Shown here: in pieces, positions 1-34,852 of the stretch | How the letters are laid out: each line of letters starts with the position of its first letter | Numbering within the stretch: the first letter of the stretch is position 1 | From: an uncultured Eubacteriales bacterium | GTDB lineage: Bacteria > Bacillota > Clostridia > Peptostreptococcales > Anaerovoracaceae | Assembly (NCBI GenBank): GCA_900318155.1 | Contig: ONJN01000089.1 | Span: 1 to 34,852 of the forward strand | Direction: 5' to 3' | Length of the DNA: 34,852 nt | Notes under the pieces: generated by a model | The model's input: the letters and a program-made list of their open reading frames with translations, nothing else | Told to the model about the DNA's origin: nothing | Database searches by the model: none | Program-made: the position numbers and the translations under genes

Positions 1-117
1 CGTATCGTCTTCAGCATATGCCTGCATGGCCGTCTGCTGTATGAAACAGACCGTCAGGATAATCGAAAACAATACCATCAAAGTCTTAACGATTCTTTTT
101 TTTATTCTTTTGCTCAT
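1..117 (-). CDS. N-terminus of an exported protein (cut by window edge)
   Basis: Only the first 39 codons lie in the window; the rest is beyond position 1. The translation begins MSKRIKKRIVKT, continues with a hydrophobic stretch (LMVLFSIILTVCFI) and reaches AMQAYA-ED, a classical Sec signal peptide with an AxA-type cleavage site after about residue 35. The start ATG at 117 follows an AAGGGAGA ribosome binding site and lies 14 bp after the lgt stop codon on the same strand, so it is probably cotranscribed with lgt. The mature part is not visible and the function is unknown. It was too short to be listed as a long ORF, but the signal peptide plus ribosome binding site make a real gene likely. 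Confidence 0.7.
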   Translation of the reverse strand, partial: MSKRIKKRIVKTLMVLFSIILTVCFIQQTAMQAYAEDDT

Positions 118-131
118 TTTTCTGTCTCCCT

Positions 132-899
132 TCATTTGACCGGGTCATCCGGCGCGCCTTTGTCCAGATATTTTTTGTCTAAATAAACGTATCCCGCAAG
201 GCACGCGATGAAAACAACAGCGCTCAGAACCTGTGCCTGTTTCAGCGATCCGATCATCAGACTGTCGGTCCTCAGATGCTCCACCCCAAAGCGTTCCAGC
301 GAGTACAGCATTCCGTACATCAGCGCAACCTGTCCGCGGAATTTCCGTCTCCGATCGAGCCAGAGCAGGAACCAGAACAGCGCGAAACACCACAGCGACT
401 CATATAAAAAGGTGGGATGGACATGTTGTCCGTTGACAACGATTGCCCACGGAAGATCTGTTGGTCCGCCATGCGCTTCGGAATTAAAGAAATTCCCCCA
501 GCGGCCGATCGACTGTGCCAGCGCGACGGACGGAAAAACGAGGTCTGCCATTTCCAGAAAGCTGACTTTTTTATAACGACAGACAAAGTACGCCACGATC
601 AGCCCCGCGATGAGGCCGCCGTGTATCGCCAGGCCGCCCGCCCGGATATCCAGCACACTGCGGATACTTCCTTTATACTCGTACCAGTTGAACAACACGT
701 AGTAGGCCCGGGCGCCGATGATTGAAAACGGGATCATCCAGATCGCGAGATCAAGGACCGTATCGTCCTTAATGCCGTGTGCCGGCGCGCGTACGCAGGA
801 AATCAAAATCGCCAGGACAAAGCCCGCCGCGATCAGAATTCCGTACCATCTTATGTCAAAGCCGAATATTGTAAATGCTACCGGATCTGGTGCACTCAT
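132..899 (-). CDS. lgt: Prolipoprotein diacylglyceryl transferase (Lgt)
   Basis: Membrane enzyme that transfers diacylglycerol from phosphatidylglycerol to the lipobox cysteine of prelipoproteins, the first step of lipoprotein maturation. About seven hydrophobic segments are visible. The family signature GRWGNFFNSE is at residues 132-141 (the conserved Arg is R133), and the segment GGLAIHGG around residues 88-95 carries the conserved His-containing motif. The ATG at 899 is preferred over the upstream in-frame start at 944 because it is preceded by GAGAGGTGAG at ideal spacing and gives the usual N-terminus (MSAPDPVAFTIFGFDIRWYG). Length is 255 aa, normal for the family. The next gene on this strand encodes an exported protein, but I cannot tell whether that is a substrate. 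Confidence 0.95.
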   Translation of the reverse strand: MSAPDPVAFTIFGFDIRWYGILIAAGFVLAILISCVRAPAHGIKDDTVLDLAIWMIPFSIIGARAYYVLFNWYEYKGSIRSVLDIRAGGLAIHGGLIAGLIVAYFVCRYKKVSFLEMADLVFPSVALAQSIGRWGNFFNSEAHGGPTDLPWAIVVNGQHVHPTFLYESLWCFALFWFLLWLDRRRKFRGQVALMYGMLYSLERFGVEHLRTDSLMIGSLKQAQVLSAVVFIACLAGYVYLDKKYLDKGAPDDPVK

Positions 900-1305
900 A
901 AAACTCACCTCTCTCATCTGTTTTTCAGAAGGTCTGCAGTTCAAAAACCAGACGGTCAGACAATCCAGACCGCCTCGGACTGCCCTGAGCTGCCCCGGAC
1001 TGCATTTCCGCGCCTGCCATCAAAAAGCCGCGCGCCTCCTGAATCATCTTAATCATAACACAGCCCGGCCGTTTTTGCGATACGAAAAGCCTTCTCTGCA
1101 TCCGACTGCGCATAATTCGCCCCGCCTGCGGAAGATCCACTGCCCCGCCATTCGGCTTCTCCGCATCCGGCTGAGCCATCTCCTTCCCTTTTGGCTCCAC
1201 AAATCTATCCGTCATCCGCCGTAATCCGCACCGAAGCCATTCCGGCAAACCGCACGTCCGAATTCGCCAAAAAATTACCCAAAATCATTTTATTAAAAAA
1301 GACGG
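900..1305. other. Intergenic region between lgt and the polymerase cassette, no supported gene
   Basis: About 400 bp between divergently read genes. A minus-strand open frame (1248 to 925, TTG start, Arg/Gln-rich, no recognisable domain) fills much of it but lacks a convincing ribosome binding site and family resemblance. A short direct repeat CGGACTGC occurs twice near 970-1000. The lgt ribosome binding site lies just above 899. I see no clear lgt promoter. Confidence 0.5.
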
Positions 1306-1334
1306 TTGAAATTAATTTTTATCGGTGCTATACT
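1306..1334 (+). promoter_or_regulatory. Sigma-A-type promoter of the polymerase cassette
   Basis: TTGAAA (1306-1311), 17-bp spacer, TATACT (1329-1334). Transcription should start near 1341, just before the LexA-like box. Confidence 0.8.
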
Positions 1335-1347
1335 GTTTACACAATCA

Positions 1348-1361
1348 CGAACATATGTTCT
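1348..1361 (+). promoter_or_regulatory. LexA (SOS) operator
   Basis: CGAACATATGTTCT contains the perfect palindrome GAACATATGTTC (1349-1360) and matches the Gram-positive LexA/DinR consensus CGAAC-N4-GTTCG at its core. It lies just downstream of the -10 element, a position that blocks transcription when LexA is bound. This fits DNA-damage induction of the following Y-family polymerase. Confidence 0.85.
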
Positions 1362-1387
1362 TTTTGAAAAAGAGGGGGAGGTCCATT

Positions 1388-2638
1388 TTGACTGTATTTC
1401 ATGTAGATGCAAATTCTGCTTATCTGAGCTGGACAGCCGCCGATCTGCTTGAAAAAGCCTATCCTGTCGATTTGCGGACGGTGCCGGCGGTTATTGCCGG
1501 CAGCGTGAAAGAACGGCACGGAATTATACTTGCTAAATCGATCCCGGCAAAAAAACTGGGCATCACAACGGCTGTGAGTCTGCCTGAAGCACTGAAACTC
1601 TGCCCTTCTCTGATCGTCTTTCCGCCGGATTATGATCTTTATCTCGCCTGCAGCAACGCCATGTATGACATTTTGAGGGAATATTCGCCGCTTATTCAAC
1701 GTTACAGCGTCGATGAATGTTTTATCGATTACAGAGACCCGGCAATCCACCATCTGAATCCGGTCGAGGCGGCATTTGAAATTAAGGACCGGATCCGTCG
1801 GGAACTCGGCTTTACAGTGAACATTGGGATCGGAAATAATAAGCTTCTTGCCAAGATGGCCTGTGAAATGGAAAAGCCGGATCGGGTGCATACACTACTG
1901 ACACAGGAAGAAATTGAAAAAAAACTGTGGCCGCTCGATGTCAGCGAACTGTTTATGGTCGGACGCGCGACAACCAGGAAGCTGAGAAAGATCAACATCA
2001 ATACGATCGGAGATCTGGCGCGCTCGGATCTTTTGCTGATGCAAACACTTTTTAAAAGCCACGGCCGTCTCATTCACGATTACGCCAACGGGATCGATCG
2101 TGATCCCGTTGTCACGGAAGACACACTTCCGGTAAAGAGCATCGGAAACGGCATGACGATCCGTTATGATCTGCTCTCGAAAAACGAGGCTTTTTCTTAC
2201 ATTCTTTCCCTCTGCGAACGGGTCGGTACAAGACTTCGGGCACACGGCTGCAAGGGTTCGATGATTGCGGTCAGTGTATGCAGCAACGGTTTTCTTTATT
2301 ATTCACATCAGGTTACGCTTCCGTTTTATACGGATGATACAGATACGATTTATCAGTATGCCTGCCGGCTTTTCCTGGAATGCTGGACGCGGGAACCCGT
2401 CAGAAAGCTCGGTGTCCGGGTCGGCTCGCTGGTCAGCGGGACAGAATACCAGCTTTCCTTATACGATGCTTCGGAAATTAAAAAAACAGAATCGCTGAAC
2501 AACGTCATCGACCGGATCCGCCTGCGGTTCGGAACAGAAGCCGTTTACCGGGGCATTTTCGCCAACTCTGGTCTGAAACCGGTTGAAGGCGGCGTAAACG
2601 ACGGAAATTATCTTATGATGGGAGGTTACAGACAATGA
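1388..2638 (+). CDS. Y-family (DinB/UmuC-like) translesion DNA polymerase
   Basis: Error-prone polymerase that copies past damaged template bases. The N-terminal catalytic core shows FHVDANSAYLSW (first catalytic Asp plus the steric-gate region) and YSVDECFIDY (the catalytic Asp-Glu pair SVDE). GIGNNKLLAKMA follows, then a helix-hairpin-helix-like VGRATTRKLRKININTIGDL and a C-terminal little-finger domain. The TTG at 1388 is chosen because AGGGGGAGG lies at 1372-1381 with good spacing and the catalytic N-terminus begins right after it; the upstream in-frame ATG at 1325 overlaps the promoter. Length is 416 aa. The next gene overlaps it by ATGA. The SOS box and small partner gene resemble damage-inducible UvrX/YqjW-type cassettes more than a housekeeping dinB, so I leave the symbol blank. 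Confidence 0.92.
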   Translation: MTVFHVDANSAYLSWTAADLLEKAYPVDLRTVPAVIAGSVKERHGIILAKSIPAKKLGITTAVSLPEALKLCPSLIVFPPDYDLYLACSNAMYDILREYSPLIQRYSVDECFIDYRDPAIHHLNPVEAAFEIKDRIRRELGFTVNIGIGNNKLLAKMACEMEKPDRVHTLLTQEEIEKKLWPLDVSELFMVGRATTRKLRKININTIGDLARSDLLLMQTLFKSHGRLIHDYANGIDRDPVVTEDTLPVKSIGNGMTIRYDLLSKNEAFSYILSLCERVGTRLRAHGCKGSMIAVSVCSNGFLYYSHQVTLPFYTDDTDTIYQYACRLFLECWTREPVRKLGVRVGSLVSGTEYQLSLYDASEIKKTESLNNVIDRIRLRFGTEAVYRGIFANSGLKPVEGGVNDGNYLMMGGYRQ

Positions 2639-2904
2639 AAATCATCGCAAAACCAATCGATATGATCGCAACATTCTCCAGTAACCGAAACCGCCTGCCG
2701 ATCCCTTTTAAATTCCGTTATGAAACGCGTTCCGGCGAACGCAGTGAAATACGGGTCGACCGGATTATCAGTACAGAAAAAAGAAAACTGGCGGGCACAG
2801 ACTCCATTGTCTATACCTGCCAGTCTCAAATCAACGGTGAACTTCATCTTTACGAATTAAAATACATCATCGGAAGTTACTACTGGGAGCTGTATAAAAT
2901 CTGA
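2635..2904 (+). CDS. Small conserved protein coupled to the SOS polymerase
   Basis: 89 aa, beginning MKIIAKPIDMIATF. Its ATG overlaps the polymerase stop codon (ATGA), so translation is probably coupled. The polymerase 3' end carries GGGAGG just upstream, which serves as the ribosome binding site. The sequence is basic and beta-strand-like in its second half (CQSQINGELHLYELKY), with no membrane segment or known catalytic motif. From memory, short proteins of this type sit next to Y-family polymerases in clostridia, as YolD-type proteins do in bacilli; this is family-level recall and not shown by the sequence. Function unknown, possibly an accessory factor or regulator of the polymerase. No terminator is obvious after it. 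Confidence 0.75.
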   Translation: MKIIAKPIDMIATFSSNRNRLPIPFKFRYETRSGERSEIRVDRIISTEKRKLAGTDSIVYTCQSQINGELHLYELKYIIGSYYWELYKI

Positions 2905-2982
2905 CTCATTCGCAGCGTCACATTTTATTTAAACAGTACCCGGCCGCTTCAGAAACAGATCTTTCGTCTCTGCTCAGTCGGA

Positions 2983-3843
2983 TCAGGAATAAGGCAGTAT
3001 TCTTTCACATACCAGCGTAAGTTCCCGGTTTTCTCTGCTGAAATGATATAAATTATCAGAGAGGATGTCCTTCTGTCGCAGAATCGTTCGATTAGCATTC
3101 CGTATCATTTCTTTGAGCGCTTTGGTATCCACATCGCCAGCCGGGATCGTAATAACTTCATGAATAGAAGACGGAATTACATAGAGATCGTTTCTCTGTC
3201 TTTCAGCCAGCTCTGAAAGAACCTGCTCATAAAGTACAGCGGATGCTCCCAGAATTCCCCGTTCATTGCTCAGAACCTCAACGTTTCCTCCCAGACTTTT
3301 CACATCTGTCGGCAAAAGTCTCACGGTATTGGCTCTTGCAAGGAAAAACAGATCATTTTCTGTCAGTCCCAGAGCTTCTGCTTCATCATTATTCACGGTC
3401 ACCAGATTGAACGTTCCGTCATCACATTCGATCATGCGCCGGTAAAAAACAGCAAGATCCAAAATCCTTCGATGCGGAGCATCTTCCAGAATTGCCTGGT
3501 TCATATCCGCATTTACAAGAACCATAATAATATTATCATTTCCGGACTTTTTCAGTTTTTCAATATATTTTTTTCCGAGACGGATGCCCTTTATATAAAA
3601 CTCAGCCGCAGATCGCATAACAAAATCCATATCTCTGCAGTCTCGGTACATCTCGTAGAAATCATCCAGATAGAGACTGGGAACGCCCTCGTACTCCATG
3701 TCCGGATCCTGTATGATCATAGCTTCCCGGGAGCCGTTAATCTTATCGATCTTTTTGATTTCGCACCGGTATCCGCGGAATTCTTCCGGAAGATAATCCC
3801 TGATGCTGTTCAGTGTTCTTTCTCTAAATTCACAAAAATCCAT
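2983..3843 (-). CDS. DUF5688-like protein of unknown function
   Basis: 286 aa soluble acidic protein. The C-terminal part has the pattern typical of the clostridial DUF5688 group: a phrase like LSNERGILGASAVLY, then LYVIPSSIHEVITIP, then SDNLYHFSR near the end. Start: the ATG at 3843 has AGGAAAGG about 9 nt upstream and is preferred over ATGs at 3852 and 3885 (the latter overlaps the preceding gene). No signal peptide, membrane segment or catalytic motif is recognised. It lies 35 bp downstream of the 137-aa gene on the same strand and is probably cotranscribed with it. The family name is assigned from recall of these phrases and needs a profile search. Confidence 0.75.
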   Translation of the reverse strand: MDFCEFRERTLNSIRDYLPEEFRGYRCEIKKIDKINGSREAMIIQDPDMEYEGVPSLYLDDFYEMYRDCRDMDFVMRSAAEFYIKGIRLGKKYIEKLKKSGNDNIIMVLVNADMNQAILEDAPHRRILDLAVFYRRMIECDDGTFNLVTVNNDEAEALGLTENDLFFLARANTVRLLPTDVKSLGGNVEVLSNERGILGASAVLYEQVLSELAERQRNDLYVIPSSIHEVITIPAGDVDTKALKEMIRNANRTILRQKDILSDNLYHFSRENRELTLVCERILPYS

Positions 3844-3878
3844 CGCGGTCATCCTTTCCTGCTGATCCTGTACATTTG

Positions 3879-4292
3879 TCAGCATATCAGCGAAAGGTTC
3901 TGCGCCGCGTTATACAGAAAACGCTGCTTCCAGACCCGCCATAATTTATTTGGAAACGCCTTGACGCTTGTTTTCAGCACGATATTATCCATAATAAAAG
4001 ATCTGTAGGCCTCAGGAACCAGATCAAGTGCTGAACGAATCGCCTTCACACGGCTTTCCAGCATGGCCTTCTCAAGAGCTGTCTTTTCTGTCGGGCGAAT
4101 CTCAGAATAATTATTATTTCCGTCACTCACAAGAGACGCGGAATGGATCGCTCCCGTTTCCACATCTCTGTCAATTGCTTTGATACGATCTTCCATCCGC
4201 TGAAGATCCCTAACTGCCCAGATAACCTGATAATAAACAGCGTCCGGCATTACAAATTCCTTGAATCGCGTCTGCTGCCATTCTCTTCCCAT
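3879..4292 (-). CDS. Conserved hypothetical protein of a phage-regulator-like type
   Basis: 137 aa, soluble and mixed-charge. The N-terminus MGREWQQTRFKEFVMPDAVYYQVIW is followed by a helical stretch with many Glu and Arg residues, and the C-terminus has KAFPNKLWRVWKQRFLYNAAQNL, which looks like a recognition-helix region. It resembles small clostridial proteins distantly similar to phage ArpU-like or sigma-factor-like regulators, but I cannot prove a DNA-binding fold. The ATG at 4292 follows a very strong AGGAGGAG ribosome binding site. It is upstream of the DUF5688-like gene in the same orientation. No clear promoter is seen in the 380-bp gap upstream. Confidence 0.7.
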   Translation of the reverse strand: MGREWQQTRFKEFVMPDAVYYQVIWAVRDLQRMEDRIKAIDRDVETGAIHSASLVSDGNNNYSEIRPTEKTALEKAMLESRVKAIRSALDLVPEAYRSFIMDNIVLKTSVKAFPNKLWRVWKQRFLYNAAQNLSLIC

Positions 4293-4679
4293 TACATTCT
4301 CCTCCTAACTGTTCTTTCCTAATTTACTAAATCAAACTATAAAAGGCGTTCGCTTCGGTCATGAATTGCGAATACTCACGACGTCCGAAAGCCCCGTCCC
4401 GAATCTTTGATCTGGAACGCCGGGCGCCAGCAACGGCCGCAGCGCTTCAGCGCGTGGCGGCCGGCTGCCGGCTCCGCCTTAAACAAGAAACATTCAGAAG
4501 ATCGGTCACCTGCTGCAGCTTTTGATCATACTCGTCCTGAAATGTACTTTATTTATCGCACACATTTTCCTCTCAGTCAACGATCTTTAGAACAGCATGT
4601 CGAAAATCGATATTTTAATGTAGATTATCAGGGATTTAATGTTTTGCCATATTTACAATCAGAGAAACCTCGCAGCCAC
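4293..4679. other. 387-bp intergenic region containing a dispersed repeat
   Basis: No supported gene. The centre (4396-4483) is one copy of the 88-bp repeat described separately and is GC-rich with strong hairpin potential. The remainder toward 4680 is AT-rich and unremarkable. A plus-strand open frame crossing it runs into the antisense of the RNase gene and is not believed to be coding. Confidence 0.6.
4396..4483 (+). repeat. Dispersed 88-bp intergenic repeat, copy 1
   Basis: Aligns without gaps to the minus strand of 21269-21356, about 64 of 88 positions identical by hand count. Shared landmarks are CTTTGATC near the left end, CAGCGCTTCAGCG in the middle and GTGGCGGCC to the right. The core can form a hairpin GGCCGC ... 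CGC-TTCA-GCG ... GCGGCC. Both copies are in gaps between minus-strand genes but in opposite orientation. No target-site duplication was noticed. Confidence 0.65.
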
Positions 4680-6356
4680 TCAAGCCTCTTCCCGGTTTTC
4701 AAAACCATCTCCGGTAACTACACTGCCGAGATTCAATGCGGCTTTATTCAGTTCCTGCACGATATTATTGATCTCGATCAGTTTATCATTCGGAATGTTT
4801 CCGCTGATCGCGAGATTTGTATTGTAAAGAATATTTTCAAGTTCATTATGTACACGCGATACCTGATTCCTGACTTTCTGAAGATCTTCATCTTCCACTC
4901 CGCGCCGTACAGCTTCTTCTCTGTTGATGATATTAACATCACTGATACTGATTTCGTACTCAGAATTACCGGAAACGACAACTGCATCATATCCGAGTTT
5001 TTCACTGATCAGTGCGGCAAAATCCTCTTTTGATTCTTTCTCCCCGTGCACAAGGAAAACCTGTTTCGGCTTTTTCTCCTGAAATCCCGCGACCCATGAG
5101 AACAGCCCGTTCTGATCCGCGTGAGCCGAAAAGCCTTCCAGGTTATATATCTCTGCGCTGACACAAATCTCTTCGCCGAATAAAGTCACATTCTTTTTGC
5201 CCTCGACAAGCATTCTTCCGAGCGAGCCGACCGCCTGATAGCCGACAAACACAACGCTGTTTCGGCTGTCCCAAAGATTATGTTTCAAATGATGACGAAT
5301 TCGTCCGGCCTCGCACATTCCGCTCGCGGAAATGATGACTTTAGGACTGTTGTCAAAGTTCAGCGCCTGCGATTCCTGCGTACTCCTCGTGAAACGAAGA
5401 TTTTTGAAATCGAGCGGGTCATCCCCTTTCAGGATATAATCCTTTGTCGTCTCGTCAAAGACCGACGCGTTTCTTCTAAACACTTCCGTCGCGGTCGTTG
5501 CCATCGGACTGTCGATGTAAACCGGCAGATTTTCCAGGTCTTTACTGTATTCGCCGTTTCCTTCATAATACTTGTTCAACTCATAAATCAGTTCCTGCGT
5601 TCTTCCGACAGCAAAAGACGGAATGACTGTGGTACCGCCGCGGCGCGCCGTTTTTACGATGATCTCAATGAGTTTTTTGACATCCATGGCGTTGTCCGTG
5701 TGATTCCGGTTTCCGTACGTCGTTTCCATAATCACACAGTCCGCCTTTTTAATGATCGTCGGGTCGCGCAGGATCGGTCGATCCAGCATGCCGAGGTCGC
5801 CCGAAAAAACGACCTTGGACTCCTGATCTCCCTCCGTGACCCAGATCTCGGTAATCGCGGAACCGAGGATATGTCCCGCGTCGTTAAAAACGATACGCAT
5901 ATCCTGATTCAGGTTAATCATCTGATCATATAAAGCCGGTTTAACCAATCTGAGCGCAGCCTGCGCGTCCGCTGCCGTATACAGCGGCTCAACCGGCGGT
6001 TTGCCGGCGCGTGCATTTCTTTTGCTTTTCCATTCAGCGTCTTTCTCATGGATATGCGCGCTGTCTTCAAGCATAACCTTCAGAAGATCCGCCGTTGCGT
6101 CAGTACAGTAAATAGAGCCCGTAAAGCCCCTTTTAACGAGAAGCGGCAAACGGCCGCAATGATCGATATGAGCGTGACTGAGCACAACACATTCAACCTC
6201 AGACGGCTCAAATGGAAACGGATCCCAGTTCATTGCCTCCTGCGCTTTTCCGCCCTGAAACTGTCCGCAGTCGAGCAGGATCTTATGTTCATTTGTTGTC
6301 AAAAGATGACAGGAACCAGTTACGCCGGATGACGCGCCACAAAACATGATTTTCAT
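4680..6356 (-). CDS. Beta-CASP metallo-beta-lactamase RNase (CPSF73-like)
   Basis: 558 aa zinc-dependent hydrolase of the RNA-processing metallo-beta-lactamase group. The HxHxDH motif is SHAHIDHCGR (His61, His63, Asp65, His66). Next come DAGHILGS (metal-binding His) and FSGDLG (metal-binding Asp). A beta-CASP insert is marked by VGRTQELIYEL and PVYIDSPMA, and the C-terminal RNA-specificity region has FSAHADQ and the terminal metal/CASP motif VHGE. A C-terminal helical extension of about 90 residues (from roughly residue 470) ends NREEA. Start: GGAGAGGAGAA lies upstream of ATG 6356. The stop of the PHP gene is 23 bp upstream on the same strand, so the two form an operon. Likely an endo- or exoribonuclease; the substrate is not deducible. 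Confidence 0.9.
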   Translation of the reverse strand: MKIMFCGASSGVTGSCHLLTTNEHKILLDCGQFQGGKAQEAMNWDPFPFEPSEVECVVLSHAHIDHCGRLPLLVKRGFTGSIYCTDATADLLKVMLEDSAHIHEKDAEWKSKRNARAGKPPVEPLYTAADAQAALRLVKPALYDQMINLNQDMRIVFNDAGHILGSAITEIWVTEGDQESKVVFSGDLGMLDRPILRDPTIIKKADCVIMETTYGNRNHTDNAMDVKKLIEIIVKTARRGGTTVIPSFAVGRTQELIYELNKYYEGNGEYSKDLENLPVYIDSPMATTATEVFRRNASVFDETTKDYILKGDDPLDFKNLRFTRSTQESQALNFDNSPKVIISASGMCEAGRIRHHLKHNLWDSRNSVVFVGYQAVGSLGRMLVEGKKNVTLFGEEICVSAEIYNLEGFSAHADQNGLFSWVAGFQEKKPKQVFLVHGEKESKEDFAALISEKLGYDAVVVSGNSEYEISISDVNIINREEAVRRGVEDEDLQKVRNQVSRVHNELENILYNTNLAISGNIPNDKLIEINNIVQELNKAALNLGSVVTGDGFENREEA

Positions 6357-6379
6357 AAACTTTTCTCCTCTCCGATCGA

Positions 6380-7174
6380 TTACCTGAGACCATGGTAATC
6401 AGAACCTCGTGTTATAAGAAGCTGATATTTATTCGCCATTTTTACAAGCCGCTCTGACTGTGCTTCATCAGCCGAAGGATGATAGCATTCCAGAGCAGTC
6501 GCACCCATTTCTGCCAGCTGTCTGACAATTGCCTCAAGTTCTTCAAAATATTCCTCAGAGCCTTTTTCGCCGATTCCTTTGATTTTCATCGGATGAGCCA
6601 GCCCCGCGATACCACCCGCTTCCAGGATCCAGCGAACCGCGTCACGAGTGTCAACTTTCTTCTGCTTCAGCGCAGAAGCATCCGGTGCCGCCAGAAAGTC
6701 CTTTGAAGTAAATGCTTCCTGGACACTGCCTACATATCCTCTTTTTACGAGCGCGAGCGCGAAGTTCGGCTTCGCGATATAATCCTGATCCGGGCGCTGA
6801 AACAGATCTTCCCGTGTGATCTTATAACCTTTGTCCTGAAGCACTTTCAGAAGCTTATCGTTTCGATTATTTCTGTAATCCCGCATATCAGAAAGTTCCA
6901 TTTGCAGATTTTCATCATTAATGTCAAGATCGTATCCCAGAATGTGAAGTTCATTCCGGTCATTGATAACGCTTCCGATCTCAATTCCCGGAACTACTTT
7001 GACCCCGAACTGACGACCTGCTTCGATGGCTTCCTCAACGCCGCCGGTTTCATCGTGGTCTGTGATGGATATAAGGTCGTATCCATCCTCTTTATACATT
7101 TTAACGAGGTCAGTCGGTGTAAATGTACCGTCTGAAAATGTAGAATGAATGTGCAAATCAACTTTACCGGACAT
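6380..7174 (-). CDS. PHP-domain metal-dependent phosphoesterase
   Basis: 264 aa. Polymerase-and-histidinol-phosphatase fold: motif I DLHIHSTFSDG (residues 6-16), motif II ITDHDETGG (about 37-45), a conserved Glu in VPGIEIGS (about 61-68), GLAHPMK and the final GSDYHG. The closest known group is the TrpH/YciV-like PHP enzymes (RNase AM; 3',5'-nucleotide bisphosphate phosphatase), which hydrolyse 5' ends of RNA or pAp-type nucleotides. The ATG at 7174 follows GAGAGGAG. Being 23 bp ahead of an RNase gene supports a role in RNA or nucleotide turnover. A terminator-like hairpin lies between it and the upstream membrane-protein gene. Confidence 0.85.
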   Translation of the reverse strand: MSGKVDLHIHSTFSDGTFTPTDLVKMYKEDGYDLISITDHDETGGVEEAIEAGRQFGVKVVPGIEIGSVINDRNELHILGYDLDINDENLQMELSDMRDYRNNRNDKLLKVLQDKGYKITREDLFQRPDQDYIAKPNFALALVKRGYVGSVQEAFTSKDFLAAPDASALKQKKVDTRDAVRWILEAGGIAGLAHPMKIKGIGEKGSEEYFEELEAIVRQLAEMGATALECYHPSADEAQSERLVKMANKYQLLITRGSDYHGLR

Positions 7175-7203
7175 ACTTACTCCTCTCTGTCACTATTATC
7201 AGA

Positions 7204-7235
7204 CAAAAAGGGCTGCGCAATCACAGCAACAGCCC
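7204..7235 (-). terminator. Rho-independent terminator after the DUF1461-type gene
   Basis: On the minus strand GGGCTG (7235-7230), a 14-nt loop, CAGCCC (7215-7210) and then TTTTTGTC. It separates the hpt/DUF1461 group from the PHP/RNase pair, so the latter may need its own promoter or read-through. Confidence 0.6.
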
Positions 7236-7252
7236 CTGAAAAACTAATCATA

Positions 7253-7918
7253 TCAGTAAAAAACCGTCGTCCGTGGTTTTGTACGGACAGCATTCAAATA
7301 TATAAAAACAATCAGCATCACGACTCCGATGACCAGGGAAAAGATTATATAGGTTTTACTGAAATTCTGTGTCATCAGCAGCTTTAAACTGGAGCTTTTC
7401 CCTAAATCCACGCCGATAAATCTATTGTACAGCCACTGCGGGAAACTGGTCGCAGCCATCAGAACACTCTCTACAGCCAACAGGATTCCCGTGATCCACG
7501 AGGCAATGTACGCCTCCACCCGAAGCCATTCCTCCACTTTGACAAACAGCCCGAATTCATAAACAAGTATTGAAAAAGCCAGAAAGATAAGCCCCGCTAT
7601 TAATTCTTTGAACAGAAAATCTCTGATTCTTTTCATGGCTTCTCGATCTTTTTTACTGAATACCGGATCATTGTAACTGCCGTTTTTTTCATAAATTTGA
7701 AACGTCGGTTCTTTTACTGAAGATAAATACGATCCTATTTCATCACTCATATCCTGAATCTCTATATTCAGTCCGGCTTTACTGATCGCCAGGCTGTCAG
7801 TAAAATAAAATTCATAGGTCTGAGGAAGTCTCAGCGCGAAATTAAAACTCAGCAACAAAATCGCGGCCGGGATCGTTACCGTCAGTAAAACCGAAAATAC
7901 GATGCTTATCTTCTGCAT
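7253..7918 (-). CDS. DUF1461 (TIGR01906-type) integral membrane protein
   Basis: 221 aa with four strong hydrophobic segments: one at the N-terminus, then IAGLIFLAFSILVY, WITGILLAVESVLMAA and the C-terminal YIIFSLVIGVVMLIVFIYL. Between the first and second is an extracytoplasmic loop of about 75 residues. The order of one segment, a long loop and three segments matches the DUF1461 family of unknown function common in Firmicutes. The ATG at 7918 is chosen because AGGTG precedes it; the in-frame TTG at 7933 lacks a site. It begins 16 bp after the hpt stop, so it is probably cotranscribed with hpt. Confidence 0.75.
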   Translation of the reverse strand: MQKISIVFSVLLTVTIPAAILLLSFNFALRLPQTYEFYFTDSLAISKAGLNIEIQDMSDEIGSYLSSVKEPTFQIYEKNGSYNDPVFSKKDREAMKRIRDFLFKELIAGLIFLAFSILVYEFGLFVKVEEWLRVEAYIASWITGILLAVESVLMAATSFPQWLYNRFIGVDLGKSSSLKLLMTQNFSKTYIIFSLVIGVVMLIVFIYLNAVRTKPRTTVFY

Positions 7919-7933
7919 TTTAACACCTGTCAA

Positions 7934-8479
7934 TCACTCTTCCGGAACAACGGAAGGCTCCAGATAACTAATATAAGGAAGGTTTCTGTATTTCTGGTCA
8001 AAATCCAGCCCATATCCTATGATAAACAGATCATCAACAACAAAACCGATATACTCTGCCGTCAGGTCGACACGTCTGCGCGAAGGCTTATCCAGCATCG
8101 TGCAGATTTTCACACTCTTCGGCCTGCGGTCCTGAAGATATTTCTTCAGATAGTTCAGCGTGAACCCGGTATCAATGATGTCCTCAACGATTAACACGTT
8201 CTTTTTATACAGATCAAAGTCGACGTCTTTGCTGACCTTGACGATACCGGTGCTCGTCGTTCCGGAACCATAGCTGCTCGCAGAAATAAAGTCGATTTTT
8301 GTGTCGAGATTAATATTCTTAATAAGGTCGCACATCCACATAACTGCGCCTTTGAGCGTTCCCAGTATGATCAGCTCCTCACCCTTGTAATCCTGCGTGA
8401 TCTGTTTACCCAGTTCAGCAGCTCTCGCGCGGATTTCATCTTCAGTATATAATATTTTTCCTATCGTTTCCTCCGTCAT
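7934..8479 (-). CDS. hpt: Hypoxanthine phosphoribosyltransferase
   Basis: Purine salvage enzyme converting hypoxanthine or guanine plus PRPP to IMP or GMP. The PRPP-binding motif is VLIVEDIIDTGFTL (about residues 94-107), with LKGAVMWMCDL near 43-53 and the flexible-loop SYGSGTTSTG near 68-77. Length is 181 aa with the annotated ATG. Oddity: no Shine-Dalgarno sequence precedes the ATG at 8479. The nearest good one, GGGAGG (8538-8533), is about 50 nt upstream, 8 nt before an in-frame ATT (8524-8522), and the 15 codons between ATT and ATG are open. A 7-codon ORF starting ATGAGTG also overlaps the hpt start as TCATGA. The true start is therefore uncertain. It lies between ysxC and the DUF1461 gene. 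Confidence 0.92.
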   Translation of the reverse strand: MTEETIGKILYTEDEIRARAAELGKQITQDYKGEELIILGTLKGAVMWMCDLIKNINLDTKIDFISASSYGSGTTSTGIVKVSKDVDFDLYKKNVLIVEDIIDTGFTLNYLKKYLQDRRPKSVKICTMLDKPSRRRVDLTAEYIGFVVDDLFIIGYGLDFDQKYRNLPYISYLEPSVVPEE

Positions 8480-8568
8480 GAATAGTGCGCAACACTCATC
8501 GCAGGGTTTGCCGCCCTTAAAAATCGCGCTTACCTCCCGTCTATAAATCTATGATCCAGATTGGTTAT

Positions 8569-9162
8569 TCACTCATCTGCAACGATCTGTTCAATCGCGG
8601 AAAGAAGCTTATCTTTTCCACTTTTTTTCAGAACAGAAACCGGTATAATCTCCGCTTCGTCACTCATATCAAGGGTTTTGCGGATCAGCTGCAGATTCTT
8701 GTTCATTTCACTTTTTTTAACTTTATCACTCTTAGTCGCAATTACAGGACCGTCTAGGCCGTAATATTTCATGAAGTCATACATCTGTACGTCCTGCTTT
8801 GTGGGCTTATGACGGATATCGACCAGCAGAATGACCTTCCGCAGGCCCTCCCGCGACTCAAAAAAGCGGTTCATCATCTGTCCCCAGTTCTTGCTGACCG
8901 ATTTGGAGACCTTGGCATACCCATACCCCGGGAGATCAACGATCCGAAATGAATCGTTGATCAGATAAAAATTAATTGTCCGCGTTTTTCCTGGTGAAGA
9001 ACTGACCTTTGCCAGCTTTTTCCTCCCGGTCAGAAAATTCAGCAGTGATGATTTTCCGACATTGGAACGCCCTGCAAACGCCACTTCCGCCATATCGTCG
9101 GGCGGATACTGCTGCGGCCTGACCGCCACGGCAATAATATCAGATTTTACTATTTTCAGCAT
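8569..9162 (-). CDS. ysxC: Ribosome biogenesis GTP-binding protein YsxC/EngB
   Basis: 197 aa essential-type small GTPase required for 50S ribosomal subunit assembly. G1 is GRSNVGKSS (about residues 31-39), G3 is DLPGYG (about 77-82), G4 is TKSDK (about 143-147), and G5 falls around PVSV. The ATG at 9162 follows GGTGA. It comes after lon in the same orientation, the same order as in Bacillus (lonA-ysxC). The gap to lon is 64 bp with no clear terminator. Confidence 0.95.
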   Translation of the reverse strand: MLKIVKSDIIAVAVRPQQYPPDDMAEVAFAGRSNVGKSSLLNFLTGRKKLAKVSSSPGKTRTINFYLINDSFRIVDLPGYGYAKVSKSVSKNWGQMMNRFFESREGLRKVILLVDIRHKPTKQDVQMYDFMKYYGLDGPVIATKSDKVKKSEMNKNLQLIRKTLDMSDEAEIIPVSVLKKSGKDKLLSAIEQIVADE

Positions 9163-9226
9163 AATTTCACCGGTTCTCCACTATCCATTACATATCTTTT
9201 AATCTCTATGATGCATGCACGCCGCT

Positions 9227-11641
9227 TTACGACCTGGCTAAAGCTTCATCAAAAGCCTGTTCGACATGATCGATCAGGACAAATGTCATCTCCTTCTTTA
9301 CGACACGCGGCAGTTCATCCATATCAGGTGCATTCTTCTTCGGCAGCAGAACCTTTTTAATACCGGCCCTGTGCGCCGCAAGAACTTTCTCACGAATTCC
9401 GCCGACTGGCAGAACGTTGCCGTGAAGGGTAATCTCACCCGTCATTGCTACGTCGCGCCGTACCGGAATCTTTGTCAGTTCTGAGAAAACCGTCGTCGCC
9501 ATCGTTACGCCGGCAGACGGTCCGTCCTTTGGAACCGCGCCCTCAGGGATGTGGATATGCAGATCACAATTTTTGTAGAATTCTTTATCGATATCATATT
9601 TTTCAGATACCGACCGGATGTAGCTGATACTCGTCTTTGCGGATTCCTGCATAACATCTCCGAGTTTTCCGGTCAGCTGAATCTTTCCGGTCCCCGGAAG
9701 CATCGTCGCTTCAATTTCAAGTGTAACACCGCCGACAGCAGTCCACGCAAGGCCGGTTGTTATACCGATCCGGTCCTCCCCCTCTACGATATCATAAAGA
9801 TAGCGATGTTTGCCAAGATAATTTTCCAGATTTCTCGGTGTAATTGAATAAGATTTATCCTTCTCCGTCACTACTTTTCTGGCAACTTTTCTGCACAGAC
9901 TGCCGATCTCTCTTTCAAGGTTACGCACGCCGGATTCTCTCGTATAATAATTGACGAGATCGTGGATAGCGTTTTCGGAAATTTTTACATTATTTTCTTT
10001 CAGGCCGTTTTCGCTGACCATCTTTGGAATCAGATAACGTTCTGCAATCTGAACTTTTTCATCTTCGGTGTAGCCCGGCACCTGAATCAGCTCCATTCTG
10101 TCCAGCAACGGCGCCGGAATCGTATCCGATGTATTCGCTGTTGTAATGAACATGATCTTTGACAGGTCAAAAGGAATCTCCAGGAAATGATCCGTAAAGG
10201 TGTTATTCTGCTCCGGATCCAGCACTTCCAGCAATGCGGACGCCGGGTCACCCCTGAAGTCCGCGCCGATTTTATCCACCTCATCAAACAGGAACAACGG
10301 GTTATTTTTTCCGGTTTCTTTGATACTGTTGATCACTCTGCCCGGAATCGCGCCGATATACGTTCTCCGATGCCCGCGAATCTCCGCTTCATCCCGCACG
10401 CCGCCGAGCGACATACGAATAAACTCGCGGCCCGTGGCTCTCGCGATCGATTTGGCGATCGACGTTTTTCCTACGCCCGGAGGGCCTACCAGACAAAGAA
10501 TCGGTCCTCTGATTTTCTCTGACAGATGCGTTACTGCAAGATATTCAAGAACTCTCTCCTTGACCTTTTCAAGTCCGTAATGGTCTTCATCAAGAATCTT
10601 TTCCGCGCGCTTCAGATCGTTATTAACTTCTGAAGACTCATGCCACGGGAGATCGAGAATTGTTTCCACGTAATTCCTGACAACAGCGCTTTCTGCCGAT
10701 GACGGCATCATTTTGGCGTATTTATTGATCTCTTTCCTTACTTTTTCATCGATTTTTTCATCGAGCTTTAACGAATCCAGCTTTTCCAGCCATTCTGCCG
10801 TTTCAGCCGCAGCATCTTCCTCTGTGCCCAGTTCAGACTGAATCGCCTTAATTTTTTCACGCAGATAATACTCTTTCTGCCCGGTGTCAATATTCTCTTT
10901 CACCTTCTGGGCAAGCTGCTTCTCCACAATCGCAATTTCATTTTCTTCCGCGATCATGTCGCAGACCAGCGAAAGCCTTTCCGAAAAAACAAGCGCTTCA
11001 AGGATTTTCTGTTTTTTATCGGTACTGACATTCAGCTCGTTGGCGATCGCATCCACCTCAATGCCCGGATTCTCCAAAGCCAGTGTCTTCTCTACGACTT
11101 CATCACTTACCTGCGATGTGATCGCCGCATACTCCGTAAACTCTTCCGCGATCAGCCTCAATTTGGCCTTGTCTTCCACGCTAAGACTCTCATCCCGTAT
11201 ATCTTCCTCGATCCTGTTGATCGTACAGGAAATATAATGCTCTTCTGTCACACATTTATCGATGGTCGCCCTGCAGATCCCTTCAACAAGCACTCTGACC
11301 GCGTCACCCTGAATTTTCAGCATTTGTTTTACTCTGACAACCGTTCCGACCGTATAAACATCCGCGATTGAAGGAATGAGAATCCGATCGTCGCGCTGTG
11401 TCGAAACAAACATCAGCTTATCAGTAGCCATTGCCCGTTCCAAAGCCCGGATCGACTTTTCACGGCCGATGTCAAAGTGGATCACCGTGTTCGGAAAAAT
11501 CGTCACGCCCCTGAGCGGTACGCACGGAAGAATCTCCTTTACGTCCATCGTATCATTTCTCATTGCAGACGGTTCCGTTATCCCCTGATTCAGAGAATTG
11601 TCCATTAAAGAATTATCTCTGTTTTCGTATTCTTTCGTCAT
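9227..11641 (-). CDS. lon: ATP-dependent Lon protease
   Basis: 804 aa, the full family length. An N-terminal substrate-binding domain (from about [14 protein letters not shown]) is followed by a coiled region with [16 protein letters not shown], then the AAA+ module with Walker A GPPGVGKT (residues 386-393) and Walker [10 protein letters not shown]. The C-terminal serine protease domain has catalytic Ser709 in [12 protein letters not shown] and Lys752 in [11 protein letters not shown]. It is a cytoplasmic quality-control protease. An extra N-terminal segment of about 35 residues (Asn/Asp-rich) precedes the usual start. ATG 11641 has AAAGGTGG upstream. It lies between clpX and ysxC; the 128-bp gap to clpX has a hairpin and may hold its own promoter. 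No CtsR or CIRCE element was found. Confidence 0.97.
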
Positions 11642-11711
11642 AAAATCCCACCTTTCAAATATATCGGGTCGGAAATATCTAATACTTCTATATTGTTTCT
11701 ATTAAGCAACA

Positions 11712-11729
11712 AGGCGACTTACGTCGCCT
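11712..11729 (-). terminator. Hairpin after clpX, weak terminator
   Basis: AGGCGAC-GTAA-GTCGCCT on the minus strand, a 7-bp perfect stem with a tetraloop, followed by TTGTTGCTT. The poor U-tract suggests partial termination or 3'-end stabilisation between clpX and lon. Confidence 0.5.
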
Positions 11730-11769
11730 GTACTATTTAAAAATACCTCTATCATATTTATGAAGTATA

Positions 11770-13119
11770 TTACGAAGCGCTCTTGCCGTCGGCTCCGGCA
11801 GTGATCCAGTTTTCTTCCCCCGAAGACCAGTTATCCTTATCGAGCCACTTGCGCTGCTGTGTCCCGGTAACCAGTTCCGGTTCCGAGTCTGCTTCGATCG
11901 TTTCCTTCGTGATAACACATTTTTCAATGTCGTCTCTCGAAGGAATATCAAACATGATGTCGGTCATGACTTTTTCAAAAATTGTACGCAGTCCTCTGGC
12001 GCCGGTCTTCTGCTCAACAGCCTTCTTCGCAATCGCATGGACAGCGTCTTCCGTAAGTTCAAGCTGCACGCCATCCAGCTCAAACAGTTTCTCATACTGT
12101 TTGATCAGCGCATTCTTCGGTTCATTCATAATACTGATCAGCGCTTCTTCCGTCAAAGCGTCCAGCGTTACAATGACCGGCAGTCTGCCGATAAATTCCG
12201 GGATCAGTCCGAACTTCCGCAGATCCTCCGGTTCCACCAGCGCCTGCAGATCTTCCGGTTTTTCCTGCAAAGCCGAAATCTCTGAATTAAAACCGATCAC
12301 CTTATCACCCAGTCTCCTCTGAATGATCTTGTCCATACCGTCAAAAGCGCCTCCGCAGATGAACAGAATGTTCGTTGTATCGATCTGAATAAATTCCTGG
12401 TGCGGATGCTTTCTTCCGCCCTGAGGCGGAACATTCGCAATCGTTCCTTCCAGAATCTTCAGCAGCGCCTGCTGAACGCCTTCACCACTCACATCACGCG
12501 TGATCGAAGGATTCTCCCCTCTTCTGGAAATCTTATCTATTTCATCGACGTAAACAATACCGCGCTGCGCTTTTTCAACATTAAAATCAGCAGCCTGAAG
12601 GAGGCGCAGAAGAATATTTTCCACATCTTCACCGACATAGCCTGCCTCCGTCAGCGCCGTCGCGTCAGCAATCGCAAAAGGCACATCCAGAATCTTTGCC
12701 AGTGTCTTAGCAAGAAGCGTTTTTCCGGATCCGGTCGGTCCCATCATCACGATATTACTCTTCTGAAGCTCGACGCCGTCGCGCTCTTCTTCCGTAAGAC
12801 CATTGATTCTCTTATAATGATTGTATACCGCAACGGCCAGCGCTTTCTTCGCGCGTTCCTGACCGATTACATAATCAGAAAGCGCATCATAGATTTCTCT
12901 TGGACGAAGCCGGTTGTACGCCGGGTTGCCCGCAGGGTCCATAGCCGGACGCTTTCTGCTGTCGCGGTCAAAGTCTCTGATTATATCACTGCACATTTCT
13001 ATACATTCATCACAGATGTAAACACCCGGTCCTGCAACGAGCCGTCTTACCTGGCTCTTTCGTTTTCCGCAGAACGAACACCTGAGTTCATGCATGGAAT
13101 CGTTATTATTTCCGCTCAT
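11770..13119 (-). CDS. clpX: ATP-dependent Clp protease, ATP-binding subunit ClpX
   Basis: 449 aa AAA+ unfoldase that feeds substrates to ClpP. The N-terminal zinc-binding domain has C14-x2-C17 and C36-x2-C39. The ATPase has GPTGSGKT (Walker A), IVYVDEIDK (Walker B), a GYVG pore loop ([10 protein letters not shown]) and the RRLGDK region (pore-2 loop is RKHPHQ in GGRKHPHQ). The ClpP-docking IGF tripeptide is present in DKVIGFNSE. The C-terminus is about 30 residues longer than typical and Trp/Lys-rich. The start codon shares one base with the clpP stop (TAATG), so translation is coupled. Confidence 0.97.
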
Positions 13120-13724
13120 TATTTATTTTCCCCTTTTCTAAATTCTATTACTTTGTCGATAAGACCGTATCTGCAGGCATCCTCTGCATCCATAAAGAAA
13201 TTTCGATCCGTGTCTTTTTCAATCGTGGCGATGTCCTGTCCCGTATTCTCGCTCAGAATTCTGTTCAGTTTTTCCTTGGTGTGCTGAAGCCAGTCCGAAT
13301 GAATCCGAATATCCGTAGCCTGTCCCGAAAGCCCGTCGCCTCCGATCAAAGGCTGATGGATCATGACTTCCGCGTTCGGAAGCGCATATCGTTTTCCTTT
13401 TGTTCCCGAGGACAAAAGGAACGCTCCCATGCTTGCGGCTGACCCAATACAGATTGTCGATACGTCCGGTCTTATATACTGCATCGTGTCATAAATCGCC
13501 AGTCCGGCCGTCACGGAACCGCCGGGGCTGCTTATGTAAATACTGATGTCTTTTTCAGGATCTTCCGCTTCCAGGAAAAGCAGCTGCGCGACAATAAGGC
13601 TCGCAACCGTGTCGTTGATCGGCTCTCCAAGAATAATAATCCTGTCCTTGAGCAGTCTCGAAAAAATATCATATGATCTTTCTCCCCTGTCGTTCTGCTC
13701 GATTACATAAGGTACCAATGCCAT
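13119..13724 (-). CDS. clpP: ATP-dependent Clp protease, proteolytic subunit ClpP
   Basis: 201 aa serine protease that forms the tetradecameric chamber of ClpXP. The catalytic triad is Ser98 (GSAASMGA), His123 (MIHQPL) and an Asp in KDTDRNFFM (about 172). The ATG at 13724 is chosen because AGGAGGG sits just upstream and the N-terminus [10 protein letters not shown] is the conserved form; the longer reading from 13772 is not supported. It is downstream of tig and overlaps clpX by one base. A large hairpin lies in the gap to tig. Confidence 0.97.
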
Positions 13725-13752
13725 CTTTAATCCCTCCTGAAAATTACAAATA

Positions 13753-13793
13753 GAGTTACCGGTCTGCGTCACGCGTCACAGACCAGGCAACTC
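13753..13793 (-). promoter_or_regulatory. Large hairpin between tig and clpP
   Basis: Minus strand: GAGTTGCC, a bulged T, GGTCTG, a 12-nt loop, CAGACC, GGTAACTC. This makes 14 base pairs with one bulge. It ends 28 nt before the clpP start and is followed by TATTTGTAATTTT. It could be a weak terminator, an RNase processing site or a stabilising structure that sets the tig:clpP ratio. Confidence 0.6.
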
Positions 13794-13842
13794 AAAAACT
13801 CACCATATATATTTTACCCGGCCGAAAGGCTGTTAAACGTAT

Positions 13843-15198
13843 TTATTCTTCAGCGTCCTCTTCCGCTTCTTCTTCCGTAATAAGCGGCATCTCTTCAGGT
13901 TCCGGCGGATCAACCAGAATGACCTCGGCTTTTTCATAAAGCATCTCGGCAACCTTCTTAAGGATGACCTCATCCCGCAGCTGGAGTACCATATCCGGTC
14001 CGACTGCATCCTTGAACGTTTCAACGTCCATACGATAATTGTCGGCAAGAGACTGGATTTCCTCATTAAACTCTTCTTCTGAAATCTCGATGTTATCCTG
14101 TCTCGCGATGGACTTCAGAACGATCTTGCTCTTCGTATTTCTTTCAGCGGAATCTCTCATCGTGCCGCGGAGATCTTCAATTGTTGAATTTGTGTACTGG
14201 CAGTACATCTCAAGTGAGATCCCCTGTCCGGCGAGCTGATTGCCGAAATCACTGATCAGCTGATCGATCTCATTTTCAATCATGACTTCGGACGCTTCAA
14301 AGTCATTCGCTTCGGCCAGCTTGTTTACGAGCTGGGACTGTGCCTTAATTGTCGCGGATTCGTCCTTATCATCCTGCATCTTCTTTCTGATGTCTTCCTT
14401 CAGTTCATCGAGTGTGTCAAATTCACTGACGTCCATTGCGAAATCATCATCCAGTTCCGGGAGTTCTTCAACTTTTACTTCATGAATGTCGCATTTAAAA
14501 AGTGCGTTCTTTCCCGCAAGTTCGGTTTCCTGATAGTTTTCCGGGAAAGTAACGTTGACATCCTTGCTCTCTCCGGCTTTGACGCCGATCAGTTGTTCTT
14601 CAAATCCCGGAATGAAGGTGTTGGATCCGATCACAAGATCCTGTCTTTCAGCCGTTCCGCCTTCAAACTGATGCTTTCCGATAAATCCCTTGAAATCAAG
14701 AATAACGGTATCGCCGGCCTCGATCGGTCTGTCAACACTGACAAGACGGGCGTTCTTTTTCTGCATCGCCTGAATTTCCGTGTTAACGTCCGCTTCCGTA
14801 ACTTCATCCTTTTCCTGTTCGATGGTAAGATTATCGTATCCGGTTACCTCCATATACGGGAACAGATCAACACTGATTTCAAGAGAAAGCGGCTGCTGCT
14901 TCCCGATCTCCTTAATGTCGACTCTCGGACTGCTGATCGGTTCGAGCTCGATTTCTCTGGCGGCATCAGAATAATGCTTATTCAAAAGAGTATTGACAGC
15001 ATCTTCAAAGAAGATATTCTCTCCGTACTGACCTTCGATCATACTTCTCGGTGCTTTGCCTTTTCTGAATCCTTTGACTTCAAAATGCTTTTTATTCTTT
15101 GCATAAACCTCATTTACCGCGCCTTCAAATTCTTCAGCTGTGAAATCCAGCGCAAAAGTTGCCTCGTTATTTTCATTAGAAATCAGTGTAGTTTTCAT
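13843..15198 (-). CDS. tig: Trigger factor, ribosome-associated chaperone
   Basis: 451 aa. The N-terminal ribosome-binding domain contains the signature FEVKGFRKGKAPRSMIE (about residues 38-54). The FKBP-type peptidyl-prolyl isomerase domain lies around 150-245 (GDTVILDFKGFIG ... IPGFEEQLIGVKAGE), and a long helical C-terminal chaperone domain ends in an acidic tail (EEAEEDAEE). It binds nascent chains at the exit tunnel. ATG 15198 follows AGGAGGAATATATCATA. It is the first gene of the chaperone/protease block, read from the promoter at 15275-15303 with a hairpin in its leader. Confidence 0.97.
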   Translation of the reverse strand: MKTTLISNENNEATFALDFTAEEFEGAVNEVYAKNKKHFEVKGFRKGKAPRSMIEGQYGENIFFEDAVNTLLNKHYSDAAREIELEPISSPRVDIKEIGKQQPLSLEISVDLFPYMEVTGYDNLTIEQEKDEVTEADVNTEIQAMQKKNARLVSVDRPIEAGDTVILDFKGFIGKHQFEGGTAERQDLVIGSNTFIPGFEEQLIGVKAGESKDVNVTFPENYQETELAGKNALFKCDIHEVKVEELPELDDDFAMDVSEFDTLDELKEDIRKKMQDDKDESATIKAQSQLVNKLAEANDFEASEVMIENEIDQLISDFGNQLAGQGISLEMYCQYTNSTIEDLRGTMRDSAERNTKSKIVLKSIARQDNIEISEEEFNEEIQSLADNYRMDVETFKDAVGPDMVLQLRDEVILKKVAEMLYEKAEVILVDPPEPEEMPLITEEEAEEDAEE

Positions 15199-15237
15199 TA
15201 TGATATATTCCTCCTAAATCGTTTGCTTTGTTAAAAA

Positions 15238-15263
15238 TATGCGGATGTAACAGATTCCGCATA
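15238..15263 (-). promoter_or_regulatory. Perfect inverted repeat at the 5' end of the tig transcript
   Basis: TATGCGGA-N10-TCCGCATA, 8-bp perfect arms. It begins about 5 nt after the expected transcription start for the 15275-15303 promoter. It could be an operator or a 5' mRNA-stabilising hairpin. It matches neither CIRCE (TTAGCACTC-N9-GAGTGCTAA) nor the CtsR heptad repeat. Confidence 0.6.
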
Positions 15264-15274
15264 GTAACTTAGTA

Positions 15275-15303
15275 ATTATACACTTTAAACAGCACAAAGT
15301 AAA
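15275..15303 (-). promoter_or_regulatory. Promoter of tig-clpP-clpX
   Basis: On the minus strand TTTACT (15303-15298), 17-bp spacer, TATAAT (15280-15275). A strong sigma-A-type site about 75 bp upstream of the tig start. Confidence 0.8.
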
Positions 15304-15520
15304 CATTCGACTTAGTTTTTTTCAAGTTCCGGCTGTTTTTTTGCAGGAAACTACGCCTAATCGATAATTAACTGAAATTTTCCCCATTTTCCTTAAATTG
15401 TTCCGGCAAAACTCAGCTAAATCCTTCTTCGCAGGGACTTACCCCCGCTTTTTTGTCCGATTATCCCGGATTCTATGCATATACCATCAATATCCGGAGC
15501 CGATCAGGCCCAAAACGCCA
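15304..15520. other. Gap between CYTH gene and tig promoter
   Basis: No gene or clear terminator is seen. GCCGGAAC occurs twice on the minus strand (near 15329 and 15404) without an obvious structure. The CYTH transcript may read into the tig promoter region. Confidence 0.4.
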
Positions 15521-16138
15521 TTAAAGCAGTGCCAGCCCCCGCGCAAACTTACTCTCCGTTCCGTATGTAAGACCATACTCCGATGCCAGCCTCTCTCCGA
15601 TTCTCTTTAATTCGTCTTCACTTCCTGAACAAAGCTCAAGTTCCAGTTCCAAAACCGGAACCGACCGGCCGCCCGCACAAATATCTCCCTTATCCGCAGC
15701 GATTTCGATCACCGACTGCCCCGTATCGATTTTTACCAGCTTTCTGACAAAACTCATTTCCATCAGCGGAATCAGCATTTCTGACTGCGTGACCCCGGAT
15801 AAAACCTCTCGGGCTTCCGTCCCGTCAAAAAGCTTCGGTTCAGGCTTCCGGATCATGACCGGATCAAGAACCGGGATATTCACTTCCTTTCTCCGGTAAA
15901 GATTTCCGGCGCCATACTCTTCTCCCCATTTCAGCGTCGCGATGTCGGTATCGCCTTCCTTTCTGATTCTGAGCGCGGCCCGCTTCCGGGTAAGCTCCCT
16001 CCCGGGCGTGTCATAATAAACCGCCTTCATCGTCACATCTTTGGCGGTACCCGTCTGCATCCGGACGATCTCCGGATCACTGAAAATCTTTGTGATCTTT
16101 GACGGATCATCGATACTGTATTTCAACTCAATTTCCAT
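15521..16138 (-). CDS. CYTH-domain phosphatase/triphosphatase
   Basis: 205 aa. The hallmark ExExK motif is at the very N-terminus (MEIELKYS). The rest of the triphosphate tunnel follows: YYDTPGREL, RKRAALRIRKEGD, TLKWG, a YRRKEVN segment, and late acidic strands VLELELEL with KFARGLALL at the end. CYTH enzymes hydrolyse inorganic triphosphate, thiamine triphosphate or similar compounds using divalent metal; the exact substrate is not deducible. The ATG at 16138 has AAAGGAG upstream and is chosen over the ATG at 16153, which lies in the ribosome binding site region. It is divergent from tRNA-Pro. Confidence 0.88.
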   Translation of the reverse strand: MEIELKYSIDDPSKITKIFSDPEIVRMQTGTAKDVTMKAVYYDTPGRELTRKRAALRIRKEGDTDIATLKWGEEYGAGNLYRRKEVNIPVLDPVMIRKPEPKLFDGTEAREVLSGVTQSEMLIPLMEMSFVRKLVKIDTGQSVIEIAADKGDICAGGRSVPVLELELELCSGSEDELKRIGERLASEYGLTYGTESKFARGLALL

Positions 16139-16271
16139 AAATTCTCCTTTCATGGGAAAGACGCGGACAACTATGGTCCGGCAAAGTTCTGCTGAATGCT
16201 CGGCCGCGGTCTATAGCAACGGAAAACCCGGCCTCCTGTTGTTTATCAAATAACAAATTTAAAAAATCGTC

Positions 16272-16299
16272 TTGAAATTATTCTCTTTCATGTTATAAT
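16272..16299 (+). promoter_or_regulatory. Promoter of tRNA-Pro
   Basis: TTGAAA (16272-16277), 16-bp spacer, TATAAT (16294-16299), 12 bp before the mature tRNA 5' end. Confidence 0.8.
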
Positions 16300-16311
16300 A
16301 ATACAGGTCGG

Positions 16312-16387
16312 CGGGGTATAGCGCAGTTGGTAGCGCGCTGCGTTCGGGACGCAGAAGTCGCGTGTTCGAGTCACGCTACTCCGACCA
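16312..16387 (+). tRNA. tRNA-Pro (anticodon CGG)
   Basis: 76 nt with encoded CCA. Acceptor CGGGGTA pairs with TACTCCG; the D stem is GCGC/GCGC around AGTTGGTA; the anticodon arm is CTGCG-TTCGGGA-CGCAG giving anticodon CGG (reads CCG); the T arm is GCGTG-TTCGAGT-CACGC. Discriminator A then CCA. It stands alone with its own promoter and terminator. Confidence 0.97.
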
Positions 16388-16392
16388 GACAC

Positions 16393-16418
16393 AGCCGGAA
16401 CTTTGTTCCGGCTTTTTT
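16393..16418 (+). terminator. Terminator of tRNA-Pro
   Basis: AGCCGGAAC-TTT-GTTCCGGCT, a 9-bp perfect stem, followed by a T run (16413-16418). Confidence 0.9.
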
Positions 16419-16469
16419 AATGCCCAGGCCTGACTTTAATTCCGGCTTTATTCCCGGTTCCGAAAAACA

Positions 16470-16512
16470 AAAACATCCTGATTCCTGCCCTTCCGCAATA
16501 TCAGGATGTTTT
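16470..16512 (-). terminator. Terminator after queT (could act both ways)
   Basis: 13-bp perfect inverted repeat, AAAACATCCTGAT and ATCAGGATGTTTT, with a 17-nt loop. The A/T ends give a short U-tract on either strand. It lies 28 bp after the queT stop. Confidence 0.75.
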
Positions 16513-16539
16513 CTGCGTTTTACATTCATGCGTGCGTGT

Positions 16540-17037
16540 CTATTTTGCGCCGCGTTTTTTAAACAAAACGTTTTTATATTTCCTGAGTATCTTTCCGAAC
16601 GTCACACCAAGCACTCCGCAGGAAATGATTTCTCCGATACCCACCGACAGCATAAGCAACGGAATCGGCAGTTTGATACCGTACGCGTATTTCAGGAGAA
16701 AAGGTACCACCAGCGCATTCGCCACAATCGGCGGAATTGCTGCCACAATCAGGCTCCTGCCTCTGAGACAGAAAGTCCCGACTGCGCCCGCCAGCGTAGC
16801 CAGGCTTCCGAAAATAATGTCGGGAAGAATCGCTCCGCCCAACGTATTACCTATAACGCAGCCCAAAAAAAGTCCCGGTACGGCTGCCGGCGTAAAGACC
16901 GGCAAAATCGTCAGCATTTCTGCGACACGCACCTGTACCTCGCTAAAGCTGAATGCTGCCAGTAGAACGGTTAGTACGACATAAAGAGCAGCAATCAATG
17001 CTGCTTCCGTCAGAAACTGTACTCTTGATTTTCTCAT
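16540..17037 (-). CDS. queT: QueT family queuosine-precursor transporter (ECF S component)
   Basis: 165 aa, five to six hydrophobic segments. The N-terminus LTEAALIAALYVVLTVLL is followed by FSEVQVRVAEMLTILPVFTP and GLFLGCVIGNTLGG, both typical of QueT. As the substrate-binding S component of an energy-coupling-factor transporter it would import preQ1 or a related deazaguanine for queuosine in tRNA anticodons. The C-terminus is Lys-rich (KNVLFKKRGAK). Start ATG 17037. The preQ1-I-like element directly upstream overlaps its ribosome binding site, which independently supports the function. No ECF energising genes are nearby, so they must be shared from elsewhere. Confidence 0.9.
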   Translation of the reverse strand: MRKSRVQFLTEAALIAALYVVLTVLLAAFSFSEVQVRVAEMLTILPVFTPAAVPGLFLGCVIGNTLGGAILPDIIFGSLATLAGAVGTFCLRGRSLIVAAIPPIVANALVVPFLLKYAYGIKLPIPLLMLSVGIGEIISCGVLGVTFGKILRKYKNVLFKKRGAK

Positions 17038-17047
17038 ATTAAATTGC

Positions 17048-17089
17048 TCCTTTAGTTTTTTTTAACGAGTGGAAGGTCTCGAACACTCG
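17048..17089 (-). promoter_or_regulatory. preQ1-I type riboswitch controlling queT
   Basis: Minus strand, in order: P1 5' strand CGAGTG (17089-17084), a loop beginning TTCGAGAC and containing CCTT (17076-17073), P1 3' strand CACTCG (17071-17066), an A-rich segment with ACTA, then AAGG (17052-17049) which can pair with CCTT to form the pseudoknot. AAAGGAG is the queT Shine-Dalgarno, so ligand binding would hide it (translational OFF switch). Layout and gene context match preQ1 class I. Confidence 0.85.
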
Positions 17090-17190
17090 GACATTAACGG
17101 TTTCCTGTGATACCGCTTATAATCTGTTTTTCATTATGATTAGAGAAACAGTCTGGTCCCGCGAAGCGAGCAGTAAGCTGTAAAACAAAC

Positions 17191-17224
17191 TAATAAAAAC
17201 GCTGTGATTGGCATCACAGCGTTT
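17191..17224 (-). terminator. Terminator after tRNA-Leu
   Basis: Minus strand AAACGCTGTGAT-GCCA-ATCACAGCGTTT, 12-bp perfect stem with tetraloop, then TTATT. It starts 5 bp after the tRNA. Confidence 0.85.
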
Positions 17225-17228
17225 CTGA

Positions 17229-17310
17229 TGCGGTTGGAGGGATTCGAACCCTCACGGTTTTACCCACACGGACCTGAACCGTGCGCGTCTGCCAATTCCG
17301 CCACAACCGC
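17229..17310 (-). tRNA. tRNA-Leu (anticodon CAG)
   Basis: Class II tRNA with a long variable arm. Acceptor GCGGTTG pairs with CAACCGC, discriminator A. Anticodon arm CACGG-TTCAGGT-CCGTG gives CAG (reads CUG). T arm GAGGG-TTCGAAT-CCCTC. The CCA end is not encoded, unlike tRNA-Pro in this window. Promoter at 17335-17363, terminator at 17191-17224. Confidence 0.96.
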
Positions 17311-17334
17311 ATGACTTTTCAGCAAGCAAGATAA

Positions 17335-17363
17335 ATTATACACAATATAATCTGTAAATGCAA
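17335..17363 (-). promoter_or_regulatory. Promoter of tRNA-Leu
   Basis: Minus strand TTGCAT (17363-17358), 17-bp spacer, TATAAT (17340-17335). Confidence 0.8.
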
Positions 17364-17377
17364 GAGGAAAATCACAA

Positions 17378-17402
17378 GCCGGAGCATATTTTTTTCTCCG
17401 GC
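17378..17402 (-). terminator. Possible terminator after the FAD dehydrogenase
   Basis: GCCGGAG and CTCCGGC (7-bp arms) with an 11-nt A-rich loop on the minus strand; only a weak T-rich tail follows (TTGTGATTTTCC). It lies 72 bp after the gene end. Confidence 0.45.
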
Positions 17403-17474
17403 CTGCTGTATATCTTTCTTTAAACACGCCCGTTAAGAGAATCAGCACGGCGGATTCCCCGTATTCAGGCAAAA

Positions 17475-18854
17475 TCAACGATACTTTTCCGCGAGAAGTC
17501 TGGCCACATGGATACCGCTGGCTGATGCCTGCGACAGCGAATGCGTAACGCCGGATCCATCGCCGATCGCGTACAGACCCGGTATTTTCGTCATCAGATT
17601 TTCGTCAACGTCAACTCTTGAATTGTAAAACTTGACTTCAACACCATAAAGAAGCGTGTCCTCATTCGCCGTGCCCGGCGCGATTTTATCCAGCGCGTGA
17701 ATCATTTCAATGATGTCATCCAGCTGGCGCTTTGGAATAACCAGGCTTAAATCACCCGCCGTCGCGCTCAGCGTCGGACGCGTAAAACACTTCTCCATCC
17801 TTCGCTCGCTGCTCCGGCGCCCCTTTTCCAGATCGCCGAATCGCTGCAGCAACACGCCGCCGCCAAGCATATTGGACAGACTGGCCACCGCCTCACCATA
17901 TTCATTACTGTCTTCAAACGGCTCCGTAAAGCTGTTGGAAACAAGCAGCGCAAAGTTCGTATTCTCTGTATGAAGCTCCGGATTCGCGTAGCTATGCCCG
18001 TTTACGGTCACAATTCCGTTCGTATTTTCAGCTACGACTTCTCCGTGCGGGTTCATGCAGAATGTCCGCACAAGATCATTGTATTTTTCTGTCTGATAAA
18101 CAATCTTGCTTTCATAGACACTCTCCGTGATATGTTCAAAGATCTCAGCCGGAAGTTCTACGCGCACGCCAATATCCACCCGGTTCTTCTGCTGTTCGAT
18201 CCGGAACTTGTCACAGACCTTTGAAATCCCGGCGGAGCCGGAGCGTCCTGTCGCCAGCACCAGATCCGTGCAGAAGAAATCCCCTTTGTCCGTGTGGACT
18301 GTAAACGATCCGTCGTCGTTGCGGTCAATGTCGGAAACCGTCGTATAAAACAGGATGTCAATTCTGTCTTTTACAAAATCAAAAATATTCCCGAGGATTT
18401 TTACATTTGTGTCCGTTCCCAGATGGCGAACCTGTGCATCAAGTAAATGAAGATCATTCTGAAGACACTTTGTCTTCAGCTTCGTATTCGCCGTGGAATA
18501 CAGCTTGGCGTTGCTTCCGCCCATACTGCACAGAACATCATCTACATAATACATAAGTTCCATCGCCCGGTCTTCGCCTAAAAAACGATGCAGATCGCCG
18601 CCGAACTGCGTCGTCAGATTGTACTTTCCGTCCGAAAGGCCGCCGGCTCCTCCGTACCCGTTCATAATACTGCACGGCGTACAGCGAACACATGTTTTGG
18701 TTTTACCCGCGCTGATCGGACAAACACGTTTTTCAATCGGCGCGCCGCGGTCGATTACCAGAACGCTGGCGTTATTATCAATCTTTGTCAGCTCGTACGC
18801 CATAAAAACGCCGCCGACGCCGGATCCGGCTATGATGATATCGTACTTATTCAA
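17475..18854 (-). CDS. FAD-dependent dehydrogenase (COG2509-like)
   Basis: 459 aa. N-terminal Rossmann dinucleotide-binding motif GSGVGGVFMAYEL (about residues 10-22) with the acidic VIDRG about 20 residues later. A Cys-rich segment follows (CPISAGKTKTCVRCTPCSIMNGYGGAGGLSDGK, about 45-77), typical of this uncharacterised family. A second nucleotide motif is DLVLATGRSGSAG. The C-terminal FAD motif is GLYAIGDGSGVTHSLSQASASG. It is a predicted soluble flavoprotein of unknown substrate. The TTG start at 18854 follows AAAGGAG with 10-nt spacing. The DUF1292 gene lies upstream beyond a hairpin. Confidence 0.85.
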   Translation of the reverse strand: MNKYDIIIAGSGVGGVFMAYELTKIDNNASVLVIDRGAPIEKRVCPISAGKTKTCVRCTPCSIMNGYGGAGGLSDGKYNLTTQFGGDLHRFLGEDRAMELMYYVDDVLCSMGGSNAKLYSTANTKLKTKCLQNDLHLLDAQVRHLGTDTNVKILGNIFDFVKDRIDILFYTTVSDIDRNDDGSFTVHTDKGDFFCTDLVLATGRSGSAGISKVCDKFRIEQQKNRVDIGVRVELPAEIFEHITESVYESKIVYQTEKYNDLVRTFCMNPHGEVVAENTNGIVTVNGHSYANPELHTENTNFALLVSNSFTEPFEDSNEYGEAVASLSNMLGGGVLLQRFGDLEKGRRSSERRMEKCFTRPTLSATAGDLSLVIPKRQLDDIIEMIHALDKIAPGTANEDTLLYGVEVKFYNSRVDVDENLMTKIPGLYAIGDGSGVTHSLSQASASGIHVARLLAEKYR

Positions 18855-18913
18855 AATCTGTCTGCTCCTTTAAACTTATCTTAAAACGCGGCCGAAGCCC
18901 ACTGTACACGAAA

Positions 18914-18946
18914 GATGCACCATGACTCATTACGGCCAGGTGCATC
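18914..18946 (-). terminator. Inverted repeat after the DUF1292 gene, probable terminator
   Basis: GATGCACC-N17-GGTGCATC on the minus strand followed by TTTCGTG. The 8-bp arms are perfect; the T-tract is short. Confidence 0.5.
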
Positions 18947-18983
18947 CAATAATATAATAAACACAAAAAAAAAGTAAAGAAGT

Positions 18984-19280
18984 TTATTCCTCTTCATTCT
19001 CAGCCATGATGGCATCAAACTCCCTGGCTACTTTATGGAACTGCGCGTCATCATCGATATCCATCAGTTCAAATGTTCCGTCATCGTATTCCTGATATCT
19101 GTACAAATAAACGTCGTCACTTCCATCCTGAGGAATCAGCGCGATATAGTCCTTGTCATCCAGCGGAAACACGCCCATGATCTCGCACTGCATCTTTGTG
19201 TCGTCATCGAATTCAAGCGTTATGACTTCAAGCTCTTCCTCTTCCGTCGCCGCCGCGTTTCTGTTTTTCTCTTCAGCCAT
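18984..19280 (-). CDS. DUF1292 family protein
   Basis: 98 aa, very acidic. The core is ITLEFDDDTKMQCEIMGVFPLDDKDYIALIP followed by DDVYLYRYQEYDDGTFELMDIDDD, the usual DUF1292 pattern. Function unknown; in Firmicutes related proteins (YrzB-like) sit near alaS/ruvX-type genes, but not here. The ATG at 19280 has GGGAGG upstream and is preferred over the frame opening at 19358. It has its own promoter at 19363-19391 inside the uvrC 3' end. The tail AENEEE is acidic. Confidence 0.88.
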   Translation of the reverse strand: MAEEKNRNAAATEEEELEVITLEFDDDTKMQCEIMGVFPLDDKDYIALIPQDGSDDVYLYRYQEYDDGTFELMDIDDDAQFHKVAREFDAIMAENEEE

Positions 19281-19362
19281 ATCTTTATCCTCCCTTTCAA
19301 TAGCCGGCAAAAGCAGGATCGGTTTGTCCCCGCATATTTCTGATGCAAAATCGCACATTGAT

Positions 19363-19391
19363 AATATAACACTCTCCGCTTATTATTTCAA
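19363..19391 (-). promoter_or_regulatory. Promoter of the DUF1292 gene
   Basis: Minus strand TTGAAA (19391-19386), 17-bp spacer, TATATT (19368-19363). The -35 lies within the last codons of uvrC. Confidence 0.7.
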
Positions 19392-21245
19392 CAATCCACT
19401 GTCAAAATATTCCCGGATGGCCAGGGCATTTTTTTCCGTAATCGAAGGCACCTTCATCAGTTCCCCTACACTTGCTTTACGGATCGCCTCAATATTTTTA
19501 AAATAATAAAGGAGTTCGTTTCTTCTCTTCGGTCCGATCCCTTCGATATCATCCAGCGCCGAACGGATCTGCCTTTTCCCGCGCACATTCCGGTGATAAT
19601 CAATGGCAAAACGATGTACTTCCTCCTGGATCGTTCCCGCATATCTGAAAAGAAGCGGTCGGTCTCTGAGATCAATTTCTGTTCCGTCCCGGAAAACGAC
19701 GGCACGTGTCCGGTGACTGCCGTCCTTTGCCAGACCAACCACGGGTACTGAAAGCTTCATTGCGTCAATCACTTTATATGCAGCGCTGACCTGTCCAAGC
19801 CCGCCATCCATCATGATGATGTCCGGGATGCGTATAAAACCCGGATCGCCTTTAAGCGCTCTTTGAAAACGCCGGTACAACACCTCCTGGAGGCTTGCGT
19901 AATCATCCGGCCCCTCGACCGTCCGGATTCTGAATCGCCGGTAATCCCTCCTCACCGGTTCCAACCCGTTGAAAACAACCATCGCGCCGACGGAGTCGAC
20001 ACCATTTGTGTTGGATATGTCAAAGGACTCCACCCGTATGCGCTCGCCTTCCCGCTCCGCGCTTCGCTCATAGCCTCCGGTCCTGAGCACGTCCATCATT
20101 TCCCTGTAAACAGCTTCCTCCTGTTCCTTTTTCGTTTCAGCCTTTTCCGCGAGCGTTCTCGTCATCTCCGAAATATCATTCCTGGTCAGATCCATGAGTT
20201 TTCTCTTCGGGCCTTTCTTCGGAACAAAAATACGGACTTTATGCCGGTCACGGCCGAGGAACTGTTCCAGCAGTTCTTTGTCATCCAGGTCCTCTTCAAC
20301 CAGAATCTCCGGCGGAACGACCGCCCACTGACTGTAATACTGCTTGATGAATCCGGATACAATGTCTCTCCGGGTGTCCTCTTCATCGGCCTGAATACTG
20401 AAATTCTCGCGCCCGCTGAGTTTTCCGTCCCGGACAGGAAATAACACGACAAAGCTTTTGCCGCCGCTTTTCACCGCCAGCACGATATCAAGATCCTTGT
20501 CGCTGACCATCGTGACACGCTGTTTTTCCTCCAGCGCCTTCAGTGCGGCGATATCATCGCGGTACCTGGCCGCGCGCTCAAATTCCAGCGCATCAGACGC
20601 CTCCTTCATTTTTTTATGGAGCTCATCGAGCAGCGGCTTATCTTTCCCGGACAGAAACTGAATGATTTTCCCGATCGATTCTTTGTAGTCCTGCTCGCTG
20701 ACGGAACCGCGGCAAATCCCTCTGCAGGCCTCAATATGGTAATTCAGGCACGGCCGGTGCCCGCCCGAAAAGGATACCGCACTGCATCTTTTCAGCGAAA
20801 ACATTGAATTAAAAAGATCAACAATATGGTTTACGGCGCCGACGTCGCTGTACGGTCCAAAATACCGGTTCCCGTCCTTCTTCAGGTGTCTGGTCTTTAA
20901 AACCCGTGGAAACTGCTCACTCGTTGTCACAACGATATACGGATACGTTTTGTCATCCCGCAGAAGAACATTGAATTTCGGCATGTATTTTTTAATCAGA
21001 TTGCATTCCAGAATCAGCGCTTCCATCTCGCTTCCGCACCGGATATATTCAAACTCCGCGATTTCAGAAACCATTGTTTTCACTTTCAGGCTGCTGTTTC
21101 GATAAGAGGTCTGAAAATACTGCCGGACACGATTTTTCAATGAAACCGCCTTCCCTACATAAATGACCTGACCCAAACGGTCCTTATGTATATAAACTCC
21201 CGGGCAGTCAGGGAGTTTTTTCAGATTTTCCTGTATATCAAACAT
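19383..21245 (-). CDS. uvrC: Excinuclease ABC subunit C
   Basis: 620 aa nucleotide excision repair nuclease that makes both incisions with UvrB. GIY-YIG endonuclease domain at the N-terminus (CPGVYIHKDRLGQVIYVGKA, about residues 15-34), UVR motif for UvrB contact around 195-230 (LDELHKKMKEASDALEFERAARYRD). The C-terminal RNase H-like nuclease has ESFDISNTNG and MMDGGLGQ, and a helix-hairpin-helix pair ends the protein (DDIEGIGPKRRNELL). The start ATG 21245 gives MFDIQENLKKLPDCPG; its ribosome binding site is weak. No LexA box lies upstream. The gap to the upstream S11-like gene contains repeat copy 2. Confidence 0.96.
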   Translation of the reverse strand: MFDIQENLKKLPDCPGVYIHKDRLGQVIYVGKAVSLKNRVRQYFQTSYRNSSLKVKTMVSEIAEFEYIRCGSEMEALILECNLIKKYMPKFNVLLRDDKTYPYIVVTTSEQFPRVLKTRHLKKDGNRYFGPYSDVGAVNHIVDLFNSMFSLKRCSAVSFSGGHRPCLNYHIEACRGICRGSVSEQDYKESIGKIIQFLSGKDKPLLDELHKKMKEASDALEFERAARYRDDIAALKALEEKQRVTMVSDKDLDIVLAVKSGGKSFVVLFPVRDGKLSGRENFSIQADEEDTRRDIVSGFIKQYYSQWAVVPPEILVEEDLDDKELLEQFLGRDRHKVRIFVPKKGPKRKLMDLTRNDISEMTRTLAEKAETKKEQEEAVYREMMDVLRTGGYERSAEREGERIRVESFDISNTNGVDSVGAMVVFNGLEPVRRDYRRFRIRTVEGPDDYASLQEVLYRRFQRALKGDPGFIRIPDIIMMDGGLGQVSAAYKVIDAMKLSVPVVGLAKDGSHRTRAVVFRDGTEIDLRDRPLLFRYAGTIQEEVHRFAIDYHRNVRGKRQIRSALDDIEGIGPKRRNELLYYFKNIEAIRKASVGELMKVPSITEKNALAIREYFDSGLLK

Positions 21246-21268
21246 AATTTTTTCTTTGCTAATTGCTT

Positions 21269-21356
21269 TTTCAGGCAAAACCGACAGCTGGCCGCCACTC
21301 GCTGAAGCGCTGTGGTCGCTGCAAAAAATCAGCGCTCCCGATCAAAGGTACAGGTC
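21269..21356 (-). repeat. Dispersed 88-bp intergenic repeat, copy 2
   Basis: Minus-strand counterpart of 4396-4483. Shared blocks are CTTTGATC, CAGCGCTTCAGCG and GTGGCGGCC. It fills most of the gap between the S11-like gene and uvrC. Here the hairpin is CCAC ... CGC-TTCA-GCG ... GTGG; copy 1 has CCGC at the first strand (G-U for A-U), a change that keeps the pairing. Confidence 0.65.
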
Positions 21357-21375
21357 CGGACTTACAGGCGCCATA

Positions 21376-21401
21376 CGCGGCTGCTAAAAATACCAGCCGC
21401 G
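21376..21401 (-). terminator. Hairpin spanning the S11-like gene stop codon
   Basis: CGCGGCTG-N10-CAGCCGCG on the minus strand, 8-bp perfect arms; the first arm lies in the last codons. No U-tract follows, so it may stabilise the 3' end more than terminate. Confidence 0.45.
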
Positions 21402-23363
21402 TTCCTTTCTTTCCTGTTCTTCACGCAGCTGCTGTTCCGCAAGCTGCCAGATTCTTCTGGCCTTTGCCATTCTTTTGCGTCTTCTGGCCTTCTCCCTTGC
21501 GGACGCGATCAACAATCCCGCAATGATCACAACAAGAACAACCGCACAGATCACGATCGCGGCGTTATTCGAAATCCCCAGGTAAGACGGGAACCATCCT
21601 TCAGGAATATCTTCATGAATAACAAGCGGTACGCTGTTGACCAGGTCATTGCCTACGTAAATCTGATACGACCCGACAACCTGATAGCGTGTTACCGGCG
21701 CTTTGATGTCATTATCAAACCGGGGCCTGGTTTTAATCAGTTTTTTGGACCCTTCCTTCGGAATATACGCGTATCCCGTCTCAAGCGTATAAACATTCGC
21801 CTTTGTCTTTGCACCATGACCGATTCTGATTTTCCCGACATTTTTCCCGGCCGAAATCACTTTTTCGCCTCGGATATGCTCTTTTGTGTAATCAATCACC
21901 GCTTTAAGATCTTCACTTCGGTCCGCGTTGGTATCGTCGAGAAGGACAATGTAAAGCTGAAGTCCGCTCTCAAGATAACCTGCCGCGATGCTGCACTGAT
22001 CGCCTTCAATACCGGTTATTTCTGTTTCGATCCCGAAATTTTTTTCTGCCGTAAACGTCGACAAAGCTGTAATCGTTCTCGATTCATGTTTATTCGTTTT
22101 CGGAACCGTATATTCCCGGGCGGAGGCAATTTTTTTGATCGTTGAATTCGACAAAGCGACTCGCGCGATCATCATAAAATCCGATGCTGTCGTGTAATTG
22201 CCCTCCTGGCTGCTTCCTGCCGGATCACTGAAATGCGTATGCTTGCAGCCGATATTCTTTGCCGTTTTATTCATCCGCCTGACGAAGGACTTCACACTGC
22301 CGGAGTAATTCTCGGCAAGCGCATAAGCCGCATCATCTGCAGAATCCAGCAGCATCGCGTAAAGCAGCTGCTCGACGGTCACGACTTCGCCCGGCTGAAG
22401 CTCCGCCGAGCCGCCCGGCTGCTCCGCGGCCTTTTTTGAAATGGTAATCTTCTTGTCCGGGGAAAGCTTCTGGATGGCGAGCAGCGCCGTCATCAGTGTT
22501 GCAGTGTTGTACGGTTTCGCTTTTGTTGAGGCATTCTTTGAAAAGACGACTTCTCCGGTGTTTTCGCAATAAACCTCCGCGCCTTTCGCATGAAGCACAG
22601 GTTCTGCGTCCGCATCCGGATCACCGGATGGAACAGGATTTTGATCAGTGCCGGTCTTTGTGTCCTGATCCGAGTCTGTTTTTTGGGACGCGTCGTCCGT
22701 ATCCGCCTGTCCGGCCTTATTTGAGGCGTTGTTTGCGTCTGTCTGTCCAGCCGTTTTTGCGGCGTTTTCCGTATCTGTTTTATCCGCGGATTTCGATCCA
22801 TCATTCACGTCCGTCTGTCCGGCTTTCTTCGTGGCGTCATCAGCGTCCGCCTTTCCAGCCGGGTTTGCGGTGTTTTTCGCAGGCGCTTTTTTAGCCGCAT
22901 CACCCGATGCGGTTTGATTCGCTGTACCGGATGAACCGCCTGTTTTATTCTTTTTTGCCTTATCCGTCTCTGTTTTCTTTTTCGTCGTTTCTGATGGTTC
23001 CGCTTTACTATTCTTTTTTTTCTTTTCCGCAGCTGTTTTCTTTTTTGCCGCCGCTTTAGAAGGCTTTTTTTTAGAAGTATCGGTTTTTTTCCTCACCTTC
23101 TTCATTTTCCCGGCCTTCTTTGCTGCCTTTTTCTTTACCGCTTTTTTCGTCTTCTTCGCTGCGGTCTGTTCGGTTTTTTTCGTTTTCGTTGTTTTCTTCG
23201 CAGCATAACAAGCCGGCCGGAGCGCTCCCGTCCAAACGATGAGGACCAAAATCAGCAACACTGCAGCCAGCTTCTTAATTCTGTGTTTTATTTCATTATT
23301 TCTATTATTGAACACTGTGTCACAGCTCCTGTTCATGTCTTCCCGGCGATCATGAAAAAGCAA
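21384..23363 (-). CDS. D-Ala-D-Ala carboxypeptidase-like (S11) pseudoenzyme with long charged linker
   Basis: 659 aa. Signal/anchor segment at about residues 32-48 and a CYA-A cleavage-like site. Then about 190 residues of Lys/Ala-rich low complexity that pass into five tandem 12-residue acidic repeats. The S11 (DacA/PBP5) domain follows from about residue 260 (GAEVYCENTGEVVFSKNA), then a C-terminal beta domain, a transmembrane helix (IVICAVVLVVIIAGLLI) and a basic cytoplasmic tail. By alignment with the family from memory, SxxK reads N286-T-A-T, SxN reads S-A-D (341-343) and KTG reads E-G-D (453-455), so peptidase activity is unlikely. Start: TTG 23363 with AAAGGA 6 nt upstream; an ATG at 23336 is the alternative. 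It follows serC by 16 bp. Confidence 0.85.
   Translation of the reverse strand: MLFHDRREDMNRSCDTVFNNRNNEIKHRIKKLAAVLLILVLIVWTGALRPACYAAKKTTKTKKTEQTAAKKTKKAVKKKAAKKAGKMKKVRKKTDTSKKKPSKAAAKKKTAAEKKKKNSKAEPSETTKKKTETDKAKKNKTGGSSGTANQTASGDAAKKAPAKNTANPAGKADADDATKKAGQTDVNDGSKSADKTDTENAAKTAGQTDANNASNKAGQADTDDASQKTDSDQDTKTGTDQNPVPSGDPDADAEPVLHAKGAEVYCENTGEVVFSKNASTKAKPYNTATLMTALLAIQKLSPDKKITISKKAAEQPGGSAELQPGEVVTVEQLLYAMLLDSADDAAYALAENYSGSVKSFVRRMNKTAKNIGCKHTHFSDPAGSSQEGNYTTASDFMMIARVALSNSTIKKIASAREYTVPKTNKHESRTITALSTFTAEKNFGIETEITGIEGDQCSIAAGYLESGLQLYIVLLDDTNADRSEDLKAVIDYTKEHIRGEKVISAGKNVGKIRIGHGAKTKANVYTLETGYAYIPKEGSKKLIKTRPRFDNDIKAPVTRYQVVGSYQIYVGNDLVNSVPLVIHEDIPEGWFPSYLGISNNAAIVICAVVLVVIIAGLLIASAREKARRRKRMAKARRIWQLAEQQLREEQERKERGWYF
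22671..22850 (-). repeat. Five 36-bp tandem repeats coding 12-residue units
   Basis: Within the S11-like gene. Encoded units in order: ADADDATKKAGQ, TDVNDGSKSADK, TDTENAAKTAGQ, TDANNASNKAGQ, ADTDDASQKTDS. They are degenerate but in phase and form part of the wall-spanning linker. Confidence 0.8.
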
Positions 23364-23379
23364 CTGTTTTCCTTTATGA

Positions 23380-24471
23380 TTATTTATTCTCGGTTTCAAA
23401 CTTCTTCATGAACGCAACCAGTTTATCAACACCTTCAGGAGGCATCGCATTATACAGGCTTGCACGGATTCCACCGACACTGCGGTGTCCTTTCAGATTT
23501 GCCATACCCTGCGCCCGGGCTTCCTCAACGAACTTTGCATCCAGTTCTTTGTCACCCGTAACAAAAGTAATATTCATCAGCGAACGATCCTTCGGATCGG
23601 TCGTCGTTTTATAAAAATCAGTTGAATCGAGATAATCGTAAAGCTTACCCGCTTTTTCAACGTCCATCCGATGCATTTCCGACAGTCCGCCGATGCTCTT
23701 CAGGTATTCAAAAACAAGGCCCGCGATATAAATCGTATAGCATGGCGGTGTGTTGTACATCGAGCCTTTATCCGCGTGAATCTTATAATCGAGATAAACC
23801 GGCGTTTTTTCACCGGCATGCCCGATCAGATCCTCCCGGATGATGACGATCGTTACACCCGCAGGCGCGACATTTTTCTGCGCTCCGGCGAAAATCAGGC
23901 CAAATCGGCTGACATCGATCTCTTCACTGAGGAAGCAGGAGGACATATCAGCAACCAGCGGTATATCACCTGTATCTGGAATGTACGGATAATGCGTCCC
24001 AAAGATCGTATTATTATAACATATGTAGACATAATCTGCATCGGCCCTGAAATCCTCTCTTCCACATACCGGAATATAAGAAAACTGATCGTCTTCGGAA
24101 CTTGCAGCGACTTTGATATCACCGAATTTACAGGCTTCTTCATAGGCTTTCTTCGCCCAGCTGCCGGTCAGGATATAGTCAGCTTTCCCCGTGTTCCTGA
24201 GAAGATTCATCGGTACCATTGAAAACTGCAGCGTCCCGCCGCCCTGTAAGAAGAGAACCTTATAGTTGTCCGGGATACATAATAAGTCTCTGAGATCCGA
24301 TTCCGCCTTATCGATAATTGCCTGAAATTCTGCTGAGCGATGGCTCATTTCCATAACAGACTCTCCGGTTCCGTGATAATTAAACATCTCTCCTGCTGCT
24401 TTTTCAAGAACCGACAAAGGAAGCATAGACGGACCTGCCGAAAAATTATATATCCTGTCATACTTTGCCAT
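23380..24471 (-). CDS. serC: Phosphoserine aminotransferase
   Basis: 363 aa PLP enzyme that converts 3-phosphohydroxypyruvate and glutamate to phosphoserine, step two of serine synthesis. Conserved features: YNFSAGPSMLP at the N-terminus, FLQGGGTLQFSM, LTGSWAKKAYEEA, VADMSSCFLS (PLP-contacting Asp), the Schiff-base Lys in FAGAQKNVAPAG, and the C-terminal GHRSVGGIRASLYNAMP. The ATG at 24471 follows GGAGGAATTTGAA and is preferred over the opening at 24525. A strong promoter is at 24569-24597. It is divergent from serA, so the two pathway genes share a control region. Confidence 0.96.
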   Translation of the reverse strand: MAKYDRIYNFSAGPSMLPLSVLEKAAGEMFNYHGTGESVMEMSHRSAEFQAIIDKAESDLRDLLCIPDNYKVLFLQGGGTLQFSMVPMNLLRNTGKADYILTGSWAKKAYEEACKFGDIKVAASSEDDQFSYIPVCGREDFRADADYVYICYNNTIFGTHYPYIPDTGDIPLVADMSSCFLSEEIDVSRFGLIFAGAQKNVAPAGVTIVIIREDLIGHAGEKTPVYLDYKIHADKGSMYNTPPCYTIYIAGLVFEYLKSIGGLSEMHRMDVEKAGKLYDYLDSTDFYKTTTDPKDRSLMNITFVTGDKELDAKFVEEARAQGMANLKGHRSVGGIRASLYNAMPPEGVDKLVAFMKKFETENK

Positions 24472-24568
24472 TTCAAATTCCTCCGATACCATTGATATTA
24501 CAAAAAAATTATCACTCAAGCACAATTATTCATCTGATTTTTGTGTTGCGTGAAAAAAATATGAACTT

Positions 24569-24597
24569 ATTATAGCACTATGTATCTTGAAAGTAAA
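24569..24597 (-). promoter_or_regulatory. Promoter of serC
   Basis: Minus strand TTTACT (24597-24592), 17-bp spacer, TATAAT (24574-24569). Confidence 0.8.
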
Positions 24598-24643
24598 GAC
24601 AGTTAATGTTATTCTATTGTTTGAAACCTTGAAAATAAAAATA

Positions 24644-24659
24644 TGTATGGCAACATACA
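24644..24659 (+). promoter_or_regulatory. Inverted repeat upstream of serA
   Basis: TGTATG-GCAA-CATACA, 6-bp perfect arms with a tetraloop, 36 bp before the serA start. TTGAAA at 24620-24625 may be the -35 of serA, which would put this repeat at or just after the -10. Operator or leader hairpin; the regulator is unknown. Confidence 0.45.
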
Positions 24660-24695
24660 GATTATAAAAATATCGGAATACTGGAGGCATTGCTC

Positions 24696-25838
24696 ATGTA
24701 CAACATCGCTAAATTAAATAAAATTTCGCCCGCGGGACTGAAAAAACTAACCGACAATTACCAGATTACGGAAGACATCGATAACGCGACCGGGATCCTT
24801 GTCAGAAGTCAGGATATGCATAACATGAAATTTTCACCGGAACTGCTGGCAATCGCTCGTGCCGGGACCGGCGTCAACAATATTCCACTGGAAGCATGTT
24901 CAGACAAAGGCGTCGTTGTTTTCAACACACCGGGTGCCAATTCCAACGCGGTAAAAGAACTGGTACTGGCCGGAATGCTCATGGCAGCAAGAAATATTCC
25001 GGATGCCATGAACTGGACAAACAGCCTGGCCAGCACCGATCATATCAAAGAAGAAGTCGAACAGGGAAAAAGTCATTTCAGGGGACACGAGATCAAAGGC
25101 AAAACGATTGGCATCATCGGTCTTGGCGCAGTAGGCGGCAGACTTGCCAACGCGACCATCGACCTTGGCATGAAGGTCATCGGATACGACCCTTATTTCA
25201 ACACAGATATGGCTCTGAACCTGCACCCGAGCATTACGCTCGCGGACAGCTTACAGGAGGTTGTCAGGGGCTGCGACTTTGTGACGGCACACGTACCTGC
25301 AAACGATTCTACCAACGGCATGTTTAATAAAGAACTGATCAGCCTGATGAAAGACGGAACCGATCTCCTGAACTTCTCGCGCGGATCGATCGTCAATCAG
25401 GACGACCTTCTGGAAGCACTGGACAGCGGAAAGATTCATAAATACATTACCGACTTCGCGTCAACCGAAATTCTTTCCCGTCCGAACGTTTACTGCCTGC
25501 CGCACCTCGGCGCATCCACATCCGAGTCGGAAGACAACTGCGCGATCATGGCCGTGAACGAACTGCGGAATTACCTTGAAAACGGCAACATCGAGAATTC
25601 CGTGAACTTCCCTAAGGTCACACTCGGACCGCTCGACGGAGATACAAGAATCTCTGTTCTGACAAAAGGAATTAAGAATCCTGTCGATACTGTGCTGAAG
25701 GCTTATCATGATTTTGAGATCAATGCCGCTGCCGGAGGAATTAAAGGAGATTATGGCTATGCGCTCGTATCGACTGCCTCATCATTTGACACGCTGCCGG
25801 AAATCGAAGGCGCTGTCCGCGTAAGAGTCATCCGATAA
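24696..25838 (+). CDS. serA: D-3-phosphoglycerate dehydrogenase
   Basis: 380 aa; oxidises 3-phosphoglycerate with NAD+, committing carbon to serine. NAD-binding motif GIIGLGAVGGRLA (about residues 143-155) with the acidic residue in VIGYDPY. Catalytic Arg in NFSRGSIV, catalytic Glu in the TEILSRPNVYC region, and catalytic His in LPHLGASTSESE. A shortened regulatory C-terminus ends SFDTLPEIEGAVRVRVIR, compatible with a partial ACT domain, so feedback by serine may be weak or different. ATG 24696 is 8 nt after GGAGG; a TTG two codons upstream is possible. Strong terminator follows. No phosphoserine phosphatase gene is visible nearby. Confidence 0.94.
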   Translation: MYNIAKLNKISPAGLKKLTDNYQITEDIDNATGILVRSQDMHNMKFSPELLAIARAGTGVNNIPLEACSDKGVVVFNTPGANSNAVKELVLAGMLMAARNIPDAMNWTNSLASTDHIKEEVEQGKSHFRGHEIKGKTIGIIGLGAVGGRLANATIDLGMKVIGYDPYFNTDMALNLHPSITLADSLQEVVRGCDFVTAHVPANDSTNGMFNKELISLMKDGTDLLNFSRGSIVNQDDLLEALDSGKIHKYITDFASTEILSRPNVYCLPHLGASTSESEDNCAIMAVNELRNYLENGNIENSVNFPKVTLGPLDGDTRISVLTKGIKNPVDTVLKAYHDFEINAAAGGIKGDYGYALVSTASSFDTLPEIEGAVRVRVIR

Positions 25839-25874
25839 TTCAGAACAGTACCATATGCGCATCCAAAAAATCAT

Positions 25875-25914
25875 CGGACCTGCAGAAATCAATTTCTGCA
25901 GGTCCGCTTTTCTC
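25875..25914 (+). terminator. Terminator of serA
   Basis: 14-bp perfect stem, CGGACCTGCAGAAA and TTTCTGCAGGTCCG, loop TCAA, then CTTTTCTCTTT. It may also end the convergent NlpC/P60 transcript. Confidence 0.9.
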
Positions 25915-25943
25915 TTTGCATTATTCCTTTTTTCCTGAATATA

Positions 25944-26768
25944 TCAGTCAAAAATCCTTCTTATTGTTGTAATCCTCTTTCCGTTGTATCCGATCCTGCT
26001 GACTGTGATTCCATTAGCCGGATTCATCGCGTGGACGATCTTATTATCGCCGATATAGATTCCGATATGGTTTGAATAACAAATCAAATCACCCGGCTTC
26101 GCGTCTCTGTAGCTTACGCTCCTGCCTAACCGACTCTGCTGAACAACTCCATGCGCCATAGAAACGCCAAAATGCTTATAAACCGCCAGAACAAACCCGG
26201 AACAGTCCGCACCTTTAGTCAGACTTTCACCGCCCCATACGTACGGGTTTCCGACAAATTTCAAAGCAAAGTCCGCTACAGCTTTACCCTTGCTTCTGTT
26301 CTTGAAAGTTCCGGACTTTACGTTCGTTTTTCCTGACAAAGTACTGTCTGAACCGGAAGATTTGCTCTCTTTTGCCGATGCTTCTTCCATTCGGCCCTGT
26401 GCGTCAGCTTCCGCTGCCGCTCTCGCCGCAGCCTTCACTTTCGCTTTTTTCTTTTCCTCGGCTTTCTTCTTTTTCGCTGCTCTTTTCTTCGCCTCGTCTT
26501 TCTTAATATCCGCTTTAACGGTCTTCACCAGGTTATTGACCTGCTTCGATTCATTTTTTGAATCGGCCGTGATATAGTCGGATTGATCTAGCTTTGTAAG
26601 AATCGAACAAAACCCCGCATCTGATACGTTCTTATCCTGACTTTTCGCCGCATAGCCCGGCAGCGGGATCAGCGCGACGCTCATTACAAGAGCTGTTATA
26701 AAAATCAGTAAGGATAAACAAATGTCCTTTCTCTTTAATGAATGCTCTCTGAACATTGAATCATGCAT
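25944..26768 (-). CDS. Secreted NlpC/P60 peptidoglycan endopeptidase
   Basis: 274 aa. Signal peptide (LSLLIFITALVMSVALIPLPGYA-A), then a Lys/Ala-rich stretch of about 45 residues (positions about 92-135). The C-terminal NlpC/P60 domain has YVWGGES, catalytic Cys189 in GADCSGFV, His234 in SNHIGIYIGD and His246 in VHAMNP. It would cut the stem peptide of peptidoglycan, probably the D-gamma-glutamyl bond. The ATG at 26768 (MHDSMFREH) has GGAAGGGG 12 nt upstream; the longer frame from 26900 crosses the promoter. Its charged linker resembles that of the S11-like protein in this window. Confidence 0.92.
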   Translation of the reverse strand: MHDSMFREHSLKRKDICLSLLIFITALVMSVALIPLPGYAAKSQDKNVSDAGFCSILTKLDQSDYITADSKNESKQVNNLVKTVKADIKKDEAKKRAAKKKKAEEKKKAKVKAAARAAAEADAQGRMEEASAKESKSSGSDSTLSGKTNVKSGTFKNRSKGKAVADFALKFVGNPYVWGGESLTKGADCSGFVLAVYKHFGVSMAHGVVQQSRLGRSVSYRDAKPGDLICYSNHIGIYIGDNKIVHAMNPANGITVSRIGYNGKRITTIRRIFD

Positions 26769-26804
26769 AAAAAATCTTAACCCCTTCCGCACAGTATTTA
26801 TACT

Positions 26805-26833
26805 ATTGTACAACATATACTGCAAAACGTCAA
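26805..26833 (-). promoter_or_regulatory. Promoter of the NlpC/P60 gene
   Basis: Minus strand TTGACG (26833-26828), 17-bp spacer, TACAAT (26810-26805); flanked by CAGTAT and ATACTG arms. Confidence 0.8.
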
Positions 26834-26865
26834 ATAAACCAGGATTTTCACTCCTCAATTCACCT

Positions 26866-27762
26866 TTACTCATCGTTACCCAGAATAATCCGGATCGCAC
26901 TTTTCAGGTTTTTAATAACGATATTCTCCGTACCCTTCTGATATTCACCATCCAAAGTCCAGTCCATCTCCGGATCCGCTTTGACCGTAAGTTCACTGGC
27001 TGTAAAAAATGAAATCAGCGGGCAATTGTCATACTTTTGTGAAGTCAGCGCTACGATTTCCTGATTGAGTTCCAGTATATTCGACGGAGCTCTGACGAGA
27101 AGAACCTCAAATAATCCGTCATTCATGTCCACGACATCCGCGTCGAGTTTTACGATCCCGCCCATTGAAGTCGAATTGCAAACGGCACCGAACAGATACT
27201 TATTTCCGTAAACGCCGACTTCATTTTTAAGCTCCACATAAAGCGGTTTAATCGACAAAACATCCCGGACTCCCTCCAGAATATATGCTGTATGCCCGAG
27301 AAGGTTCTTCAGATTCTGCGGAACATCATATGAAGTGCTTGTAAACGCTCCGAATGAGGCAACATAGGAAAAATACCGGCCGTTAAAACTTCCTATATCC
27401 ACGGTCTTAGGGGTCCCGCTCACGACAACTCTGGCTGCATCCACAATGTTCTTCGGAATTCCGAGACTGGAAGCAAAATCATTGGTCGTGCCTGCCGGAA
27501 GATAGCCGATCGGTACATCGGCGCCTGACTCCATCACGCCGGCCACAACTTCATTAAAAGTGCCGTCACCGCCGACGGCAACCACAACGTCCGCGTCTGC
27601 AGCGCGCTCCCTCGCAATCTCCGTTCCGTGACCGCGCTCTGCGGTCGTCGCAACGATCGTTTCATAACCGCCTTTGCAAAAAACATCAACAATATCGGCC
27701 AGATACTTCGCGGCCTGCATTTTACCCGCTTTCGGGTTGATTATCATTAATAATCTTTTCAT
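26866..27762 (-). CDS. Diacylglycerol kinase-family lipid kinase (YegS/DgkB)
   Basis: 298 aa. The ATP-binding GGDGT is at residues 64-68 in VAVGGDGTFNEVV, preceded by the N-terminal NPKAGK motif (about 9-14); PAGTTNDFA follows near 89-97. The C-terminal all-beta domain has a conserved acidic patch (VVDMNDGLFEVLLV). Likely phosphorylates diacylglycerol in phospholipid recycling, possibly feeding lipoteichoic-acid turnover; exact lipid uncertain. ATG 27762 follows GAGGTG. rdgB is 88 bp upstream on the same strand. Confidence 0.9.
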   Translation of the reverse strand: MKRLLMIINPKAGKMQAAKYLADIVDVFCKGGYETIVATTAERGHGTEIARERAADADVVVAVGGDGTFNEVVAGVMESGADVPIGYLPAGTTNDFASSLGIPKNIVDAARVVVSGTPKTVDIGSFNGRYFSYVASFGAFTSTSYDVPQNLKNLLGHTAYILEGVRDVLSIKPLYVELKNEVGVYGNKYLFGAVCNSTSMGGIVKLDADVVDMNDGLFEVLLVRAPSNILELNQEIVALTSQKYDNCPLISFFTASELTVKADPEMDWTLDGEYQKGTENIVIKNLKSAIRIILGNDE

Positions 27763-27793
27763 TTACAAATCACCTCAGCATAACATTTTTTGC

Positions 27794-27826
27794 GGATCAT
27801 CAGACTGCCGGATCCACTGATGATCC
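27794..27826 (-). promoter_or_regulatory. Perfect hairpin between rdgB and the lipid kinase gene
   Basis: 10-bp arms GGATCATCAG and CTGATGATCC, loop 13. No U-tract on the minus strand, so more likely a processing or stability element than a terminator. A second inverted repeat, CTGATCAGA-N10-TCTGATCAG, overlaps the last codons of rdgB (about 27847-27874). Confidence 0.5.
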
Positions 27827-27850
27827 TCATTCCGGGCTGTTATCATCTGA

Positions 27851-28453
27851 TCAGAGGCCTTTCTCTCTGATCAGCTCCTCCAGTTTCTGCAAGGCCCCGG
27901 CCCTGTGACTAATCTGATTTTTTCGCTCCGCGCTGATTTCCCCAAACGTCAAAGACTCTCCATTCGGTAAAAACAACGGATCATAACCAAATCCGCCCGA
28001 GCCGCGCCTCTCGGTAAGAATATGCCCTTCACACTCGCCGCGCGCGACCAGCTTTTCACCATCAGGAAATACCAGCGTGATCACGGAAACAAAACGCGCC
28101 GTTCTCTTTTCATAAGGAACGTCCTTTAAAAGCGCCAGGATTTTATCATTATTCTTTTCATCATCGCATTCGTCTCCCGCAAATCGCGCGGAATGGACAC
28201 CCGGGGCCCCGTCCAGATAATCAACGACAAGCCCGGAATCATCCGCGATCGCCGCCTTCCCTGAGTAGTTCATGATCGCTGCTGCCTTTTTCAGTGAATT
28301 CTCTTCAAAAGTCACTCCGTCTTCCTCTACATCAAACGCGTCCGGAATCCCCGCTTCACTTCGGGAGATCACCCGGATCCCAAAGGCACCGGTTATTCTT
28401 TCCATTTCTTCGATTTTATGTTTATTCTTTGATGCTGCAATGATCGTATCCAT
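27851..28453 (-). CDS. rdgB: XTP/dITP pyrophosphatase (RdgB/HAM1)
   Basis: 200 aa; removes deaminated purine nucleoside triphosphates. Substrate-binding N-terminus AASKNKHKIEEM, catalytic DDSGLVVDYLDGAPGVHSARFAG (about residues 70-92), GGFGYDPLF (about 151-159) and the closing SHRAGALQKL. The ATG at 28453 follows GGGAGG. The 200-bp upstream gap is AT-rich with several TATAAT-like hexamers but no paired -35 I trust. Confidence 0.95.
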   Translation of the reverse strand: MDTIIAASKNKHKIEEMERITGAFGIRVISRSEAGIPDAFDVEEDGVTFEENSLKKAAAIMNYSGKAAIADDSGLVVDYLDGAPGVHSARFAGDECDDEKNNDKILALLKDVPYEKRTARFVSVITLVFPDGEKLVARGECEGHILTERRGSGGFGYDPLFLPNGESLTFGEISAERKNQISHRAGALQKLEELIREKGL

Positions 28454-28656
28454 TATTTATAACCTCCCGCTCAGACAAAAACGAACTGAGCCAACTGTCC
28501 GTCAAAAAAACCGGGATATTTTTGAATTTCCGTATTATTCAGTATAATTAAAGTATAATAATAAATTATACCATAAAAGCACACATCTTTGAACTATTTA
28601 AGCCGGAGCTGAGCGCAATACCTCAGGACACACGCCGCAGTGAAGCTATAAACCGA

Positions 28657-29217
28657 TCAGAAAACGCCCAGATCCTGAAGCAGAATCTTCAGGCCGATCA
28701 GAACAAGAATGATCCCGCCTGCCAGCTTTGCCCGAGACTCGAACCTTGAACCAAGTGTACTGCCGAATTTCACGCCAACGCAGGACAGGGTGAACGTGAC
28801 ACAGCCGATAATCCCCGAAGAAAACCATACATTCACGCCATTCATCATCGCAAAAGAAACACCGACCGCCAGCGCGTCAATGCTTGTCGCGACCGCGAGA
28901 ACCAGCATCTCACCGGGGTTCATGGAGGCGTTCTGTTCCCCTTCGCTGCTGAATGAATCCCGGATCATATTGCCGCCGATCAGAGCCAGCAAAATAAACG
29001 CGATCCAGTGATCGTAACGCGACACATACGCCGCCGCAAACGATCCGATATAATAGCCAATCACCGGCATCAGAAACTGAAAGCCCCCGAACCAGACGCC
29101 GGCCGTACAGATTTCCTTTGTCCGTATATTTTTCAGCGAAAGTCCTTTCCCGACCGATACCGCGAAAGCGTCCATCGACAAACTCACACCAATCATGATT
29201 ATTTCAACTATACTCAT
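28657..29217 (-). CDS. mntP: Putative manganese efflux pump MntP
   Basis: 186 aa with six hydrophobic segments and an internal repeat: SLSMDAFAVSVGKGL near the N-terminus and ATSIDALAVGVSFA in the middle, the acidic metal-path motifs of the MntP family. ATG 29217. No yybP-ykoY manganese riboswitch is visible in the short upstream region. It is divergent from the methyltransferase. Confidence 0.9.
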   Translation of the reverse strand: MSIVEIIMIGVSLSMDAFAVSVGKGLSLKNIRTKEICTAGVWFGGFQFLMPVIGYYIGSFAAAYVSRYDHWIAFILLALIGGNMIRDSFSSEGEQNASMNPGEMLVLAVATSIDALAVGVSFAMMNGVNVWFSSGIIGCVTFTLSCVGVKFGSTLGSRFESRAKLAGGIILVLIGLKILLQDLGVF

Positions 29218-29281
29218 CTTTTATCGTTCTCCAATATCAAAAATCACAGATATTGTCCAGTATAACACCAATCAAAAGATA

Positions 29282-29310
29282 TTGTCTAAGTTTCTCTGAT
29301 ATGTTAAAAT
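29282..29310 (+). promoter_or_regulatory. Promoter of the DNA methyltransferase
   Basis: TTGTCT (29282-29287), 17-bp spacer, TAAAAT (29305-29310). Confidence 0.65.
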
Positions 29311-29340
29311 TTTTGCAGCTTTTGAAAGGATTTCCTATTC

Positions 29341-30261
29341 ATGAAAACTTCCGGAAAAAATAAAACGATCAATACCCCTTTGTCTGAGGGGCAGGATTAC
29401 CTGGATCGCTGCATTCGTCTGAAACATGCTGTTTCATCAACGGACGCCGTCCTGGACAAAACGATACTCGGCGACTGCTTCCACGTTATGACACTGCTGC
29501 CGCCTTTGTCGGTCGACCTGATCATCGCAGACCCTCCATATAATCTGAGCAAGAAATACAACGACAAAACCTTTAAAAAAAGAGACCCGGAAAAATACAT
29601 CGAATATACAAGGAAATGGATGCGGCTGGCAAAGCCGCTTTTAAAGGAAACCGGTTCGATTTATGTCTGTTGCGACTGGAGAAGCAGTGGAGCCGTCGAA
29701 ACCGTCATGAGCGAACTGTTCACGATCAGAAACCGCATCACCTGGGAACGGGAGAAAGGCCGGGGTTCCCGGAGCAACTGGAAAAATTGTCTGGAAGATA
29801 TCTGGTACGGCGTCTGTTCCGATCATTTCACATTTAATGTTGACCGCGTCAAACAGCGCCGCAGAGTGATCGCACCATACCGGGAAAACGGAAAACCAAA
29901 AGACTGGACCGATTCCCCGAAAGGCCGCTATCGCGACACCCATCCATCCAACCTCTGGAAGGATCTGACGGTTCCATTCTGGTCCATGAAAGAAAACACC
30001 GCGCATCCGTACCAGAAGCCGGAAAAACTGCTGGCAAAAATCATTCTCGCCAGTTCCGACCCGGAAGACGTCATCCTGGATCCTTTCCTGGGTTCCGGAA
30101 CGACCAGCGTAACAGCAAAAAAGCTCGGCCGCCGTTTTATCGGCATTGAAAACGATCCGCTTTACTGCGTGTGGGCGGAGCAGCGTCTGGAAATGGCCGA
30201 TGACGACAAAACGATCCAGGGATACGCAGACGGCGTATTTCGTGAACGGAACGAAAAATAA
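29341..30261 (+). CDS. Orphan beta-class DNA adenine methyltransferase
   Basis: 306 aa. Catalytic motif IV DPPY at residues 64-67 (IIADPPYNLS) comes before the SAM-binding motif I DPFLGSGTT (247-255), the order of the beta class; DPPY suggests N6-adenine. HPYQKPEKLL before motif I is typical. The central target-recognition part (RGSRSNWKNCLEDIWYGV to about residue 215) decides the site, which I cannot read. Start ATG 29341 with GAAAGGA upstream. No restriction endonuclease or specificity subunit is in the neighbourhood; flanks are mntP and an AEC permease. A housekeeping or regulatory methylase, or the remnant of a system. Confidence 0.9.
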   Translation: MKTSGKNKTINTPLSEGQDYLDRCIRLKHAVSSTDAVLDKTILGDCFHVMTLLPPLSVDLIIADPPYNLSKKYNDKTFKKRDPEKYIEYTRKWMRLAKPLLKETGSIYVCCDWRSSGAVETVMSELFTIRNRITWEREKGRGSRSNWKNCLEDIWYGVCSDHFTFNVDRVKQRRRVIAPYRENGKPKDWTDSPKGRYRDTHPSNLWKDLTVPFWSMKENTAHPYQKPEKLLAKIILASSDPEDVILDPFLGSGTTSVTAKKLGRRFIGIENDPLYCVWAEQRLEMADDDKTIQGYADGVFRERNEK

Positions 30262-30345
30262 AACCGCCGCGCGACCGCGCAGCGACAAACCCTGAAATTA
30301 CTGCAAAAAAAACGCGAACTGACCGCGTTTCATAAAGGACTTATT

Positions 30346-31287
30346 ATGTTAACAGTTTTAATAAAAGTATTTACGATTTTTTGTATTCTGGGCATCGGAC
30401 TCATTGCCAACAAAACGGGCATACTGCCGACAAAATCAGCCCCTTACCTGACAAATCTTCTCCTGATGATCACAACACCCTGCCTGATTCTCAGCACAAT
30501 GGGCAGCGCGGAACTCAGCGCCAGGACACTCCGCCTTACAATCGAAGTTCTGGTCGGCTGCAGTCTTTGTTTCGCGGCGGCGTGCGCTGCATCCTATTTC
30601 GTGATGAGATTACTGAAATACCATCCTCCGGAAGACCGCGGCGTTCTTATGGTCATTATGGCTTCGATCAACTGCGGCTTTATGGGGTTTCCGGTCTCCA
30701 AGGCCGTATTTGGGGACATGGTCTTCTTTCTTTTTATCGTACAGAACATAGTTTTCAATGTATATATTTACTCCATCGCGTACATTCAGCTGAATTACGG
30801 AACCGGAGAAAAGCATGACAAAAAAAGCCTTCTGCGCGCCTTTCTCAATATCCCGATCTTTGCGACCGTCGTAGGCTGTGTCATCCTGTTTGCGCAGATC
30901 CGGCTGCCGGGTCCGGTACTCGATTTGTTCTCAACGATCGGCGACGCCACGATTCCTCTTTCCATGATCATCGTCGGTGTGCAGCTCGGAGAAAGCCGTC
31001 CGGGAAAAATCTTAAAAAACAAAAAACTGGTCATCGCCTCATTGGCAAATGTCACGATCATGCCGTTTCTGGCTTTCCTGATCGCCTCGATCCTGCCGTT
31101 TGACAATCTGACAAAACTGACCATGGTATTTTCAGAAGCATTCCCATGCGCTGTGACGACTTCAGCGATCACGCTCCAAAGCCGTAAAAACGATCAGCTG
31201 GCGGCAGAAGGTATCACGCTGACTACGATATTTTCACTTGTCACGCTGCCAATCGTCGCTTCCCTGCTGATGTATCTGTATATGTGA
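30346..31287 (+). CDS. AEC family permease (auxin efflux carrier-type)
   Basis: 313 aa, about ten hydrophobic segments in two halves separated by a cytoplasmic loop (about residues 145-165). The N-half contains LLLMITTPCLILSTM and GFMGFPVSK, typical of the family. Members move organic acids or amino acids; substrate unknown. ATG 30346 with AAAGGA upstream. A small hairpin (AAACGCG ... CGCGTTT, 30310-30330) lies just before the ribosome binding site. Terminator at 31332-31355. A paralogue of the same length is at 32579. Confidence 0.9.
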   Translation: MLTVLIKVFTIFCILGIGLIANKTGILPTKSAPYLTNLLLMITTPCLILSTMGSAELSARTLRLTIEVLVGCSLCFAAACAASYFVMRLLKYHPPEDRGVLMVIMASINCGFMGFPVSKAVFGDMVFFLFIVQNIVFNVYIYSIAYIQLNYGTGEKHDKKSLLRAFLNIPIFATVVGCVILFAQIRLPGPVLDLFSTIGDATIPLSMIIVGVQLGESRPGKILKNKKLVIASLANVTIMPFLAFLIASILPFDNLTKLTMVFSEAFPCAVTTSAITLQSRKNDQLAAEGITLTTIFSLVTLPIVASLLMYLYM

Positions 31288-31331
31288 CCGGACACCGGTC
31301 TGTCATTGACTGTATAGTATATCTTGCAAAA

Positions 31332-31355
31332 GGTCTGCCGCGAACGCGGCAGACC
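31332..31355 (+). terminator. Terminator between convergent AEC and mrp genes
   Basis: GGTCTGCCGC-GAAC-GCGGCAGACC, 10-bp perfect stem, followed by CTTTG; the reverse strand gives TTTTGC, so it may serve both genes. Confidence 0.8.
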
Positions 31356-31422
31356 CTTTGATTCTGTCATTTCTGAGATTACTGATCCAACGTTTCAGAA
31401 TGTTTAATTACTCAATACTCAG

Positions 31423-32256
31423 TCACTCTTCTTTGGTGATGATCTCTACCAGCTCTTTAATCTCAGGACTGTCGTAATCTTCTACAGTCCCTTTGTCGCA
31501 GGCCTCCGCCAGTGCCGGATCAATTGGAAGCTTTGTAACATTGGCGATATGGAGATCCGCGGCAAGGTCATCCACTGTGCTTTCCCCGAAGATGCTGTGC
31601 GTATTCCCACAATCCGGACAGGTAAAATATGACATATTCTCAACAATACCAAGAATTGGAATCGCCATCATATCCGCCATATTCACCGCCTTTTCTACAA
31701 TCATCTCAACAAGCGACTGCGGAGATGTTACAACAACAATCCCGGCAATCGGAAGCTGCTGATACACCGTCAGCGGAACGTCGCCTGTTCCGGGCGGCAT
31801 ATCCACAAACATCACATCGGTTTCACCCCATACGACGTCGCGCCAAAACTGCTCGATCAGGCCGCCGAGAATCGGACCGCGCCAGAGTACCGGCTGCCGC
31901 TCATCTTCCAGAAGCAGATTGGTCGACATAATCTTAATGCCGCTCTTTGAACGAATCGGTGTCAGCATCTGGTCAGCCGTTGCGCCCGGCCTCTCGCTGA
32001 GACCGAATATCTTAGGGATCGAAGATCCGGTAATATCCGCGTCAAGAACGGCTACATTCTTACCGAGCTTCTTAGCTTCAGCCGCAAGCATCGCTGTAAC
32101 AGATGATTTGCCTACACCGCCTTTCCCGCTTACAACACCGATCACCTTGTGAACGTTTGAAAACATATTCATCGGTGTCTTCTGAATCCCCTGATCCTCT
32201 GTTCTTTCACCGCAGTCAGCACCGCATGTACTGCAGTCATGTGTACATTCACTCAT
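31423..32256 (-). CDS. mrp: Mrp/NBP35 family P-loop iron-sulfur carrier
   Basis: 277 aa. Deviant Walker A GKGGVGKSS at residues 44-52, Walker B-like VFVDMPPGTGD, and the C-terminal CPDCG that in the family binds a bridging cluster between subunits. The N-terminus carries four cysteines (C4, C8, C11, C15), spacing C-x3-C-x2-C-x3-C. It is likely a scaffold or carrier of [4Fe-4S] clusters with ATP-dependent transfer. The start ATG 32256 has GAGAGGAG upstream. The control region at 32351-32393 has a palindrome over the likely -10. Confidence 0.93.
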   Translation of the reverse strand: MSECTHDCSTCGADCGERTEDQGIQKTPMNMFSNVHKVIGVVSGKGGVGKSSVTAMLAAEAKKLGKNVAVLDADITGSSIPKIFGLSERPGATADQMLTPIRSKSGIKIMSTNLLLEDERQPVLWRGPILGGLIEQFWRDVVWGETDVMFVDMPPGTGDVPLTVYQQLPIAGIVVVTSPQSLVEMIVEKAVNMADMMAIPILGIVENMSYFTCPDCGNTHSIFGESTVDDLAADLHIANVTKLPIDPALAEACDKGTVEDYDSPEIKELVEIITKEE

Positions 32257-32350
32257 TTTCTGTTCTCCTCTCCATAAAAATAATGATTAATCAACTACGA
32301 CCCGGTACGCGCCGGATTATACTATGTATATGTATATGTCCTGCCGCCGC

Positions 32351-32393
32351 TTTTTATCATAATGCGCATTATAATACGCATTTTTATCATAAT
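32351..32393 (-). promoter_or_regulatory. Candidate operator/promoter of mrp
   Basis: A 22-bp palindrome with one mismatched pair (32355-32376, arms TATCATAATGC and GCATTATAATA) overlaps a minus-strand TATAAT (32373-32368). A perfect 13-bp direct repeat, TTTTTATCATAAT, occurs at 32351-32363 and 32381-32393, exactly 30 bp apart. The -35 is poor (TATATT), suggesting a regulated promoter. The arms resemble the AT-rich Fur/PerR-type boxes loosely; the regulator is unknown. Confidence 0.5.
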
Positions 32394-32552
32394 ATATCTA
32401 CACCTTTTCTCTGACAAAATAACATATTCATTTACTAAATGCAAATACATCGTAAAACCAATATGAACAATAGGCTTATAAAACCGTTACGCTTCATTCA
32501 CCTGCGCCAGATTATCAATTGCCGCCCAAATATCCATAATCGGCAAAATACT

Positions 32553-32570
32553 TAATCTTACAAAAGATTA
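32553..32570 (-). terminator. Weak terminator after the second AEC gene
   Basis: TAATCTT-N4-AAGATTA, 7-bp stem, followed on the minus strand by AGTATTTTG. Confidence 0.45.
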
Positions 32571-32578
32571 CCGTTTTG

Positions 32579-33520
32579 TCAGAAGATCCCCATTGTCCTG
32601 AACAGAAACAGCCAGAAAAACAAGGTAAAAACCGATAAAGCTGAGGAAAAAATCACAATATTTCCCGCCAGTTCGCCGTCCGCGTCCATCGCTTCCGACA
32701 TCGTAAAAGATGACAGCGCAGCAGGCGCCGCGAATACAATGAGCAGAATAACAAACTCATACCCGCGAAAACCGGTCAGCGCTGAAATCGTCAGTCCGAT
32801 GCACGGTGTCAGTAGAAGCCGTATGAACACACCGGCAAACAACTGTCTCCCACTGTCCGAAACACTTTCAAACCGGAAAGAAGCGCCGAGGATGACCAGC
32901 GCGATCGGCGTACAGGCTTCCCCCATGCTTCTGACCGGCTGTTCAATAACAAACGGCAGTTTGATATGAAGCGCAGAGACAATAATCCCGGCAGCGGCAC
33001 CCAGAATGATCGGATTACGCGCCAGACCTTTCAGGATCCTGACCGGATCGACTTTGCTCCCCCGGAAGACTTCCAGAATAATGACGGCAAGAATATTATA
33101 AATTGGAACAATCACAGCCAGAATGACCGTCGCCACGCCCACTTCTTTTTTTCCGTAAAGATTCGTGACGACCGGCAGGCCCATGATAATCAGATTTCCT
33201 CTGTATGCGGCCTGAACGAGCACACCCCGCCTGCGGTTATCCTTCTCCAGTTTCATAACGATCGGAATTGAAACTGAAAAGATTGCCAGCACCATCACAA
33301 CGGCAAAAAAAAGCAGTCGTTTATGAATGCTCCCGCCGAGCTCCGTCGAATAAATATTATTAAACATAAGCGGAGGGAAAAAAACATTATAGATAAACTG
33401 GTTGACTTTACGAACCTCACCCGGAAGCAGCAATTTCCCCTTTCTGACGCCCATTCCGACAGCGATCAGCAGAAACATCGGCAAAATCGCCCTGATGCAA
33501 ATATAAAAATTATTAAACAA
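32579..33520 (-). CDS. AEC family permease, second paralogue
   Basis: 313 aa, about ten hydrophobic segments; same family as the gene at 30346 but clearly diverged. YNVFFPPLMFNNIY and GNLIIMGLPVV in the N-half, and GEACTPIALVILGASF and APAALSSFTMSEAMDAD in the C-half are typical. Substrate unknown. The TTG start at 33520 follows AAAGGAG with 8-nt spacing. Its own promoter is at 33550-33577. Confidence 0.9.
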   Translation of the reverse strand: MFNNFYICIRAILPMFLLIAVGMGVRKGKLLLPGEVRKVNQFIYNVFFPPLMFNNIYSTELGGSIHKRLLFFAVVMVLAIFSVSIPIVMKLEKDNRRRGVLVQAAYRGNLIIMGLPVVTNLYGKKEVGVATVILAVIVPIYNILAVIILEVFRGSKVDPVRILKGLARNPIILGAAAGIIVSALHIKLPFVIEQPVRSMGEACTPIALVILGASFRFESVSDSGRQLFAGVFIRLLLTPCIGLTISALTGFRGYEFVILLIVFAAPAALSSFTMSEAMDADGELAGNIVIFSSALSVFTLFFWLFLFRTMGIF

Positions 33521-33549
33521 ACCCGGTCTCCTTTTATCCGTTTTCTATT

Positions 33550-33577
33550 ATTATAACGCAGAGATGCGGCTTAGCAA
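33550..33577 (-). promoter_or_regulatory. Promoter of the second AEC gene
   Basis: Minus strand TTGCTA (33577-33572), 16-bp spacer, TATAAT (33555-33550). The spacer contains a small CGCA-GAGA-TGCG inverted repeat. Confidence 0.65.
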
Positions 33578-33641
33578 CCTGATCATTTAAAAGCATTAAT
33601 AATATATGGCAGAATTATGAGTTTTTTTAATATTTTGTCAC

Positions 33642-33678
33642 TTAATGTATTGACATTAATACAATCCTGATGTATGAT
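33642..33678 (+). promoter_or_regulatory. Near-consensus promoter with palindromic operator
   Basis: TTGACA (33650-33655), 17-bp spacer, TATGAT (33673-33678). A perfect inverted repeat TTAATGT-ATTG-ACATTAA (33642-33659) covers the whole -35, a typical repressor site (MarR-like spacing, but the regulator is unknown). Transcription should start near 33685. Confidence 0.8.
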
Positions 33679-33711
33679 AACTATATCAAATAAAGAAAGG
33701 AGCTGGTACCA

Positions 33712-33780
33712 ATGGTAATCAAAGCAAAAGGACCGGGAGACATATCCGGGCGTGGTCTCAGTTCCGGGAGTTTCATATAG
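33712..33780 (+). CDS. 22-codon small ORF
   Basis: Begins MVIKAKGPGDISGRG and ends with GSFI and tandem stops TAG TAA. The ribosome binding site GAAAGGAG is optimally placed, about 8 nt before the ATG, and this is the first start codon of the transcript. The peptide is Gly/Ser-rich, not hydrophobic, and unlike known toxins or leader peptides; no run of one amino acid points to attenuation. It overlaps the GAGAC/GTCTC hairpin. Real translation is plausible, function unknown. Confidence 0.5.
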   Translation: MVIKAKGPGDISGRGLSSGSFI

Positions 33781-33885
33781 TAAAAGTCAGAGACTCAAAC
33801 AGTATTGTACTGATCAGGACGCGGACACCGAACCTGACGTAAATCTCTGACGGTTTACTCAAGAGGATTCCGGAAGGACGTGATC

Positions 33886-33996
33886 ATGCCCGAGGCGGCC
33901 GTTATCACACAATACTGCGGCATCTTAAAGGCGCGCACATATCTTTATCTGAAACAGGAATGTGACACGCCGAAAGACAGACCGACGTTTACATAG
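33886..33996 (+). CDS. 36-codon small ORF
   Basis: Begins MPEAAVITQYCGILKARTYL and ends DRPTFT. GGAAGG precedes the ATG by 8 nt, but the ATG lies inside the GTGAT/ATCAC hairpin, so translation may depend on RNA folding. Two Cys residues, no membrane segment. It could be chance. Confidence 0.35.
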   Translation: MPEAAVITQYCGILKARTYLYLKQECDTPKDRPTFT

Positions 33997-34075
33997 ATTA
34001 AATTCAATATTTATATAGATCGCTTAAATATGTTTTTCGGCTCCGAATTAAATATTGATTGATTTGTAAATTAAA

Positions 34076-34110
34076 CCGGCTGCCTGTTTTCAGCAGCCGG
34101 CTTTTTATTT
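34076..34110 (+). terminator. Terminator of the structured unit
   Basis: CCGGCTG, bulged C, CTG-TTTT-CAG, CAGCCGG (10 bp), followed by CTTTTTATTT. Also convergent with the 34160 gene. Confidence 0.9.
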
Positions 34111-34159
34111 ACTTCATGTTCCGATTCCCCGTCTTATTTAATCATTATTCCACTTGTCT

Positions 34160-34639
34160 TTATTCTGTTTCCATCCGTTTTTTCATGCTGCGGCAGCACT
34201 CCGCCTCCTCTCTGAAGCGGTTATCACCGCTCTGATTAAACAAATCGTCAAAGATCTTCTCTGCTTCTTCAATCATTTCAATATCACCGTCTGAAACATA
34301 TACTTCACTCCCGGCGATTCGGCGCAGCACAAAAGCGAGACATTCCCTGAGCTTACTCGAGTCCCCGTGATCCGCCATCGAACTCCGGATATCTTTCTCC
34401 AGATTTCTGTATGACTGGACCGCCTTTGTCTGTATCTGCCAGATTTTATGCGTGACTTCTGTGGTCCGCTCTTCGCAGGAATTTCTGAATGTACAGTATC
34501 CGCATATATCTCTTCCGTATTCCTGCCCGCAGTATTCTATCTTCAGAAGTTTACTGAGCATACTCAGTCCACTGTCTTCCAGCTTTCTGATGCGTTTGAA
34601 CCGCGACTCAAATGAAAACTCTCTCATGTTTTCTGTCAT
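34160..34639 (-). CDS. Cys-cluster hypothetical protein
   Basis: 159 aa, soluble, mainly helical and charged. Four cysteines at C37, C46, C49 and C55 (C-x8-C-x2-C-x5-C) followed by long helices with Glu/Arg and a second Cys pair near the end (ECCRSMKK). The spacing is close to the C-x6-C-x2-C-x5-C iron-sulfur loop of endonuclease III-type proteins, but no HhH motif is present; zinc is equally possible. ATG 34639 has GGGGGCG upstream; a second ATG four codons on is an alternative. Promoter at 34666-34695. Family not recognised. Confidence 0.75.
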   Translation of the reverse strand: MTENMREFSFESRFKRIRKLEDSGLSMLSKLLKIEYCGQEYGRDICGYCTFRNSCEERTTEVTHKIWQIQTKAVQSYRNLEKDIRSSMADHGDSSKLRECLAFVLRRIAGSEVYVSDGDIEMIEEAEKIFDDLFNQSGDNRFREEAECCRSMKKRMETE

Positions 34640-34665
34640 AATAATCGCCCCCGATCTTATTCTTT

Positions 34666-34695
34666 ATTTTAATATAAAATTATGCGAAGCGTCAA
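34666..34695 (-). promoter_or_regulatory. Promoter of the Cys-cluster gene
   Basis: Minus strand TTGACG (34695-34690), 18-bp spacer, TAAAAT (34671-34666). Confidence 0.7.
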
Positions 34696-34717
34696 ACAAA
34701 TGAACAGAAAAAGAAGC

Positions 34718-34745
34718 TAAAAAAGCATCTTTGTTAAGAAGATGT
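34718..34745 (-). terminator. Terminator of a transcript from beyond the window
   Basis: Minus strand CATCTT (34744-34739), 7-nt loop, AAGATG (34731-34726), then CTTTTTTAG. It closes a minus-strand unit whose gene must lie past 34852 or be an RNA. Confidence 0.65.
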
Positions 34746-34782
34746 CAATGATTCCACAAATTAGCATAACAGACGCCGGATA

Positions 34783-34852
34783 TCCCCCGCCTCTACGTTT
34801 TACGAAGGCGGCGGGTTCTGTCTTCGAACGTCGGTGGCGGGTATCAATCCCC
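34783..34852 (-). other. Hairpin-rich window edge, possible mobile-element end
   Basis: Minus strand: CCGCC, a 15-nt segment containing CGT-AAA-ACG, then GGCGGGGG, just upstream of the terminator. A short frame ending PATDVRRQNPPPS and a stop runs in from the edge. Subterminal hairpins after a gene end are seen in IS200/IS605-type elements, but no transposase sequence is visible here. Confidence 0.3.

What the first reader, a model, noticed from the sequence alone, without database searches (positions are those of the whole stretch)
33642..34110. Compact, highly structured plus-strand transcription unit of unknown class
Seen: near-consensus promoter (TTGACA-N17-TATGAT), strong terminator, no long ORF, and at least eight complementary segments including an 8-bp and a 9-bp long-range pair. 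The density of pairing in about 425 nt is far above the surrounding intergenic DNA. Known large RNAs (tmRNA, RNase P, SRP, 6S, T-box) are not recognised. Inference: a new regulatory RNA or a structured small-peptide mRNA.
Basis: partly seen in the sequence, partly recalled or inferred. Interest (0 to 1): 0.85.

Follow-up and report, generated by a model that had tools for sequence, protein, structure and literature searches.

The report
Structured RNA with embedded GPGD micropeptide
A small stand-alone bacterial gene appears to make an RNA of about 425 bases that folds into a conserved shape and also carries a tiny conserved protein message inside the folded part; no catalogued RNA family matched it, and what it does is not yet known.

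Summary
In detail: window 33685-34110 (+) is a compact transcription unit with a near-consensus promoter, an intrinsic terminator and strong structure (z -5.4; lowest of 70 tiles). No Rfam family matches it or ten homologue loci. It is a conserved gene: 27 genomes in four genera of one family carry homologues, including 13 of 17 in its own genus. A named member places it in Anaerovoracaceae, not Lachnospiraceae. All 22 homologues examined have a Shine-Dalgarno sequence and a short ORF (20-30 codons) with a GPGD-type core. In those codons third positions depart from the majority in 29 of 88 cells against 4 of 176 at positions 1+2 (p=5e-12), so the peptide is under coding selection. The second half of the ORF is one strand of a long helix, P1, that covaries (cognate -38.1 against -23.7 kcal/mol; 0 of 200,000 permutations). 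6S, tmRNA and raiA/ModT occur elsewhere in the genus. Best reading: a new class of structured RNA with a translated micro-ORF, working like dual-function RNAs, in which translation and folding exclude each other. RNA class and coding selection are well supported; function and mechanism are inferred.

The parts
33650..33678 (+). Promoter, TTGACA (33650-33655), 17 nt, TATGAT (33673-33678); start of transcription inferred near 33685
   Evidence: 11 of 12 matches
33685..34110 (+). Predicted transcript of the structured RNA gene
   Evidence: conserved in homologues
33696..33702 (+). Shine-Dalgarno sequence AAAGGAG
   Evidence: an AAAGGAG-like sequence 5-11 nt before the start codon in 22 of 22 homologues examined
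33712..33780 (+). Short ORF, MVIKAKGPGDISGRGLSSGSFI, with stop TAG
33730..33741 (+). Conserved GPGD codons (GGA CCG GGA GAC)
   Evidence: variation concentrated at third positions
33733..33745 (+). Helix P0, 5' strand (inside the ORF)
34028..34040 (+). Helix P0, 3' strand
33747..33774 (+). Long helix P1, 5' strand (second half of the ORF); 33747-33757, 33762-33769 and 33771-33774 paired
33863..33892 (+). Long helix P1, 3' strand, ending in GCCCG
33779..33793 (+). Inner helices incl. P2, 5' strand
33844..33859 (+). Inner helices incl. P2, 3' strand
33800..33812 (+). Hairpin H1 (CAGUA/UACUG)
33814..33837 (+). Hairpin H2
33901..33909 (+). Conserved GUUAUC-type motif (GUUAUCACA)
   Evidence: 15 of 22 homologues, pattern chosen after looking
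33987..34020 (+). Hairpin P4 with two AYAUAGAU repeats
34076..34106 (+). Intrinsic terminator (8-bp stem, U run)

Best explanation
A stand-alone gene for a structured RNA of about 425 nt that also encodes a micropeptide (20-30 aa, GPGD-type core). Shown by comparison: the ORF is under coding selection, and its second half is a strand of helix P1, which covaries across four genera. In the own genus most of the GPGD codons also form part of the 5' strand of a long-range helix, P0. It follows, by inference, that a ribosome on the ORF opens P0 and P1, and that the closed fold hides the ORF, so translation and folding exclude each other. The most likely use, also inferred, is a dual-function RNA like RNAIII or VcdRP: the peptide and the folded RNA each act, and translation sets the balance, the RNA part acting in trans on targets not identified here.
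For: Homologues in 27 genomes of four genera. Coding: GPGD codons deviate at 29 of 88 third positions against 4 of 176 first and second positions, Fisher p=5e-12; a start codon (21 ATG, 1 TTG as called by the script) and Shine-Dalgarno in 22 of 22; start-to-core lengths of 5, 6, 8 or 11 codons (the script looks only in the GPGD frame, and found an open in-frame start in all 22). P1: alignment-free cognate test, -38.1 against -23.7 kcal/mol, 0 of 200,000 permutations, 14 of 22 cognate pairs rank first; earlier test on 10 own-genus sequences 0 of 100,000. P2/H1/H2 on 15 sequences: covariation score 0.296 against 0.179 shuffled, 0 of 500; slides at most 0.125. P0: 89 of 50,000 permutations. Local gene order (mrp, AEC-type transporter, 4Fe-4S-like protein) partly shared within and across genera, no single neighbour common to all. 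No Rfam match.
Against: No expression, ribosome or probing data. RNAalifold on the MAFFT alignment of the 5' half predicted no pair. In one search one of five measures (further pair types) was reached by 18 of 500 shuffles, and the structure was read off one row. The fixed-window P2 test was not significant (7,392 of 100,000). On 270-nt segments of 22 homologues the median z is only -2.2 and G001, G349 and G015 are near zero. P0 was tested in the own genus only (11 sequences); in G002, G009 and G011 it is weak or misplaced, and in G010 interrupted. The alternative pairing UAUCGUAA/UUACGAUA, seen by eye in several homologues, is not present in the window. No target RNA was sought. Four of 17 genus genomes gave no accepted hit (G005, G012, G014, G016; weak R2 matches were not read).
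Confidence: 0.6

Rival explanations
1. A micropeptide gene only: the peptide is the sole product and the structure is a stabilising or expression-tuning part of its mRNA.
For: Strong coding signature and Shine-Dalgarno.
Against: In the window about 330 nt follow the stop codon up to the terminator, and helices and motifs in that part are kept across genera, more than a peptide mRNA would seem to need.
Confidence: 0.2
2. A pure structured non-coding RNA; the ORF is incidental and the GGACCAGGAGAC conservation is helix P0 alone.
For: P0 pairs most of the GPGD codons in the own genus, with compensation in G003.
Against: Third-position bias p=5e-12, and Shine-Dalgarno plus in-frame start in 22 of 22, among them three other genera in which P0 was not tested.
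Confidence: 0.06
3. A cis-acting attenuator or riboswitch whose regulated gene lies downstream.
For: Leader-peptide-like ORF followed by folding RNA and a terminator.
Against: In the window the next sizeable ORF (34160-34639) is on the other strand; neighbours differ among homologues, and no co-directional downstream gene is shared by all.
Confidence: 0.05
4. A diverged copy of a known large RNA (tmRNA, 6S, raiA/ModT).
For: Length and complexity are similar; two of 17 genus genomes, the own one included, lacked an above-cut-off tmRNA.
Against: 6S above cut-off in 17 of 17, tmRNA in 15 of 17, raiA in 16 of 17, all at other places; at this locus only 11 weak Rfam matches up to E 10 (best 0.097), mostly over the terminator and none to these families.
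Confidence: 0.02

Closest known systems
RNAIII of Staphylococcus aureus (recalled; nothing fetched or compared)
   Same: Stand-alone, several hundred nt, many helices, long-range 5'-3' pairing, a peptide of about 26 aa encoded in the 5' part.
   Different: No Rfam match here; the peptide looks soluble and carries GPGD, not an amphipathic haemolysin; here the ORF itself forms strands of covarying helices; no target known.
VcdRP of Vibrio cholerae (PMC8672173, abstract and outline seen)
   Same: An sRNA with a base-pairing part and a 29-aa protein.
   Different: No sequence relation was examined; its two functions are experimentally shown, here neither is.
raiA motif / ModT RNA (PMC11706538, start of abstract seen in a search listing)
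   Same: Conserved stand-alone structured RNA of Bacillota.
   Different: A separate raiA copy exists in 16 of 17 genus genomes; this RNA does not match RF03072.
Leader peptides of attenuators such as the erm leaders (recalled)
   Same: Short ORF with a conserved core near codons 7-10, overlapping RNA structure.
   Different: No shared regulated downstream gene; stalling not tested.

Membership tests
Dual-function RNA (sRNA with coding ORF) | Own promoter and terminator | tested here: met
   by sequence only
Dual-function RNA (sRNA with coding ORF) | ORF under coding selection | tested here: met
Dual-function RNA (sRNA with coding ORF) | Conserved RNA structure besides the ORF | tested here: met
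   RNAalifold on the unaided alignment found none
Dual-function RNA (sRNA with coding ORF) | Peptide is made and both peptide and RNA have a function | not testable with these tools
   needs ribosome profiling, mass spectrometry, genetics
tmRNA | Match to RF00023 at this locus | tested here: not met
   tmRNA above cut-off elsewhere in 15 of 17 genus genomes
6S RNA | Match to RF00013 at this locus | tested here: not met
   6S elsewhere in 17 of 17
raiA / ModT | Match to RF03072 at this locus | tested here: not met
   raiA elsewhere in 16 of 17
Cis-acting attenuator or riboswitch | Co-directional regulated gene downstream, shared by homologues | tested here: not met
Type I toxin-antitoxin | Hydrophobic, membrane-spanning toxin peptide | tested here: inconclusive
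   the 22 peptides look polar and charged by inspection; no transmembrane predictor was run

The most novel reading that the evidence does not exclude
A ribosome-gated RNA: the GPGD codons are a programmed slow spot, so translation status (for example proline or glycine supply, or elongation-factor state) decides whether P0/P1 close or an alternative pairing (UAUCGUAA/UUACGAUA, seen by eye in several homologues, not in the window) takes the 3' strand, turning a trans-acting RNA on or off without any downstream gene.
Probability: 0.15. Interest if true: 0.85.

Novelty: new variant of a known kind. Interest (0 to 1): 0.62.

Why it matters
It would add a structured RNA class that matches no Rfam 15 family, in a poorly studied family of anaerobes, with one cultured named member in which it can be tested. 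The same bases serve as codons of a conserved micropeptide and as strands of conserved helices, a compact natural case for studying how translation and RNA folding control each other. It also shows how an intergenic RNA that looks non-coding can hide a coding ORF.

Tried and rejected
Plasmid and E. coli collections were not searched. The phage collection had no match. The exact-pattern scan of viral contigs gave one hit, L087, judged by eye to lie in a coding region. R3 hits that I read and rejected: G446 and G529 outside the family, G125 and G108 inside it, all inside longer open frames or without the ORF. In the class search 29 of 341 genomes had a hit at E up to 0.001; two are members (G000, G335), six of the other 27 were read and none is a member: five without the GPGD ORF, and L192, a hydrophobic short ORF after a similar Shine-Dalgarno. 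Other weak hits were not read and are not counted. RNAalifold on the unaided alignment found nothing. The idea that P0 alone explains the GPGD conservation was dropped. Peptide families: Pfam had none for one peptide typed, NCBIfam none for the 11 of alignment A1. 'PGDISG' is in no held paper; a search for at least two of Anaerovoracaceae and four RNA/protein terms matched 21,572 papers and listed ten, none of which holds the name, so this says little. Supplements, such as a candidate list of PMC8040213 (seen as a listing only), could not be read, so an unnamed entry there cannot be excluded.

Full report
Check of the observation. The promoter TTGACA-N17-TATGAT matches 11 of 12 positions, although that scan finds 6 promoter-like sites where 3.5 are expected. 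A terminator hairpin with an 8-bp stem lies at 34076-34100 with a U run at 34102-34106; the terminator scan did not list it, its loop being 9 nt where the scan allows at most 8. The 426 nt fold with z -5.4 and 0 of 100 shuffles as stable. Against 68 other 426-nt tiles of the window on both strands it has the lowest z (-5.7; the next are -4.9 and -4.8, tiles starting at 17001 and 16001; its own complement -3.7). The Rfam gathering search of the window found only two tRNAs, and at E up to 10 only 11 weak matches to this stretch, mostly around the terminator. Ten homologue loci gave no Rfam match at their RNA; the matches there are tRNAs and their complement.

Where it lives.

Homologues. DNA search, a degenerate pattern, a peptide profile and three models (R1, R2, R3), searched over 349 family genomes, 393 order genomes (R3) and 341 class genomes (R3), give 27 genomes in four genera, unnamed but for the one member: own genus 13 of 17 (G000-G004, G006-G011, G013, G015), g43 four (G058, G118-G120), g108 four (G335-G338) and g111 six (G348, G349, G355, G356, G358, G359). 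At least one g108 genome (G339) and seven g111 genomes (G347, G350-G354, G357) were searched without an accepted hit. I accepted a weak hit only after reading it and finding Shine-Dalgarno, start codon and GPGD in frame; G120 was accepted on its strong score (R3 E 6.8e-23) and not read. Hits outside the family that I read were false; weak unread hits are not counted. Model E-values are rough, and the large searches used stricter filters, so wider spread is not excluded. Many of the genomes are incomplete.

The short ORF. In 22 non-redundant homologues (dropped before the count as near copies: G007, G118, G119, G120, G335) an AAAGGAG-like sequence precedes a start codon (21 ATG, 1 TTG), and an ORF of 20-30 codons follows. 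For G009 the script chose an upstream ATG only 5 nt from the Shine-Dalgarno; an in-frame TTG further on is the other candidate. The core GPGD (SPGD in three, GSGD in one) is kept while its codons vary: 29 of 88 third-position cells depart from the majority, 4 of 176 first- and second-position cells do (Fisher p=5e-12; sequences are related, so the p value is a guide). This is the mark of selection on a peptide. Pfam had no family for the one peptide tried and NCBIfam none for the eleven of alignment A1.

The structure. P1: the 40 nt that begin 3 nt after the GPGD codons pair with a partner 105-200 nt on from the start of those codons. Without any alignment, cognate pairs average -38.1 kcal/mol and non-cognate -23.7; no permutation of 200,000 reaches the observed sum, and 14 of 22 cognate pairs rank first. 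The window's own pair ranks 3 of 43, G349 7 and G009 11. A first test on 10 own-genus sequences with GGGC/GCCC left out gave 0 of 100,000. Inside P1 lie P2 and hairpins H1 and H2: on 15 sequences the named structure has a covariation score of 0.296 against 0.179 in shuffles (0 of 500) and at most 0.125 when slid, while the count of further pair types is reached by 18 of 500 shuffles; the structure was taken from one row (G008), which favours it, and the unaided RNAalifold run found no pair. The fixed-window test of P2 was not significant. P0, CCGGGAGACAUAU with AUAUGUUUUUCGG in the window, closes the domain in the own genus (89 of 50,000 permutations over 11 sequences), with compensation seen in G003; it is interrupted in G010 and weak or misplaced in G002, G009 and G011. 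On 270-nt segments the 22 homologues fold with median z -2.2; three are near zero. A GUUAUC-type motif (15 of 22, shuffled mean 2.2, maximum 8) and AUAUAGAU-type repeats (12 of 22, shuffled mean 3.5, maximum 12) follow (patterns chosen after looking).

Neighbourhood. Within 6 kb the gene has an mrp gene in 12 of 22 loci, an AEC-type transporter in 12 of 22 and a 4Fe-4S-like protein (named by eye) in 8 of 22, often divergent, in more than one genus (window members named by Pfam), which speaks for vertical descent. No neighbour is common to all and no co-directional downstream gene is shared, so a cis-regulator is unlikely. One search used 22 loci with G007 and without G358, so it is not the same set.

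Not a known large RNA. In the genus, 6S is found above cut-off in 17 of 17 genomes, tmRNA in 15 of 17 (not in G000 and G008) and raiA in 16 of 17 (not in G008), all at other places.

How it probably works. Shown: conserved RNA gene, coding selection, covarying P1 that includes ORF bases. Follows: a ribosome reading codons about 8-22 must open P0 and P1, and a closed fold covers the ORF's core. Inferred: the molecule works like dual-function RNAs. [quoted passage not shown] RNAIII is the closest likeness in size and layout (recalled). It is not filed as a member of any of these by sequence.

Verdict. A real structured RNA class without an Rfam match, with an embedded, selected micro-ORF; function unproven.

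Noticed in passing
window 30346-31287 (+) and 32579-33520 (-): Two AEC-type permease genes flank the mrp gene (31423-32256, -); the second matches Pfam Mem_trans, and the two fall in one cluster.
   Followed up: partly
window 34160-34639 (-): 159-aa Cys-bearing ORF next to the RNA, no Pfam match above cut-off; of the 12 own-genus loci compared, only G010 has a relative at the same place (cluster 6).
   Followed up: partly
L036 and L037 (G004, G009): In these two genomes the RNA lies just upstream of a cluster of tRNA genes; the G009 copy is clearly shortened.
   Followed up: no
window 34772-34852 (+): G+C-rich stretch with repeated CCGCC/GGCGG words and pairing potential at the contig end, seen by eye.
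   Followed up: no
G000 and G008 whole genomes: No tmRNA above the Rfam cut-off in these two genomes although 15 of 17 in the genus have one; incomplete assembly is the likely reason.
   Followed up: no
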